Source: Collinsella provencensis (GTDB lineage: Bacteria; Actinomycetota; Coriobacteriia; Coriobacteriales; Coriobacteriaceae). From it: a DNA stretch of 64,000 nt. Position numbers and translations under genes: made by a program. This document shows positions 1 through 64,000 of the stretch, in pieces. The stretch is from the NCBI RefSeq assembly GCF_900199705.1, contig NZ_LT904908.1:984530-1048529 (forward strand), given 5' to 3'. The notes under the pieces were generated by a model. That model was not told the origin of the DNA and did not search any database. It saw only the letters and a list, made by a program, of their open reading frames with translations. Position 1 is the stretch's first letter; every line of letters starts with the position of its first letter.

Positions 1-1276
1 CGTCTGCAATGCGAACACGCGAGTGCAATGCCGTCGCCATTTCAAACGAAAGCGCGCGCTCCTCATTGCAATCATGTGCTCCAAAACGATTGACCACACA
101 CGTCATGCGCGTATGCGAAACCCCCAATCGAGTCGCCAAAGAAACCGCGCGTTTGCCAGAAGATGCCAAAGAGGTCCCTGGCCCACCCAAAACCAAGCAT
201 CGATCGCACTTTGCAACTGCCATCGCAACCGCATCACCCCACTGTCCCGAAGTGTCGACGAAGATCACGTCGGCAACCTCCCGCAATACGTCGACCAGCC
301 GTTCAATTGAATCCGCACAACACTCCGCCTGTTCAGGGCGCTCGCATGGTCCCCACAACGTCAATCCAGGCCCGATGCGCATGGCAGCATCCTCAATGTC
401 GCGCTCTGCCAAGCCCCGTTCGTCGGCATGTAGGCCCACGCCCTCAATACCGCGAAATCCCGCTGCTCCCATCAGCTCCCAGGCATTACCGAACATCAAA
501 TCAAGGTCGAGAACCGCGGCACGAAGTCCGGCATGGGCCGCATACGCCGCCATGGCAGTCACCAACGTCGTTTTGCCCACTCCTCCCCTGCCCGAAATGA
601 CCGTAATCATCGGCGCGCCTGAATGCTCTCCAGGTGCTTCTTGGGCCAGACTCCCCGTTTGATCGGCAGCCCTCTCAGAGTCGAGCCAACGTTGCCATCC
701 TTCCGAACAAGCGCCCCCATCCTCGTTCACATCAGTTGTTTTCTCATGCATCCGCGGGCATGACTCCCGCTCTTCGCCCATACACTCATCCCAAGGTGGC
801 ACTTCCTCCCAAGGAATATCTGCTTCCTCCCAAAAGTCCTCGCAGGTGGAAGGGCTGTAATGCGTTCCTTCGCTTTGAACGCCTAAAACGCATTCCTCTT
901 CGACTATGCTTGCCCCCGCACGTTTATCTCCTGAGGTATCAGCCTCTCCCACCGCTATGACTTCTGTTGCTCCCGCGTCAAAACAACGTGCCACAACGCC
1001 CGCATCGAGCTTGGACACGCATGCCAGTAGTTCCACAACGCCATCCAAACTCGAAAGCGCCCTCAACATACGGTCCGTGCGCAAAGAGTCATCCACTCCT
1101 GCATGTACGCCCACTGCCGCAAACAAACGTTCATCCGAAAAGCCAGCAAGCAGAGCTGCGACACGATCTTCGTCGTGCAGTCGAATAATGCGTTGCGCAC
1201 CATATCGCTCCCTGACCTCCTGGCGTATCCGACGGTACGCCGCATCCTCACACCAAATCAGCCAAATATCGCCCAT
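1..1276 (-). CDS. TadZ/CpaE-like pilus assembly ATPase (3' end cut by window edge)
   Basis: MinD/ParA-type ATPase of a Tad/Flp pilus locus; TadZ/CpaE proteins place the secretion machine at a cell pole. I translated it by hand because it runs off the left edge. It opens MGDIWLIWCEDAAY at 1276, after an in-frame TAG at 1280-1282, with a GAGGG-type ribosome site just upstream. Residues ~1-120 look like a receiver-type domain. A deviant Walker A, GRGGVGKTTL, starts near residue 229, followed by VLDLDLMFGNAW and the Walker B-like VIFVDTSGQWGD. Residues ~150-215 form an unusual acidic, Trp-rich linker. It lies 50 bp behind cpaB on the same strand, which supports the pilus role. The C-terminus is not visible. 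Confidence 0.85.
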   Translation of the reverse strand, partial: MGDIWLIWCEDAAYRRIRQEVRERYGAQRIIRLHDEDRVAALLAGFSDERLFAAVGVHAGVDDSLRTDRMLRALSSLDGVVELLACVSKLDAGVVARCFDAGATEVIAVGEADTSGDKRAGASIVEEECVLGVQSEGTHYSPSTCEDFWEEADIPWEEVPPWDECMGEERESCPRMHEKTTDVNEDGGACSEGWQRWLDSERAADQTGSLAQEAPGEHSGAPMITVISGRGGVGKTTLVTAMAAYAAHAGLRAAVLDLDLMFGNAWELMGAAGFRGIEGVGLHADERGLAERDIEDAAMRIGPGLTLWGPCERPEQAECCADSIERLVDVLREVADVIFVDTSGQWGDAVAMAVAKCDRCLVLGGPGTSLASSGKRAVSLATRLGVSHTRMTCVVNRFGAHDCNEERALSFEMATALHSRVRIAD

Positions 1277-1326
1277 CGTCTATGCCCCTCGTCCCTCATC
1301 ACTCGTCACATGTGCAGAACAATCCT

Positions 1327-2115
1327 TCACGACACGTCCGACTCGCTCTCGTCAGGCGACGCACCCAAATCGGCATCGCTAGCTCCCGGGAAACTCGAAC
1401 CCACCTGCCCATCCTCAGATTCATTGGCATCTTGACCGACGACATCCCCCTCGACACCCTCCTCGGTGTCCCCTTCATCTCTCGTTTCGCTTTCAACATT
1501 TGGGATAACGAGCCACACCATTCCCTGAGACGCCGCGGTAAGGAGCTCCTTTACCGCCCCTTGATCGACCGCAAGTACTACCCAACTCACGTCGCCTCCT
1601 CCGGTTGCCAATGCGCTCGTATTGAGAACCTCGGCCTGGGTCAACCTGTCGGCAAGCGCGTCACGCGAGAGGTAAATATCCACGATCTCCCCGCGCTCGA
1701 GCACACCGCCAACCGCATGCTCGGCATCGCTCGCAACGCTCACCGCCACCTTTCCGTGCGGTATTTCCAAAGCGCTTTCGCGCCGTTCAAAATAAACCGA
1801 GCTGAGAGGCGCTCCCGCTGGTATTCGCGAGGTCGAGATCTTTCCAACGGCATCTTTGAGCGACGTCACCGCGTCAACCGGCAGCATGCTCGACACCCAC
1901 TCCACTACCTCTACGTTTCCCTCGTCGATCTTCTCTCCCGGATCGATGTCGCGCGTCGCAACGCATACCGACGTCAAGTCTCCCCCGTAGCGCGCGAGCA
2001 CCTCCTGCTCAACTCGGGCAGCTTCTGCCCGTACGTCCCCGATCGCCATCAGGGCTATCGCCGCGGCAGCAAAGCCAGCAAGTGCGCTCAGTGCCAATCG
2101 TTTCCTTCGCTTCAC
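1327..2115 (-). CDS. cpaB: CpaB/RcpC-like SAF-domain pilus assembly protein
   Basis: 262-residue Flp pilus assembly protein of the CpaB/RcpC family, thought to act in the envelope at the Tad secretin or assembly complex. Start is GTG at 2115 with a strong GGGAGGGG site. Residues 5-26 are a single hydrophobic anchor (LALSALAGFAAAAIALMAI). A SAF-type region spans ~48-110 (VCVATRDIDPGEKIDE, ISTSRIPAGAPL), then a RcpC-like beta region (VAVSVASDAEHAVGG, GEIVDIYLS). The last ~45 residues are an acidic, low-complexity tail. First visible gene of the tad operon; the TadZ ATPase follows. Family call is by domain pattern, not by search. Confidence 0.8.
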   Translation of the reverse strand: MKRRKRLALSALAGFAAAAIALMAIGDVRAEAARVEQEVLARYGGDLTSVCVATRDIDPGEKIDEGNVEVVEWVSSMLPVDAVTSLKDAVGKISTSRIPAGAPLSSVYFERRESALEIPHGKVAVSVASDAEHAVGGVLERGEIVDIYLSRDALADRLTQAEVLNTSALATGGGDVSWVVLAVDQGAVKELLTAASQGMVWLVIPNVESETRDEGDTEEGVEGDVVGQDANESEDGQVGSSFPGASDADLGASPDESESDVS

Positions 2116-2286
2116 GGCCCCTCCCTTGATCGCAAACCGGTGCGCACTTCAATTGTGCTGGCGCGCGGGAATGCCAAGGGAATGAAAACAAGAAAGTGGA
2201 CCATGACCTGGTCAACTCCCCAACACCGGCTGGAAACGGGTTTTAGATAGAAGGGGGATTGAAGTCCGAACGCCCCGGATTCAGAT

Positions 2287-2321
2287 AAGAAAAAAACCGC
2301 CCTCCGGTGGAGAACGGTTTT
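2287..2321 (-). terminator. Rho-independent terminator after rsgA
   Basis: Read on the minus strand, an AAACCG...CGGTTT stem with an inner CTCC/GGAG helix is followed by a run of seven T. It lies 24 bp downstream of the rsgA stop and separates the ATPase-rsgA operon from the pilus genes. Confidence 0.85.
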
Positions 2322-2344
2322 CAAAACAAGCTATGTAGCAGCGA

Positions 2345-3562
2345 TTATGGCAAATGGATGTCTGGATCAAGGCTCTGGGCGCTCACGCGCATCTCGCGGG
2401 CAAGGGCAAGAAATGCCTCCACGCGCACCTGCTCGATTTCGCCTTCTTCAACGCCTTCGAGCACGGCACAACCCGGCTCGTGTGTATGCGTGCAGTCGTT
2501 AAAGCGGCACGCATGCGATGCCTCGACGATTTCGGGGAATGCACGCGCAAGTCCACGCTCATGCCCCACCAAAGGCAGTGAGCGCAAGCCGGGGCAATCG
2601 GCAATCACACCGCAAGGACCGGGCAGCGCGACCATAATGCGCGCCACCGTGGTATGACGGCCCGCGTCATCACGTTCACGCACATCATTCGTCTCAAGCG
2701 CTTCAACGCCCAACAAGGTATTGAGCAGCGTGGATTTCCCCGCTCCGGACTCGCCCAAAATCATGGCGCATATACCGCGCGGAACGCAGGCGCGCACCTC
2801 ATCCATACCGCGGCCCTCACGCGACGACGTGGCAATCACGCGAACGCCCGGACCAACGAGTCGTTGCAGGTCGTCGATGACCTCGGCAACCTCGCTTTCG
2901 GGGCAGCGGTCGGCCTTCGTGAGCATCACCACGGGCTCAGCGCCACAATCGCGCGCAAGCACCAACGAGCGCGCCACACGGTCACGCATAATCGGCAGTG
3001 CGGCATGATCGGCACCCAGCGGCTGGACGATAAAAATCACGTCCACGTTAGCCGCCAAAACCTGGCGCTCACCGCGGTTTTTGCCCCGCCAACGCTCAAA
3101 TGAGCTGCGGCGCGGCAGAACGCGCAAGATCACACCCATATCGTGCGTTGACGGCACGCGCACAACAACGAAGTCCCCCACGCATGGAAGCATCTGCTCA
3201 TCAACCGCCGCGCGTGCAGAGGCAGCATCCTCCGCGTCACGGGCCGCAACAACGCCCTTGCCCTTACGCGATCCCTTGCGCTTCAAAGCGGAGTCGGCAC
3301 CGCGAGCGGCAGCACCGCCACGCTTCTTGCGTTTGCCCTTGGCAAAATCGACCGCATGCTCAGCACGAAAACACAGCCCCGAAGCAGTGGCAACCAGCGG
3401 AAAACCGCGGTCGAGGCGCACCACGCAACCCAGCTCGATATCCTCAGCGGGAACATCGCCCGCAGCGATAAGCTCGGCACGCGCCGCTTCAAACGCAGAG
3501 ACCTGCGCGCACGTAGCACGCAGGTCTCCAAAGCTCGGAATGTAATCTGAGACGTCAGCCAC
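2345..3562 (-). CDS. rsgA: Ribosome small-subunit-dependent GTPase RsgA
   Basis: 405-residue circularly permuted GTPase that acts in late 30S subunit maturation. An OB-fold-like N-terminal region (~40-165, including VRVPSTHDMGVI) precedes the permuted G domain: G4-like MLTKADR, G1 GESGAGKSTLLNTLLG and G3 DCPGLRSLPL. The C-terminal zinc knuckle is visible as CRFNDCTHTHEPGC. A low-complexity basic stretch near residues 75-105 (KGKRKKRGG, KRKGSRKGKG) enlarges the OB domain relative to typical ~300-residue homologues. Start is GTG at 3562, eight bases after the stop of the upstream P-type ATPase, so the two are probably cotranscribed. Confidence 0.95.
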   Translation of the reverse strand: MADVSDYIPSFGDLRATCAQVSAFEAARAELIAAGDVPAEDIELGCVVRLDRGFPLVATASGLCFRAEHAVDFAKGKRKKRGGAAARGADSALKRKGSRKGKGVVAARDAEDAASARAAVDEQMLPCVGDFVVVRVPSTHDMGVILRVLPRRSSFERWRGKNRGERQVLAANVDVIFIVQPLGADHAALPIMRDRVARSLVLARDCGAEPVVMLTKADRCPESEVAEVIDDLQRLVGPGVRVIATSSREGRGMDEVRACVPRGICAMILGESGAGKSTLLNTLLGVEALETNDVRERDDAGRHTTVARIMVALPGPCGVIADCPGLRSLPLVGHERGLARAFPEIVEASHACRFNDCTHTHEPGCAVLEGVEEGEIEQVRVEAFLALAREMRVSAQSLDPDIHLP

Positions 3563-3570
3563 GAGATCCC

Positions 3571-6258
3571 TTACGCTTGGTTCTTCTCAACGCTGCGCAT
3601 GATGGCCTTGTAGATCTCAACCAGCGGAATGATCATGAAGCCGAGCACGAGGGCCGTAATCATGCCCTTGGGCTCGAGCGCCTCGACGCCGAAGAAAATC
3701 TCGGCCAGCGGATCGAACTCGACCACAATGAGTGTCAAGATAAGAGCCAGCACGGCGGCGGCCCACAGCCACTTGTTCTGCTTCTTCATGTGGAAGATGG
3801 AGGCACGGCGGCTGCGCATGTTGAAGCAGTGGAAGATCTCGACCATGTTGAGCGTGATAAACGCCATCATGACGCCCTCTTCGTCGGCAAGCGAGGAACC
3901 GAGTGCCGTGAGGTCGATCGTACCCAGGTCGAAGTACACACCGCACATGAAGCTCGCAAGCACCAGCACGGTGATGATGATGCCCTGGATCACGGTGTCG
4001 AGACCCATGTTGTCGGCAAACACGCCATCAGTGGCGTTGCGCGGTTTGCGCTTCATCACGTCGCCCTCGGCTTCTTCCATGCCGAGCGCCAGCGCGGGGA
4101 AACAGTCGGTCACAAGGTTGACCCACAGCAGCTGGATAGGCTGGAACAGAGTAAAGCCCATGAGCGTGGCCGCAAACACCGAGAACACCTCGGCAAGGTT
4201 TGCGGACAGCAGGAACTGGATGACCTTGCGGATGTTGTCGTAGATGCGACGGCCCTCTTCGCACGCGTGAATGATGGTGGCGAAGTTGTCGTCGGCAAGC
4301 ACCATGTCCGCCACACCCTTGGTGACGTCGGTGCCGGTGATACCCATGCCGATGCCGATGTTGGCATGCTTGATGGACGGAGCGTCGTTCACGCCGTCGC
4401 CAGTCATAGCGACAATCTTGTCCTTGGACTTCCACGCCTCGACGATACGCGTCTTGTGCTCAGGCTGAACGCGCGCATACACGCCGAAGTTCTCAATCTG
4501 CGCGTCGAGCTCCTCATCGGAGAGTTTGTCGATCTCAGCGCCGGTGATGGCCTGGCTGCGATCCTCAATGATGCCGAGGTTTTTGGCAATAGCCACAGCG
4601 GTGTCGATGTGGTCGCCCGTAATCATGATGGTGCGGATGCCGGCGCCGTGGGCCTCGACGATTGCGGGAGCAACCTCAGGACGCTCGGGGTCAATCATGC
4701 CGGAAAGGCCGCAGAACACGAGGTCATGCTCGAGGGACTCAGGAGCAAAATCTCCCGGGAGCTCGGCATGGTCGCGGCAAGCAAGCGCGAGCACGCGCAG
4801 GGCCTGGTCGGCCATGGCCTTGTTCGCGGCAACCAGCTGCTCGCGGCGCTCGGCGGTCAGCTCTACGACCGCGCCGTTCTCGTAAATCTTGGTGCAAAGT
4901 CCCAAAACGACGTCGGGAGCACCCTTGGTGTACTGCACAAGCGTACCGTCGGCAGCCTTGACCACGACGGACATCATCTTGCGGCCGGAATCGAACGGTG
5001 CCTCGCCCACGCGTGTGTACTCGGCGTCAAGAGTCTTCATACCGGCCTGCGCAGCGTCGTTTACCAACGCGCACTCGGTGGGCTCGCCGATGGCCTCGCC
5101 AGCCGCCTCATCCCATTTGGCATCGGAGCACAGCGCCATGCCGGCGAGGAGCTTGTCCTCGGGAGCAGCGAGCTCGTGCTTGACGACCGTCATCTTGTTC
5201 TGGGTAAGGGTACCCGTCTTGTCGGAGCAAATGACCTGCGTGCAGCCAAGCGTCTCGACGGCGGACAGGTTGCGGATGATCGCCTGGCGCTTGGCCATCT
5301 TGGTCACGCCGATGGAAAGAACGATGGTCACCACGGCGACCAGGCCCTCGGGAATGGCGGCAACGGCCAGGGACACGGCGACCATGAAGGTGTCGAGCAG
5401 CATCTGCGGCTCAGCGGCAACGTTGCCGATGCCCGCGCGCAGGATGTCAACGCCGAAGATAACCAGGCAGATCACGATAACCATGACGGTCAGGATCTTG
5501 GAGAGCTCGGCGAGCTTCATCTGAAGCGGCGTGAGCTCTTCCTTGGCGTCGTTGAGAGCGCCGGCGATCTTGCCCATCTCGGTGTTCATGCCCGTGCCGC
5601 AAACCACGGCGCGGCCGCGGCCGTACACCACAGTGGAGCCCATGTAGCACATGTTCTTGCGGTCGCCCAGCGGCACGTCATCTGCGCCGTCGGCCAGTAC
5701 GATTGCATTGGCATGCTTCTCAACCGGCACGGACTCGCCAGTGAGGGCGGCCTCTTCAATCTTCATGGAAGCGCTCTCGAGCACGCGGCAGTCCGCAGGA
5801 ACGGAGTCGCCGGCCTCAAGCAGGACCACGTCGCCGGGCACCAGCTCGGAGCTGGCAAGATGCTCGAGTTTGCCGCCGCGCATGACCTTGGACTGTGCGG
5901 CGCTCATTTCCTGGAGCGCCTCGAGGGCCTCCTCGGATTTGGCTTCCTGAATCACGCCGAGCGCGGAGTTGATAATAACGACCGTCATGATGATGACGAC
6001 GTCAGCCCACTCGGACTCTCCCTGGATCATGCCAGTCACAGCAGAGATGACTGCCGCAACGAGCAACATGATGACCATGGGGTCCGCCATCTGCTGGAAG
6101 AAGCGGATCCACAACGGCGTCTTCTTCTCCTCATCAAGCTTGTTGGGGCCGAAGCTCGCCAGACGCTTTTGCGCCTCGGCAACAGTCAGGCCCTCTTCAG
6201 CGCTCGTGGACTGGTCCTCGAGCACCTCCTCAGCCGAAGCTAAGTACTCTTTTTCCAC
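3571..6258 (-). CDS. Calcium-type cation-translocating P-type ATPase (P2 family)
   Basis: 895-residue membrane pump, most like PMCA/SERCA-type Ca2+ exporters. Visible landmarks in order: an N-terminal cation ATPase domain (LTVAEAQKRLASFGPNKL), the actuator motif LTGES, TM4 AAIPEGL, the phosphorylation site DKTGTLTQNKM, a nucleotide domain containing KGAPDVVL, the hinge MTGDGVNDAP, and TM6 WVNLVTD, which supplies cation ligands in P2 ATPases. The C-terminal membrane block ends with about four more helices. Start is GTG at 6258 with AGGAGGT eight bases upstream. First gene of an apparent operon with rsgA. Exact ion specificity is inferred. Confidence 0.92.
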   Translation of the reverse strand: MEKEYLASAEEVLEDQSTSAEEGLTVAEAQKRLASFGPNKLDEEKKTPLWIRFFQQMADPMVIMLLVAAVISAVTGMIQGESEWADVVIIMTVVIINSALGVIQEAKSEEALEALQEMSAAQSKVMRGGKLEHLASSELVPGDVVLLEAGDSVPADCRVLESASMKIEEAALTGESVPVEKHANAIVLADGADDVPLGDRKNMCYMGSTVVYGRGRAVVCGTGMNTEMGKIAGALNDAKEELTPLQMKLAELSKILTVMVIVICLVIFGVDILRAGIGNVAAEPQMLLDTFMVAVSLAVAAIPEGLVAVVTIVLSIGVTKMAKRQAIIRNLSAVETLGCTQVICSDKTGTLTQNKMTVVKHELAAPEDKLLAGMALCSDAKWDEAAGEAIGEPTECALVNDAAQAGMKTLDAEYTRVGEAPFDSGRKMMSVVVKAADGTLVQYTKGAPDVVLGLCTKIYENGAVVELTAERREQLVAANKAMADQALRVLALACRDHAELPGDFAPESLEHDLVFCGLSGMIDPERPEVAPAIVEAHGAGIRTIMITGDHIDTAVAIAKNLGIIEDRSQAITGAEIDKLSDEELDAQIENFGVYARVQPEHKTRIVEAWKSKDKIVAMTGDGVNDAPSIKHANIGIGMGITGTDVTKGVADMVLADDNFATIIHACEEGRRIYDNIRKVIQFLLSANLAEVFSVFAATLMGFTLFQPIQLLWVNLVTDCFPALALGMEEAEGDVMKRKPRNATDGVFADNMGLDTVIQGIIITVLVLASFMCGVYFDLGTIDLTALGSSLADEEGVMMAFITLNMVEIFHCFNMRSRRASIFHMKKQNKWLWAAAVLALILTLIVVEFDPLAEIFFGVEALEPKGMITALVLGFMIIPLVEIYKAIMRSVEKNQA

Positions 6259-6511
6259 TTGGCACTACCTCCTGGGTTAGGCTACCCCGCAGATTGATGC
6301 CCGATAATAATTCCCCAGGAGACAGGGCAAGGGCTCATCAAGACTGCCATGCAGGGCAGCGTTGAACAACAAGTATCTATGGTACCCCATACGGGCCGTT
6401 CGTTTAACTAGATACTCTTGAGTTGTCGTTGCTTCCAAGCGGAAATCCACAGGTTGTCACAGATGCGGGCGAACTTGTGGACCCATCCACAGCAGCATTG
6501 TCCCGCGATCT
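6259..6511. other. Intergenic region upstream of the P-type ATPase
   Basis: Upstream region of the ATPase-rsgA transcript, bounded on the right by the yhcH terminator. The ribosome site of the ATPase is at its left end. I see no RNA gene or convincing operator. Confidence 0.5.
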
Positions 6512-6545
6512 TAAAAAAATCGCGGCGGCCCGTGCAGCCGCCGCA
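6512..6545 (-). terminator. Rho-independent terminator after the YhcH-family gene
   Basis: On the minus strand a GCGGCGGC/GCCGCCGC stem is followed by GATTTTTTT. It lies about 45 bp past the stop at 6590. Confidence 0.9.
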
Positions 6546-6589
6546 ACTCAATCCTGCTGTGTCGTTGTAAGTTAAACCGTGTTTCGCTG

Positions 6590-7066
6590 CTAGACCTCAT
6601 CCCAGAACTGATCGCCCACGACCTTGAAGCAGATCTTCTTGACCGGACCGGCTTCCTCACCAGGAGCAACAAGCGTGGGCATATGCGGCTCGCCGATTGT
6701 GAAGATCACAAAGCGTCCGCGACCGAGCACGCCATCAATAGCATCGGCCATGTCTGCCGACTCGAGCAAGAAGTCATCTTCTTCCTGCTCGTCCCATGCA
6801 AGCTTGCCAGGAATCGTCTTGAACGCCTCCGTGCCTTCAAGGTCGATCTGCACGTCCATATACTTTTTATGCGCCTCGAACTGCGCATCCTCAGGCTGAC
6901 GCGTGTGCGCCTCCATGACGTTGGCAAAGACACGAGCGCCATCGATTTCATTTGACCCAACGGGCAGCTCCGCGGAATCGTGCTCCGCAAGCCAATCGAT
7001 AAGCGCGTCGAGCCCTTTGTAGAGTCCGCGATAGCGTTCAATTACGTTTAGTCCGTCGCAAATCAT
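6590..7066 (-). CDS. YhcH/YjgK/YiaL-family cupin protein
   Basis: 158-residue protein of the YhcH/YjgK/YiaL (DUF386) family, a cupin fold found beside sugar-catabolic genes and often labelled 'beta-galactosidase subunit beta'; the biochemical role is poorly defined. Family-like segments include FEAHKKYMDVQIDLEG (substrate/metal region), FLLESADMADAIDGV and FVIFTIGEPHMPTLV. The start at 7066 (MICDGLNVIERY) follows AAGGGGAT at the right spacing; an upstream extension to 7126 is unlikely. Monocistronic, with its own terminator, and divergent from pyk. Confidence 0.85.
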   Translation of the reverse strand: MICDGLNVIERYRGLYKGLDALIDWLAEHDSAELPVGSNEIDGARVFANVMEAHTRQPEDAQFEAHKKYMDVQIDLEGTEAFKTIPGKLAWDEQEEDDFLLESADMADAIDGVLGRGRFVIFTIGEPHMPTLVAPGEEAGPVKKICFKVVGDQFWDEV

Positions 7067-7370
7067 GGAATCATCCCCTTCGGTTGAAGCGCTACAACAT
7101 ACACGCTTCTCAAAACGATTATACATACCGCCGTAGGGGAAATTCCATCGTACCCGTCAGGTGTGGATTAATCTCAGCGAGTGGTCAGAGCACGTGTTTC
7201 TATCAGTACCCCTTTCAATTAATTGCATCGCTATACAAAACGCAAGCAATAAATCAAGCCAAATGAAACGTTTCATCGGTATAAAGTCAAAAAATATCGG
7301 CAAACGGGGTTGCATTTCGCTACAATATGGAGAAAGAAAGGCGCTCAGCAACGATCAGATGGAGGTCTGA
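7067..7370. promoter_or_regulatory. Divergent yhcH/pyk promoter region, AT-rich
   Basis: AT-rich 304-bp spacer between two divergent starts. It holds a perfect 14-bp palindrome (7263-7276). For pyk it contains TACAAT as a -10-like hexamer about 50 bp before the ATG, and a GGAGG ribosome site. Confidence 0.55.
7263..7276. promoter_or_regulatory. 14-bp perfect palindrome, LacI-family-like operator
   Basis: ATGAAACGTTTCAT is a perfect palindrome with a central CG, similar in style to LacI/GalR-family operators and shorter than a classical cre site. It lies about 95 bp before the pyk start. Function is inferred. Confidence 0.4.
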
Positions 7371-8840
7371 ATGAAGCACGAACAGAAGCGCACGAAAATT
7401 GTATGCACCATGGGCCCTGCCTGTGACGACGAAGAAACAATCTGCGAAATGATTAAAGCGGGCATGAATATCGCTCGCTTTAATTTTTCCCACGGCTCGT
7501 ACGAGGAGCACACCGAGCGTATTACGCGCGTCCGTCGTTGTGCAGAGAAGGTCGGAAGGCCCATTGGCATCCTGCTCGACACCAAGGGTCCTGAGGTGCG
7601 CACGGGTCTGCTCGAGAACCACGAAAAGGTCGAGGTCCACGCTGGTGACAAGATCATCGTAACCGCTCAGACCACGTCCGAGGACTGGCTGGGCAACGCC
7701 TCCCACATCTCGCTCGACTATGAAAAGCTCCCGCACGAGGCTGCCGCGGGCTCCGTCATCTTGATCGACGACGGCCTTGTTGGCCTTGAGGTCGAATCCG
7801 TTGATGGCAAGGACATGCATTGCACGGTTATGAACAGCGGCTTTATCGGCGAGCGCAAGGGCGTCAACATCCCGAACGTCGACATTTCACTGCCCGCCGT
7901 CACCGAGCGCGACCGCGCCGACATCCTCTTTGGCCTTACTCAGGGCATTGACTACATCGCCGCGTCCTTCATCCGCAACGGCAAGGCCGTCGAGGAAATC
8001 CGCGAACTCTGCCGCAACAACGGCGCCGAGCACGTCACGATTTTCCCCAAGATCGAGTGCGCGCTCGGCGTCGAGAAGTTCGATGAGATCCTCGAGGCGT
8101 CTGACGGCATCATGGTCGCCCGCGGTGACCTGGGCATTGAGGTTGCGCCTGAGCTCGTACCGCATATTCAGAAGGAAATCATCGCCAAGTGCAATGCGGC
8201 GTACAAGCCCGTCATCACCGCGACGCAGATGCTCGACTCCATGCAGCACAACCCGCGCCCCACGCGCGCCGAGGTCACCGACGTCGCGAACGCCATCCTC
8301 GACGGCACCGATGCGGTCATGCTCTCCGGAGAATCCGCGGCCGGCATGTACCCGGTCGAGGCTGTCAAGATGCAGGCGTCCATCGCCATCGAAACTGAGA
8401 AGCACATGGCAGATCACGCCGACCTCAAGATGCCCGCAGGCGCACATGGCACGCGCATCGTCAACAACGTTGTGGGTATGTCCGCCGTTCAGATGGCAAC
8501 CGCCGTTGGCGCCAAGTGCATCACCGTGCCCACCACCACGGGCCGCACCGCGCGTCTGATTTCGCACTTCCGTCCGAATATGCCCATCTGCGCGTTCTCC
8601 CGCCATCAGTGGGCAGTCCAGCAGATGCTTATGTACTGGGGCGTTATCCCCCGTCAGGCCGAGATCACGCAGGGCACCGTCAACGGCACGATTGTGAAGG
8701 CTGTCGAAACCGCTAAGGAGCTCGGTTTCGTCAAAAAGGGCGACCTGACTGTTGCCACCGCTGGCGATCCCCGCATGAGTGTCCAGCTCGAGGGCAAGAT
8801 TTCCTCGACGAACGTTGCCTACGTCGCACAGGTGCGCTAG
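7371..8840 (+). CDS. pyk: Pyruvate kinase
   Basis: 489-residue glycolytic enzyme converting phosphoenolpyruvate and ADP to pyruvate and ATP in the cytosol. Signature segments: N-terminal KIVCTMGPA, ARFNFSHG, LDTKGPEVRTG, the metal/substrate site IMVARGDLGIEV, ATQMLDSM and GTDAVMLSGESAAG. The C-terminal regulatory domain is present, but there is no extra PEP-utiliser domain of the kind seen in some Firmicutes. The start is preceded by GGAGG. A strong hairpin terminator follows, so it is a single-gene transcript. Confidence 0.97.
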   Translation: MKHEQKRTKIVCTMGPACDDEETICEMIKAGMNIARFNFSHGSYEEHTERITRVRRCAEKVGRPIGILLDTKGPEVRTGLLENHEKVEVHAGDKIIVTAQTTSEDWLGNASHISLDYEKLPHEAAAGSVILIDDGLVGLEVESVDGKDMHCTVMNSGFIGERKGVNIPNVDISLPAVTERDRADILFGLTQGIDYIAASFIRNGKAVEEIRELCRNNGAEHVTIFPKIECALGVEKFDEILEASDGIMVARGDLGIEVAPELVPHIQKEIIAKCNAAYKPVITATQMLDSMQHNPRPTRAEVTDVANAILDGTDAVMLSGESAAGMYPVEAVKMQASIAIETEKHMADHADLKMPAGAHGTRIVNNVVGMSAVQMATAVGAKCITVPTTTGRTARLISHFRPNMPICAFSRHQWAVQQMLMYWGVIPRQAEITQGTVNGTIVKAVETAKELGFVKKGDLTVATAGDPRMSVQLEGKISSTNVAYVAQVR

Positions 8841-8871
8841 GCACGCTCACTCATACATAGACGTATTCAAG

Positions 8872-8914
8872 CGTCCGCTGACGAACAATAGTTTCGTTGG
8901 CGGACGTTTTGTTT
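8872..8914 (+). terminator. Rho-independent terminator after pyk
   Basis: CGTCCGC...GCGGACG stem extended by TGACGAA/TTCGTTG, followed by TTTTGTTT. Confidence 0.9.
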
Positions 8915-8951
8915 AACGAGTTTTTGAACACTGAACACTTCTGCTGAGACC

Positions 8952-9081
8952 CTATTGTGCAAATTCGCGCTTTTTGCGCGCAAGACATCTGTGTCAAACA
9001 TCTATTGTGTAAATATCGATTTTTTGCAAAATTAACCCCTTAAATCAGATAGCTATTGTTCAAAATCGGCTTTTTTGTTCA
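8952..9081. repeat. Three direct repeats at ~50-bp spacing upstream of fic
   Basis: Three ~29-bp units start at 8952, 9002 and 9053, each matching CTATTGTKYAAAWWCG followed by a run of five or six T and then a G. Each unit is itself a loose inverted repeat (CAAA...TTTG). Spacing is 50 and 51 bp, close to five helical turns, and the last unit ends 74 bp before the fic ATG. This looks like a cooperative operator array, inferred only from pattern and position. Confidence 0.7.
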
Positions 9082-9155
9082 TTTAGGATTCCATTTCACG
9101 CCGTTTGCGAACATAATGAAGAAACCATTCGTAGTATCGAGCGAGAGGAGCACGC

Positions 9156-10385
9156 ATGGCATATCCCACTCTTCAAAAGCTGTTCTATCGTGACGTCAGC
9201 TCTGATAGATTTTCCGCTCATGATTCGCTCCTTAAAGAACGTCTCACGCAGGAATCTACGTTTCGCACGGGTATTTTTCTCGATGATCACGAACTGTTCC
9301 TCGCCGTGCCTCGAGAACTTTCCCTCCTCAACGAGCAGGTTCTTCGCCGCGAAAGAAAGGTATCCGCCCTCTGGCGGCACTTGCCCACCATTGCGCTCGG
9401 AGCGTTCATACGTTCGCTCATTCTTGACGAAGTGGTTTACAGCAACGAGATGGAGGGCGTCCACAGCACACGCCGCCAAATCGAAGCCGCGCTCAACCGC
9501 GTTGTCTCTTCAGCCGACAAAACATCCAAGTTAAAGCACACGCCCTTCTATGAAATGGCAAATCTGTACCTCAACTTGACAAAAGCACCTTCGATGCCGC
9601 GTGAGCTCCAGGATATTCGAACTATCTACGACGCCGTAGTTGCAGATGGAATCGATGATGTCGATGTCCCTAAGGATTCTTTGTTCCGTACGGGCCCAGT
9701 CATCATCGAAGACCAACGCGGAAAAATCGTCCATACTGCTGTGCCGGGGAATCAGGTTGAGGACATACTCAGCAAATGGCTCACCCTTGCATCGAGCGAA
9801 GAGATTCCTGAACTCTATAGCGCCGCTCTCTGTCACTTCCTCTTCGAATACATCCACCCCTTTTATGACGGAAACGGACGTACCGGACGCTATCTGCTCG
9901 CCCTTCAGCTAACAGCTCCCCTTTCAGATGCAACGGTTCTCTCGTTGTCACGCATAATTGCAGAAAATAAAAATGCATACTACAAGGCCTTCAGCATTAC
10001 CGAAGAAGAGTTGAACGGCGGCGAGGGAACGCATTTCGTCATTACGATGCTTGAGTTGATTGCACAGGCTCAGGAAGAGCTCATTGCCGACCTAGAAACC
10101 AAACGCTCTGCTCTTGACACCCTCAACGCAAGACTTAATGAACTGGAAGCCAAGTTTGGAAAACGTTCGATCGACGCCCTCTTTTTTGCAGGGCAAATGC
10201 AGCTATTTGATATATTTGGCGAAACCAAGCCCATGGAACTTGCATCGTATTTGAATGTGTCAGAAGCAACAGCCCGCAGATTGCTGAAATACCTTGCTGA
10301 CGAAAAGGGGCTGTTGGAACGCACGAACATGCGGCCCGTCTCTTATCGCCTCAGCAAAACCGGATGCGGGATGCTGGGCCTATAG
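9156..10385 (+). CDS. Fic-family AMPylase-type protein with N-terminal inhibitory motif
   Basis: 409-residue Fic protein. The catalytic motif HPFYDGNGRTGR begins at His234; such enzymes transfer AMP (or another nucleotide) to target hydroxyls. SNEMEG at residues 96-101 fits the (S/T)xxxE(G/N) inhibitory helix, placed N-terminal to the core as in class II Fic proteins, so the enzyme should be self-inhibited through Glu100. A Fic_N-like region precedes it. The C-terminus (~340-409) resembles a winged helix (MELASYLNVSEATARRLLKYLADEKG), suggesting DNA binding and autoregulation through the upstream repeats. No partner antitoxin gene is adjacent. Confidence 0.9.
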   Translation: MAYPTLQKLFYRDVSSDRFSAHDSLLKERLTQESTFRTGIFLDDHELFLAVPRELSLLNEQVLRRERKVSALWRHLPTIALGAFIRSLILDEVVYSNEMEGVHSTRRQIEAALNRVVSSADKTSKLKHTPFYEMANLYLNLTKAPSMPRELQDIRTIYDAVVADGIDDVDVPKDSLFRTGPVIIEDQRGKIVHTAVPGNQVEDILSKWLTLASSEEIPELYSAALCHFLFEYIHPFYDGNGRTGRYLLALQLTAPLSDATVLSLSRIIAENKNAYYKAFSITEEELNGGEGTHFVITMLELIAQAQEELIADLETKRSALDTLNARLNELEAKFGKRSIDALFFAGQMQLFDIFGETKPMELASYLNVSEATARRLLKYLADEKGLLERTNMRPVSYRLSKTGCGMLGL

Positions 10386-10410
10386 CTTTAAGCACTGAAT
10401 CTGTGTGAAA

Positions 10411-10440
10411 CACCTGCCCCTTCAAAAGGCAGGTGCTCTT
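10411..10440. terminator. Hairpin terminator between convergent genes
   Basis: CACCTGCC...GGCAGGTG stem followed by CTCTTGTT on the plus strand. It sits between the fic stop and the stop of the convergent PLC-like gene, and may serve fic. Confidence 0.7.
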
Positions 10441-10441
10441 G

Positions 10442-11299
10442 TTATGCCAGACGTTCTCCCAGCAGACGATCGGCGGTGGCATTGACCTCGTTGAACGTCC
10501 GGTCAAAGAACTCGGCGTCGAGCAACTGATATTCCGGCTCAATCCTCAAGAAGTTCGTGCGCACGGTTTCGTGTGCAACCGCCTCGGTTCGATACACGGA
10601 GCGCTCGTCGATGGGATACTGCGGAAATACCGCCGCCGCTGCAATGAGCTGCGGCGTCGCGCGTGGGACCAAATCAATCGAAAGCGATTTTCCAAAAAGG
10701 TCAAAATCCGCCTGCTTTTTCACCCTGAATCCGCTGGAGGGCTTCTCGCCGCGAGCAACGAGCACATCGCTCACGCGCTGATTCCAAATGCAATCCGCAA
10801 GCAGGTGGACCCATGTCCCCAATAACATGTCGAAAAGAGATTCCGCCAGCTCATCGGGCAAAAACGGCTCGTTCAGCTCATCAAAAACAGCACGCTGTAT
10901 AGAAGCCACATCTTGAAGATCGACTTCAAATTCAAACGATGCCGCGTGTGAGGGCGAAACATGTGCAACTTCGGCGACGATAGAAAGCGGCTCCCAATAC
11001 GGACGATTGACACGCGGAGCATTTCGCATGGATAAGCTGGCACTAGCACCATTCGCGGAGGCAACGTAGCGCTCCCAAAACTCATCGTACCGAGGCTTAG
11101 GGATGTGTTCGGGATTGGCGAAATGCGTGATGCGATACGGGATGGGACACTCAATGCTCGGCACCATGTAGCCCACGTAAATGTCGGGGATGAGGTTGCC
11201 GAACAGGAAGGCGTTGCGGTCGTGCACGATGCGCGAAACCGCCCCGTCCGCCGCGAGCAGGCGTTCCGCATGTGCGGTATGTATATTCCAACTCGGCAT
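10442..11299 (-). CDS. Zinc-dependent phospholipase C-like hypothetical protein
   Basis: 285-residue protein whose pattern resembles the Zn-dependent phospholipase C domain: MPSWNIHTAHAERLL at the N-terminus, FLFGNLIPDIYVGYM, ITHFAN, and later GTWVHLLADCIWNQRV. The spaced His and Asp residues would be metal ligands. There is no signal peptide, so it probably acts inside the cell. The start at 11299 is chosen because ATGGAGGT lies eight bases before it and the homology-like region begins there; the longer reading to 11485 is Cys/Arg-rich and unlikely. Substrate unknown. Confidence 0.6.
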   Translation of the reverse strand: MPSWNIHTAHAERLLAADGAVSRIVHDRNAFLFGNLIPDIYVGYMVPSIECPIPYRITHFANPEHIPKPRYDEFWERYVASANGASASLSMRNAPRVNRPYWEPLSIVAEVAHVSPSHAASFEFEVDLQDVASIQRAVFDELNEPFLPDELAESLFDMLLGTWVHLLADCIWNQRVSDVLVARGEKPSSGFRVKKQADFDLFGKSLSIDLVPRATPQLIAAAAVFPQYPIDERSVYRTEAVAHETVRTNFLRIEPEYQLLDAEFFDRTFNEVNATADRLLGERLA

Positions 11300-11459
11300 C
11301 GAGTCGACCTCCATCGACAAATACTCGTGCGCCAAAATGATTTGCTCGGGAACACAAGGGCAGCGAGCCCCTGCGCAACAGACGGCGTGTGTCCCTCTCA
11401 CGGCGGAGACAACGCGTCCGCTAAGAGGCTGCGCGCCCCCGCGCAAAACACTCGCGCGT

Positions 11460-11496
11460 GAAAACGCGCGGCCGCAGCAAATCACGACCGCGCGTC
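11460..11496 (-). terminator. Hairpin terminator after pheT
   Basis: On the minus strand an ACGCGCGG/CCGCGCGT stem followed by TTTT, directly after the pheT stop at 11505. Confidence 0.65.
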
Positions 11497-11504
11497 CAAA
11501 TAAA

Positions 11505-13970
11505 CTAGCTGCGAATTTCGCCGCCCGTTGCCTTGCAGACCTTCACGATCAGCTTGGCATGGGCCTTCTCGACTTCCTCGCTGGTGAGCGTGTGATCCTC
11601 AGCGCGATACGTCAGCGCAAACGCCATGGACTTCTTGCCCAAGCCCACGCGCACCGGGTCGCGATACACGTCGAACAGGCGCACGCCGCACAGCAGCTTG
11701 CCGCCCGCGCTCGTAATCCTGCGCTCCAAATCCTCGCAGGTCACAGCCTCGTCAACCACGATGGCAAGGTCGTGTTCAACGCTCGGGAACTGGGAGAGCT
11801 CGCGGTAGGCAGCCTGCTCGCCGGCGCTCTTGAGCAGCGCCTCGAGGTTAAGCTCAAACGCAACCACCGGGATGTCGATGTCATAGGCCTCGCGCGCATC
11901 GGGATGGATCTCGCCCACCCAACCGAGCACGGTGCCGCCGCTCATGACCTCGGCGCAACGTCCGGGCTGCAGGAACGCATAATTCTCACCTTCGGCAACA
12001 CGGAAACGAACCTTCGGGATGCGCAGCTGGTCGAGCAGCTCCTCCACAATGCCCTTGCCATCGAAGAAGCGCAACGGCGTCGGCTTCCTGTTCCACGAGA
12101 CATCGCCCATGGCACCCGAAAGCACGCCCGCCACAGCCTCGCGCTCCTTGGGCGCACTGGCGTTCTCGCGGCCGAAGAACAGCGTGCCGATCTCGTAAAG
12201 CTGCACGTTGGCGGTGCCGTGCGCGTTGTTGTACGCAACGGACTGCAGCAGGCCCGGAATGAGCGAGCGGCGCATCTCGGTCTGCTCGGCAACCAACGGG
12301 TTCATGAGCACCACAGGGCAACCGCGGCCCTCGGCGGTCATGTTGATCTTCTCAAGGTCGCCCGGTGCGGCAAACGAGAAGTTCATCGTCTCGTTCATGC
12401 CGCACGCGCGCAGAATCTGGCCGACCTTACGGGTCAGGCGCTGATCGCGCGTCAAGCCGCCGATGTGATTCTTGGCTGCGGGAATCGTGGCCTCAACGCG
12501 ACCCATGCCCCACAGGCGAAGAGTCTCCTCGATGAGGTCGATCTCACGCGGAAGGTCGGGGCGGAAAGTCGGCGGCGTCACCGTGAAGGTCATGGCCTCA
12601 CCCTCGCCGTGTGACACGACGGTGCAGCCCAGGCGCGTGAGCGCGGTCTCGATGAACGCAGCCTCGATGGGGGCACCGCACATCTGATGCACGCGGGAAA
12701 GGCGCAGCTCAATGGGTTCAATCGTGTGCGGCGCGGGATACACGTCCACATAACCCGGAGCGACCTCGCCCTCTGCAAGCTCTTCGATGAGCGCGCAGGT
12801 GAGGTTTGCCACGTTCACGCAACCCGTCTCGTCAACCTGACGCTCGAAGCGAATGGAGGCATCGGAAATGAGTGCGAGGTCGCGGCTCGTGTGAGAAGTG
12901 CGACCCGCGTTGAAGCACGCGCTCTCAACCAGCACGTCGACGGTATCGTCTTCAATCTCGGAATCCATGCCGCCCATAACGCCGGCAAGCGCAACGGGGC
13001 GCTCACCGTCGGTGATCAGCGCCATGCCCTCGGCAAGCGTGCGCTCGACATCGTCGAGCGTGCGGAACGTCTCGCCCTCGTGCGCCGCGCGAACCACCAC
13101 GGAACGACGACCATCGCGCTCGGCGAACGTGGAAAGGTCGAACGCGTGCAGCGGCTGGCCGGTGAGCATCATCACGTAGTTGGTGATGTCCACGATGTTG
13201 TTGTGCGGACGGACACCGCAGGCGTTCAGACGCTGGACCAGCCACTCGGGCGAGGGGCCGACCTTGACGTTGCGAACGATGCGCGCAACGTAGCGGTCGC
13301 ACAGCTCGGCGTCGGCGATCTCGACGCTCACCTCGTCGGCCGTAGGACGTCCCACCTCCGCCTTGATCTGCGGCAGCTCGACGTAGTAATCGCGGTCGTA
13401 AATCGCACCGACCTCACGCGCGATACCAATCATGGACAGGCAGTCCGGACGGTTGGGCGTAATCTCGCAGTCGAGCACCGTGTCGGAGGTTCCCAGATAC
13501 TGGGCGATCGGCATGCCCACCGGAGCGTCGGCGGGCAGAATCATGATGCCCGAATGATCGGACGAAAGCCCCAGCTCACGAGCGGAGCAATTCATACCCA
13601 TCGACACCACACCGCGAAGCTTGCCCTTCTTGATGTGAATGTCGCCCGGCAGCTCGGCGCCAACCAAAGCGGTCACGATGTGATCGCCTGCCTCGAAGTT
13701 CTGTGCACCGCACACAACCTGCAGCGGCGCGGGATTGCCGTCGGCGTCTACGTTGTGCTCGCCCACGTCGACCATGCACACCCACATGTGATCCGAGTCA
13801 GGGTGCGGCTCCTTACTGAGCACCTGCGCCGTCACGATGTTGTCAAATGCCTCGCCCACCGTGTCGATCGCCTCAACCTCGGTGCCCGTGCGAATGAATT
13901 CGGTGGCGAGCTCCGTCGGGTCCTCCGGAACGTCCACCATGGTCTTCAACCAGTCGTATGAAACCTTCAT
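11505..13970 (-). CDS. pheT: Phenylalanine--tRNA ligase beta subunit
   Basis: 821-residue beta subunit, standard bacterial length, forming the (alpha-beta)2 enzyme with PheS. Domains visible in order: tRNA-binding EMAP-like region ~40-150 (VVCGAQNFEAGDHIVTALVG), B3/B4 editing region (~210-390), B5 domain (RLSRVHQMCGAPIEAAF), a catalytic-like core (FRPDLPREIDLIEETLRLWG) and the C-terminal anticodon-binding FDX-ACB domain (SQFPSVEHDLAIVVDEAVTC). It lies 144 bp downstream of pheS; the spacer holds a long hairpin. Confidence 0.97.
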   Translation of the reverse strand: MKVSYDWLKTMVDVPEDPTELATEFIRTGTEVEAIDTVGEAFDNIVTAQVLSKEPHPDSDHMWVCMVDVGEHNVDADGNPAPLQVVCGAQNFEAGDHIVTALVGAELPGDIHIKKGKLRGVVSMGMNCSARELGLSSDHSGIMILPADAPVGMPIAQYLGTSDTVLDCEITPNRPDCLSMIGIAREVGAIYDRDYYVELPQIKAEVGRPTADEVSVEIADAELCDRYVARIVRNVKVGPSPEWLVQRLNACGVRPHNNIVDITNYVMMLTGQPLHAFDLSTFAERDGRRSVVVRAAHEGETFRTLDDVERTLAEGMALITDGERPVALAGVMGGMDSEIEDDTVDVLVESACFNAGRTSHTSRDLALISDASIRFERQVDETGCVNVANLTCALIEELAEGEVAPGYVDVYPAPHTIEPIELRLSRVHQMCGAPIEAAFIETALTRLGCTVVSHGEGEAMTFTVTPPTFRPDLPREIDLIEETLRLWGMGRVEATIPAAKNHIGGLTRDQRLTRKVGQILRACGMNETMNFSFAAPGDLEKINMTAEGRGCPVVLMNPLVAEQTEMRRSLIPGLLQSVAYNNAHGTANVQLYEIGTLFFGRENASAPKEREAVAGVLSGAMGDVSWNRKPTPLRFFDGKGIVEELLDQLRIPKVRFRVAEGENYAFLQPGRCAEVMSGGTVLGWVGEIHPDAREAYDIDIPVVAFELNLEALLKSAGEQAAYRELSQFPSVEHDLAIVVDEAVTCEDLERRITSAGGKLLCGVRLFDVYRDPVRVGLGKKSMAFALTYRAEDHTLTSEEVEKAHAKLIVKVCKATGGEIRS

Positions 13971-14007
13971 ATCAAACCTCTTTTAGAGAAGGGCGAACTA
14001 CAAAAAC

Positions 14008-14112
14008 TTCGGGTTGTTCGAGTGCGGAAGATTGGCGTGAAAGAGGAACGCAGCGTACCAAGGTACGTAAGCGACGATTGAGCGCCAAGGTTCCGTACTC
14101 GGGCAAGCCGAA
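14008..14112. repeat. Long imperfect inverted repeat between pheS and pheT
   Basis: The left arm begins CTTCGGGTTGTTCGAGTGCG; the right arm is its near-complement ending in GGGCAAGCCGAA. Arms are ~31 bp with about five mismatches, and a second short dyad (GTACCAAGGTAC) is centred in the loop, so most of the spacer can fold as one hairpin. No T-run follows on the coding strand, so it is not an ordinary terminator. Confidence 0.7.
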
Positions 14113-14114
14113 AC

Positions 14115-15191
14115 CTAGAACTGCTCAAGGAATCGCATATCCCCTGTGACCAGCGTACGCAGGTCGGGCAGGTCGTAGCGAAGCGCCGCGATGCGCTCCA
14201 CGCCCGCGCCGAATGCGAAGCCGGAGTACTCGTTGGGATCGATTCCGCAGTTGATGAGCACGTTGGGGTCGACCATGCCGCAGCCCAGAATCTCAATCCA
14301 GCCGGAATGCTTGCAGAACGGGCAGCCCTTGCCGCCGCACACGCCGCAGCTCACGTCGACCTCACATGAAGGCTCGGTGAAGGGGAAGAAGTGCGGACGA
14401 TAACGCGTGGCGCGGTCCTCGCCGAACATGCACTTGACGAAGTAGTCGAGCGTGCCCTTGAGGTCGCCGAACGTGATGCCGCGGTCAACGACCAAGCCCT
14501 CGACCTGATGGAACTGCGGCAGATGGCAAGCGTCGGCGGTGTCGGGGCGGTACACGCGGCCCGGGGCGATCATGTAGATGGGCGGCTCCTGCGCCTCCAT
14601 GGTGTGCACCTGCACGCCGGAGGTCTGGGTGCGCAGCAGCACGTCAGACTCGCCGTGAGCGTGCTGCTCGGGGTGAGCGGCCGTACCGGGGGCATTGTCC
14701 TGCACGTAGAAGGTGTCGCGCGCGGAGCGGCTCGGGTGGTCGAGCGGGGCATTCAGCGCGGTGAAGTTATACCAACTGCTCTCGACCTGCGGGCCAGACT
14801 CGACCGTGTAGCCGATGCCGCAGAACACGTCCTCAATCTCCTCGATGATCTGGTTGATGAGGTGCGCATGACCGATCTTGGGACGAGCGCCGGGCAGCGT
14901 GATGTCCACCGCCTCGATAGCCATGAGCTCGCGAATCGCCGCGCGCCTAAGCTCCGATTTGCGCCTCTCGAGCATCATCTCCGCCATGCGGCGCATCTCG
15001 TTGGCGCGCTTACCCAAAATGGGGCGCTCCTCGGGGTCGAGCTGACCCATCATGCGCATCAGGCCCGTGATCTCGCCCTTGCGGCCCATGAGCGCAACGC
15101 GAGCCATCTCGAGTTTCTCGGGTGTCTCCGCTGCCTCAATCATCTCCCTTGCACGCTGTTCAAGCGCTTCCAAATCGTCGATCAGACTCAT
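14115..15191 (-). CDS. pheS: Phenylalanine--tRNA ligase alpha subunit
   Basis: 358-residue catalytic subunit that charges tRNA-Phe. It has an N-terminal coiled coil (~1-90), then class II synthetase motifs: HPSRSARDTFYV, VHTMEAQEPPIYMIAPGRVYRPDTADACH, FHQVEGLVVDRGITFGDLKG and the motif 3-type GFAFGAGVERIAALRY. The start at 15191 (MSLIDDLEALEQ) follows GAGAGGAAGGGAAC; a longer in-frame reading to 15278 would run through the leader terminator and is rejected. Controlled by the T-box leader upstream. Confidence 0.97.
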   Translation of the reverse strand: MSLIDDLEALEQRAREMIEAAETPEKLEMARVALMGRKGEITGLMRMMGQLDPEERPILGKRANEMRRMAEMMLERRKSELRRAAIRELMAIEAVDITLPGARPKIGHAHLINQIIEEIEDVFCGIGYTVESGPQVESSWYNFTALNAPLDHPSRSARDTFYVQDNAPGTAAHPEQHAHGESDVLLRTQTSGVQVHTMEAQEPPIYMIAPGRVYRPDTADACHLPQFHQVEGLVVDRGITFGDLKGTLDYFVKCMFGEDRATRYRPHFFPFTEPSCEVDVSCGVCGGKGCPFCKHSGWIEILGCGMVDPNVLINCGIDPNEYSGFAFGAGVERIAALRYDLPDLRTLVTGDMRFLEQF

Positions 15192-15211
15192 CCGTTCCCT
15201 TCCTCTCAAAA

Positions 15212-15260
15212 TAAAAATCCGCCCTTGGGTTTTTGTGCTTGTGCACACCCAAGGACGGAT
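15212..15260 (-). terminator. T-box attenuator terminator
   Basis: ATCCGTCCTTGGGT pairs with ACCCAAGGGCGGAT and is followed by TTTTATTTT on the minus strand, 21 bp before the pheS start. Confidence 0.92.
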
Positions 15261-15548
15261 AACATTCCGCGGTACCACCTTGTTTGGCTGCCGGATGTCG
15301 TGCCCAGCATGCCCTCTTTTGCCCCATGTCGCCGAGGCAAGCGGCTCCCCTACTCAGCTTCTGACGCCGCGCGATTGCACATCCTTGCGGGCATTGAAGC
15401 CCGGATCTGCACGCGGGGCAACCGTTCAGGTCGCAGCTCGGGAGTGAACTCGCATCCTCGTCGCCGCAAGCGGGCTTTCAGCCGGTGACCCGCTCTCTCT
15501 GTGCCGCAACATGTGAGGGTGCAACCTCTCCGTCAACGCAGTGGTCAG
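15212..15548 (-). promoter_or_regulatory. T-box riboswitch (Phe) controlling pheST
   Basis: The conserved T-box AAGGTGGTACCGCGGAAT reads on the minus strand at 15281-15264. It is followed by a strong terminator (15260-15212). Stem I material lies upstream. A TTC at 15448-15446 in the context GCGAGTTCACTCCC is a plausible specifier for Phe. Uncharged tRNA-Phe should stabilise the antiterminator and turn on pheS and pheT. Confidence 0.92.
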
Positions 15549-15767
15549 TATGATAGCACACCGCAACCAGCCATATACCTTCTTCATCGCCTCAAAGTCG
15601 GAGTCGTTGGGTAACGCCGCGCGTAGGAACGAAAAAAGCGCAACCTAAAAACAGGCAGCGTTTGCTTGGCTTGTAAACTGCCGTCGACATTACGCCGCCA
15701 CGGTAAACGTGGCAAACAAGCGGGTACACTTACAGGCGGTCCGTCTTAACAACGAAGGAGGCTCATC
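15549..15767. other. Intergenic region between T-box leader and M32 gene
   Basis: Divergent upstream region. AAGGAGG lies seven bases before the ATG of the peptidase gene. No conserved RNA or clear operator seen. Confidence 0.4.
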
Positions 15768-17297
15768 ATGGGCGAATCCCCCACCATGGCAACCAACGAT
15801 CTCACTACACGTTTCCGCGAGCTTGAGCACAAGCTCTGGACGCGCGAGTACCTCATGAAAATCACGAGCTTTGACGGCGCCACCGTGGCACCCGAGAACA
15901 GCGCTGCCTCCCGTGGCGAGGCGCTCGGCACGCTTTCAGGCGAGCACCACGAGCTGCTTACGGGCACCGAGGCTCAGGAACTCCTCGGCGAGCTAACGGC
16001 CGCGGTCAAGGCTGGAGATATATCCGATCCGCAGCTCCTTGCCGAAATCCGCACGCTCGCGCGCGACCAGCGCGAGGCCTGCGTCATCCCCACGGAGGAA
16101 GCCGAAGAGTGGACGCGCCTCACCTGCGAGTCGCAGGCCGTGTGGCACAAAGCGAAGACAACGAACGACTGGGTGAGCTTCGAGCCCTACATCGACCGCC
16201 TTGTCGAGACGCTCAAGCGCCATGCAAGCTACATCGATTCCACGCGTGACCCCTACGACGTGTGGCTCGACCAGTACGAGCGTGGCATGAACGCCGCGGC
16301 GTACGATCGCTTCTTTGACCAGGTACGCGAGACCGTTGTCCCACTCGTCCACGCCATCAGCGAGCGCGGAGAGCAACCCGATGCGCCGTGGCTTACCGCC
16401 CACGTATCCGACGCCGTTCAGCGCGAGCTTTCGTACGATCTCATGAAGCTCATGGGGCTCGCCCCCGCCGATACCACGCTCGCCTTTACCGAGCATCCCT
16501 TCTCCGAGGGTTTCTCCGTGGGCGATGCGCGCGTTGCCACGCATATCTACGAGGACAACGTGCTCTCCAACGTGTACTCCATCATCCACGAGTCGGGTCA
16601 CGCGTCCTATGAGCTGGGCGTCAACCCTGCATACGCGCGCACGTGCCTGGAGGGCGGCACCTCGATGGGCATCCACGAGAGCCAGAGCCGCTTCTTTGAG
16701 AACACCGTCGGACGCAGCCGCGCCTTTATGGGGCCGCTGCTCGGCGTGCTGCGCGCGCACGCGCCCGAGGTGTACGGCGACGTGACCGAGGACGAGCTGT
16801 ACCGCGCAGCCAACATCGCCACACCATCGCTTATCCGCACCGAAGCCGACGAGCTCACGTACCCGCTGCACATCATGCTACGCTATGACATCGAGCGCAT
16901 GCTGTTCTCGGGCGAGGCGACCGCCAAGGACGTCCCAGCGCTCTGGAACAAGCTGGTCAAGCAGTATCTGGGTCTCGACGTGCCCAACGACGCGCAGGGC
17001 TGCCTGCAGGATATCCACTGGAGCGAGAGCTTTGGTTACTTCCCCACCTACGCGCTGGGCAGCGCCTACGACGCGCAGTACGTACCCGCCATGCAACGTG
17101 ACGGCGTGAATCTAGACGATGTGTGCGCCTCGGGCGACCTCACGCGCGCACTCGAATGGCTGCGCACCAACATCTGGCAATGGGGCCGCGGCAAGGATGC
17201 CGCGGAACTCGTCGAGGGCGCCTGCGGCGCGCCGTTCGACGCCACGTTCTACTGCGATTACCTGGCAAGGAAGTTCAGCGAACTGTACAAGCTGTAG
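15768..17297 (+). CDS. M32-family metallocarboxypeptidase
   Basis: 509-residue Taq-type carboxypeptidase that trims C-terminal residues from peptides in the cytosol. The zinc motif HExxH is visible in SIIHESGHASYELG, followed by GTSMGIHESQSRFFEN, where the third ligand Glu is expected. Length matches the family (~500). The start is supported by AAGGAGG. No signal peptide. Single gene followed by a strong terminator. Confidence 0.95.
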   Translation: MGESPTMATNDLTTRFRELEHKLWTREYLMKITSFDGATVAPENSAASRGEALGTLSGEHHELLTGTEAQELLGELTAAVKAGDISDPQLLAEIRTLARDQREACVIPTEEAEEWTRLTCESQAVWHKAKTTNDWVSFEPYIDRLVETLKRHASYIDSTRDPYDVWLDQYERGMNAAAYDRFFDQVRETVVPLVHAISERGEQPDAPWLTAHVSDAVQRELSYDLMKLMGLAPADTTLAFTEHPFSEGFSVGDARVATHIYEDNVLSNVYSIIHESGHASYELGVNPAYARTCLEGGTSMGIHESQSRFFENTVGRSRAFMGPLLGVLRAHAPEVYGDVTEDELYRAANIATPSLIRTEADELTYPLHIMLRYDIERMLFSGEATAKDVPALWNKLVKQYLGLDVPNDAQGCLQDIHWSESFGYFPTYALGSAYDAQYVPAMQRDGVNLDDVCASGDLTRALEWLRTNIWQWGRGKDAAELVEGACGAPFDATFYCDYLARKFSELYKL

Positions 17298-17325
17298 TTT
17301 TCTGGCAGTGCGAACGATTCAAAAA

Positions 17326-17355
17326 GAGGGTGAGCATATGCTCGCCCTCTTTTTT
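17326..17355 (+). terminator. Rho-independent terminator after the M32 gene
   Basis: Perfect 12-bp stem GAGGGTGAGCAT/ATGCTCGCCCTC followed by six T. Confidence 0.93.
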
Positions 17356-17374
17356 CGCAAAATCAGGCCCGCAA

Positions 17375-17568
17375 TGGCAACTTTTGCCAGATTGTAAGGT
17401 TCTCTCGACCGCGTGAACGCGGAAAACAAGGCGCGCGTGAATCCCAGCGAGGCATCAAATCACCGCGACCTGCGGTTTTGCTAAATCAGTATCAGGCAAA
17501 TGACGCAGCGCTTCCCAAAAAATCCCTCGAAGCAAGTGCCAGACCTTATAATCTGGCAAAAGTTGCCA
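17375..17568. repeat. MITE-like element, copy A (194 bp)
   Basis: Non-coding element bounded by ~26-bp terminal inverted repeats. The left end begins TGGCAACTTTTGCCAGATTG and the right end is its complement with one mismatch. The outer 15 bases of each end are themselves palindromic (TGGCAA-CTT-TTGCCA). Internal sequence and length match copy B at 37800, for example CGACCTGC followed by GGTTTTG/AGTTTCG and CAGACCTTATAATCTG. Similarity extends ~25 bp left into the preceding terminator. No ORF inside. Confidence 0.85.
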
Positions 17569-17649
17569 CAAAAACGCAATCGTGAAGAAAAACTGAGTGC
17601 CCCCGGGCGGATGGCATGCCAAATACGCGCAGCAATGAACCTGCGAGAC

Positions 17650-18786
17650 CTACACCGTCAGGAACACCATCGCGATGATGCAGGCAAAACCGATAAGATC
17701 CGTGGGAGCGAACACCGTCCCCAGCACCAGTGCGCTGGTCACGGTTGCAGACACCGGCTCGACGGTGCCGATCAGGCTCGCGCGCACGCTGCCGATTTCC
17801 TTGACGCCCTGCATATAGAGGTTGTAGGCCAAGAACGACCCCACCACGATGAGAATCGCAAGCGCAATCCAACCGCCTGCGTCAAACGCCGGAACGGCAT
17901 TCCAGGGCCGCACAAAGCACGAGAGCACCACGCCCGAGGTGAACATTGCCGAGCCCGTGACAATCGACGACCCATAAATGGGCAAGATTTTCGTAGGGAC
18001 AATTGTGATGCAAGCGGCGCCTACCGCGGAAAGCAGCCCCACTACCAGGCCCTCGGGAGGAATAACCAGCGACGTGGGGTCACCGCCCGTGGCAATAAGG
18101 AACGCACCGATAAGCGCCAACGCCAAACCCGCAAGCTCGCGGCGACGCGGAGCGCGATGCGCACGCAGGCAGGTGTACCCCATGATGAGTATCAACTGCA
18201 GGCATTGCATAACAGTTGCCGTACCGGCATTGGTGTAACGTACCGCCAGCATGTAGAACAGAGAGTTCGCAAACACGCCTGCAAAAGTGAAGAACAGCAT
18301 GAGACCAAGATGCTTTGGCGTGTGCAGTAGCTTCGCGAAGCGTTTGCGGTCAGTCAGAAGAATAACTGCCATAAACAGCGCACCGGCACACAGCTGACGC
18401 ACCGACAGAAGCCAAATCGTATCGACTTGGAAATGCTCAAACAGGTAGCTTGCAGACGTTCCCGAAAAGCCCCAAAACGTTCCGCCGGTAAGCGTGACGA
18501 GCGCACCTCGTGCAAAACGACGCGTTGATTCGTCGTTGTGGCGCTTGCGATTCGAGCGACGGGCGGCACGCGCTTCGGCGCTTGCATCGGAACCCGGACG
18601 AATAGACGACGCAAGTCCAACAGCACCGCGAGGTGCCCCACCTTGCTGGCGCTCGGCCGTCTTGGCAGCAGCACCACTTGGTTCACCCTGTTCGAAGGTA
18701 CGATTATCCGCCGGAATATCATCCCGCTCTTGCTCTGTTAGCTCGTCAGATGCTTCCAACTCACTCGCCACTTCTATCCTTTCCAT
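17650..18786 (-). CDS. EamA-family (DMT) transporter with charged N-terminal extension
   Basis: 378-residue inner-membrane permease with two EamA repeats, about ten helices (FWGFSGTSASYLFEHF, LFFTFAGVFANSLFYMLAVRYTNAGTA, and the second repeat ending PTDLIGFACIIAMVFLTV). Substrate unknown. Residues 1-90 are hydrophilic, rich in Glu/Arg and low complexity, which is uncommon in this family and probably cytoplasmic. The start at 18786 (MERIEV) is preceded by AGGG; an upstream GTG at 18807 is possible. Divergent from the M16 peptidase. Confidence 0.88.
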   Translation of the reverse strand: MERIEVASELEASDELTEQERDDIPADNRTFEQGEPSGAAAKTAERQQGGAPRGAVGLASSIRPGSDASAEARAARRSNRKRHNDESTRRFARGALVTLTGGTFWGFSGTSASYLFEHFQVDTIWLLSVRQLCAGALFMAVILLTDRKRFAKLLHTPKHLGLMLFFTFAGVFANSLFYMLAVRYTNAGTATVMQCLQLILIMGYTCLRAHRAPRRRELAGLALALIGAFLIATGGDPTSLVIPPEGLVVGLLSAVGAACITIVPTKILPIYGSSIVTGSAMFTSGVVLSCFVRPWNAVPAFDAGGWIALAILIVVGSFLAYNLYMQGVKEIGSVRASLIGTVEPVSATVTSALVLGTVFAPTDLIGFACIIAMVFLTV

Positions 18787-19024
18787 TTCAACAAGCCCTA
18801 CAACCATAGCGCATGAGGTTGAGCGGGTATACTGGGCAACAGCGGAAACCCCGAGTTCCCCAACACTGCCTACGCTGGCGCAACGAAATCGTCCGTTCGC
18901 ACGAGCCCGATGCTACAAACCGCCTGTATGCGGGCGGTGTGCAGTTCGCGCAAAACCAACCGACTCGCGCGTCAGAAACAGGGCAAAACAAAACCAACTT
19001 CAGCCCCACAAAGGAGCCGTATCC
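18787..19024. promoter_or_regulatory. Divergent promoter region, EamA gene / M16 gene
   Basis: TATACT at about 18828 is a -10-like hexamer for the plus-strand peptidase gene. AAAGGAG lies eight bases before its ATG. No dyad stands out. Confidence 0.4.
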
Positions 19025-22000
19025 ATGATTGTATCTGCAGCTAGCAACGCATTTTCAGCCAACAGCACGACCAAGCCCATGATCAACGGGGTTGCGACCA
19101 ACGGTATGCCCGCGCCCACTACGGCGGCAAACGGCACGTCCTCGCACGCACCCACGGCAAACGCATCCGACCACGCCTTTAACGCGCGTGAGCACGCCAA
19201 ACAACTACTCCCCCTGGGCACTTCGCTCGCCGGTTTCACCGTCACTCACCGCGAAAAAATCGCCGAGCTCGACGCCGACGCCTACGTCTTGCATCACGAG
19301 GCATCGGGCGCACGGCTGCTTTACCTTGCCTGCGAAGACGAGAACAAGGCGTTTTCCATCGGCTTCAAAACACCGCCCACAGACGACACGGGCGTGTTCC
19401 ACATCTTGGAGCACTCGGTTTTGTGCGGCTCGGCAAAGTTCCCGGTCAAGGAGCCGTTTGTCGACCTCATCAAAAGCTCGATGCAAACGTTCCTCAACGC
19501 CATGACCTATCCAGACAAAACCATCTACCCGGTGGCCACCACCAACGAGCAAGACCTGCTCAACCTCATGGACGTCTACATGGATGCGGTGCTCAATCCC
19601 GCCATCTACACCAAACGTAGCATCTTCGAGCAGGAGGGCTGGCACTACGAGCTCGACGTGCCCGAAGGCGCCGCCCCGCGCGAGGGGGCACTGCGCTACA
19701 ACGGCGTGGTCTTCAACGAAATGAAGGGCGCGCTGTCCGATCCCATGGATGTGCTGGACAACGCCATCAACCAGGCGCTCTTCCCCGATAACGCCTACGC
19801 GTGCGAGTCGGGTGGCAACCCGCGCGCCATCCCCCAGCTCACCTATGAGCAGTTCCTCAACACGCATGCGCGCCACTACAATCTGGCAAACAGCTACCTC
19901 ACCCTGTACGGCGACCTAGACATCGAGCGCGTCCTGACGTTTTTGGACGAGCGCTATCTGTGCCAAACGGCGCGGGAAAAAGACGCCTCCGCACGTGCCG
20001 CGGCGCTCGGCCTTGCAGAAGGCTCGACCGTCGGCGCACCCAACCCCTTGGTCGAACAGGCTCCCGTCACCTGCGAATACAAGCCCATCGAAATGGAGAC
20101 GACGCCCGAGAACGCCAGCGTCGGCCTGGGCTATGTGATCGGCGACGCGCAGGATCGCAAGCGCATCATTTCCGCCGACATCCTATTCGACGCACTGCTG
20201 GGCTCCAATGAGGCCCCGGTCAAGAAGGCCATCCTCGCCGCCGGTCTCGGCGGAAACGTGATGAGCTACACCTCCACGCATTGCCTTCAGCCGTATGAAT
20301 TCATCGTCTTGCAGAACGCCCAACCCGAAGTCGCCCGTCGCCTTCGCGAAACGGTTGAAAACACCTGCCGCGAGCTCATTGAGCACGGCATTCCACGTGA
20401 CCGTCTGGAAGCAGTGATTTCCAGCAACGAGTACGACCTGCGCCAACGCGACTTCGGCACCGCCGACGGCGTGGCACTCGGCTGCGATGCACTCTCCACG
20501 TGGCTCTACGAGGACACCGACGAGGCCGCCACGCGGGCGCTCAAATACGGTGACACCTACGCCGACCTGCGTCGCGAACTTGATGGCCCCTACTTCGAGA
20601 ACCTGCTGCGCGAGCTCGTGCTTGAAAGCGACCATTACGCGCTGGTGGAGCTGAAGCCAGTTGGGCCGAACGCAGAAACAGAGCCGATTGAGGTCACCGA
20701 AGACCAGAAAAGTGCTGCGGACAGAGCACCGAGCGACGCCGAAGATGCTCCCGCGCCCGCCAATCTCGACGTCAACACCGCCGACCCCGGCGAGGCTGCG
20801 GAGCTCGCTGCCGCCCAAGCTGCGATGAGCGATGCCGATCTCCAGACAATCCTCGACAACGTGGCCGCTCTTCGCGCCGCGCAAGAAGCGGACGACACGC
20901 CCGAGGCAAAGGCGACGCTGCCGCGCCTGCACGTGAGTGACATCGGCCCCGCGCGTCCCGAGCCCGCCTGTACGCTTGACACTGACACGCCGCTGCCCTG
21001 CCTCAAGCACGACATTCCCACCCATCGCCTCGCCTACGCGCTCACGTACTTCGACTTGAGCCACCTGAGTTACGCCGAGCTGCCGTACGTCACGGTGCTC
21101 GCCAAACTCATGCAGCAGCTCCCCACCACGCGCCACAGCGCCGCCGAACTCGACAGCTACATCGGCTCTAACCTGGGCTTCCTCTCCTTCCGTACCGAGG
21201 TCTACATGCCCGAGCAGGATTGGCGTCTCGCTCGTCCCATGCTGCTCGTAAGTGCCGGCGCGCTCTCCGAAAAGATCGACGCGCTCGCAACCATTCCGCA
21301 TGAGGTATGGGCCGAAACCATCTTTGAAGACACCGACCGCATGCGCGACGTCCTCACGCAGCTCCGCATCGGGCAGGAACAGTCCTTCCTCATGGCGGGT
21401 CATCAAGCCGCACTCGTGCGCGCGATGAGCTACGTCTCCCCCGCATCGGTGGTGGTACAACAGCTTTCAGGCGTGGACTTCTACCGTTTTGTGCGCGACC
21501 TGCTCGACAACTTCGACGAGCGCAAAGATGAACTCTGCGCCAAGCTGTGCGAGCTTCAGCAGCGCATCTTCACCTCCACGGGCACCCTTGCAAGCTTTAC
21601 CGGCTCGAACGAGGACTACGCGCGTTACTGGAGCGCCGCAGGCACGCTGGGGCTCACGCCCCGCACGGCTCCCTCCAAGGAACTTTACGTCCCCATGCCT
21701 GAGGACAAACATGAGGCATTCATCATTCCGAGCGACGTGTGCTACGCCGCCCGCGCCATCGACCCGCGCCGCTTGGGAATAACCATGGACGGCGCGTGGG
21801 GTGTGGCCAGCACCGCACTTTCCTACGATTACCTGTGGAACGAAATCCGCGTGAAAGGCGGTGCGTACGGCTGCGGCTTCGTAGCCGGATTAGCGCGGCG
21901 CCTCGGCTTCTACACGTACCGCGATCCAGCCATCGACCCTTCGCAAGAGCGCATTGCCCGCGCTGGTACATGGCTTAGCGCGTTTGAACCCGAACGAGAT

Positions 22001-22282
22001 ACGTTTGAGGGCTTTATCGTGAGCTGCGTTTCCGACCACGACGCGCCCATCAAGCCCTATGCGCTCGCCCGCAGACAGGACATGATGTATCTGAGCGATT
22101 GGCCCGCAGGTCGCCTTGAGCGCCTGCGCGAGACCATGCTCGCCACCACGCCCGAGCAACTCCGCGCGCTGGGCAACGAGGTCACGCGCATCGCGCAGGA
22201 GGCGCCGCTGTGTGTCTTTGGCGGGCGCGATCTCATCGAGGCAAGCGCGCTCGGGCTCACCCCCGTCGATTTGCTGGCGTAA
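19025..22282 (+). CDS. M16C-family zinc metallopeptidase (PreP/HypA-like)
   Basis: 1085-residue presequence-protease-like enzyme that degrades peptides in a closed chamber. The inverted zinc motif HxxEH is at residues 126-130 (VFHILEHSVLCGS), with the downstream ligand region FNEMKGALSDP. The M16C-type second half includes GSNEDYARYWSAAG and YDYLWNEIRVKGGAYGCGF. The first ~50 residues are Ala/Thr/Asn-rich with no clear signal peptide. An acidic, Ala-rich linker (~555-640) between the halves makes it ~100 residues longer than typical bacterial members. The start at 19025 is fixed by AAAGGAG. Confidence 0.93.
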   Translation: MIVSAASNAFSANSTTKPMINGVATNGMPAPTTAANGTSSHAPTANASDHAFNAREHAKQLLPLGTSLAGFTVTHREKIAELDADAYVLHHEASGARLLYLACEDENKAFSIGFKTPPTDDTGVFHILEHSVLCGSAKFPVKEPFVDLIKSSMQTFLNAMTYPDKTIYPVATTNEQDLLNLMDVYMDAVLNPAIYTKRSIFEQEGWHYELDVPEGAAPREGALRYNGVVFNEMKGALSDPMDVLDNAINQALFPDNAYACESGGNPRAIPQLTYEQFLNTHARHYNLANSYLTLYGDLDIERVLTFLDERYLCQTAREKDASARAAALGLAEGSTVGAPNPLVEQAPVTCEYKPIEMETTPENASVGLGYVIGDAQDRKRIISADILFDALLGSNEAPVKKAILAAGLGGNVMSYTSTHCLQPYEFIVLQNAQPEVARRLRETVENTCRELIEHGIPRDRLEAVISSNEYDLRQRDFGTADGVALGCDALSTWLYEDTDEAATRALKYGDTYADLRRELDGPYFENLLRELVLESDHYALVELKPVGPNAETEPIEVTEDQKSAADRAPSDAEDAPAPANLDVNTADPGEAAELAAAQAAMSDADLQTILDNVAALRAAQEADDTPEAKATLPRLHVSDIGPARPEPACTLDTDTPLPCLKHDIPTHRLAYALTYFDLSHLSYAELPYVTVLAKLMQQLPTTRHSAAELDSYIGSNLGFLSFRTEVYMPEQDWRLARPMLLVSAGALSEKIDALATIPHEVWAETIFEDTDRMRDVLTQLRIGQEQSFLMAGHQAALVRAMSYVSPASVVVQQLSGVDFYRFVRDLLDNFDERKDELCAKLCELQQRIFTSTGTLASFTGSNEDYARYWSAAGTLGLTPRTAPSKELYVPMPEDKHEAFIIPSDVCYAARAIDPRRLGITMDGAWGVASTALSYDYLWNEIRVKGGAYGCGFVAGLARRLGFYTYRDPAIDPSQERIARAGTWLSAFEPERDTFEGFIVSCVSDHDAPIKPYALARRQDMMYLSDWPAGRLERLRETMLATTPEQLRALGNEVTRIAQEAPLCVFGGRDLIEASALGLTPVDLLA

Positions 22283-22317
22283 AATAGAAACATTATTCGT
22301 TGAGAGGAATATTCGCC

Positions 22318-23160
22318 ATGGCAACGAAAAAGCGCGCAACAACTTTTGCAGGCAAGCGACCCAGCGCCGATAAAACCCCCGCCGCGAGCGGTCCGAAAGA
22401 CGACACACTGACAGACGCCGGCAAGCAGCCCAGTGGCAATGCGAACGATGCGGCCCGGGAAATCCGCGCGAAAAAGGACGCCGTTCGCCGCAAAGCGCTG
22501 AGTCGCCGTCAGGAGCTGCGTCCCTCCGAGCGTTCCGCAAAATCGCGTGACATCTGCAACCAGCTCCTCAATGCATTGAGGAGCAGCGGCATCAAGGGCA
22601 AAAACGGCCAGCCGCCCACCGTCGCCGTGTATGCGGCGCTTCGCTTTGAGGTCGACCTCGACCGCTTCATCCGCGGCGCCTATGCCTTTGGTTATCGCAT
22701 CGTGTTCCCGTGCATGATTCCCAATGAATCCCCCTCCGGGGCAATCTGCATGCGCTCGGTTTCGTGCAACAACTATCTGGGCGGAAACGTGCCGTTCATC
22801 GTGGATCCACGCAAGGCATGGGGTCCCGCGGTAACCGAAGAGCACCAATCCCGCACCAGCACGCCCGCTGGTGCCACCCGCCGCTTCATCCCGTCGCGCG
22901 TGAAGGGCAGCGTGCCCCCCAAGGACAGCACGCGCTTCCCCGTGGTTCCTCCTCGAGAGATCGACCTGCTCATCGTGCCGGCCACCGCTTTCGACGAAAA
23001 CGGCAACCGCCTAGGTTACGGGCGCGGTTCCTACGACCGCTATCTAACGCAGCTACGTTCCGATTGCCAGCTCTTGGGCGTCGCCTTCGCCGAGCAAGAG
23101 GTGAACGAAGTGCCCTGCGAACCGCACGACCGCGTTATCCCGCAGTTCATCACGGCGTAG
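22318..23160 (+). CDS. 5-formyltetrahydrofolate cyclo-ligase
   Basis: 280-residue enzyme converting 5-formyl-THF and ATP to 5,10-methenyl-THF. The family core is clear: KKDAVRRKALSRRQEL with the basic N-terminal helix, YAALRFEVDLDRF, the ATP-binding LIVPATAFDENGNRLGYGRGSYDRYL, and EVPCEPHDRVIPQF. It is ~90 residues longer than usual because of a ~50-residue basic N-terminal tail and an insert around residues 165-205 (WGPAVTEEHQSRTSTPAG...). The start at 22318 follows GAGAGGAAT. It lies 35 bp behind the M16 peptidase and is probably cotranscribed. Confidence 0.93.
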   Translation: MATKKRATTFAGKRPSADKTPAASGPKDDTLTDAGKQPSGNANDAAREIRAKKDAVRRKALSRRQELRPSERSAKSRDICNQLLNALRSSGIKGKNGQPPTVAVYAALRFEVDLDRFIRGAYAFGYRIVFPCMIPNESPSGAICMRSVSCNNYLGGNVPFIVDPRKAWGPAVTEEHQSRTSTPAGATRRFIPSRVKGSVPPKDSTRFPVVPPREIDLLIVPATAFDENGNRLGYGRGSYDRYLTQLRSDCQLLGVAFAEQEVNEVPCEPHDRVIPQFITA

Positions 23161-23187
23161 ACGAACAACACACCTGTCATCAAACGC

Positions 23188-23226
23188 AAAAGCCGCAGCC
23201 TAAACGAGCTGCGGCTTTCTTTTTTC
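23188..23226. terminator. Bidirectional terminator
   Basis: AAAGCCGCAGC/GCTGCGGCTTT stem followed by CTTTTTT on the plus strand and TTTTGCG on the minus strand. It serves both the cyclo-ligase and metA transcripts. Confidence 0.93.
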
Positions 23227-23258
23227 CGAACGAGTTTCGCGCATCGCTCCCTGCTCGC

Positions 23259-24173
23259 TTACAACTGCGTCAAATCGTACGGTGTGGTCTGATACACGTA
23301 ATAATTCAACCAGTTGGTGTAGATGAGCTGCGCCTGCGCACGCCATGTGCACAAAGGCTCGCGCGCGGGATCGTCATCGGGGAAGTAATTCGCCGGCACC
23401 TCGGGGTTGATGCCCGCCTTCACGTCGCGCTCGTACTCGAGACGCAGCGTGTCCGCATCGTACTCGGGATGACCAAACACGAAAAAATGCCTGCTGTTCA
23501 CACTCTTTGCCAGGTACAGGCCCGCCTCGTCGGAAACGGCGATCACCTCAAGGTCGGGGTGCGCCTCGACCTCGGCCAAATCCACGCCGGTGTAGCGCGA
23601 GTGCACCGCATAAAAGCGGTCGTCCACACCGCGCACCAACGGAGAGCTCGGCTTGACCAAATGATGCTCGTAAACACCCGACAGCTTGACGGGCATCTCA
23701 TACTTGTCGATGCCGTAGTGGTGGTACAGCCCCGCCTGAGCTCCCCAGCAAATGTGCAGCGTCGAGTGCACGTTGGTCTTCGACCAATCCATGATGTCGA
23801 CGAGCTCGTCCCAGTAGTCCACATCCTCGAACGCGAGCTTTTCCACCGGCGCACCCGTGATGATCAGACCGTCGTATTGCTCGTTGCGCACGTCCTCAAA
23901 TGTGCGATAAAACGTTTTGAGGTGCTCGGGCGATACGTTTTTCGCCTCGTGGCTCAACGTGCGCAGCAGATCGACCTCAATTTGCAACGGCGTGTTCGAG
24001 AGTTTGCGCATGAGCTGCGTCTCGGTGGCGATCTTGGTGGGCATCAGGTTCAGGATGAGCACGCGCAGAGGACGAATATCCTGATGAATAGCCCGATATT
24101 CGGTCATGACAAAGATGTTCTCGCTCTCAAGCGCCGCTGTTGCGGGCAAGGCGTCGGGAATCCTGATGGGCAT
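23259..24173 (-). CDS. metA: Homoserine O-acyltransferase (MetA family; acetyl-type predicted)
   Basis: 304-residue enzyme of methionine biosynthesis that acylates homoserine. The catalytic Cys lies in [13 protein letters not shown]; the family His/Glu region is GVYEHHLV and [10 protein letters not shown]. Residue 111 is Glu (TGAPVE, residues 106-111). In this family Glu at 111 marks acetyl-CoA users and Gly (as in E. coli) marks succinyl-CoA users, so the product should be O-acetylhomoserine. Single gene; no SAM riboswitch was seen in its 5' region. Confidence 0.95.
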
Positions 24174-24392
24174 GGCGCGCTCCTTTTTTCGTTACAAGCC
24201 ATCCCATAGTACGACACCTTTCCCCGTGCGCAAACGTACTCGTGTGGAGCTTTTGAGCCGAAACGCAACTGCTCACCCTGGTTGATGCCCATAAAATGTA
24301 AGCGCAAATTTCCCTGCACGACGTTATCGAAAGCAACCGCACGCTGTTAGAATTCGTGCATGAAGGCAATTCTCTTACGAGAAGGGAACACT
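24174..24392. other. Divergent spacer between metA and the SDR gene
   Basis: Contains GAGAAGGGAA as ribosome site for the plus-strand gene and AAAAGGAG for metA. A TTAGAAT -10-like hexamer lies ~40 bp before the SDR start. I found no riboswitch. Confidence 0.4.
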
Positions 24393-25193
24393 ATGGATCG
24401 CCTGAAGGACAAGGTCGCAATCGTCACCGGATCAACCAGCGGTATCGGTACGGGCATCGCCAAGATGTTCGGCGCTGAGGGCGCCAAGGTCGTCGTGTGC
24501 GGCCGCAACGAGGAACGCGGTCAGGCCGTAGTCGACGACATCGTCGCCAACGGCGGCGAGGCTGTTTTCCAAAAGGTCGACATCACCAAACCCGAGACCA
24601 TCGACGCCCTATTCGCCGACACCAAAGAGCGTTGGGACGGCATCGACGTACTGGTGAACAACGCCGCCGGTATGGCACTCAAGGATGGCCGTGTTGACGA
24701 GCTCTCGCTCGAGGACTGGGACGCCGTGTTTGCCAGCGATATCCGCTCGACGTTCTACTGCATCAAGACCGTTCTGCCCTATCTGCAGGAGCGCGAGGGC
24801 GGTTCCATCATCAACATCGGTTCCATGGCCGCCTGCAGTGGCGACCTCGGCTCCACCGCGTATGCCTGCGCCAAGGCGGGCGTCGACAAGCTCACCGAGT
24901 ACACCGCTCTTCAATACGGCAAGCAGAACATCCGCTGCAACTGCGTGCGCCCCGGCCTGATTGTCACTCCGCAAAATGAGCCCAGGATTCCTCAGCCGCT
25001 CAAGGACATCTTCCTGTCCAACATCGAAGTCAACCGCTATGGCAACCCCGATGACATCGCGGCCATCTGCGTGTACCTCGGCTCTGACGAGAGCGAGTAC
25101 TTCACGGGTCAGATTCTCACGGTCGACGGCGGACTCAACGCTCACGTTCCCACCGTTGCCCAGTTCCGCGCCATGGCTTCGCGCACCTGGTAA
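24393..25193 (+). CDS. Short-chain dehydrogenase/reductase (SDR)
   Basis: 266-residue classical SDR using NAD(P)H. The cofactor motif is TGSTSGIGTGIAKMFG, followed by NNAAGMAL, the Ser region INIGSMAAC and the catalytic YACAK. The C-terminus VDGGLNAHVPT is typical of the family; hydroxysteroid-dehydrogenase-like SDRs are common in gut Coriobacteriia, but the substrate cannot be read from sequence. The start at 24393 (MDRLKDKVAIVTGS) is preceded by AGAAGGGAA. Confidence 0.92.
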   Translation: MDRLKDKVAIVTGSTSGIGTGIAKMFGAEGAKVVVCGRNEERGQAVVDDIVANGGEAVFQKVDITKPETIDALFADTKERWDGIDVLVNNAAGMALKDGRVDELSLEDWDAVFASDIRSTFYCIKTVLPYLQEREGGSIINIGSMAACSGDLGSTAYACAKAGVDKLTEYTALQYGKQNIRCNCVRPGLIVTPQNEPRIPQPLKDIFLSNIEVNRYGNPDDIAAICVYLGSDESEYFTGQILTVDGGLNAHVPTVAQFRAMASRTW

Positions 25194-25307
25194 TACAGCA
25201 TCCCGACGACTCGTCGCTCGCATTAGTTGAGCCTCCTCGACGCCCGAGCGCCTAGAGGGCACACAAGGCGATTCGTCGTGTGCAAGCTGCCTTTCCGGCC
25301 GTATTCG

Positions 25308-25347
25308 CCCCTATGCTCCCGAGCATCTTTCGAGCATAGGGGCTTTT
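25308..25347 (+). terminator. Terminator hairpin between the SDR gene and yitT
   Basis: Perfect 11-bp stem CCCCTATGCTC/GAGCATAGGGG followed by CTTTTG. It lies upstream of the GTG start of the next gene and argues against the longer upstream start. Confidence 0.85.
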
Positions 25348-25376
25348 GCATCGTCTTAAACAGTAAGGATTCCCCT

Positions 25377-26393
25377 GTGGCAAACGCCGCCGACATCACC
25401 GACCGCGTTTTCGGTCGCTTCATAGAGCTCGCCCAACTCACCATCGTCCGCCGCATCATCACGACCGTCGCCGTCGTGATCTCGGCGCTGATGCAGACGT
25501 TCCTCATCCAGGCGTTCGTCAATCCCATCAACCTACTTCCGAGCGGCTTTACTGGCGTCGCCGTGCTGCTCGACCGCATCACCTCGCTCGGGGGCATCCA
25601 CATCGATGTCTCTTTGGGCATGCTCGCGCTCAATATCCCCGTTGCGCTCCTGTGCCTCAACGGCATCAGCAAGCGGTTCGTCGCCTTTTCGATGCTGCAG
25701 GTCGCTCTGTCCTCGATCATGCTCAACATCTTCAATTTCGGCCCGTTTTTGGGCGACAAGATCATGCTGCTCATTTTTGGTGGCGTAATCTCAGGGCTCT
25801 CCATCGCCATCGTCTTAAAGGCGGGCGCTTCGACGGGCGGAACCGACTTTATCGCGCTGTGGGTTTCAAACCGCACCGGTAAAACCATCTGGGGTTTGAT
25901 CTTCGCATTTAACTGCGCGGTGCTTTGCGTGTTCGGTGCGATGTTCGGCTGGGACAACGCGGCGTATTCCATCGTGTTCCAATTCATCTCCACCAAAACC
26001 ATCGACAGCTTCTACCATCGATATGACCGCGTGACCCTGCAGATCACCACGCGAAAAGCGGATGAGGTCATGACGGCGTATGTCAACCATTTTCAGCACG
26101 GTATCAGCTGCGCCGAGGTCATCGGCGGTTATAGCCGCGAAAAGATGTACCTACTCCACACCGTCGTATCAACCTATGAGAGTCAAGACATCGTTCGGCT
26201 CGTCACCCACATCGACCCCGATGCCGTCATCAACGTGTTCCACACGCTTGATTTTGTGGGCGGCTGGTGGGGCGGTTATGTGGACGAGCCGCTTCCCGCC
26301 GCAGTGCCCGATCCCGATAAACCCGCGCGTCTGCTCTCCAAACAGGCGCGACGTCACAAGACGTCCGAGCTGCAGCAGGACGACGGCCGCTAG
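25377..26393 (+). CDS. YitT-family membrane protein (DUF161/DUF2179)
   Basis: 338-residue integral membrane protein with five or six helices (IITTVAVVISALMQTFLIQAF, LLPSGFTGVAVLLDRI, IMLLIFGGVISGLSIAIVLKAGASTGGTDFIAL) and a cytoplasmic C-terminal DUF2179 domain (VTLQITTRKADEVMTAYVNHFQHGISCAEVIGGYSREKMYLLHTVV). Function unknown. I choose the GTG at 25377 (VANAADITDRVF), preceded by TAAGGAT, because an in-frame start at 25227 would place a terminator hairpin inside the gene. The C-terminal tail is basic and hydrophilic. Confidence 0.88.
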   Translation: MANAADITDRVFGRFIELAQLTIVRRIITTVAVVISALMQTFLIQAFVNPINLLPSGFTGVAVLLDRITSLGGIHIDVSLGMLALNIPVALLCLNGISKRFVAFSMLQVALSSIMLNIFNFGPFLGDKIMLLIFGGVISGLSIAIVLKAGASTGGTDFIALWVSNRTGKTIWGLIFAFNCAVLCVFGAMFGWDNAAYSIVFQFISTKTIDSFYHRYDRVTLQITTRKADEVMTAYVNHFQHGISCAEVIGGYSREKMYLLHTVVSTYESQDIVRLVTHIDPDAVINVFHTLDFVGGWWGGYVDEPLPAAVPDPDKPARLLSKQARRHKTSELQQDDGR

Positions 26394-26533
26394 CTGAATG
26401 GGCAGACAAGCTGCATGACAAGAAGGACGTTCGCGCTCACCGTGCAAAACGACGACCGTTAATTGAATAAACGCGCAAGGCGAGAAGTCCGCTCTTCGGC
26501 ATATGTTGCCGAGCGCATTTCCTTATGTGCTAG

Positions 26534-27271
26534 CTACGAGAACAGCTTGGCAACGTCTTCGGACAACCCGCGGGCAACATCTGCTGCCTCGGATTGCGCC
26601 AGGGAAATTTCGCTCGCAAGCGCAACGCCGTGCTCGTCGGAAATGAGGAATGGCACGGCACCCTCACCCGCCATGTCGAGTGCACAGGAAAGCGGGACGT
26701 CATCCGTAAGCATGCGTTCAACTGCACATCCCTTGGTCTGCGCGAGTTGTTCGACCAGCGTCGCAACACCGCACAGCGGCTCATCGGGCGTAGCGCAAAG
26801 GCAAATGCTGCCGTCGCACGTCGTCCATGCAAGCAACTCGGGAGCTACGCCCGTCATCGCCGCCTCAGTGCGACTCGCCTCGGCACGCGCAACCAGCGCA
26901 GCGAGAGAGCAATCGGGCAGCGGCTCATACGGCCCCACACTCATGAGCGCATCGCCGTTCACGTCGATAACCAGCATGAGCACGCCGTTCGGATCCTCGT
27001 AGGATCCCTCGAACAGCGACCACTCCACGTGCTGTTTTGCCCATGAAAGCATGTTATGCGTGAGCGGTGCCCCGTTTACCACACGATGGGAAAGCGCGCG
27101 GATGTGACGGTTGAGTAGCGGGACCTGGCGCTTGCTCATGCGCCAGCGACACACGAGCGCCGGATCGGCAAGCTCGAATTTCTCAAGCCCGCGCTCCTGT
27201 TCAGCGCAAAACGTCTCGTACTTCGCGCATTCCTCCGCAGAATTGAAATAGTCTTCAAGCTCGCTTGCCAC
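26534..27271 (-). CDS. Hypothetical protein downstream of purH
   Basis: 245-residue soluble protein I do not recognise. Acidic overall, with Trp-containing segments (LVCRWRMSKRQVPLLNRHI, MLSWAKQHVEWSLFEGSYEDP), a possible beta-hairpin region (GVLMLVIDVNGDALMSVG) and several Cys in the middle (TTCDGSICLCATPDEPLCG). No signal peptide or helix spanning a membrane. The GTG at 27271 is favoured because GGGAGG lies six bases upstream; an upstream reading to 27325 would include the purH terminator. Confidence 0.6.
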   Translation of the reverse strand: MASELEDYFNSAEECAKYETFCAEQERGLEKFELADPALVCRWRMSKRQVPLLNRHIRALSHRVVNGAPLTHNMLSWAKQHVEWSLFEGSYEDPNGVLMLVIDVNGDALMSVGPYEPLPDCSLAALVARAEASRTEAAMTGVAPELLAWTTCDGSICLCATPDEPLCGVATLVEQLAQTKGCAVERMLTDDVPLSCALDMAGEGAVPFLISDEHGVALASEISLAQSEAADVARGLSEDVAKLFS

Positions 27272-27285
27272 GAAATCCTCCCATA

Positions 27286-27323
27286 GAAAACGACTCACCC
27301 GGAACGCGTGCCCCGAGTGAGTC
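27286..27323 (-). terminator. Terminator after purH
   Basis: On the minus strand a GACTCACTCGG/CCGGGTGAGTC stem is followed by GTTTTCT. It separates purH from the hypothetical gene. Confidence 0.8.
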
Positions 27324-27366
27324 ATTGTAGCAGGTAAAACCGAGTGCCTATCGCACCCCCACCAGC

Positions 27367-29001
27367 TTAGTGGCGGAAGTGGCGCGTACCAGTGAACACC
27401 ATCGCGATGCCGTACTCGTTACAGGCGTCGATGGACTCCTCATCGCGGATGGAGCCGCCCGGCTGGATGATGGCCGTCACGCCGTGCGCGGCGAGCGTGT
27501 CCACATTGTCGCGGAACGGGAAGAACGCGTCGGAGGCGCAGGCGTATCCGCCCAGCTCCTGACCCGTGCGCTCACATACCTCGTCGGCGCGCTGGCAAGC
27601 CAGCAACGCAGAGTCGACGCGGTTGGGCTGGCCGGGACCCATGCCGATGCCCATCTCGTTCTTGGCAATCAGGATGGCGTTGGACTTCACCGACTTGCAG
27701 ACCCTCCAAGCAAACATGAGGTCGCGCATCTCGGCATCCGTGGGCTTGCGCTCCGTAGGGAACGTGAAGGTGGCGGGGTCTTCCTCGACCGTGTCCACGC
27801 ACTGGACGAGCATACCGCCGTCAACGGTGCGCATCTCGAGCGTGGCGTGACCCTCGGCGCCGCCCGTGGCGAGAACGCGCAGGTTCGGACGCTTTGCCAG
27901 GCGGATAAGGGCCTCGTTGGAGAAGGACGGGGCGATAAGGACCTCGACGAACAGCTTGTCGCGATCGGCGAAGTGCTCCACGAGCGAAGCGGGGACCTCG
28001 CGGTTGACAGCGACAATGCCTCCGAAGGCGCTCTTGGGGTCGCACGTGAACGCGCGGTCGTACGCCTCGGTCACGTCGCCCGCAACAGCGGAACCGCATG
28101 GATTCTGGTGCTTGAGGATCACCACGGCCGGCTCGTCGAACTCGCGCACGGCGTTCCAAGCGGCCTCGGCGTCGAGGAAGTTGTTGTACGAAAGCGGCTT
28201 GCCCTGAATCTGCTTGGCGCCCACGAGCGGAGCGGAGGAGCTGCCCAGAGCGGCGAACTCGTCGGCAAAGCGATACACGGCGGCAGTCTGATGCGGGTTC
28301 TCGCCGTAGCGCAGGTCCTGAGCCTTCTCAAGGTGCAGGTCAAACGCCGCAGGCGGCTCAAACTGCCCGGCAGCGGCAGGCGCGGCAGCGGTGTCCTCGG
28401 CCTGGGCGGCAAGCCAGGTGGAAATGGCGGTATCGTACGCGGCGGTCGTTGCATACACCTTGCACTGCAGCTTGCGGCGCAGCTCAAGCGTGGTGGCGCC
28501 GTCATTGGCGCGCATCTCGGCGAGCACCGTGTCGTAATCGGCAGGATCGCTCACCACGGTCACAGCCGCGGCATTCTTGGCGGCAGAGCGCAGCATGGAG
28601 GGACCGCCGATGTCGATGTGCTCGATGGCATCCGCGAAGGTGACGTCAGGCTTGGCAACGGTCTTCTCGAACTCATAGAGGTTGACCACGACCATGTCGA
28701 TCATCTTGATGTCATGCTCGGCAGCCTCGGCCATGTGCTGCTCGGAATCGCGACGGCACAGCAGGCCACCATGGACCTTGGGATGCAGCGTCTTAACGCG
28801 GCCGTCCATCATCTCGGGGAAGCCCGTGAACTCCTCGATGGGGGTGACGGGAATACCCGCAGACTCAATCGCCTTCGCCGTCCCGCCCGTAGAGATAACC
28901 TCAACACCAAACTCGTTTACGAGCGCGTTTGCGAACTCGACCACACCGGTCTTATCCGTCACCGAAATCAACGCGCGGGTGATCTTCCCAACGGAAGCCA
29001 T
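27367..29001 (-). CDS. purH: Bifunctional AICAR formyltransferase/IMP cyclohydrolase
   Basis: 544-residue enzyme of the last two steps of de novo IMP synthesis. The N-terminal MGS-like cyclohydrolase domain runs to ~residue 190 ([63 protein letters not shown]). The transformylase domain follows ([60 protein letters not shown]). A short Ala/Pro-rich insert (~residues 235-250) is the only oddity. The start at 29001 is set by AAGGAGGG; a 72-residue longer reading is Cys/Arg-rich and rejected. Confidence 0.97.
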
Positions 29002-29240
29002 GGTCCCTCCTTCACCTGATGACGCGGCGCAGCGCAAAAGCCCGCCGGCCATGAATAAAACCCTCCTTACTGTACCGCAGCTTGCGAACTCGGGAGCATA
29101 TAAGTCGCTCGACTTTGAGCAAACGCGCCGATAATCCATGGTGGTTGCGCGTAGAATCCGCGGAGAGCGGATAGCTCCATGCATACACCACAATATATGC
29201 GTCCCGCGGTGGTACAAACGTGGGAGACGAAAGGAGGGCC

Positions 29241-29876
29241 ATGGTTTCGCGCGTCACGTACAGGCCCTTTGAGGAGGATGACTTCGAGGATCTCGCTGAG
29301 ATTCTCCATCGGGAGTGGTACGACCATTTGTCCGCTCCTGAAGTCGGCCTTCTCGCGGCGAAAAACGACCTCGCCTACATGCTCTCCATCTCCACATTTT
29401 CCCAAGTTGTTTTTGTTGACGATTCGGCACGCGGCATCGTGCTCGCCCGACCCGACGGAAAGCGCACGGTCACCAGCAGCCGCTGGCGCAAGATTTCCGA
29501 AAACTATCTGCGTCAGATGCGCGAGCTGAGCCCGCTGGACGCCGCGGAATACTGGGAGACTATGGAGCTGGAAAACGCCAAAAACAGCAAGCTCCTGGAG
29601 AAGAGCGGGTTTGCCAAAAGCGGAGAGATTTCCCTGCTTGCCGTATGCAGTTCGACGCGCGGCATGGGCCTGGGCAGTGTGCTCATCGACGCGGCGACGT
29701 CCTATTTAGCCTCGATAGGCGCTCATAAGGCGTTTTTGTACACCGACACCGACTGCACCTGGGATTTTTACGAGCATCACGGCTTCAAGCGCGCATGCAC
29801 GTATCGCAGCACCCGCGATGAGCGCCGCTTACTCGCCAAAGAGATGTACGTCTACGGGCTGGACCTTTCCGCGTAA
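29241..29876 (+). CDS. GNAT-family N-acetyltransferase
   Basis: 211-residue acyl-CoA-dependent transferase with a GNAT core: the N-terminal YRPFEEDDFEDLAEIL, the acetyl-CoA loop SSTRGMGLGSVLIDAATSYLASIGAHKAFLYTD and the C-terminal YEHHGFKRACTY. It has a longer middle section (~85-125) than minimal GNATs. Substrate unknown. The start at 29241 follows AGGAGGG. Divergent from purH. Confidence 0.85.
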   Translation: MVSRVTYRPFEEDDFEDLAEILHREWYDHLSAPEVGLLAAKNDLAYMLSISTFSQVVFVDDSARGIVLARPDGKRTVTSSRWRKISENYLRQMRELSPLDAAEYWETMELENAKNSKLLEKSGFAKSGEISLLAVCSSTRGMGLGSVLIDAATSYLASIGAHKAFLYTDTDCTWDFYEHHGFKRACTYRSTRDERRLLAKEMYVYGLDLSA

Positions 29877-29888
29877 CGTTTTAGCGCG

Positions 29889-31817
29889 TTAGAACGTTCC
29901 GCCGCCGCCTCCGCCAACGCCGCCGCCTCCGCCGCCGGAGAAGCCGCCGCCAAAACCGCCGCCCGAGCTATCGGAGCTCAGCATAAGCGAGCGCATGGAC
30001 GTGCTATAGGAATCGGACAGCTTATTCATGGGCGAATGCAGGTCGCCATAGGAGTAGTACCAGTAATAGCTGGGGTAATAGTACCTACCGTCGTCATCGA
30101 TGCACGCCTCCCTAGGCACCGCGTCGGCAAGCTCGCGCACCACGTCCTCACTCACGCCAAACGCCACGGCCATCACGAGCAGCTTGTTCCACAGGATCAA
30201 GTCGCCTGGAACCGCCTCATTCAAGCGTGTGAAATCCTCGAGCCAGCGTTTGAGGGCGACGCAGCGATTGCGCAGCTCGACGGCCTCCTGCGTGTACTTC
30301 TTCGCCGTAAACGCCAAGGGAATCGCAGCGAGCGCGAGCAGGATGCTCGCCAGGATAAGCGGGAGATTCATGCCGTCGGTCGCGATGAGGAAGAACACGC
30401 CCGCGATGAATATGATCGCCGATGCGAAGGTCGTCGCCACCGGCAACGCCGCGGGAATCTGGTTGGTCAAGTTGCGCGCTTCAAGCCGGGCTTTGACCTC
30501 CTCTTTGAACGATCCGACCGAGCTGTCGTCTTCTGGATCGGCGTCCTCGAACGTGTCATCGAAGCAAACCAGGTCGCCATCCTGCATATTCTTTCCAAAG
30601 TACAGCTCAAGCGCGATTCGGTCGATGCGACTGTGCACGCCCGCCTTGTTGAGCAAACGCAGTGCATAATCCGTGACCTCGCGCTCACCGCGCAGGAACT
30701 TCTTCTCCTTGCGCGTGGTCCGCACGAGCTCGACCACATGGTCGTCCGTGAGCTTCATGAGCGTTGCCACGAACGCGCAATCCTGTACCTCACCTCCGTT
30801 TATGAGCGCGGAGAGAACGGCAGGATGATCTCTTGAGGGAAGGTCGCGGAAATAGGTTTCCTGAAACACCGGCTTGGGCTTCTTGTACTTGGTGAAGCGC
30901 AGGCCCGCGACCACCACGAACAGAATAGCTGATGCACCCACGAGCACCACAGTACCCACGGTGGCAAGTGTGCGCGCACGTTCGCGCCGCGCATTGGCCT
31001 CATCTGCCCAGACACGCTCTTCTGCAAGCACATCTTCGATGCGCGACGTGCCGGCAACTTCGAGCCCAGGAACCCAATCGGTTGGGAACAACGCGCGTAC
31101 CTCGGCAAACTGTCCGAAGGCAACCTTTGGCGCGGAAAGGACAACGGAGAGGTCGTCCGCGGTGGCGTTGACCTCCACCGTGCCGTCGAGCGGACCATGG
31201 CCCCACGCGCGCAGCGTGGCGTCATCTGTGCCGGTTATTGCCGGTGAACCTGAAGCCGCTCCGGAAAAGGTAACTTCAAGCTGCACATCGTGCGCAGACT
31301 CTTCCCACTCAGAGCCGATGAACTGCCAATACAACTCTGCAGTGTCCGACCAAGCCATCACGGCGCCGCGCAACGTGTAACTCAGCGTGACCGTAGCCGA
31401 GTCGTCTTCCTCCTGCGGCATGAACACCTTGAGCTCGAGACCTTCGCCGTTCTCGTCCACCGTGTAGACGCCCGTGTCACCGTTATACGCATCCCGCACC
31501 TGGTCAAATTCGAGCGTCTGGCTGTTGAGCCAGTATGCCGTTCCCTCAACCTGAACACTTTGGATGTCGATGGAGGACGAATTCCCTTGTTGATTGTCTG
31601 CAAAGGGGATGCTCCAGAACACACCGTTCACGTCTTCATCGAAGGAGAAGGTGCGCTTCTCGCTCACGATCAAGTCGCCATTGGGCTGGACATCGGCCGT
31701 TATGTGAACGCGCGGCAATTCGTAGGCCTGCGCTGGTGCTGACGAGAAAAGCAGCAGGAAAAGGGTGCAGGCAAAGGCAGCGAACAGACGCTTGAAATGA
31801 CGGTTTGCCATCCGCAT
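29889..31817 (-). CDS. DUF2207-family membrane protein with Gly-rich tail
   Basis: 642-residue exported membrane protein. A signal peptide (~1-32, LFLLLFSSAPAQAYELP) precedes an extracytoplasmic DUF2207 domain (VHITADVQPNGDLIVSEKRTF...). One membrane helix lies at ~290-312 (VGTVVLVGASAILFVVVAGL) and a helix pair at ~470-515. Cytoplasmic stretches follow YFRDLPSRDHPAVLSALINGGEV. It ends in a glycine tail GFGGGFSGGGGGGVGGG, a hallmark of many DUF2207 proteins. Function unknown. The start at 31817 has AAGGAGT. Single gene next to the repeat hotspot. Confidence 0.9.
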   Translation of the reverse strand: MRMANRHFKRLFAAFACTLFLLLFSSAPAQAYELPRVHITADVQPNGDLIVSEKRTFSFDEDVNGVFWSIPFADNQQGNSSSIDIQSVQVEGTAYWLNSQTLEFDQVRDAYNGDTGVYTVDENGEGLELKVFMPQEEDDSATVTLSYTLRGAVMAWSDTAELYWQFIGSEWEESAHDVQLEVTFSGAASGSPAITGTDDATLRAWGHGPLDGTVEVNATADDLSVVLSAPKVAFGQFAEVRALFPTDWVPGLEVAGTSRIEDVLAEERVWADEANARRERARTLATVGTVVLVGASAILFVVVAGLRFTKYKKPKPVFQETYFRDLPSRDHPAVLSALINGGEVQDCAFVATLMKLTDDHVVELVRTTRKEKKFLRGEREVTDYALRLLNKAGVHSRIDRIALELYFGKNMQDGDLVCFDDTFEDADPEDDSSVGSFKEEVKARLEARNLTNQIPAALPVATTFASAIIFIAGVFFLIATDGMNLPLILASILLALAAIPLAFTAKKYTQEAVELRNRCVALKRWLEDFTRLNEAVPGDLILWNKLLVMAVAFGVSEDVVRELADAVPREACIDDDGRYYYPSYYWYYSYGDLHSPMNKLSDSYSTSMRSLMLSSDSSGGGFGGGFSGGGGGGVGGGGGGTF

Positions 31818-31898
31818 GGCGACTCCTTTGAGAGAAAAACGTTGCGCCTATTGTAACCGCAGAAGGGTAGCTTTCGACAGGAAGGCGGCTGATTGTAC

Positions 31899-32030
31899 GC
31901 GAACAACGAGGCCGGCTTCTACGAGCGTCCCGGGCTGCGCGAAGTATGCAACCGTGCGAGAACGACAAAGCCAAACCCCTACGAGAGTCTCGGGCCGTGC
32001 AAAGTATGCGACCGTGCACGAACAACGAAA
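31899..32030. repeat. ~60-bp tandem repeat, 2.3 copies
   Basis: Two units of 59-60 bp, sharing CTACGAG, GGGC and AAGTATGC(A/G)ACCGTGC at matching positions, then a partial third beginning ACGAACAACGAA. No ribosome site or credible gene covers it. Confidence 0.6.
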
Positions 32031-32057
32031 AGACAGCCGCTCCCTCCTGTTCCCTTG

Positions 32058-32118
32058 CCGTTGCCTATGAATTTCTGCCTAATAACGCCCTCAAGCTGTA
32101 GAAAACCATAGGCAACGG
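32058..32118. repeat. 61-bp 'CCTATGG' hairpin, copy 1
   Basis: Arms CCGTTGCCTATG and CATAGGCAACGG pair perfectly. A 33-bp linker connects it to copy 2; the same linker type recurs between copies 3 and 4. Confidence 0.8.
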
Positions 32119-32151
32119 AAATATGACCCGACAACTGCCCATGCCCCAGTG

Positions 32152-32212
32152 CCGTTGCCTATGGATTCTTGCCTTTTGCAGGGCTGAAAATGCAGAAAGC
32201 CATAGACAATGG
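32152..32212. repeat. 61-bp 'CCTATGG' hairpin, copy 2
   Basis: Arms CCGTTGCCTATGG and CCATAGACAATGG, internal GCCTTTTGCAGGG and TGCAGAAAG. Same length as copy 1. Confidence 0.8.
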
Positions 32213-32382
32213 AAACGCGATTCCGAGAATCCGTGCGTCGCCCATGGCGCGCCCCCGTCGGCGAGGGTGCCCGTCGACTGGTCGGAAGGGCGACTTGCGA
32301 GGTCGGGAGCGCCGGCGCGGGGCCCTCCGGATGGCCCGGGGACGCACGCGCGGCTGGTTTTTCTTTCAAATGGGCCCTAAAT

Positions 32383-32577
32383 TGGCAAAAAATGCCAGAT
32401 TATGACATCCGAGGCTTCCCATGGAGGGGCCGGATGCCCCTCAACTCACACTCCCATGTTTCCATGGTTGGAAAACGCGCAGGTCAGGAGGGTGCTCCAT
32501 TTTCCCCAACTCGACGGGCGCTCGCCCGTTCCCCTCCGGCCGCCCCTCGGGACCGCACAATCTGGCATTTTTTGCCA
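32383..32577. repeat. MITE-like element, copy C (195 bp, diverged)
   Basis: Ends TGGCAAAAAATGCCAGATTA and its complement (AATCTGGCATTTTTTGCCA). Same length and end architecture as copies A and B, with an altered palindromic core (AAAAAA instead of AACTTT) and the same left flank pattern GGGCCCTAAAT. The internal sequence is largely different. Confidence 0.75.
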
Positions 32578-32689
32578 TTTTCTGGACGGAGGCAGAAAAA
32601 CCGTCGGGAACACCCGCGAGCCGCCAGGCCCGGAAGGCGGGGCCGCACCCGTTTACGACATCCGGGACAGAAGCGGGGGCATGGGCAGA

Positions 32690-32707
32690 AAACCATAGGG
32701 AGCGGAA
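32690..32707. repeat. Truncated 'CCTATGG' hairpin (right arm only)
   Basis: Matches the right arm and following linker of copy 1 (AAAACCATAGG, then CGGAAACATGACCCGGCA). The left arm is missing. Confidence 0.6.
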
Positions 32708-32728
32708 ACATGACCCGGCAGGGCCCGC

Positions 32729-32789
32729 CCATTGCCTATGGATTTCCACCTTATAACGCTTCCGAAATGCAGATAACCATAGACAATGG
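32729..32789. repeat. 61-bp 'CCTATGG' hairpin, copy 3
   Basis: Arms CCATTGCCTATGG and CCATAGACAATGG pair perfectly. The internal CCTTATAACGC resembles copies 1 and 4. Confidence 0.8.
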
Positions 32790-32822
32790 AAATGCGGACC
32801 GGCAGCTGCCCATGCCCCCATG

Positions 32823-32887
32823 CCGTTACCTATGGATTCCTGCCTAATAACGCCCTCAAAACGCAGGAGACCATAGGTGATAGACGG
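32823..32887. repeat. 'CCTATGG' hairpin, copy 4
   Basis: Left arm CCGTTACCTATGG; right arm CCATAGGTGATAGACGG with a small insertion. Internal TGCCTAATAACGCCCTCAA is nearly identical to copy 1. Confidence 0.75.
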
Positions 32888-33044
32888 GCGGCATGGGCAA
32901 CGGCGGAACAGCGCAGGGAAGTTTCGCAAACAAGACCATGGCGGCCGCGCGGGCCAAGAAGAGAGCGGGCCACACGGACCCGCCTCCCATATCAAACGCA
33001 GGGGTGTACGGCCGCGAGGTACCAGGGGGTCCCCTTTTGGCATC

Positions 33045-33106
33045 TTGGGCTGTTTTTGGGCATCTGACCCTCATTTTCGAGACCCGAATGCCGAAAAACA
33101 GCCCAA
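33045..33106. repeat. 62-bp hairpin element, copy 1
   Basis: Arms TTGGGCTGTTTTTGGGCAT and ATGCCGAAAAACAGCCCAA. The reverse complement of the element at 53242 aligns along its whole length, including the loop CATTTTCG. Confidence 0.8.
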
Positions 33107-33203
33107 AGCTTCGGAGGGGGCGAAGTGGCTGACATGCGACGTAAGCAACGGCGCGCGGGCCAACAAAAAAGCGGGCCGCGAGGACCCGCTTCTCAAATCT
33201 AAC

Positions 33204-33295
33204 TGGCGGAGAGCTGGGGATTCGAACCCCAGATTCCCTTTGGGGGAATACTCGCTTAGCAGGCGAGCACCTTCGGCCTCTCGGTCAGCTCTCCG
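33204..33295 (-). tRNA. tRNA-Ser (anticodon GCU)
   Basis: 92-nt tRNA with encoded CCA. The acceptor stem CGGAGAG/CTCTCCG, anticodon arm CTCGCCTGCTAAGCGAG with anticodon GCT, the long variable arm typical of serine tRNAs and the T arm CTGGGGTTCGAATCCCCAG are all visible on the minus strand. Reads AGC/AGU. It bounds the repeat hotspot. Confidence 0.97.
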
Positions 33296-33360
33296 GAACA
33301 GCCAGATGATGATAGCGCACTTTTTCCTGCTTGAACAGTGCGTAGCGAAGTTTCCGCAAA

Positions 33361-34440
33361 CTACCCGAAGAAGCCTTCGCCCACCACGATACTCTCGCGA
33401 TGAGCGCGAATCGCATCCCACGAAAACGCATCCGCAAGTTGAGCGGCGCTGCACGGCTCGTCGCTCGGAGCGATTCCCGCTGCATACGCCAAAAAGCCAA
33501 GCAACTTTTCCGGCGTGCCAAAACGCTCACGCAAACTTGCCATATCGCAATCGCGATCCCGCTTGGACAAACGGCGGCCGTCAGGAGCGACGACCAACGG
33601 AACGTGTGCGTACTCGGGATGTTCATATCCCAGCAAATCCTGCAGGTACATCTGACGCGCCGTCGAGCTCAGCAGATCGCATCCACGTACGACCTCCGTC
33701 ACGCCCATCGCCGCATCGTCCACCACGACCGCAAGCTGATAGGCAAAGACCCCATCACTTCGACAAACAAGGAAGTCGCCGCAATCGCACGCAAGCATCT
33801 CGCATTGCGGCCCATATGTGCGATCGACAAACGAAATCTCGCCAGCGGCATCACCTGCCTCGGGAACACGCAACCGCAGCGCAGGCCGTCGCACCTTGGC
33901 GCGCTCCTCAACCTCGGCGGCACTCAAGTCACGGCACGCGCCTGCATACACCGGCGTTCCATCACTTGCGTGCGGAGCACTTGCGGCGTGAAGCTCGGCA
34001 CGAGTGCAAAAGCAGGGATACACCAAACCCGCGTCCTCAAGGCGAGCAAGCGCTTCACGATAGAGCTCGATACGTTCGGTCTGGTAATACGGCCCCTCGT
34101 CCCATTCAAGCCCCAACCAGCGTAAATCATCCATGAGCAGTTCCGCCCACGGACCGCTTCGCGCGCGATCGTCAAGGTCCTCGATGCGCAGCACCATGCA
34201 CCCGCCCGCGCTGCGCACAGACAGCCATGCGAGCAGCGAGGAAAACACGTTGCCCAAATGCATGCGCCCCGTCGGCGACGGGGCAAAGCGGCCAATCGGC
34301 GTAGAAAAACGCGAGCCACGTGAAGCCCGTGCGCCCCACGAAGGTTGCACGAATGATGAGTTAAAACGCGCGGCAGACGCGGCAGGTGTCATCGCACGCT
34401 CTTGTTCATTCGCCCCAGATCGCATACTCAAGTCCGTCAT
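33361..34440 (-). CDS. gluQ: Glutamyl-Q tRNA(Asp) synthetase-like protein
   Basis: ~359-residue truncated GluRS-like enzyme lacking the anticodon-binding domain; homologues attach glutamate to queuosine-34 of tRNA-Asp. Visible: HIGH-type FAPSPTGRMHLGN, the zinc-site pattern CFC...YAGAC, and KMSKS-type LSKRDRD. Ends with a short helical domain (LLGFLAYAAGIAP). The ~45-residue N-terminus before IGRFAPSPTG is extra and its start uncertain: ATG at 34440 is listed, GTG at 34449 is possible. The small ORF upstream ends at 34453, so the two are likely coupled. Confidence 0.88.
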   Translation of the reverse strand: MTDLSMRSGANEQERAMTPAASAARFNSSFVQPSWGARASRGSRFSTPIGRFAPSPTGRMHLGNVFSSLLAWLSVRSAGGCMVLRIEDLDDRARSGPWAELLMDDLRWLGLEWDEGPYYQTERIELYREALARLEDAGLVYPCFCTRAELHAASAPHASDGTPVYAGACRDLSAAEVEERAKVRRPALRLRVPEAGDAAGEISFVDRTYGPQCEMLACDCGDFLVCRSDGVFAYQLAVVVDDAAMGVTEVVRGCDLLSSTARQMYLQDLLGYEHPEYAHVPLVVAPDGRRLSKRDRDCDMASLRERFGTPEKLLGFLAYAAGIAPSDEPCSAAQLADAFSWDAIRAHRESIVVGEGFFG

Positions 34441-34452
34441 CACGTGCACAGG

Positions 34453-34611
34453 CTATGCCCACGGATCGCGCTCGAACAACGGCTCGGGCTCGGGACGACG
34501 ATCGGAATACGGATCGTAGCCGTCGTCGTCCTCGTTTTCCGCGCGAATGCACGGGTCGAGCGGCCGTTCTTCTTTGTCGTGTGATGAAGTGGCATGTCGA
34601 TCCTCTGCCAT
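34453..34611 (-). CDS. Small acidic hypothetical protein (52 aa)
   Basis: Hydrophilic 52-residue protein starting MAEDRHATSSHDKEERPLDP and ending EPEPLFERDPWA; Asp/Glu/Pro/Arg-rich, probably disordered. I do not recognise it. The start at 34611 is supported by GGAGGGGA at good spacing, and the stop lies within a few bases of the gluQ start, implying translational coupling. Could be a leader-like ORF rather than a functional protein. Confidence 0.5.
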   Translation of the reverse strand: MAEDRHATSSHDKEERPLDPCIRAENEDDDGYDPYSDRRPEPEPLFERDPWA

Positions 34612-34653
34612 GTACTTCCCCTCCGCCTTCAATCCAAAGTTTCGACCCATGCT

Positions 34654-34692
34654 AACAAAAGGCGGCAAGCCCGCAAGGACCTGCCGCCAAAA
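34654..34692 (-). terminator. Terminator after clpB
   Basis: On the minus strand GGCGGCA/TGCCGCC with a ~15-nt loop, followed by TTTTGTTAG; ~135 bp past the clpB stop. Confidence 0.75.
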
Positions 34693-34828
34693 TCATTTCC
34701 AGTGCCGCGACGTCCGTCAGTTGAACGAAGGGCCACTATTCAGACGAATGCCGCCACTTGCACGAAGGGCCGCAGCTCGAGCGATGGCCAACCGCCCGCG
34801 CAACCAGCCGCCCATGCCGGCCCCCCCA

Positions 34829-37402
34829 TTACACGATGCGGAACGAACCCTCGGTGTCCACATCGAGCATAACCGTGTCGCCCTCGCGCACCGTGCCGTC
34901 GATGATGGCGCGCGCGATGACGTCAACCACCTCGCGCTGGACCAGGCGCTTGAGCGGACGCGCGCCGTACACCGGATCCAGGCCGCCCACGGCAAGCATC
35001 TGCTTCGCGGCGGGCGTGATCTCGAGCGTCATGCGCTCCTTGGCCAAACGCGCGCGAACGTCCTTCAGCTGGATGTCCACGATCTTCTCGATTTGCGCCA
35101 TGCCGAGCGGATGGAACACCACGATGTCGTCGATGCGGTTGAGGAACTCCGGGCGGAACGTGTGGCTCATCGCCTCGTCGACCTGACGGCGCATCTCCGC
35201 ATCGTCCTTGCCTGCGAGCTCGGCAATCGCGCTCGAACCCACGTTGCTCGTCATGATGACGATCGCATTCTTGAAGCTCACTTGGCGACCCTGACCGTCG
35301 GTCAGACGACCGTCGTCAAGCACTTGTAGCAGTACATTGAAGACGTCAGGATGTGCCTTTTCCATCTCGTCGAGCAAAATCACGCTGTACGGGCGACGAC
35401 GCACAGCCTCGGTGAGCTGGCCGCCCTCGTCATAGCCCACGTATCCCGGGGGCGCGCCGATGAGACGCTGGACGCTGAACTTCTCCATGTACTCGGACAT
35501 ATCGATGCGCACGAGCGCGCGCTCGTCGTCAAACAGGCACTCGGCAAGTGCCTTGGCGAGCTCGGTCTTGCCCACGCCGGTGGGTCCGAGGAAGAAGAAA
35601 CTACCGATAGGACGGTTGGGGTCGGCCAAGCCGGCACGCGAGCGACGCACTGCCGCCGCGACCGCGGATACCGCCTCGTCCTGGCCGATAACGCGCTTGT
35701 GCAGCTCATCCTCGAGACCCTTGAGCTTCTCGAGTTCGCCCTGCATCATCTTAGACACGGGCACGCCCGTCCACGCGCTCACAACCTCGGCGATCTCGTC
35801 GGACGTGACCTCCTCCTTGAGTGCGCCCTCGCCTTCCTTTTGCTCGGCGAGCTGGGCCTCGCCCTGGGCAACCTGCTGCTCAAGGCTCGGGATGGTCGCA
35901 AAGCGCAGCTCAGACGCACGGGCAAGATCGCCGTCGCGCGTAGCACGCTCCTCCTCACTGCGAGCCTCATCGAGCTGGGCCTTGAGCTCCTGCACGCGAT
36001 CGATGGCGTTCTTCTGGTTGAGCCAACCCGCCTTTGCCACGTTGAGGCGCTCCTGCACCTCGGCAATCTCCTGGCGCAGCGCCTCCAAGCGCTCGGCAGA
36101 CGCCTCGTCCGTCTCCTTCATGAGCGCCTGCTCCTCGATTTGCATCTGCGTGAGCTGACGCGTAATGGCGTCGATCTCAACCGGCATGGAATCGAGCTCC
36201 ATGCGCAGGCGGCTCGCAGCCTCATCGACCAGGTCGATGGCCTTATCGGGCAGGAAGCGGTCGGCGATGTAGCGATCGGACAGGTCGGCGGCGGCAACGA
36301 GCGCCGCGTCGGCGATGCGCACGCCGTGGAAGATCTCGTACTTCTCTTTGATACCGCGCAGGATGGAAATGGTGTCCTCCACGCTCGGCTCCCCCACCAG
36401 CACCTGCTGGAAACGACGGGCGAGCGCGGCGTCCTTCTCGATGTACTTACGGTACTCGTCAAGCGTGGTCGCACCGATGGCGTGCAGGTCACCGCGGGCG
36501 AGGGCGGGCTTCAAGATGTTGCCCGCGTCCATGGAGCCCTCGGTGGCACCGGCGCCCACGATGGTGTGCAGCTCGTCGATGAAGAGAATGACCTTGCCCT
36601 CGGCCTTTTCGACCTCTTTGAGCACCGCCTTGAGACGATCCTCGAACTCGCCGCGGTACTTGGCGCCCGCCACGAGCGCACTCATATCGAGCTCGATGAG
36701 ATCGCGGTCGCGCAGCGTGCTGGGCACGTCGCCGGCAACGATACGCTGGGCGATGCCTTCCACGATGGCGGTCTTGCCCACGCCCGGCTCACCGATGAGC
36801 ACGGGGTTGTTCTTGGTGCGGCGCGAGAGCACCTGAATGGTGCGGCGAATCTCGTCCGTGCGACCGATCACCGGATCGAGCTTGCCTGCACGGGCCAAGT
36901 CGCAAATGTTGCGCCCGTACTGCTCAAGTGCTTCGAACTCGGTTTTTGCATCCGCGCTGGTAACGCGGTCGTCGCCGCGCAACTCGGTATACACCGACTC
37001 GATGCGCTCACGCGTCACGCCCGCGTTTGCGAGGATAGTCCCCGCCTCTCCCTTGTCCTCGGCAAGAGCCATCAGCAGGTGCTCGGTGACCACGAAGTTG
37101 TCGTCCATCTTGGACGCCTTCTTCTCGGCACGCTCAAGCACGCGCGTCAGGTCGTTAGATAGCTGCTGCTGAGCGCCCTCGACCTTGGGAGCGCGCTCGA
37201 TAGCCTGCCTCGTTGCGGCCGTCAGCTGCTTGGGGTCGGCTCCGATGCGCTCGATGATCACGGAAATGTTACGCTCACCGCTGGTGAGCAGGGCGGCCAG
37301 CAGGTGGACGGGCTCCACCGCTGCGGCCTGGGCGTCAGACGCGATACCAATGGCGTTTTGCAGCGCCTCGCGTGACGTCATGGCCAGTTTGTCGATTCTC
37401 AT
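34829..37402 (-). CDS. clpB: ATP-dependent chaperone ClpB
   Basis: 857-residue hexameric disaggregase that works with DnaK. N-terminal repeat domain (~1-145), AAA1 with Walker [10 protein letters not shown] and Walker [10 protein letters not shown], the coiled-coil middle domain (~400-520, rich in Glu/Arg/Gln), AAA2 with [14 protein letters not shown] and [13 protein letters not shown], and the C-terminal small domain. The start at 37402 ([14 protein letters not shown]) follows AGAGGTGG. It shares a 36-bp upstream element with dnaK, so it is probably in the same heat-shock regulon. Confidence 0.97.
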
Positions 37403-37543
37403 AGGTGTTCCACCTCTCTCGTTTCGGATGCTCACTCGCAGGAACGCTCCCGCAAAACTGCGCGCTTACACCCGAGCGGCCACCCTACGGGGCGGCCGAC
37501 ATGGTTTACTCAAAAGGTATTGTTGCCGATAATCGACAGCTTT

Positions 37544-37579
37544 ATACAAAATCTAAGTCTCTCTATATAAGATTTTCTG
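37544..37579. promoter_or_regulatory. Putative heat-shock operator upstream of clpB
   Basis: 36-bp element nearly identical to one upstream of dnaK (57304-57339). On the minus strand it contains AAAATCTTA and TTAGATTTT, an inverted repeat with an 11-bp spacer, followed by TATAAA as a -10-like hexamer. HspR is encoded in this window and is the likely ligand, although the sequence does not match the classical HAIR consensus (CTTGAGT-N7-ACTCAAG). Confidence 0.65.
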
Positions 37580-37799
37580 AGTAATCGGATTGAGGGACAA
37601 GAAGCTACCCACGAAGCGTACGCGCAAAGCGCGCAGCAGCAAGCACCAGAAGCGCAGCACTCGCGCCCAGGATCGGCTCACAAGACACAATGTGTATCCG
37701 TTGCTGGACGGCTAACATGCAAAATAACGACACGACGGTTCGAAACGGAAGCCGGAAATGAACTCGCCCCCTCATTTTTTCGCGGAATCGGGCCCAAAA

Positions 37800-37994
37800 T
37801 GGCAACTTTTGCCAGATTGTAGGGCCCCGACAACTGGACAAGGGCGAAAAGCGGAACACACGCGAATCCAGACAATGCATCGAATCGCGGCGACCTGCAG
37901 TTTCGCCGAATCGAAATCGAGCGAAACGGCGCGAACGCGCACGGAGACATCCTCGGGATGAACGTCAGACCTTATAATCTGACAAAAGTTGCCA
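37800..37994. repeat. MITE-like element, copy B (195 bp)
   Basis: Left end TGGCAACTTTTGCCAGATTG; right end is its near-complement ending AAAAGTTGCCA. Same length, end structure and internal blocks as copy A at 17375, with the same left flank (TTTTTTCGC, then GGGCCC). No ORF inside. Confidence 0.85.
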
Positions 37995-38136
37995 GAAAAC
38001 CTGGTTCATGGGTAAAATACGCGCCCGGACAACGCGGGCCGGCGTTAACACGTCCGTTTGCAGATACAGAGTTGAATCGGACACGCATTCTGTCCAACAA
38101 GCCCCAGAATCACGCAAGCCCTTTGTCCAACGACAA

Positions 38137-38163
38137 AACGAGAGGGCACAATTAAGGGCCCTC
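38137..38163 (-). terminator. Terminator after the beta-glucoside PTS operon
   Basis: Minus-strand GAGGGC/GCCCTC stem with a 10-nt loop, followed by TCGTTTTGT, 18 bp past the last GH1 gene. Confidence 0.7.
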
Positions 38164-38180
38164 CCGTACTTGCGTTTCCG

Positions 38181-41098
<2,918 letters not shown>

Positions 41099-41434
41099 CT
41101 ATCCCTCCCTGCCCGCGCGCAGTGCGCGATACATTTTAATCATGTTCGTCACCATGTTGACCTCGCTGTTAATGGTCATCAGCGTATCCTGAGCATGGGT
41201 GAACAGCAGAGTCGTGTTGAGGATATCAGTCTCGATCGACTCCTGAATCATGTCGGTCTGGATAACGTGTGCCCTCGCGATCTCCTTTTTGGCATCGCGC
41301 AACTTGACGTCCACGTCATCGTCCGTTGCGCCTGAGGTCAGCATGTCGATAACCTCGTTGAGCATCTCGCGGCAATCGCCGGCGCTCAGAATAATCTGCA
41401 TCGCCGCCTGATTGAGCTCATCTGCACTGTGCAT
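41099..41434 (-). CDS. PTS lactose/cellobiose-type EIIA
   Basis: 111-residue trimeric helical IIA component. The phosphorylated His lies in KKEIARAHVIQTDMIQ, and the family C-terminal FTHAQDTLMTINSEV is present. Accepts phosphate from HPr and passes it to IIB. AGGAGG precedes the start. Fourth gene of the operon HPr-IIB-IIC-IIA-GH1-GH1. Confidence 0.93.
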   Translation of the reverse strand: MHSADELNQAAMQIILSAGDCREMLNEVIDMLTSGATDDDVDVKLRDAKKEIARAHVIQTDMIQESIETDILNTTLLFTHAQDTLMTINSEVNMVTNMIKMYRALRAGREG

Positions 41435-41506
41435 CTTTCAACCTCCTGAATTAGAAGGCCAGCGCCCTGTCGGACAGGAGCGCCGGCCATTGACGTCCGG
41501 ATAGGA

Positions 41507-42811
41507 TTATGCCTCTTCGATGGCGGCACGCTTTGCCTTGCGAGCGGCCTTCTTGGCGGCAAGCGCTTCCTTCTCCTCGCGTTCCGCCTCTTCCTCTGCC
41601 AAGCACTGCTTGTCATACACCTTGAAGAAGGGGTAGTAGACCACAAAGCTAAGGGCAAAGATCACCAGGAAGAGCAGCACGCCGCGAATTCCGCCAACAG
41701 CGAACGCGGGGATGAAGTCGGGCAGGTACCAGAACGAGAAGAGCATCGTCGGGCACGGAACCAGGCCAAAGTGAAGCGCAATCCACGTAATGGCCGGGCC
41801 AGCGAAACCGATAATCCACATCGGAACCATGAGCAGCGGGTTAAAGGCAATCGGGGCACCGAAAACCAAGGGCTCGTTGATATTGCACAGAGACGGGATA
41901 ATGGTCGTGCGGCCGATGACTTTGAGCTTCTGAGACTTGGCGAAGAAGAGCATCAGAATGCCGAGAGCGAGCGTGCAGCCGCCACCGCCGATGCACCAAT
42001 AGTACGAGGAGCCATAGGCGCTCACCATGGTCGCCACCTGACCGGCGGCAACGGCTGCCTGGTTGACGTCGAGAGCGTTCATGATAATGGCCACCTCAAT
42101 GGGATACAGGACCCATGTGGAGATACCGAAGGTGTACAGGAACGCGTACTCAAAGCCAAAGAACAGCGTATAACCCAAGAAGCTGTCACCAACGGCAATT
42201 ACCGGGCTGAAGATCGTATAGATGACGTCGGAAATGTTGATGCCAAGCTGGAAGGTGAACAGCCAACCACAGGCGATGATGATCAGAATCGGAATGAGCG
42301 TATCAAACCAAACGGTGATGAAGTCGGGGAGGGCGGTGTCCTCCTTGAAGAAGGAGTGCTTGGCAAACGCGTTCATAACAAAGCCCGTGAAAAGGCCTGC
42401 CATAAGAGCGGCGATCATGCCGCCGTTGCCCAGGGAGGACAGCGAGAACTCGATGGTCCACGCGTCCGCATCGATGACCGGGCCGCAAATAATCAGATAA
42501 AGAGCAATGCCGGCAAGTCCAGCTTCCTTCTTAGTCTTGTTGTTGCGCTTCTTCTCCATGATGAGGAAAGGAACAAGATAAGAAAGGAAAATAGAAAGCA
42601 GACCGATTGAGAAGGTGTTGAGCGGAGAGAAATCCGGGAACCCAGGGACGAGCTCGCCGAAAGCGGTAAGCACAGTAACGAACGAGCCGATGAAAATCAT
42701 GGGCATCGCCGTGAGAATTGCCTGTTGAACTGCGGCGATCCACGGATTGTGGGCCAACTTGTTCATCTTGGGTGCGAAGGATTCTTCCATCCACGCCATA
42801 AACTTTTCCAT
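41507..42811 (-). CDS. PTS cellobiose-type EIIC permease
   Basis: 434-residue membrane component with about ten helices (AILTAMPMIFIGSFVTVLTAFGEL at the N-terminus). The conserved region ICNINEPLVFGAPIAFNPLLMVP shows the INEP(L/I)-F substrate-site motif of the lactose/cellobiose family. The last ~30 residues are a charged cytoplasmic tail (EEEAEREEKEALAAKKAARK). Imports and phosphorylates a beta-glucoside; identity unknown. Confidence 0.94.
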   Translation of the reverse strand: MEKFMAWMEESFAPKMNKLAHNPWIAAVQQAILTAMPMIFIGSFVTVLTAFGELVPGFPDFSPLNTFSIGLLSIFLSYLVPFLIMEKKRNNKTKKEAGLAGIALYLIICGPVIDADAWTIEFSLSSLGNGGMIAALMAGLFTGFVMNAFAKHSFFKEDTALPDFITVWFDTLIPILIIIACGWLFTFQLGINISDVIYTIFSPVIAVGDSFLGYTLFFGFEYAFLYTFGISTWVLYPIEVAIIMNALDVNQAAVAAGQVATMVSAYGSSYYWCIGGGGCTLALGILMLFFAKSQKLKVIGRTTIIPSLCNINEPLVFGAPIAFNPLLMVPMWIIGFAGPAITWIALHFGLVPCPTMLFSFWYLPDFIPAFAVGGIRGVLLFLVIFALSFVVYYPFFKVYDKQCLAEEEAEREEKEALAAKKAARKAKRAAIEEA

Positions 42812-42850
42812 TAGGTACTCCCTAATCTAGTTGGTTCATCTAGACGAGAA

Positions 42851-43162
42851 CTATTTCATCTCTTCAAGGGCAAGGTCCAAAATGACGTCGCCATCCATAT
42901 CCCCATAGGCTTTCTTGGGAATCATTGCGATGGGAACGTCATACTCATCGACGAGCTCTTCAAGATCATCCATGAGGTAACTGAGGTGTGGGGCGATCAG
43001 GATAACGTCAACGTCCTCGATGTAATCCTCGATAACCGAATCAGAACGGGCAATTACATTGACCTCGATTCCGCGCGCCTTCGCTGCCTGTCGAATGTTC
43101 TTTGCCATAAAACCGCTGCTTGCTCCTGTTGAACAGCAGAGAAAAATAGTCTTATCTGCCAT
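42851..43162 (-). CDS. PTS lactose/cellobiose-type EIIB
   Basis: 103-residue IIB with the phospho-Cys near the N-terminus (IFLCCSTGASSGFMAKNI). The rest fits the flavodoxin-like fold (VDVILIAPHLSYLMDDLEEL). The Cys loop CSTGASS replaces the more usual C(S/A)AGMSTS. The start at 43162 follows GAAGGT. Forty bases upstream of IIC. Confidence 0.92.
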   Translation of the reverse strand: MADKTIFLCCSTGASSGFMAKNIRQAAKARGIEVNVIARSDSVIEDYIEDVDVILIAPHLSYLMDDLEELVDEYDVPIAMIPKKAYGDMDGDVILDLALEEMK

Positions 43163-43252
43163 TTCGACCTTCTTTCTCAATATCTCGAGCGTCTGAGGTG
43201 AATATGCAAAATCCGCACTCGCTCGGCGTTTCGCCCACGAGCCCGGCGCGGC

Positions 43253-43516
43253 CTAGAGCTCTGCGTTGCAGAACTCCCGCAGGGCCGTGGCATCTTGTCC
43301 CTCGCGCTCGCCGGAAACCGTGAACACGGCAATATCGCCCGAACGAACCCCCAGCGACATGACGGCGAGCATGCTTTTCGCATCCGCGTCCTTTTCGCCT
43401 CCCGACTTTTTCACGCGGACATCAGATTCCAAAGATGCCGCCATACGCGAGAGGTTTGCCGCTGGACGTGCGTGCAGTCCAACGGGGTCGGTAATCGTGT
43501 ACTCAAAAACCTGCAT
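43253..43516 (-). CDS. HPr-like phosphocarrier, operon-dedicated
   Basis: 87-residue HPr fold with the active His in DPVGLHARPAANLSRMA and a regulatory-type Ser in AKSMLAVMSLG. First gene of the beta-glucoside PTS operon, so it is a dedicated phosphocarrier or regulatory HPr for this system. Start at 43516 with GGAGGAGG. Whether it replaces the general HPr or acts as an HPr kinase/CcpA-type signal cannot be told from this window. Confidence 0.93.
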   Translation of the reverse strand: MQVFEYTITDPVGLHARPAANLSRMAASLESDVRVKKSGGEKDADAKSMLAVMSLGVRSGDIAVFTVSGEREGQDATALREFCNAEL

Positions 43517-43630
43517 CGAAACCTCCTCCCACGTGCTTTCAAACCTCAGGACCCTCACGCGAGTCCGCACTGCCCTTCCGATCGGTGGCCTTATACTCGC
43601 AAATAAGGCAGTTCGGGCTCAACGAAGGTT

Positions 43631-43698
43631 TTGCACCGCTTGCGTGCAACCAAAAAACTTAGCGTTTGCACGGGTTCGGTGCATTTTGTTGCACCGAA
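43631..43698. promoter_or_regulatory. Two palindromes in the divergent HPr/LicR promoter region
   Basis: Site 1 (43631-43649) is TTGCACCGCTTGCGTGCAA. Site 2 (43675-43698) has arms TTCGGTGCA and TGCACCGAA with a short T-rich centre. A third half-site TTTGCAC lies between them. Shared half-site TTGCAC suggests binding sites for the LicR-type activator encoded to the right; a TATACT -10-like hexamer for that gene lies at ~43728. Confidence 0.6.
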
Positions 43699-43837
43699 GA
43701 AGTGCTCTGTCGCCCTGTAAGACTCGGTATACTGGGGTTTGATACTCACCTCAGTATGGCAATCGGCTCGAAGACGACTCGCTTGAAACAGCCGAACGGA
43801 CATCTTGTAGCGAGACCTCAGCGAAACGGATACGGTC

Positions 43838-45766
43838 ATGTTGAACGAAAAGGAACTGCAACTCCTTCAGCAGCTCGCACAAAGCACAGCCCCGGTGACA
43901 GCGCGCGAATTGTCCGCCAAACTCGGCATCTCCATCCGTACGGTTGAGTCCTACATCCAACGCATCAATTGTGAGAATCCCGAAACTGTAAGCTCCAGCC
44001 AGCGTGGATATCGCGCTGACGCCAAAGCCGCCAAAGAGCTGCTTGATCAACAGGGCATCCCCGGCGACGTCCCCCAAACCAACGAAGAACGTGTGGCATA
44101 TCTGTTGCATCTTATGCTTGCTGCGCCCGAAGCGCTTGACACGTTCGATGTTTGCGAGCACTTGTACGTGAGCTATTCCACGGTGAAGAACGTCATCGCC
44201 GATATCCGCAAGAAAATCGCCCCGCTTCACCTGGAGCTCAAAATGGAGAACAACCAGCTCCTTCTCGTTGGCAGCGAGCGTGACAAACGCCGCCTGCTGT
44301 CCGATCTTCTGTACAACGAAACGGCCATGGGATTCCTCGATCTCACGATAATTCAGCATGCATTCCCAGACATCGATGTTCCCCGTATCGAGGTATGCAT
44401 TCGCGAAGCGCTGGACGAAAACCAATGCTTCGCGAACGACTATTCTCTCGTCAACCTCATTCTGCATATTGCTATCACCATCGACCGCATCCGCAACGGC
44501 AGAGGCCAAGTCGATTCTCCATCAACTCAAATGCTCGACGCTGCGATAAGCCCACAGGATCTCGAAATGGCAAGGGCGATTACGCATGCACTTGAAAGCG
44601 CTGGCGACGTCGAGTTCAACAAGACGGAGGTATCTGAGCTCGCGCTGTTGCTTGCCTCACGTACCACTATGCTCGACTATCGCATGGCAAGTCGGGACAA
44701 CATCGAGCGCTTTGTAGGAGGCGAATGCCTCGAAGTAGTCAATGAGATGATTGGGGCACTCCGGGAAAATGCCGGCATCGACCTTTCCGACCATGAGTTC
44801 TTCGTTCGCTTTGCATTGCATATCAAAAATCTGATCACACGGGCACGAACGGGTAGCCTGTCGAAAAATCCCTTCACAAGCCAGATAAAAAGCAGCTGCC
44901 CCCTTCTGTACGACACTGCCGTCATACAGGCCGGCATCTTGCAACGCCGGCTGAATGTGTATATCAACGACGATGAGATCGCCTATATTGCCTTTCATCT
45001 TGGAAGCACTCTTGAGACTCAAAAGCAGCTCACCAATAAAATCAAGGCGGTGCTGTTTTGCCCTTCGTACTACAACGTCGATGCGAAGATTCTGCTATTC
45101 CTTGAGCGCTATTTTGAAAATGACCTCATCGTCACCAACGTTGTGACCGACAAGGTCGATCTCGAACACCTGCATGGCGCGGACCTTCTTATAACCACAG
45201 TGCCCCTCACCTCGTACTATGGGATTCCCACACACCTGCTCGGCATCATCCCCAAAGAGTCTGACCGTGCGAACTTGCAGCATGTCGTCGACGATATCCA
45301 CCATGAGAAGCGTCGCTCTGTTCTCAAGGCACATCTTGAACGGCTCATCCTGCCCGAACTCTTTTCCGTCAATGCAACGCTCACGACACGCGACCAAGTC
45401 ATTCACTGCATGGCGGACCGGCTTATTCAGCGGGGCTATGCCAATGCCGACTTTGAGCAACAGGTCTTTGAGCGCGAGGCGCTTTCGAGCACTGCGTATG
45501 GTACCGTCGCGCTTCCCCACAGCCTCCGTCAGACCAGCCCTCGCTCTTCGATTTCGGTCATGATTTCCACGACACCCATCTTTTGGGGAGATGACAAGGT
45601 TGACCTTATCTTCCTCCTGTCGTTTAGCAAAACCGACCAAGAGGTGTTTTACGAGGTATTTGATCCGTTGGTGTCGATTCTCTCCGATCGGGAGCAGATT
45701 TCCCTACTTGCCGGCATCGATGACTATCAGCAATTCATCGCGCGGCTGTGCGAAATGATGCAGTAG
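43838..45766 (+). CDS. LicR/MtlR-type PRD transcriptional activator
   Basis: 642-residue PTS-controlled regulator. Order: HTH (~1-60, TARELSAKLGISIRTVESYIQRIN), second HTH/Mga-like (~85-150, VCEHLYVSYSTVKNVIADI), PRD1 (~170-270), PRD2 (~280-390, LHIKNLITRA; YIAFHLGSTLE), a IIB-like domain with Cys (AVLFCPSYYN) and a IIA-like C-terminus with TVALPHSLRQTSP. Phosphorylation of PRD His residues by HPr and by the cognate EII should switch activity. Divergent from the HPr-IIB-IIC-IIA-GH1-GH1 operon, its likely target. Confidence 0.93.
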   Translation: MLNEKELQLLQQLAQSTAPVTARELSAKLGISIRTVESYIQRINCENPETVSSSQRGYRADAKAAKELLDQQGIPGDVPQTNEERVAYLLHLMLAAPEALDTFDVCEHLYVSYSTVKNVIADIRKKIAPLHLELKMENNQLLLVGSERDKRRLLSDLLYNETAMGFLDLTIIQHAFPDIDVPRIEVCIREALDENQCFANDYSLVNLILHIAITIDRIRNGRGQVDSPSTQMLDAAISPQDLEMARAITHALESAGDVEFNKTEVSELALLLASRTTMLDYRMASRDNIERFVGGECLEVVNEMIGALRENAGIDLSDHEFFVRFALHIKNLITRARTGSLSKNPFTSQIKSSCPLLYDTAVIQAGILQRRLNVYINDDEIAYIAFHLGSTLETQKQLTNKIKAVLFCPSYYNVDAKILLFLERYFENDLIVTNVVTDKVDLEHLHGADLLITTVPLTSYYGIPTHLLGIIPKESDRANLQHVVDDIHHEKRRSVLKAHLERLILPELFSVNATLTTRDQVIHCMADRLIQRGYANADFEQQVFEREALSSTAYGTVALPHSLRQTSPRSSISVMISTTPIFWGDDKVDLIFLLSFSKTDQEVFYEVFDPLVSILSDREQISLLAGIDDYQQFIARLCEMMQ

Positions 45767-45796
45767 GTGGGGCAAGCAGCTGTCGTATGGTCAAAT

Positions 45797-45924
45797 TTGA
45801 ACCTGAACATGTTGCACGTCCAGTTTGATTCATTGCAGATTTGAGACCGGACGAATGTTGCAAACCGCAGACTGAAACCAGACCATTGCGACGCATCCAG
45901 AGTTGAAACCAGACGGTTGTTGCA
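45797..45924. repeat. Degenerate repeats TTGAAACCAGAC...TTGCA, four units
   Basis: Units begin at 45797, 45841, 45872 and 45903, each of the form (T/C)TGAAACC(A/G)GAC followed by (A/G)TTGTTGCA or a relative. Spacing is ~31-44 bp. Confidence 0.6.
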
Positions 45925-45956
45925 GAAATGGGCCTCTATTTGCAACAACGGTCTGG
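45909..45956. terminator. Long hairpin between convergent licR and pdxA genes
   Basis: CCAGACGGTTGTTGCA pairs with TGCAACAACGGTCTGG (one mismatch) around a 16-nt loop. It lies between the convergent stop codons. T-richness is weak on both strands, so termination is only likely; its arms match the neighbouring repeat motif. Confidence 0.55.
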
Positions 45957-46019
45957 CCTCAACCGCGCGCCCATTTCGGCACCGGCACCTCGATAAAGGG
46001 CGGAATCGCAATTCAGCGC

Positions 46020-46988
46020 CTATGCCAAAGCCAGGGCAATCCTCAACGCCTCAAGCAGGCTGGCTTCATCGGCCACGCCTGTCCCCGCTATGTCAAAGGC
46101 GGTCCCATGGTCAACCGACGTGCGGATCACGGGCAGACCCACCGTCATGTTGACACCCTTCTTGAAATCAAGAACCTTTAACGGGATATGACCCTGGTCA
46201 TGGTACATGGCCACCACGAGATCGTATTGTCCTTGGCTCCCCTTAAAAAAGACCGTATCCGGTGGCTCCGGACCCACCACGTCGATTCCCTCGGCCTGGC
46301 ACTCGTTGATTGCAGGAATCAGTTGCGTCTGTTCTTCGTCACCGAACAGCCCATGTTCTCCGGCGTGAGGGTTCAGCCCAGCTACTGCAATACGAGGCCT
46401 TTCGATGCCGGCCCTCTTTAAGACCTGGTCTCCCAAGCGGATGACTGTGGCAACCCGCTCTCTTGTTGCAAGGTCGCAAGCCTGTCGCAGGGATACATGA
46501 GTGCTTACATGGATTACCTTGAGCGCGTCGCTCCACAGGAGCATGGCGTAATCCTTTGCACCAGTTAAATCCGCCAAGATTTCCGTGTGCCCTGCATACA
46601 GATGCCCGCCCATGTGAAGTGCCTCTTTGTTCAAGGGGGCTGTAACCACCGCCATCACCTCGCCGGACTGCGCCGCACGCACAGCAGCCTCCAGGTAACG
46701 ATAGGCCCCATCGCCGCAGCGAGCGCTCAGTTGGCCAACGGTAAAGTCCTTCATCGTAATGGGGCAAGGATCAACAACGTTGACAACTCCATCCACACAT
46801 TGCGAAGCGGATGAAACCTTCTGAAGCGTAAGGCCCATGTTCCATTTCTCGTTATAGTGGCGAAGCACGTCAAATGCACCATATACGATGCATTGTTCCT
46901 GATATTCGGGCCGTGCCTTCATTGCCTTTAAGATAATCTCCGGCCCTACGCCCGCGGCATCCCCCATGGTAATTGCTGTCTTCGGCAT
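46020..46988 (-). CDS. PdxA-family 4-phosphohydroxythreonine-type dehydrogenase
   Basis: 322-residue NAD-dependent oxidative decarboxylase of the PdxA fold. Family segments: ITMGDAAGVGPEIILKA, VTAPLNKEALHMGG, AGHTEILADLTG (metal/substrate His), GLNPHAGEHGLFGDEE, YHDQGHIPLKVLDF, VGLPVIRTSVDHGTAFDIAGTG. Canonical PdxA makes pyridoxal precursors; PdxA2 paralogues act on 4-phospho-erythronate or threonate. No pdxJ or acid kinase is near, and it follows an amidase by two bases, so a catabolic role is more likely. Codon choice appears more AT-leaning than in flanking genes. Confidence 0.88.
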   Translation of the reverse strand: MPKTAITMGDAAGVGPEIILKAMKARPEYQEQCIVYGAFDVLRHYNEKWNMGLTLQKVSSASQCVDGVVNVVDPCPITMKDFTVGQLSARCGDGAYRYLEAAVRAAQSGEVMAVVTAPLNKEALHMGGHLYAGHTEILADLTGAKDYAMLLWSDALKVIHVSTHVSLRQACDLATRERVATVIRLGDQVLKRAGIERPRIAVAGLNPHAGEHGLFGDEEQTQLIPAINECQAEGIDVVGPEPPDTVFFKGSQGQYDLVVAMYHDQGHIPLKVLDFKKGVNMTVGLPVIRTSVDHGTAFDIAGTGVADEASLLEALRIALALA

Positions 46989-46990
46989 TG

Positions 46991-47902
46991 TTATCCCTCC
47001 GGGTGTAAATACTTTTTTGCGATTTTGCAGATATAAGGACTAAAAGGTCCATCGTCCCCGTGAAGCATTGTGCAGCGAGCCTCCATTACCTGCCCCAATA
47101 GCAGGTATGCCTCCTGCGGCTCAAAGCCGTAGTCGTCGCACATCCAAGCAATCAACTCTCTGGCTGCCCCGCAGAAAGAATCCTTCATCTTGTCCTCGTT
47201 GGCGATTGTCATGATGTATTCGTCGTTCTCAGCCCGCAACCATTCGTGAGCTTGATATCCCTTTTTCACCGTTAACCGCAACGTGACCGTCGATCGACAC
47301 TCGATTCCGCCGCCATGAGGAATCTCTCCGTCACCCATAATGGCGTGAGCATCGCCCACATGTAGGAGCGCCCCCTCCACACAAACGGGCAGATAGAGCG
47401 TTGTGCCAGGACAGATTTCCTGAACATCCATATTCCCGCCGGTGTGGTAGGCGTATGCATTCGTTAGCCCTTCTCCGGCGGGTGCCGTACCCATCGTGCC
47501 GATCATAGGCTTTATGGGCAACTGTAGTCGGTTACTCCAATTAACACCGTCTTCGTCGATTGTCACGGTCCGCGTTACGACGTCCCAATCATTAGGCCAG
47601 ATTTGCTGACTCAACTTCGTCCGCCACCCTGCAAAGCCGGTGTAACCAACCCCCTCGGGCTCTATGTTTAGAATCTCCACCTCAAGCGTATCGCCAGGCT
47701 GCGCCCCCTCTACCGCCACGACGGTGCAGAGGTTCGGCCCCTTGCTCTTCGATGGATCCCAGCGGTCCTCAGGACTTTGAAGCCAGGAACCGCCGTTTAA
47801 TTCGGTCTCAATCTCAACCGTCTCGCCTGAGGCGACAATCGCCGCCGGCGGATGCGCTTTATCCATGGTGTTGTACGTTACTTTTCTCGTAACACGCTGC
47901 AT
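46991..47902 (-). CDS. Acetamidase/formamidase family protein
   Basis: 303-residue FmdA/AmdA-type amidohydrolase releasing ammonia from a short-chain or derived amide. Visible family blocks: NGGSWLQSPEDRWD, the central GPN(L)CTVVAVEGAQPGDTLEVEIL, HTGGNMDVQEICPGTTLYLPV, and LLHVGDAHAIMGDGEIPHGGGIECRSTVTLRL, which contains the metal-binding His/Asp/Glu. Start at 47902 with GGAGG. First gene of a two-gene operon with the PdxA homologue. Its promoter region carries four 14-bp tandem repeats. Confidence 0.9.
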   Translation of the reverse strand: MQRVTRKVTYNTMDKAHPPAAIVASGETVEIETELNGGSWLQSPEDRWDPSKSKGPNLCTVVAVEGAQPGDTLEVEILNIEPEGVGYTGFAGWRTKLSQQIWPNDWDVVTRTVTIDEDGVNWSNRLQLPIKPMIGTMGTAPAGEGLTNAYAYHTGGNMDVQEICPGTTLYLPVCVEGALLHVGDAHAIMGDGEIPHGGGIECRSTVTLRLTVKKGYQAHEWLRAENDEYIMTIANEDKMKDSFCGAARELIAWMCDDYGFEPQEAYLLLGQVMEARCTMLHGDDGPFSPYICKIAKKYLHPEG

Positions 47903-47978
47903 GCAATGCCTCCTATCGAGAGCGCCTCTGCATTGCCCTCATTTCACCATAGTTTTCGCTGAGATGCCATTTCGTTCG

Positions 47979-48034
47979 TCAGACGGTTGTAATCAGGCAA
48001 TTGCAATCGGGCGGTTATATTCAGTCGGTTGCAA
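47979..48034. repeat. Four 14-bp tandem repeats upstream of the amidase gene
   Basis: Exact head-to-tail units at 47979, 47993, 48007 and 48021: TCAGACGGTTGTAA, TCAGGCAATTGCAA, TCGGGCGGTTATAT, TCAGTCGGTTGCAA. Consensus TCAGNCGGTTGCAA. They end 77 bp upstream of the amidase start, which suggests an iterated binding site. The core CAGACGGTTGT also occurs at 45910 downstream of the operon. Confidence 0.75.
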
Positions 48035-48097
48035 CAACCCAAACAGCCGAGTGGCCGCACTGCCTAAACACGCTTCTCGCCCAAGCGGCAGCACTGC

Positions 48098-48532
48098 CTA
48101 AACGCGCTTCTCACCCAGGAGCTTCGTGATGTAATCGTAGTTTTCCACGCGATGTGGCAGCGTGCAGGCGCTGCAGTCCTTAATGCGCCCGCCGTCCGCA
48201 CCGACTATATAGGTGAAGTTTCCGCCGCACCCCTCGCCCAACGCGTAAAGCGGGCAATAGCAAAACAGACAGTTGAGCTGGTCGGCGGGCATATCGTGGC
48301 AAGGATAGAACTCACACGCGGCATGGTTGAAAAACCGATACTGTCGCAGTTCGGATTCACGCGGTACCGATGCGGGTCCAGGCGCCCCGCCCATCGGCCC
48401 ACGCCCACGCAACTCCACCGCAACCGCACCCAACTCCGACGCAACCGCACCCGGCTCCGCCACGGCCGCGCCCAACCCTAATGCAACCGCACCCGGCTCC
48501 GCCGCAACCCCGTTCTCAGGCACATCACCCAT
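48098..48532 (-). CDS. Cysteine-rich small-domain protein with repeat-derived N-terminus
   Basis: 144-residue protein with a Cys-rich metal-binding C-terminal domain: FFNHAACEFYPCHD, NCLFCYCPLYALGEGCGG, IKDCSACTLPHR. This matches the 'cysteine-rich small domain' family, function unknown, probably binding zinc or an Fe-S centre. Residues ~8-43 are Ala/Gly/Val-rich and encoded by 21-bp tandem repeats, so the N-terminus may be dispensable or vary in length; an internal Met47 is an alternative start. Nine bases separate it from the TetR stop, implying coupling. Confidence 0.75.
   Translation of the reverse strand: MGDVPENGVAAEPGAVALGLGAAVAEPGAVASELGAVAVELRGRGPMGGAPGPASVPRESELRQYRFFNHAACEFYPCHDMPADQLNCLFCYCPLYALGEGCGGNFTYIVGADGGRIKDCSACTLPHRVENYDYITKLLGEKRV
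48420..48510. repeat. 21-bp tandem repeats (4.3 copies) inside the Cys-rich gene
   Basis: Units begin at 48420, 48441, 48462 and 48483, with a partial at 48504; two units (48441, 48483) are identical. Each encodes seven residues, so copy-number change would keep the frame. Confidence 0.8.
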
Positions 48533-48541
48533 CGGCGCGCC

Positions 48542-49210
48542 CTACTTCGCCGTGATGATACGCGGGCGCATGGAACACCCCACCGCCAAGCGATACCCGC
48601 GCACGATCTCCCGCGTCTTCCCGACCATCTGCTCGGCATATTCGCTTGCAAAGTTCATGAGCGACATGGATAGCATCAGGTCGATATCGATGATCTCGTT
48701 GATATCGCCCGAGAGGTACCCCGTATCGATGCAGCGCACGGTCTCGTTGAACATGCCCTGCGACATCGTCACGGCGATCTTCAAGCGCTCCGACTCCTCC
48801 GGAATGCTGCGGCTCTTCAAGATCTCGACGAACTGCTCGTGCTGCACGCGCACCTCTTCGTCCGAAACCTCCGGATACTGAATGATGCCCACATAGAATC
48901 GGCGAAACGCATCGTTGCGGTACAGAACCTCAAGCAGCAGATGCTCAAGGATGCAATATGAGAGCATGGGGTCCTCCACCGGAAAACGCCTGCTCACCGT
49001 TGCGCGAAGCTGCTCGACAAACTCCTGGTAAATGATGGCGACCAAATTGGCATGGCTGCCAAAGTGATACGAGACAAGCCCGCGCTGAACCTCCGCGGCA
49101 CGGCAAATCGCGGCATCGGAGACCGCCGTCACCCCTTGCTCGAAAAAGAGATTGCGCGCAGCGTCCTTGATGCGCTCCTTCGTTGCGTCGCCAGCGGCAT
49201 AGGTGCCCAT
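48542..49210 (-). CDS. TetR/AcrR-family transcriptional regulator
   Basis: 222-residue repressor-type protein. The N-terminal HTH is clear: IKDAARNLFFEQGVTAVSDAAICRAAEVQRGLVSYHFGSHANL. The C-terminal ligand domain is helical and unrecognised (ILEHLLLEVLYRNDAFRRFYVGIIQYPEV). The start at 49210 is preceded by AGGGGGAGG. It could control the flanking amidase or amidohydrolase/transporter genes. Confidence 0.92.
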   Translation of the reverse strand: MGTYAAGDATKERIKDAARNLFFEQGVTAVSDAAICRAAEVQRGLVSYHFGSHANLVAIIYQEFVEQLRATVSRRFPVEDPMLSYCILEHLLLEVLYRNDAFRRFYVGIIQYPEVSDEEVRVQHEQFVEILKSRSIPEESERLKIAVTMSQGMFNETVRCIDTGYLSGDINEIIDIDLMLSMSLMNFASEYAEQMVGKTREIVRGYRLAVGCSMRPRIITAK

Positions 49211-49344
49211 GGCCCTCCCCCTTCATGCGCCCCGCGCTAAACCCGCACGCCCAACATGCAGATGGGGCACCGTTGTCCTCGGCACCCCATCCTATCAAAC
49301 GTTGATTGCAAAGGCATCGCAAATACCGCGAGGCGCGCCTTACC

Positions 49345-49797
49345 TTAGAACATCATAACGAGCGCGATACCAGCGGCGCAAACCGCGCAGCCGATGATGC
49401 GGGTAAAGCTCACACGCTCCTTATAGAACACGGCGCCGATGACAAGCAGGCACACGGCCAGAATCACGTACAGGACTAGACAGGCGATGCTGATGTCCCA
49501 GCCCGCACGGTACTGGAGCAGGATCGCAACCTCCATGAGCACGAGAGAGAGGCCCATGGCGGGAGCCGACCAGTTGCACTCTTTAAGAGCGCGCGGGTAC
49601 GACTTGTCTTTCGCCGTGGCGAAAAACGCAATGAACGAGAAGACGCAGCACACGGTATAGGTCAAGAAGACAGACGCGAGCGCGTTGATGTTCTCGGGCG
49701 TGAGCTTGGCGACGATGTTGTAGGCGACGTTGACCACGATCATCAGGATGACGGGGAAGAAATACGCGAACCCGTGCTTCTTTGCAGCTTCAGACAT
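49345..49797 (-). CDS. Half-size EamA/DMT-like membrane protein 1
   Basis: 150-residue protein with five predicted helices (10-30, 40-62, 75-95, 99-121, 130-149), equal to one EamA repeat, half of a usual drug/metabolite transporter. Shared with the protein at 51717: AYN(I)-AK-TPEN, ASVFLTY and Q/LYRAGWD. The pair flanks an amidohydrolase on the same strand, suggesting a two-subunit transporter comparable to paired SMR proteins. Substrate unknown. The start has AGAGGAAA upstream. Confidence 0.8.
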   Translation of the reverse strand: MSEAAKKHGFAYFFPVILMIVVNVAYNIVAKLTPENINALASVFLTYTVCCVFSFIAFFATAKDKSYPRALKECNWSAPAMGLSLVLMEVAILLQYRAGWDISIACLVLYVILAVCLLVIGAVFYKERVSFTRIIGCAVCAAGIALVMMF

Positions 49798-49832
49798 GAT
49801 AGTTTCCTCTCAATGCAGTCTCTATGCGGTCT

Positions 49833-51488
49833 CTATGCGGTCTTGTCGTACACGATGCGGCCGTCGATGAGCGTGAGCTCCGATTCGGTCTTTTGGATCA
49901 AGCCCGGGTCGCAGGTAAACAGGTCGTGCTCAAACACCGCGATATCCGCGCGCTTGCCCACCTCGAGCGAGCCCTTGAGCTCTTCCTTGCCCAGCTGGTA
50001 AGCGCCGCCCCAGGTGAATGCCCACAGCGCCTCGGACACGCTGATCTTCTGCTCGGGGTTGATGCCGCCTTCGGGCTTGCCGTCGTTGAACACGCGCTGC
50101 GTGGAGCGGAACACCTGGTCGAGCGTTCCCGCAAAGCCCACGGGAGAGTCGCTGCTGAACGAGATGTAATCGCAGTTGTCGAACATCGTTCGGTTCGCCC
50201 ATGCGAGCTTGTACACCTCGTCGCCAAAGAACGGGCGGTAGAAGTCGGTCTCATAGGTGGGCGTGGGGGCCATCATGTCGGGCTGCAGCGCGGCAACGAT
50301 CCCCAGCTCGCGGAAGCGCGGGAAATCCTCGGCGCACACGGTGTCGCAGTGCGTGATGACATTGCGGCGGCTCTTGTCGCAAAGCCCCTGATCGAGCGCG
50401 GCCTCAAAGCAGTCGAGGCCGTGACGCACCGTCGCGGTGCCGCACGCGTGGATGTGGACGGGGAATCCGGAACGCTCGCACTCGAGAATCCGGCGCTTCA
50501 TATCCTCGGGATCGAGCAGGCAGCCACCGGTGCACGTGGGGTCGTCGGCATACGGCTCGACCATCCAGGCAGTGTGGGCGCCACCCACGCCATCGCCGAT
50601 GACCTTGTAGCCCCAGAACGTGATGAAGCGCTCTTTGTCGCCGTAGCGCTCGGCGAGCTTCTGCGCCTTCTCCACAAAGTCATCGCCCTCGTTGATCAGC
50701 ACGCAAGTGTTCACCCTGAGATTGAGATCGCCATCTGCCTCAAGACCCTCGAGCGCCTCATACCAAGTCGCAGGCGTGTCGAACGCATCCCAGGTCTCGG
50801 TGACGCCGCGGCGGTTGAGCAGGGCGATGGTCTCGGCGAGCTTCTGCTTGCGCACCTCGGAGTCGGAGATGGCCATCTTGAGCACGGTCGGCTCGATGCC
50901 GATGGCGGCCTGCTCCTCCAGGTATCCCGTGGGCTCCCCGTTTTCATCGCGCCAGATCTTGCCGCCGTCCGGATCGGGGGTCTCGGCCGTGATTTCCAGC
51001 TCGTCGAGGAACTTCTGGTTGACCCACGCGCAGTGCGTGTCGATGTCCATGAGGAACGCCGGGTTGTCGGGCAAAGCCTCGGTGAGCTTCGCCTTGTTGG
51101 GGACCTGGCCGCCCGGCCAGTTGGCCTGATGCCAGCCGAAGCCGATGACCCAGTGGGAGTCGGGGTTGTCCTCGTGCCACTTCTTGACGTTTGCAACGCA
51201 CTCCTCCTCGGAGGTCACAAAGCGCAGCACGGGTCCGCATTCGCACAGGATGGTGTTCTCCAAGTGCAGGTGCGCATCGCAGAGCGCGGGCATGAGCAGC
51301 TTGTCCTCGCCGAAGCGGCGAACGTCGGTATCCGGACCGATGAACGGCTCTATTTCCTCGGGAGTGCCCACGGCGACGATCGTGTCGCCGGCAATGGCGA
51401 TGCCACCGGGTGCAGGCGTTTCATCGCGGCTCGTGGCGCGGAACATGGCATTGGCAATAATGACGATATCTGCAGGTGTGACTGACAT
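49833..51488 (-). CDS. YtcJ-type amidohydrolase
   Basis: 551-residue metal-dependent amidohydrolase. Visible: N-terminal beta-sandwich start (DIVIIANAMFRATSRDE), metal HxH in MPALCDAHLHLENTI, FGWHQANWPGG, the TIM-barrel His residues HIHACGTATVRHGLDCFE and VITHCDTV, the catalytic Asp in SFSSDSPVGF, and the C-terminal GSLEVGKRADIAVFEHDLF. YtcJ members hydrolyse formamides and other amides, but substrates are mostly unknown. It lies between two half-size EamA-like genes, which suggests uptake and hydrolysis of one amide-bearing compound. AAGGAG precedes the start. Confidence 0.9.
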   Translation of the reverse strand: MSVTPADIVIIANAMFRATSRDETPAPGGIAIAGDTIVAVGTPEEIEPFIGPDTDVRRFGEDKLLMPALCDAHLHLENTILCECGPVLRFVTSEEECVANVKKWHEDNPDSHWVIGFGWHQANWPGGQVPNKAKLTEALPDNPAFLMDIDTHCAWVNQKFLDELEITAETPDPDGGKIWRDENGEPTGYLEEQAAIGIEPTVLKMAISDSEVRKQKLAETIALLNRRGVTETWDAFDTPATWYEALEGLEADGDLNLRVNTCVLINEGDDFVEKAQKLAERYGDKERFITFWGYKVIGDGVGGAHTAWMVEPYADDPTCTGGCLLDPEDMKRRILECERSGFPVHIHACGTATVRHGLDCFEAALDQGLCDKSRRNVITHCDTVCAEDFPRFRELGIVAALQPDMMAPTPTYETDFYRPFFGDEVYKLAWANRTMFDNCDYISFSSDSPVGFAGTLDQVFRSTQRVFNDGKPEGGINPEQKISVSEALWAFTWGGAYQLGKEELKGSLEVGKRADIAVFEHDLFTCDPGLIQKTESELTLIDGRIVYDKTA

Positions 51489-51716
51489 GACGTCTCCTTA
51501 CGTACACGTTATGGAATTGCGCAAGATGTTTTGACGGATGTTTAATCTGGATATGGATGCGACGCCCGTTGGAGTGGCGGACGACAAGCGCCGCGCGTTT
51601 TAACTTGCACGGAGATGGGGTTGCGTTGCGACTTGAACTGCGATGCCGTCAAAACACGCGTGGTTCCCTAAGCCGTAACGCCTGCCGTCATGCCGCCACT
51701 GAGACCGGTTGGTGTC

Positions 51717-52211
51717 TTAAACTTCCGATTCGGCACTCTGAGGCTGAGCTTGCTCCGCGGAGCCGACCGTAGTCTTTTCCGGACGATTCACGATATAAAG
51801 GCCGGCGATGCAGACGAGAATGCCCACGATCTTGATGGGACCCAGGGACTCGTGCCAGAAGATGACGCCGATAACTGCCAGGCAAAGCGACAGCGAAATA
51901 TTGCCCACCAGCGTGCCGACGCTAAGATCCCAGCCCGCACGGTACAGCAGGATGATTGCCACGTCGCAACCGACGATGCACAGGCCGAGGGCGTAGGATG
52001 CCCAATTTGCCTTCGCGAACTCGGCAACGATGTTGCCGCCGCCCGACGTGACCATATAAAGGATGAATGTCGCTGCCATGCCCGCCGCGTACGTGAGCGT
52101 CAGCGATGCGAACGTATTGGCATTTTCGGGCGTGGATTTGGCAAAGATGTTGTACAGGATGTTTCCCAGAACACCAATCGCAAGAGGAACGTAAAAGAGG
52201 ATCGATTCCAT
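51717..52211 (-). CDS. Half-size EamA/DMT-like membrane protein 2
   Basis: 164-residue paralogue of the protein at 49345, with five predicted helices and a ~20-residue hydrophilic Gln/Ser/Glu tail. Conserved positions include ILYNIFAKSTPENANTFASLTLTY and LLYRAGWDLSVGTLV. First gene of the group half-EamA, amidohydrolase, half-EamA, although 228 bp separate it from the amidohydrolase. AAGGAG precedes the start. Confidence 0.8.
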   Translation of the reverse strand: MESILFYVPLAIGVLGNILYNIFAKSTPENANTFASLTLTYAAGMAATFILYMVTSGGGNIVAEFAKANWASYALGLCIVGCDVAIILLYRAGWDLSVGTLVGNISLSLCLAVIGVIFWHESLGPIKIVGILVCIAGLYIVNRPEKTTVGSAEQAQPQSAESEV

Positions 52212-52660
52212 GATGGCTCCTTGCTCGAATGTTGGACAATGCGCGCATCCGATGGCTTCAGTCTAAGCTCATTTATTTTTTTGTACAAGCAAAATTTCGT
52301 ATATGCGAAGTTTAACGTTCACATAATTTATTTTTGGCACTACATAATTTATTATTACCTGCGTGCTGTACGGTTTATTATTTCCGCAGGTAGATGGCAA
52401 TTTATTGAGTTGTATAGACAATTTGTTTTGTTGTAGATACCGAGATGTTTTACCGAAAGATAAACGGTCAAAAAGAACAGACGAACGGCATTTCAGTCGC
52501 CGTTCGCCCTTATGCGCTTACATCCTGTTTTCGGTTGTCTGCAACCACCTGCTATTACCTATGGACAAGTGCCTTTTAGAGTCCCCAAAAACGCAGAAAA
52601 CCATAGGGGACGGACGGGGGCCGCAAACAATAGGAGCCGGTAAAGGATTGGAAGCGACCC
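52212..52660. other. AT-rich intergenic region between hspR and the half-EamA gene
   Basis: ~450 bp, visibly AT-rich from 52265 to 52480 and so unlike the surroundings; it probably includes the promoter of the leftward transcript. It contains a 'CCTATGG' hairpin (52552-52612). No gene seen. Confidence 0.6.
52552..52612. repeat. 61-bp 'CCTATGG' hairpin, copy 5 (distant)
   Basis: CTATTACCTATGG and CCATAGGGGACGG flank TGCCTTTTAGAG and ACGCAGAAAA, the same layout and length as the array at 32058-32887, 20 kb away. Confidence 0.7.
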
Positions 52661-53077
52661 TTACAGCTCTCCGCCGGAAAGCAAACCACGCAGTACCTTC
52701 TCCGGATCGGCGCTGCCGTCGCGCGGGGCTAATGCGGTAATGCGCTTCTGCATCTTGAGCTCATGTAGCTCTTCCTCAAGCTGACGCATGCGAACGCGCA
52801 TCTGCTCATTCTCGCGCTCGCGCTCCTCCGCTCGCTCCTTCATGTCGAGGATGCGAACCACACCCGCCAGATTGATGCCCTCATCGGTAAGCTGATTGAT
52901 GAGCTCCAGCCGCTCGATGTCGGCCTGCGAATACAGGCGCGTATTGCCACCCGAACGCTTGGGGTTCACAAGGCCCTTGGACTCATATACACGCAGCGTC
53001 TGAGGGTGCATGCCCGTAAGCTCCGCCGCAACAGAAATCATATACAGCGGTTTTGTGCGAGCCGATTCGTCTGCCAT
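52661..53077 (-). CDS. hspR: Heat-shock repressor HspR (MerR family)
   Basis: 138-residue MerR-type repressor. The winged HTH is clear (YMISVAAELTGMHPQTLRVYESKGLVNPKRSGGNTRLYSQADIERL), followed by a coiled coil (~85-118, RAEERERENEQMRVRMRQLEEEL). HspR represses dnaK-type operons with DnaK as corepressor. It lies downstream of dnaK-grpE-dnaJ, as in other actinobacteria, but is separated from dnaJ by 279 bp that includes a hairpin element. The start at 53077 follows AAGGGGA. Confidence 0.94.
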   Translation of the reverse strand: MADESARTKPLYMISVAAELTGMHPQTLRVYESKGLVNPKRSGGNTRLYSQADIERLELINQLTDEGINLAGVVRILDMKERAEERERENEQMRVRMRQLEEELHELKMQKRITALAPRDGSADPEKVLRGLLSGGEL

Positions 53078-53241
53078 GTCATCCCCTTCGATCAAAACCC
53101 ATTCACCATGATAAGGCTTCGGGGCCTCCTACACATCCCCTACCGCGCGAACGCGGGCAAGCAGTTCGAGTTATCCTCTCGCATCTTGACGCGATCCGAG
53201 GTCCCCTCTCGAATCCGCGACTCGAGCTCCCCTCTCGAATC

Positions 53242-53303
53242 TTGGGTCGTTTTTCGGCATTTGGCGCCCGAAAATGTGTCTCAAATACCTAAAAACAGCC
53301 CAA
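53242..53303. repeat. 62-bp hairpin element, copy 2 (between dnaJ and hspR)
   Basis: Arms TTGGGTCGTTTTTCGGCAT and ATACCTAAAAACAGCCCAA. It is the inverted counterpart of the 62-bp element at 33045. It lies between dnaJ and hspR and could affect readthrough into hspR. Confidence 0.78.
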
Positions 53304-53356
53304 TCTTTGTGTGAGGCCCGAGCTTATGTAGGATGCAGTAGGCAGCACTCTACACG

Positions 53357-54313
53357 CTACAACTTCGCGCGATACGGACGCTCGTCTGCTTCGCGCAGCT
53401 TTTCCAGGGCGGCACGCTCCTTGTCCGTGAGACTCGTGGGAACCTGCACAGAAATCGTCGCCAGCAGAGCACCCATGTGGTCCTTGCGCTTGGCATCGGG
53501 CATGCCCATGTCCTTGAAGCGGAAGCTCTTGCCCTCTTGCGTGCCCGCGGGCACCTTGAGACGCAGCTTTTTGCCGCTGGGCGTTGGCACGTCGACTGTG
53601 CACCCTAGCGCCGCCTCGTATATGGAAATCGGCACGTCAATGGTCACGTCAGCAGTCTTGCCCTTGCGCTTAAACAGCGGATGCTCGGCTACGCGGAACT
53701 CCACGAGCATGTTGCCGCGCGGACCGCCGTTGACACCGTATTCGCCATGGTTCTTGAAACGCAGCTTCATGCCGTCATAGCAACCTGCGGGAATGGTCAC
53801 CTCGAGGGTGTCCTGTTCGCCGGTGGACGGAATGCGATGCGTGATGTTGCGCTTGGCGCCATGGAGCGATTCTTCAAACGAAACGTCGATGACGGCCTTG
53901 AGGTCGCTGCCCTTACGAGCGCGACGCGCCCCGCCGCCGAACATGTCGCCGAAGTCGAAGCCCGCGGAGTCGCCGCCGTACGAGCTGTAGGCACCACCCA
54001 CGCCTTCACCGCGGAACATGCTGCCGAAGATGTCCGCCATAGACGGACCACCGGCACCGCCGCCGTATGCGTATCCGCCCGCACCGCCAGTGCCGGGAAT
54101 GCCGCCGAACTGCAGCATCATGTCGTATTCTTTGCGCTTATCCGGATTGGACAGCGTTTCGTATGCCTCGGAAATCTCCTTGAACTTGGCCTCGTCACCA
54201 CCGCGGTCGGGGTGGTATTTCTGGGCCAGCTTACGGAATGCCGATTTGATCTCTTTGTCGGAGGCGTTCTTCGACACGCCAAGGACATCGTAGAAGTTCT
54301 TGCCTGCAGGCAT
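53357..54313 (-). CDS. dnaJ: DnaJ-type co-chaperone lacking the zinc finger
   Basis: 318-residue J-protein that stimulates DnaK. The J domain has HPD ([17 protein letters not shown]), then a Gly/Phe-rich linker ([21 protein letters not shown]) and the two C-terminal beta domains ([17 protein letters not shown]). The four CxxCxGxG repeats of type I DnaJ are absent, so it is type II (CbpA-like), yet it holds the dnaJ position of the operon. AAGGAGG precedes the start. Confidence 0.93.
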
Positions 54314-54422
54314 AAGATCTGCCTCCTTTCGTAAAACGGGCCCCGATCGTAACCGAACAGGGCCCCGCGTTATCTCAACCTACCTGCGCACGTTTGCGGT
54401 GTGCCGCACGGTGCGCGCAGGG

Positions 54423-55247
54423 CTACTCCGCAGCCTCGTCGGAAGCCGCCTTAGATGCTTCCTCAGGTTCGGGAGCAGGGCGCTTGTCGCCACCGTAGGT
54501 CACCGTGACCATGGCGGGGCGCAGGACCTTGCCGCCCATGCGATAGCCCTTCTGATACACGTCGTTCACCGTCTCGTCGTACTGGGACGCGTCCTCAACA
54601 CGACCCACTGCCTGGTGAATATTGGGGTCGAAAGCATCGCCCCTGGGGTCGATGGGCTCCACGCCCTCGTGGTTGAACACCGTGAGAAGCTTCTCGCGTA
54701 CAGCATCGACGCCATCCACGAACTGGCGGAAGTCATCGGCGAGCTCCTGGCTGCGCGCATGGTCGAGCGCGCGCTCCATATCGTCCACCACGGGAAGCAA
54801 CGCCTCGACGAGCTTCTCGGTTGCACGGGCACGCTCGTCCAAGCGCTCCTGCGCAGTACGGCGACGGTAATTCTCCCAGTCGGCCTGCAGGCGTGCATGG
54901 CGATTCACCGCGTCAGCAGCCTTTTCCTCGGCGGCCTTCTGCGCCTCCGCAGCCTTCTCAAGCTGCGTGCGCACCTCGGTGAGCTCGTCTTGCGCCTTCT
55001 CAAACTTGAGCTTGAAATCGTTATCGGCGGCTTCCTCGCCCGCGCGAATGGCGGCCTCGACCATCTCTTCTTCTGTCATGACGTCAGCCTCCATCTCTTT
55101 CTCTGCCGGGGCATCCGCATCGTCGACAACGTCGGCAGCCTCTGTGGCTTCTGCTTCCGCGCCATCGGCCTCTGCAGCCTCAGCATCCTCAACAACCTCG
55201 AAGTCGGGCTCTGAAGCCTCCATAGGGTTCTCAACGGGAATCTTCAT
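54423..55247 (-). CDS. grpE: Nucleotide exchange factor GrpE
   Basis: 274-residue DnaK exchange factor. A long acidic N-terminus (~1-75, rich in Glu/Asp/Ala) and coiled coil (~75-140, LTEVRTQLEKAAEAQKAAEEKA) precede the core (LQADWENYRRRTAQE, EALLPVVDDMERALDHA, GVEPIDPRGDAFDPNIHQAVG) and end in RMGGKVLRPAMVTVTYGG. Longer than typical (~200) because of the acidic tail and a C-terminal extension. The start at 55247 is fixed by AAGGAGA. Confidence 0.96.
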   Translation of the reverse strand: MKIPVENPMEASEPDFEVVEDAEAAEADGAEAEATEAADVVDDADAPAEKEMEADVMTEEEMVEAAIRAGEEAADNDFKLKFEKAQDELTEVRTQLEKAAEAQKAAEEKAADAVNRHARLQADWENYRRRTAQERLDERARATEKLVEALLPVVDDMERALDHARSQELADDFRQFVDGVDAVREKLLTVFNHEGVEPIDPRGDAFDPNIHQAVGRVEDASQYDETVNDVYQKGYRMGGKVLRPAMVTVTYGGDKRPAPEPEEASKAASDEAAE

Positions 55248-55316
55248 GTCCGTCTCCTTGAAAAAACGGGGCGGCCGGCAACCCAACCGCCCCAACTCAT
55301 ACGCGCAAGCGAGCGC

Positions 55317-57269
<1,953 letters not shown>

Positions 57270-57303
57270 TCACGGCATAGTTTATCCCCTTAAGCGGACA
57301 AAT

Positions 57304-57339
57304 ATACAAAATCTAAGTCAATCCATATAAGATTTTCTG
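57304..57339. promoter_or_regulatory. Putative heat-shock operator upstream of dnaK
   Basis: 36-bp element differing from that upstream of clpB only in the four-to-six-base centre. On the minus strand AAAATCTTA and TTAGATTTT face each other across 11 bp; TTGACT lies within it and TATATT just after. It lies 104 bp before the dnaK start. Confidence 0.68.
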
Positions 57340-57613
57340 CTGTTCATATTGATATGGTGGTTTACCTGCGATTTTCGCGCAAAAGTACGTTCAGCTTCGT
57401 GCGCCGCGATGGAAAAATCTCCATAACGTATCAACGCGCATATAAATACAGTCGTTTATCGAAGAAACAACGGCGCCATTGAGCAAGTCGGTGAACGGTA
57501 GCGAGAAAACGGCGGTGAGGGGTTGCGTCAAACGCGGCGCGTGGTACCTTACTGAACATACAGACCCGTTGCCTCTTCGGTTTTGGCATCGGGCATAACT
57601 GAGGAGGTTTATT

Positions 57614-57799
57614 ATGGCTCATCCTATTATTGATGCTGACGAGTGCATCGCTTGCGGCGTTTGCGTCGACTCCTGCCCGTCCGGCGTTCTCGAGCTCGAG
57701 GACGTTGCCACCGTCGCCGACGGTGACGCCTGCGTGGCTTGCGGCGCTTGCCTTGACGCCTGCCCTGCCGGCGCCATCACCGAGATCGCCGAGGACTAA
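57614..57799 (+). CDS. 2[4Fe-4S] ferredoxin
   Basis: 61-residue clostridial-type ferredoxin with two CxxCxxCxxxC motifs (CIACGVCVDSCP and CVACGACLDACP). Low-potential electron carrier for fermentative metabolism, for example pyruvate:ferredoxin oxidoreductase. GAGGAGG precedes the start; a strong terminator follows. Confidence 0.97.
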   Translation: MAHPIIDADECIACGVCVDSCPSGVLELEDVATVADGDACVACGACLDACPAGAITEIAED

Positions 57800-57831
57800 C
57801 TCGTCTTCCCTCGCGTTTTCCTGAAGCGCAG

Positions 57832-57866
57832 AAAGCCCGACTCCACGCGGAGCCGGGCTTTTTCTT
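57832..57866 (+). terminator. Terminator after the ferredoxin gene
   Basis: AAAGCCCGACTC/GAGCCGGGCTTT stem (one bulge) followed by TTCTTT. Confidence 0.9.
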
Positions 57867-57969
57867 TGCGCGACGGAGCGCCTCGAATTGTGGTCAGATC
57901 AATTGGAACCCTGTGCTGAAAAACGCTGTTTCCAACGTAACGCCAAACGATGTGCAAAACCTAACGTGC

Positions 57970-59046
57970 CTATGCAGTGGCTCTGATGATCTTCGCTATC
58001 TCAAGCGCAACGTCCTCGGTTTGCGGTCGCACGCCAGGCCACTCAAAGAAACCGTGATCACACCCCGCATAGCGAATCGCGGTCACCGTCGCACCAGCAT
58101 CCTGCAGCTTCTTCGCAAATTGCTCATCTTGGATACGCAGGTAATCGTATTCCGCACTCACGACAGTTGTCGGCGGGAACGCCGCAAGCTGTTCGGTCGT
58201 CGCGTACATAGCAGAAATCTTTGGATCCAAGAGCTTGTCTGCGTCCGCGGTGTACATAACGCCAAGCATGTCCTGAGAGCCGCGCAGGCGATCAACGCGT
58301 CCGCGCGCAACTTCGGCGTGCTCGGGAATAGCAAAGTATCGATCGTAACTCCATGATTCGCTCTCAGAACCAGCATCCGTTAACGGATACAACTCAACCG
58401 CTGCAGCAAACGCACCCTTAGGTAGCTCAAGAATGCATGCGTTCGTCAGGCTTCCACCCGCACTGTCACCCGCCACAACCAAGCGCGCAAGGTCTATACC
58501 ATATTCTCCCGCATGGGAAGAGATATGGCGGATACACGTCAGGCAGTCCTCGATAGCAAGTGGAAAGCGCGCCTCGGGTGACAGGCGGTACTCAGGAAAA
58601 ACCACAAGCGCATCTGCCTGCTCGGCAATATACGCCAAGGCACGACGATATTGCGTAACGTCACCCGACGTAAAACCGCCACCGTGGAGATAGAACAACA
58701 CAGCAGAAGGGCGCGTCCGTGTAGCGGGTTCCCATGTATACACGTTAATCAGATGATCGTCAGCATCTACTAAAAACTCGTTAAAAACGATATCGCTCGA
58801 TACTAAATCATTATCCGCTTTAAGTGGACGACGACGCATACCGAGCAGGCTCGTCAACGAGGGTGGCATTGAGGCAGCTGTGCCCGCCGCGGTCTTTTGC
58901 GCGCTCGCAAAGACGCGGGGGTCCACAACGCCTTCCCGTTCGTCATCGGGAACCGGCTTGACAACAACCTCAAGCCCATCGACGTTGACACGTCGGCAGT
59001 CGTTCTGCAAAACGTCAATCAAATCGGACGTGTATTCGCGCGACAT
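57970..59046 (-). CDS. Alpha/beta-hydrolase, HSL-type esterase/lipase
   Basis: 358-residue hydrolase of the hormone-sensitive-lipase class. The oxyanion-hole motif HGGGF (FYLHGGGFTSGDV), nucleophile elbow GDSAGG (VVAGDSAGGSL), Asp region VVSAEYDYLRIQDEQF and the catalytic His in GCDHGFF are all visible. A ~90-residue N-terminal cap region precedes the core. The start at 59046 lies one base after the aldo/keto reductase stop, so they are translationally coupled. Substrate unknown. Confidence 0.92.
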   Translation of the reverse strand: MSREYTSDLIDVLQNDCRRVNVDGLEVVVKPVPDDEREGVVDPRVFASAQKTAAGTAASMPPSLTSLLGMRRRPLKADNDLVSSDIVFNEFLVDADDHLINVYTWEPATRTRPSAVLFYLHGGGFTSGDVTQYRRALAYIAEQADALVVFPEYRLSPEARFPLAIEDCLTCIRHISSHAGEYGIDLARLVVAGDSAGGSLTNACILELPKGAFAAAVELYPLTDAGSESESWSYDRYFAIPEHAEVARGRVDRLRGSQDMLGVMYTADADKLLDPKISAMYATTEQLAAFPPTTVVSAEYDYLRIQDEQFAKKLQDAGATVTAIRYAGCDHGFFEWPGVRPQTEDVALEIAKIIRATA

Positions 59047-59047
59047 G

Positions 59048-59989
59048 TCAGAGTTCCAAACGATCGAGTTCGGCGTCGAGCGCGGCGATGTCGCCATCAT
59101 CCAGCTTCCAGTCGAACGCCGCGCAGTTTTCATCCGCGTGCTGAATGGTGCGCACGCCGACGAGCGAAGTCCCCACATAGTCCTTCTGGCAGCTCCAGTT
59201 GAGCGCCACCTGAGAAACGGGGGCGTTGTGCTTGTCCGCAATGACGTCCATGACCTTGAGCAGCTCCTGCACCTTGGAGAACTTGGGTTCACGGAAGTAG
59301 TCGTAGAACGTGAGACGTGTATCGCCCTCGGGGAAATCCGGGGTTGTGCGGAACTTGCCAGACAAAATGCCCGCACCCATGGAGCCATAGGTCATCGAAT
59401 CGATTCCGCGCTCCACACCCCACTTCATAAGGTCGGTGAACTGGCGATCGACCATGGAAAACGGTGGCTGCTGCACATCGACTTTGCCGTACTTATTGCA
59501 TTCTTCAATCATCTCGACGGTGAAGTTCGACACGCCGATGAAGCGAATCTTGCCCTGCTTGCGAAGTAGCTCCAGGGCGGTCATGGTCTCGGCGAACGGC
59601 GTGTTCATATCCGGCCAGTGGATGAAATAGAAGTCGATATGGTCGGTCTTGAGGTTGTAGAGAGAACTTTCGACCTCGCGCATGACATTCTTGAAGCTCG
59701 AATCGCGATCGTAGCCGTTCGCGCTGGTCACGAGGCCGAACTTCGTGGACAGAAGAACGCGGTCGCGATAGCCGCCCGCAAGCGCATCGCCGACGACTTT
59801 TTCCGCGTAGCCGTTTCCGTAACACGGTGCCGTATCGACCAGGTTGACGCCATTGTCAATCATGCGGCGAATCGCCTCGACGGAGGCCCCGTAATCAACT
59901 GGTCCGTAATTGTCTCCGCCGATCGCCCATGTGCCAACGGCAACCTCGGAAACATCGACATCTGCGTTGACGAAATGCTTGTAGCGCAT
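59048..59989 (-). CDS. Aldo/keto reductase
   Basis: 313-residue NADPH-dependent AKR with a TIM barrel. Start region MRYKHFVNADVDVSEVAVGTWAIGG, the catalytic Asp/Tyr in LVDTAPCYGNGYAEKVVGDAL (Tyr), Lys in VLLSTKFG and His in DFYFIHWPD. The nucleotide region SLVGVRTIQHADENCAAFDW is C-terminal. The start at 59989 is supported by AAAGGGG. Cotranscribed with the esterase; this pair follows the mannose-type PTS genes on the same strand. Confidence 0.92.
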   Translation of the reverse strand: MRYKHFVNADVDVSEVAVGTWAIGGDNYGPVDYGASVEAIRRMIDNGVNLVDTAPCYGNGYAEKVVGDALAGGYRDRVLLSTKFGLVTSANGYDRDSSFKNVMREVESSLYNLKTDHIDFYFIHWPDMNTPFAETMTALELLRKQGKIRFIGVSNFTVEMIEECNKYGKVDVQQPPFSMVDRQFTDLMKWGVERGIDSMTYGSMGAGILSGKFRTTPDFPEGDTRLTFYDYFREPKFSKVQELLKVMDVIADKHNAPVSQVALNWSCQKDYVGTSLVGVRTIQHADENCAAFDWKLDDGDIAALDAELDRLEL

Positions 59990-60027
59990 AGACGCCCCTT
60001 TCGTATATGGGAATTGCGGCAACTGAC

Positions 60028-60062
60028 AACAGCCGACTCCCCAAGCGGCAACCGGCTGTTGC
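60028..60062. repeat. Inverted repeat between IID and the AKR gene
   Basis: CAACAGCCG and CGGCTGTTG flank a ~17-nt loop containing AAGCGGCAAC. No T-run follows, so it may be an mRNA stabiliser or weak terminator. Confidence 0.45.
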
Positions 60063-60092
60063 GAGATAACCTATGATACCGTGCTGGCGCAC

Positions 60093-60926
60093 TTACACGA
60101 TGCCAACGAAGCCCATGATGAGGGCGGCAACCATCACACCGACGAGAATCCAGTTGACGTTGACGTTCTTCTTGAGCAGCCAAAGGCAGAACAGAGTAAG
60201 GCCCAGGGGAATAATGCCCTTGAAAATCGAATCCAGATACGTTTGGACCATGATGGGATCGGCGTCTTGGACGGGGATGGACAGAATGGTGTTGAAGCTG
60301 ACGTTCGCCGCCGTCATGGCTCCAATCATCACAAGGCCAACAGTCGAGGTCGCCTTGGTGATGAGCTTCATGAGACCGCCCTCATAGAGCTGGGAGATGA
60401 AGTTCGTTCCCATCTGGAAGCCAAGGTAAGTCATGAAATAACGGCACAGAATGGAAGGGATGTTGTAGATGAGCAGGAACATAATCGCGCCGAGCGGTGA
60501 GCCGCTCATGGCAAGGTTGATGCCGATGCCCGCAGCGATGACGCGCAGAACGCCCCAGAAGATGGCATCGCCGATGCCGGACATGGGCCCCATGAGCGAA
60601 ACCTTGATGCCATCGATGGATTCGGTATCGAAGTCATCATGCTCGGAGTTCTCGTGCTCCATGGAGGCAACGAGGCCCATGGCGAACGTGCCGACGTTCT
60701 GGGTGATGTTGTACCACGTGGTATGACGACGCATCGCATCGGCGAGCTTTTCCGGATCGTCCTTGTAATAGCGGTTGAGCGCGGGTTGGATGGAGTAGAG
60801 CCAACCGTCGGCACCGCCCTTGACCGAGCCGCCGGCGCAGGATGCAAACACGGAGAAGGAGCGCAGGAAGATCTTGTTGAGCATCTTCTTATCTTCGGCG
60901 CTCGTGGTTTTGGTCATAGTGCTCAT
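60093..60926 (-). CDS. PTS mannose-family EIID
   Basis: 277-residue IID component. Family blocks GFLYSIQP-like GGADGWLYSIQPALNRYY, HTTWYNITQNVGTFAMGLVASME, and LMGPMSGIGDAIFWGVLRVIAAGIG are seen, with membrane helices in the C-terminal half. With IIC it forms the sugar channel. The ATG overlaps the IIC stop (ATGA). Confidence 0.95.
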   Translation of the reverse strand: MSTMTKTTSAEDKKMLNKIFLRSFSVFASCAGGSVKGGADGWLYSIQPALNRYYKDDPEKLADAMRRHTTWYNITQNVGTFAMGLVASMEHENSEHDDFDTESIDGIKVSLMGPMSGIGDAIFWGVLRVIAAGIGINLAMSGSPLGAIMFLLIYNIPSILCRYFMTYLGFQMGTNFISQLYEGGLMKLITKATSTVGLVMIGAMTAANVSFNTILSIPVQDADPIMVQTYLDSIFKGIIPLGLTLFCLWLLKKNVNVNWILVGVMVAALIMGFVGIV

Positions 60927-61729
60927 GCGAAGAAATCCTCCTCATCGGACTTATCGGAACCTGCGGCGACAACGGCGACGCCCTTGTGCTCCAGATCGAA
61001 CAGCTCTTTGTCGCGGAGCGCTTGGATTACGGCGAAGACCACGCCGATAACCGCAATGGCAATCATGGGCATACCCAGATAGATGTAGAGGACAAAGCCC
61101 AGGAAGAAATAGACAGCGAGCTCCTTGCTCCAGAGCATCTTAAGCAGCAGGGCCATACCGACCGCAGGGAGCAAAGCGCCCACCGCGTTGAGACCGGCCA
61201 TGACATTTGCCGGGATCTGGTCGACGATGGCGGCAACGGGCTCGGCACCAAGGTAAACGCCCAGGAACGCGATCAGGCCGAAGAGGGCGTACTTCAGGAA
61301 CCACAAAACGTAGTGCTGGACCGCCAAGCCGCGTTCGTTGCCCTCGGCGGCGAGCTTGTCAAAGCTCGCGGTGAACAGAGCCAGGACGATGTTATTCAAG
61401 AAGATGGACGCGAACGCGGTCACAACGCCCACGGGAACGGCGAGCGTGATCGATGCGCCCTGGTCGATGCCCGCGCCGACGGTGAATGCAACCGCGAGGG
61501 CAGTCGCGGTAACGGGCTCGGCGGAGATGGCACCGCCGATGTTCACCGAACCCATGAAGATGGCCTCGAGCGAGGCTCCGATGACGACGCCGGTCTTGAC
61601 GTCTCCCATAAGTATGCCCGCGATGAGGCCGACCACCAGGGGCCTCTCAATCATGCACTGGCCGAGCAGCCAGTTGCCGCCGTAGCAAATCACTACGGTC
61701 AGCCAAGCCATACATGCCAAACCGATCAT
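60923..61729 (-). CDS. PTS mannose-family EIIC
   Basis: 268-residue membrane component with about six helices; ERPLVVGLIAGILMGDVKTGVVIGASLEAIFMG carries the family signature (GL..G...GD...G...GA.LE...MG). Overlaps IID by four bases and follows IIB by 78 bp. AAAGGAAG precedes the start. Confidence 0.95.
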   Translation of the reverse strand: MIGLACMAWLTVVICYGGNWLLGQCMIERPLVVGLIAGILMGDVKTGVVIGASLEAIFMGSVNIGGAISAEPVTATALAVAFTVGAGIDQGASITLAVPVGVVTAFASIFLNNIVLALFTASFDKLAAEGNERGLAVQHYVLWFLKYALFGLIAFLGVYLGAEPVAAIVDQIPANVMAGLNAVGALLPAVGMALLLKMLWSKELAVYFFLGFVLYIYLGMPMIAIAVIGVVFAVIQALRDKELFDLEHKGVAVVAAGSDKSDEEDFFA

Positions 61730-61807
61730 TTCAGCTTCCTTTCCCTTTCTCTTTGCCCCAGTGGGGCCTTACACACGTATCGAATGGGCCGCTTCTGAAT
61801 ACCAGAC

Positions 61808-62311
61808 CTATTTCTCGGCGGCTTTGATGAGATTCGCAATCGGCGTCTTCCCATGCTGAGGGATGAGCTGGTGGAACACGGGGATACCCTGCTCGCAAAG
61901 CTCCTTGGTGGCCGCAAGCTCATCGGGGTTGAGCATGATGGTGTCGTTGAGCTGTACTTTGAGTGCAGGATCGGACTTGTCGAACCGGCCGACGTTCGCC
62001 ACGTTCACCTCGGCGACACAACCCGGGGCACCCTTGACGAGCGCGAGGACATCCCTCATGCAGTTGGTGAGCGCGAAGATGCGCATGTCCTTCGCGCGGG
62101 GATCGCTCGCCACGCGCGCTGCATCCTCAACGGTCTTCACCAAAAGCTTCTGCCCCGCAGGCGTCGCCATCTGCAGCGTCATGCGAAGGGCGTCATTTGC
62201 CACCGCCGCATCATTCGCCACGATGATGTGTCGGGTATTGAGCTCCTTGCTCCACACCAACGCAACCTGCCCATGGATCAAGCGGTCATCGACTCGAACT
62301 TGGACAATCAT
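61808..62311 (-). CDS. PTS mannose/fructose/sorbose-family EIIB
   Basis: 167-residue IIB; the phosphorylated His is in VRVDDRLIHGQVALVW. C-terminal RFDKSDPALKVQLNDTIMLNPDEL is family-like. Accepts phosphate from IIA and phosphorylates the incoming sugar. AAAGGAG precedes the start. Confidence 0.95.
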   Translation of the reverse strand: MIVQVRVDDRLIHGQVALVWSKELNTRHIIVANDAAVANDALRMTLQMATPAGQKLLVKTVEDAARVASDPRAKDMRIFALTNCMRDVLALVKGAPGCVAEVNVANVGRFDKSDPALKVQLNDTIMLNPDELAATKELCEQGIPVFHQLIPQHGKTPIANLIKAAEK

Positions 62312-62371
62312 GCATTTCTCCTTTCCATACGCCTTATTGGCGCCGTATTCGTTCTGGGACTTGTAAGCGTG

Positions 62372-62809
62372 CTACTCGAAAAACCCATCGTCGGACGAGG
62401 AGTCCTCATCAGCAGCGGCAAGCTCTGAAACCGGCTTGACGCGCTGCATGAGAGCCGAGGCGCCAGACACGATCTCGTCCATCACCTCGGGCGTAAGCGG
62501 GTCGGTGCGAATGAGGGCCTCGATGACCGCCGCTAAATTCACGCCCGTCACGTGGACGATGCCCTTCTTTTCGGGCTCGAGCAGCGCTACCTTTTGAAAC
62601 ACGCTGCCACCGTAGATATCGGTGAAGATGACCGCGTCGTCTTCAGGGGCGACCGAGTCGATGAACTCCTGGATGCGCGGCGTGTAATCGCTCTCGTCCA
62701 CATAGGCGTTGACCGCCGTGATGAGGTCTTGGTTGCCCGTGAGGATGCCCACCGAGCTCTTGATGCCGTCGGCAAGATAGCCGTGGGACGCCACAAGGAT
62801 CTTTTTCAT
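62372..62809 (-). CDS. PTS mannose-family EIIA
   Basis: 145-residue IIA with the active His in VASHGYLADG and the family loop VIFTDIYGGSVFQKVA (Asp). A short acidic tail (DEDSSSDDGFFE) is unusual. Encoded separately from IIB, unlike the fused E. coli ManX. Confidence 0.94.
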   Translation of the reverse strand: MKKILVASHGYLADGIKSSVGILTGNQDLITAVNAYVDESDYTPRIQEFIDSVAPEDDAVIFTDIYGGSVFQKVALLEPEKKGIVHVTGVNLAAVIEALIRTDPLTPEVMDEIVSGASALMQRVKPVSELAAADEDSSSDDGFFE

Positions 62810-62820
62810 GCCGCACCCCT

Positions 62821-63675
62821 TTACAGCGAATAGCCGTTGGGATTGAGCAGGCGAATCTTGCTCGCAACGAATGCCGTCATGTCGGCACCAATCTCGTTGA
62901 AAAGCCCGAAGCCGTTGCCGTCATATACCTGGCTGTCGATGTTCTTCTCAAGCGAGCGGTACATGGCGCGGAAGTACTCCGTTGCGATGTTGTACTTGCT
63001 CATGCCCAGGTTCACGGTCTCCTGGAGCTGCTCATCGGGAATATCGGAACAGCCGTGCATGACCAACGGGACCTCGACCGCAGCACGGACATCCTTGATG
63101 CGCTGCATATCCAAGTTCGGGGTCTTGACGTACGGGCCATGGGCGTTTCCCACGGCGATAGCGAGCGAACCGCAGCCCGTGCGCTCGACGAACTCCGCCG
63201 CCTGATCCGGGTCGGTGTACATGTCAGAGCCGATGAAGTCATCTGCGTTGGAGCCATCGCCGACATGCCCGAGCTCGGCTTCTATGTCGACGTCGAAGAC
63301 CTTGCCGACTTCTGCGACCGCGCGGGTCAACGCCACGTTCTCCTCGTACGGGAGGGAGGAGCCGTCAACCATGACCGAGGGGAATCCGTCACGGATGCCG
63401 CCCACTGCGATGTCATAGCCGGCGGAGTGGTCGAGATGGACTGCCACGGGAACCGACGCGCGCTCCGCATAATGGCGGGCGATGGCGGAGACGAGTGCAA
63501 GCGGGACGTAGTCCTTGAATCCCGGATAGTACTGAACGATCACCGGCATGTGTTCCTGCTCGGCACCCGCGACGATATACTTGATCGTCTCGAAGTTGAA
63601 TGTGTTGATCGCCGGCACGCCATAGTGATGCTCCGTGGCATCTTTGAGCAGCTCGTTTACCTTTACAAGCGCCAT
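62821..63675 (-). CDS. Class II ketose-bisphosphate aldolase
   Basis: 284-residue zinc aldolase of the FbaA/GatY/KbaY family. Metal/active-site blocks: PAINTFNFETIKYIV, VPVAVHLDHSAGYD, MVDGSSLPYEENVALTRAV, EAELGHVGDGSN, VGNAHGPYVKTPNLD, and VPLVMHGCSDIPDEQLQE. The start at 63675 (MALVKVNEL) follows GGAGAT; a 32-residue upstream extension is rejected. Twelve bases ahead of the IIA gene, so it probably cleaves the phosphorylated ketose derived from the PTS substrate (fructose-, tagatose- or related bisphosphate). Confidence 0.93.
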   Translation of the reverse strand: MALVKVNELLKDATEHHYGVPAINTFNFETIKYIVAGAEQEHMPVIVQYYPGFKDYVPLALVSAIARHYAERASVPVAVHLDHSAGYDIAVGGIRDGFPSVMVDGSSLPYEENVALTRAVAEVGKVFDVDIEAELGHVGDGSNADDFIGSDMYTDPDQAAEFVERTGCGSLAIAVGNAHGPYVKTPNLDMQRIKDVRAAVEVPLVMHGCSDIPDEQLQETVNLGMSKYNIATEYFRAMYRSLEKNIDSQVYDGNGFGLFNEIGADMTAFVASKIRLLNPNGYSL

Positions 63676-63771
63676 TGCAATCTCCTTTCCAGTTGCGATC
63701 TTTTGCCACCTACGACTATTGACAGACGGCCCAATAGAGCCGATTTGTCCAACAGGACCGGTTGTTCCCAC

Positions 63772-64000
63772 TCAACCTGTCGCCATCGATTGACGGTCGA
63801 CCCCGCTCATCCGATATGCGCAGAACACGACAAGCGTTCCAGCAAGAACCAGACCGGCAATGAGGAAAAACGCCGCCCGCATGCCGAACGCGTCTCCAAT
63901 CACCCCACCCACCAAATTGGCGACGAGCATGGCGACGCCGCTTTGGACCATGACGAGAATGCCCTGCGCCTGCGACTGATGACCGAAAAGCGCTTCTTTT
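63772..64000 (-). CDS. MFS transporter, C-terminal end (partial)
   Basis: About 75 residues, cut by the right window edge, stop TGA at 63774-63772. Translated by hand: KEALFGHQSQAQGILVMVQ, then ANLVGGVIGDAFGMRAAFFL and LVLAGTLVVFCAYRMSG. Two helices with the GD/R loop typical of major-facilitator proteins. It lies upstream of the aldolase-PTS genes on the same strand. Substrate unknown. Confidence 0.75.
   Translation of the reverse strand, partial: KEALFGHQSQAQGILVMVQSGVAMLVANLVGGVIGDAFGMRAAFFLIAGLVLAGTLVVFCAYRMSGVDRQSMATG

Follow-up and report, generated by a model that had tools for sequence, protein, structure and literature searches.

Copies A, B and C, three inverted-repeat elements in a 64,000-nucleotide stretch of the Collinsella provencensis genome (hereafter the window), probably belong to a dispersed, REPIN-like family that is partnered by a gene for a DUF559/Vsr-type nuclease-like protein. 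At the level of the genus, we lean towards a system in which several Vsr/DUF559-type nuclease paralogues per genome each recognise and propagate their own phased, two-ended elements, with ends and protein co-evolving. Together, the observations point to an undescribed gene-plus-repeat system, similar to REPIN/RAYT but built on a different enzyme. A search of the open-licence literature returned no report that ties Collinsella or DUF559 proteins to such repeats, and an earlier description elsewhere is possible.

The preliminary description had listed three copies of 194–195 bp with terminal inverted repeats (TIRs) of about 26 bp, a small palindrome in each terminal repeat, similar left flanks, internal blocks common to A and B, and no encoded protein. 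All of these features are borne out. The copies are 194, 195 and 195 bp long, with TIRs of 25–26 bp that show 88–96% complementarity, and the terminal palindrome reads TGGCA-N5-TGCCA. The flanking similarity is a T-run at −24 to −21, mirrored on the right side too, and the common internal block surrounds a core that copy C carries in reverse orientation (Table 1). The copies form a non-coding, dispersed inverted-repeat family. Allowing at most 2 mismatches, TGGCAAAANTTGCCA has 9 matches in the window versus 0.41 expected, and all nine belong to the six ends of A, B and C. Besides these copies, a single inverted repeat in the window passes the same detector, at the score threshold. The M32 gene has a strong intrinsic terminator at 17321–17354; the T-run of this hairpin and the outer T-run on the left of copy A coincide.

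Table 1 Copies A, B and C with their parts and neighbouring genes, in window coordinates
Feature	Position	Strand	Description
Copy A	17375–17568	+	194 bp, intergenic; left TIR 17375–17400, right TIR 17543–17568
Copy A, core	17468–17479	+	ACCTGCGGTTTT; starts 93 bp from left end
Copy A, left outer T-run	17350–17355		From end alignment
Copy A, right outer A-run	17588–17592		Mirror of T-run; from end alignment
Copy A, neighbour	15768–17297	+	M32 carboxypeptidase
Copy A, neighbour	17650–18807	−	EamA transporter
Copy C	32383–32577	−	195 bp
Copy C, core	32479–32484		Reversed: GCAGGT
Copy C, outer T-run	32358–32362		Mirrored A-run 32596–32600
Copy C, neighbour	29889–31817	−	DUF2207 gene
Copy C, neighbour	32877	+	ORF of unknown function
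Copy B	37800–37994	+	195 bp
Copy B, core	37893–37903		ACCTGCAGTTT
Copy B, outer T-run	37775–37780		Mirrored A-run 38014–38017
Copy B, neighbour	34829–37435	−	clpB; copy B lies upstream
Copy B, neighbour	38181–39635	−	GH1 glucosidase gene; copy B lies downstream

A genome search for the terminal sequence, suggested in the preliminary description, returns 13 paired copies with 26 ends in the 1.74-Mb genome (3 contigs), on which a pattern search and a 53-position end profile agree; neither finds a solo end in the genome. The situation raised in that description as speaking against its reading, no further copies and identical placement in all relatives, is not what is found. Nine copies measure 194–196 bp, three 205 bp and one 173 bp. 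All 13 are intergenic, about half of them between convergent housekeeping genes (purC/PALP, coaX/folP-folK and aconitase/DUF554 among these sites), with others upstream of clpB or htpG. Since every end is paired, with 158–190 bp between the palindromes, no larger autonomous element with these ends is found in the genome.

Each of the 26 ends is organised, from the outside in, as a T-run, TGGCA, an A- or T-tract, TGCCA, GATT and a weaker RTRAGG. The outer T-run lies 21–24 bp beyond both ends (T in 25–26 of 26 ends at −23 to −21 and in 24 of 26 at −24), and AT-rich positions repeat about every 10 bp. The interior is strongly diverged, far more than the ends, yet the directional core ACCTGCGGTTTT keeps a fixed position, with its start 93 bp inside one end and about 102 bp inside the opposite one. 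The 205-bp copies have 10 bp extra; one of them has the insertion in one arm, the two others have it in the opposite arm. The palindrome spacings of 158, 179–181 and 190 bp are all near whole numbers of helical turns. The ~10-bp AT periodicity, the fixed core, the helical-turn spacings and the diverged interior favour a DNA–protein complex over an RNA. The two spacers of a copy do not agree significantly (p 0.11), and the concordance of positions 19–27 is modest (p 0.011). The element matches no family in Rfam; ranked by E-value, only sub-threshold matches to the neighbouring terminator appear.

The evidence points to a 356-aa gene at G000:C3:623534–624595 as the gene to which the 195-bp family belongs; one copy of the family lies about 240 bp past its 3′ end. 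Five further genes of the same family, at about 97, 1144, 1260, 1481 and 1595 kb of G000:C3 (L207, L205, L208, L204 and L206), each adjoin elements of 122–161 bp with their own ends. Genes of this family number 2–10 per genome in 45 of 45 genus genomes searched. An inverted-repeat element lies within 500 bp of 44 of the 50 fetched family genes, 21 being flanked on both sides, or of 31 of 37 when the 13 genes that are orthologues at one locus, and so not independent, are left out. Shuffled-DNA controls give 0, and random gene-sized positions in the window have a nearby inverted repeat in 6.5% of cases, copies A–C included. For six of the 50 genes the detector finds no element; one of the six is the gene at G000:C3:623534–624595, whose element falls below threshold. 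Most of the examined family genes have one or two elements of about 120–220 bp beside them, and end sequence varies by paralogue, each gene having its own. The homologue of the 356-aa gene in G195 sits between two 125–126-bp elements. G190 has a class I element (classes are defined below) downstream of purC, and this dispersed copy and the gene-side element of that genome have identical ends. The pairing of genes with elements is shown, by their adjacency and by the ends common to gene-side and dispersed copies.

Several observations bear on where the partner family occurs. It was not found in viral contigs and phages. In a plasmid collection, the only records matching family proteins come from Collinsella aerofaciens, where the proteins are annotated ‘hypothetical protein’, and two of these plasmid-record genes have an inverted-repeat element just 3′. 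One record labelled a plasmid, NZ_OY725722.1, is circular, 1,785 bp long and carries a family gene; its reading as an excised circle was rejected because the gene is truncated, there is no inverted repeat, a transposase-like ORF adjoins it and the same assembly also gives the plasmid label to a sequence of 899 kb. Both this record and NZ_OY725717.1 (899 kb), likewise a circular ‘plasmid’ (L304 and L306), look like chromosomal assembly fragments. Separately, an inverted repeat of ~162–199 bp with ends GGGACAGGTTTATTTTGGCAGGTTTTATC lies about 1 kb past the class I gene at L176 (3521–3696), with equivalents in L178–L188.

A tree of 50 partner proteins has two clades, class I, which includes the 356-aa protein, and class II, and both end sequence and element length co-vary with the clade. 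Class I proteins go with elements of about 190–217 bp whose ends are mostly of the TGGACA..CAGAT kind, and class II proteins with elements mostly of 122–161 bp, inside which GAGTAGAC/GTCTACTC occupy mirrored positions, not beside the end palindrome. Nine residues (P207, E209, G223, G224, D260, E271, H277, D286 and R289 in the numbering of the 356-aa protein) are invariant or nearly so, and the putative active site formed by E209, D260, E271, H277, D286 and R289 is present in 49–50 of the 50 proteins. Among 32 members, nine match Pfam MTES_1575 (REase; best 1.1e-5) and six match DUF559 (best 3.6e-4), the single member with a listed score lying below the Pfam cut-off; taken by itself, the 356-aa protein matches no Pfam family. 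The sole PDB profile match is 3r3p, a mobile-intron protein, and is weak (E 0.91). From these weak-to-moderate profile scores and the conserved residues, the partner is likely to have a PD-(D/E)XK/Vsr-type (EDxHD) nuclease fold, preceded by about 190 aa of conserved N-terminal sequence. No match to a Y1 (HUH) transposase was found for the family. A transposase with matching ends, which the preliminary description had suggested looking for, was not found in the genome, and the gene that adjoins the elements is instead the DUF559/Vsr-type nuclease-like one.

Both the gene locus and the element sites persist vertically, with gains and losses. In most of the class I species retrieved, the class I gene and its flanking elements occupy the same chromosomal place, between prs and pth; 11 close species are without a class I cassette there, and the class I gene of G000 is elsewhere in its genome. 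No base-precise empty site was found at prs–pth, where the cassette-free junction is replaced rather than clean, and no excision event of an element or cassette was found. Close species carry dispersed class I elements at the orthologous sites X, Y and Z; the interiors of these elements change fast and their ends are intact. All copies in G012 have TTTGTA ends; at these sites, ACGTA ends prevail among its neighbours. Intact class I elements are also kept in genomes without a listed close class I gene (L224–L273; for example, G014, G183 and G007).

Among the genomes searched, no convincing copies with these particular ends were found outside C. provencensis. The paired pattern is absent elsewhere in 397 genomes of the order, bar one chance-like match, and in GTDB r220 it occurs in no other species beyond two unrelated matches, a tandem repeat and a coding sequence. 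Against 66 other genomes of the family, the end profile gives nothing convincing and no copies with these ends; four weak partial matches in other genera (E 0.02–0.07) are taken as chance. The orthologous intergenic regions of sister species have analogous elements with different end sequences. At the M32/EamA site, where copy A lies, the elements of G195 and G199 measure 126 bp, their ends read CGCAAATG(C/T)G(C/G)GGATAA and their core is TACCTGCTG, and the same intergenic region of G005 is without an element. Copies of 125–127 bp number 17 in G195 and five in G199; their core lies at +58/59, and GAGTAGA/TCTACTC motifs occur in mirrored positions. Both ends carry the same variant in 16 of the 17 G195 copies (permutation p below 5e-5). 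In G195 (L153–L162) there are two end subtypes, GTGGGG and GCGCGG, the two ends of each copy being of one subtype, and only GTGGGG copies are found beside a partner gene; no partner gene was found adjoining the GCGCGG-type copies of G195 and G199. Concerted evolution at the M32/EamA site, at first favoured, is now less clear, because the element of C. provencensis and those of G195 and G199 belong to different classes; the element there may also have been replaced, or a favoured site may have received insertions more than once.

Under the reading we prefer, the partner protein would bind both palindromic ends of an element and bring them together, with helically phased arms on either side of the central core. 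Mobilisation by the nuclease is putative: we infer that its activity may copy or renew elements through a break and repair or strand transfer, leaving no target duplication, and that such copying would be rare enough for descent to be mostly vertical.

The main rival is a regulatory or chromosome-structuring role, in which the nuclease-fold protein would bind DNA as a regulator or serve as a nucleoid factor, paired operators would form loops and the gene-side copies would serve autoregulation. Helically phased arms and phased A-tracts would suit such sites, as would positions kept across species (at X, Y, Z, M32/EamA and the aconitase locus) and the element upstream of clpB. About half of the C. 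provencensis copies, however, sit where two genes converge and a promoter is not expected; the putative catalytic residues are invariant in the 50 proteins, and the gene cassette is polymorphic for presence or absence. We regard this role as unlikely, although it deserves to be taken seriously.

A homing-type gene drive, in which the nuclease cuts element-free alleles, repair copies in the gene with its flanking elements, and dispersed elements are by-products or protective sites, seems improbable to us. EDxHD/Vsr-type homing endonucleases do exist (PMC6083498), the mobile-intron protein 3r3p is the only structural profile match, and the element–gene–element cassette at prs–pth is present in some close species and missing from the same spot in others. 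In C. provencensis, nevertheless, there are 13 gene-less non-coding elements for a single cognate gene, and the cassette sits between genes, not within a conserved target site.

The preliminary description had favoured a non-autonomous, MITE-like mobile element or a processed RNA. Its dispersed inverted-repeat family stands, but a classical MITE, that is, a non-autonomous derivative of a cut-and-paste DDE transposon moved by a transposase with the same ends, is decidedly improbable: the ~26-bp TIRs, TG..CA termini and dispersed intergenic copies fit it, whereas the uniform pairing of ends at short range, the lack of a larger autonomous element in the genome and the diverged interior around a core of fixed position do not. 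Nor do target duplications support it, as none is seen at the element edge or the T-run edge of the 13 copies; neither edge is enriched, and the longest words common to the two flanks equal the permuted mean. That each copy yields a processed, structured RNA whose basal stem is made of the two ends is least probable of all and disfavoured: as RNA, the copies fold 6–7 sd better than shuffles and the ends of G195 copies agree in variant, but four consecutive A.A/T.T mismatches interrupt the outer stem in 4 of 13 copies, spacer concordance is not significant, no Rfam family matches, each end is itself palindromic and length changes track the DNA helical repeat.

The preferred reading, a REPIN-like family with a nuclease-like partner, invites comparison with several known systems. 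Correia elements and MITEs are short and intergenic, with TIRs of about 26 bp and a central conserved site, all of which applies to the Collinsella elements; the latter differ in having no target duplication, no transposase with matching ends, a dedicated partner gene and species-specific ends. The RIP and RIB elements of E. coli are BIMEs with an IHF site, in which two inverted palindromes surround a central site, often at convergent gene ends. The Collinsella elements share this layout and placement, but sequence and partner are unrelated and the elements adjoin genes of one family. The partner protein has weak profile similarity to EDxHD (Vsr-related) homing endonucleases such as I-Bth0305I (3r3p), to DUF559 and to MTES_1575, with the same conserved order of acidic, His and Arg residues; unlike those endonucleases, it is encoded by free-standing genes outside introns, flanked by inverted-repeat elements, and has the conserved ~190-aa N-terminal region.

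The closest likeness is to REPIN–RAYT systems, in which two inverted palindromic ends surround a less conserved middle, the elements are intergenic and the partner is a Y1 (HUH) transposase gene; several flavours coexist per genome, each lying beside its own single-copy gene, which is mostly inherited vertically (Bertels and Rainey 2011, PMC3116915). The Collinsella elements are likewise dispersed, intergenic pairs of inverted palindromic ends with a variable middle, each flavour adjoins its own partner gene (44 of 50 genes), gene-side and dispersed copies have the same ends, and the population signature is similar. As opposed to REPIN–RAYT, a DUF559/Vsr-type nuclease-like protein stands in place of the Y1 (HUH) transposase as partner, the ends of the C. 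provencensis family have no GTAG-type tetranucleotide with a short hairpin REP, the elements have a conserved directional core and phased arms, and the gene is flanked by entire elements. REPINs and RAYTs are the textbook case of short repeats that a single-copy, apparently domesticated mobile-element enzyme has kept over very long times. If our reading is true, several independent families per genome of abundant gut bacteria would provide a comparative test of why such repeats persist, DUF559-type proteins, which in Collinsella bear no annotation beyond ‘hypothetical protein’, would gain a candidate role, and a second system with the same population-genetic signature and an unrelated enzyme class would mean that the REPIN–RAYT lifestyle arose more than once.
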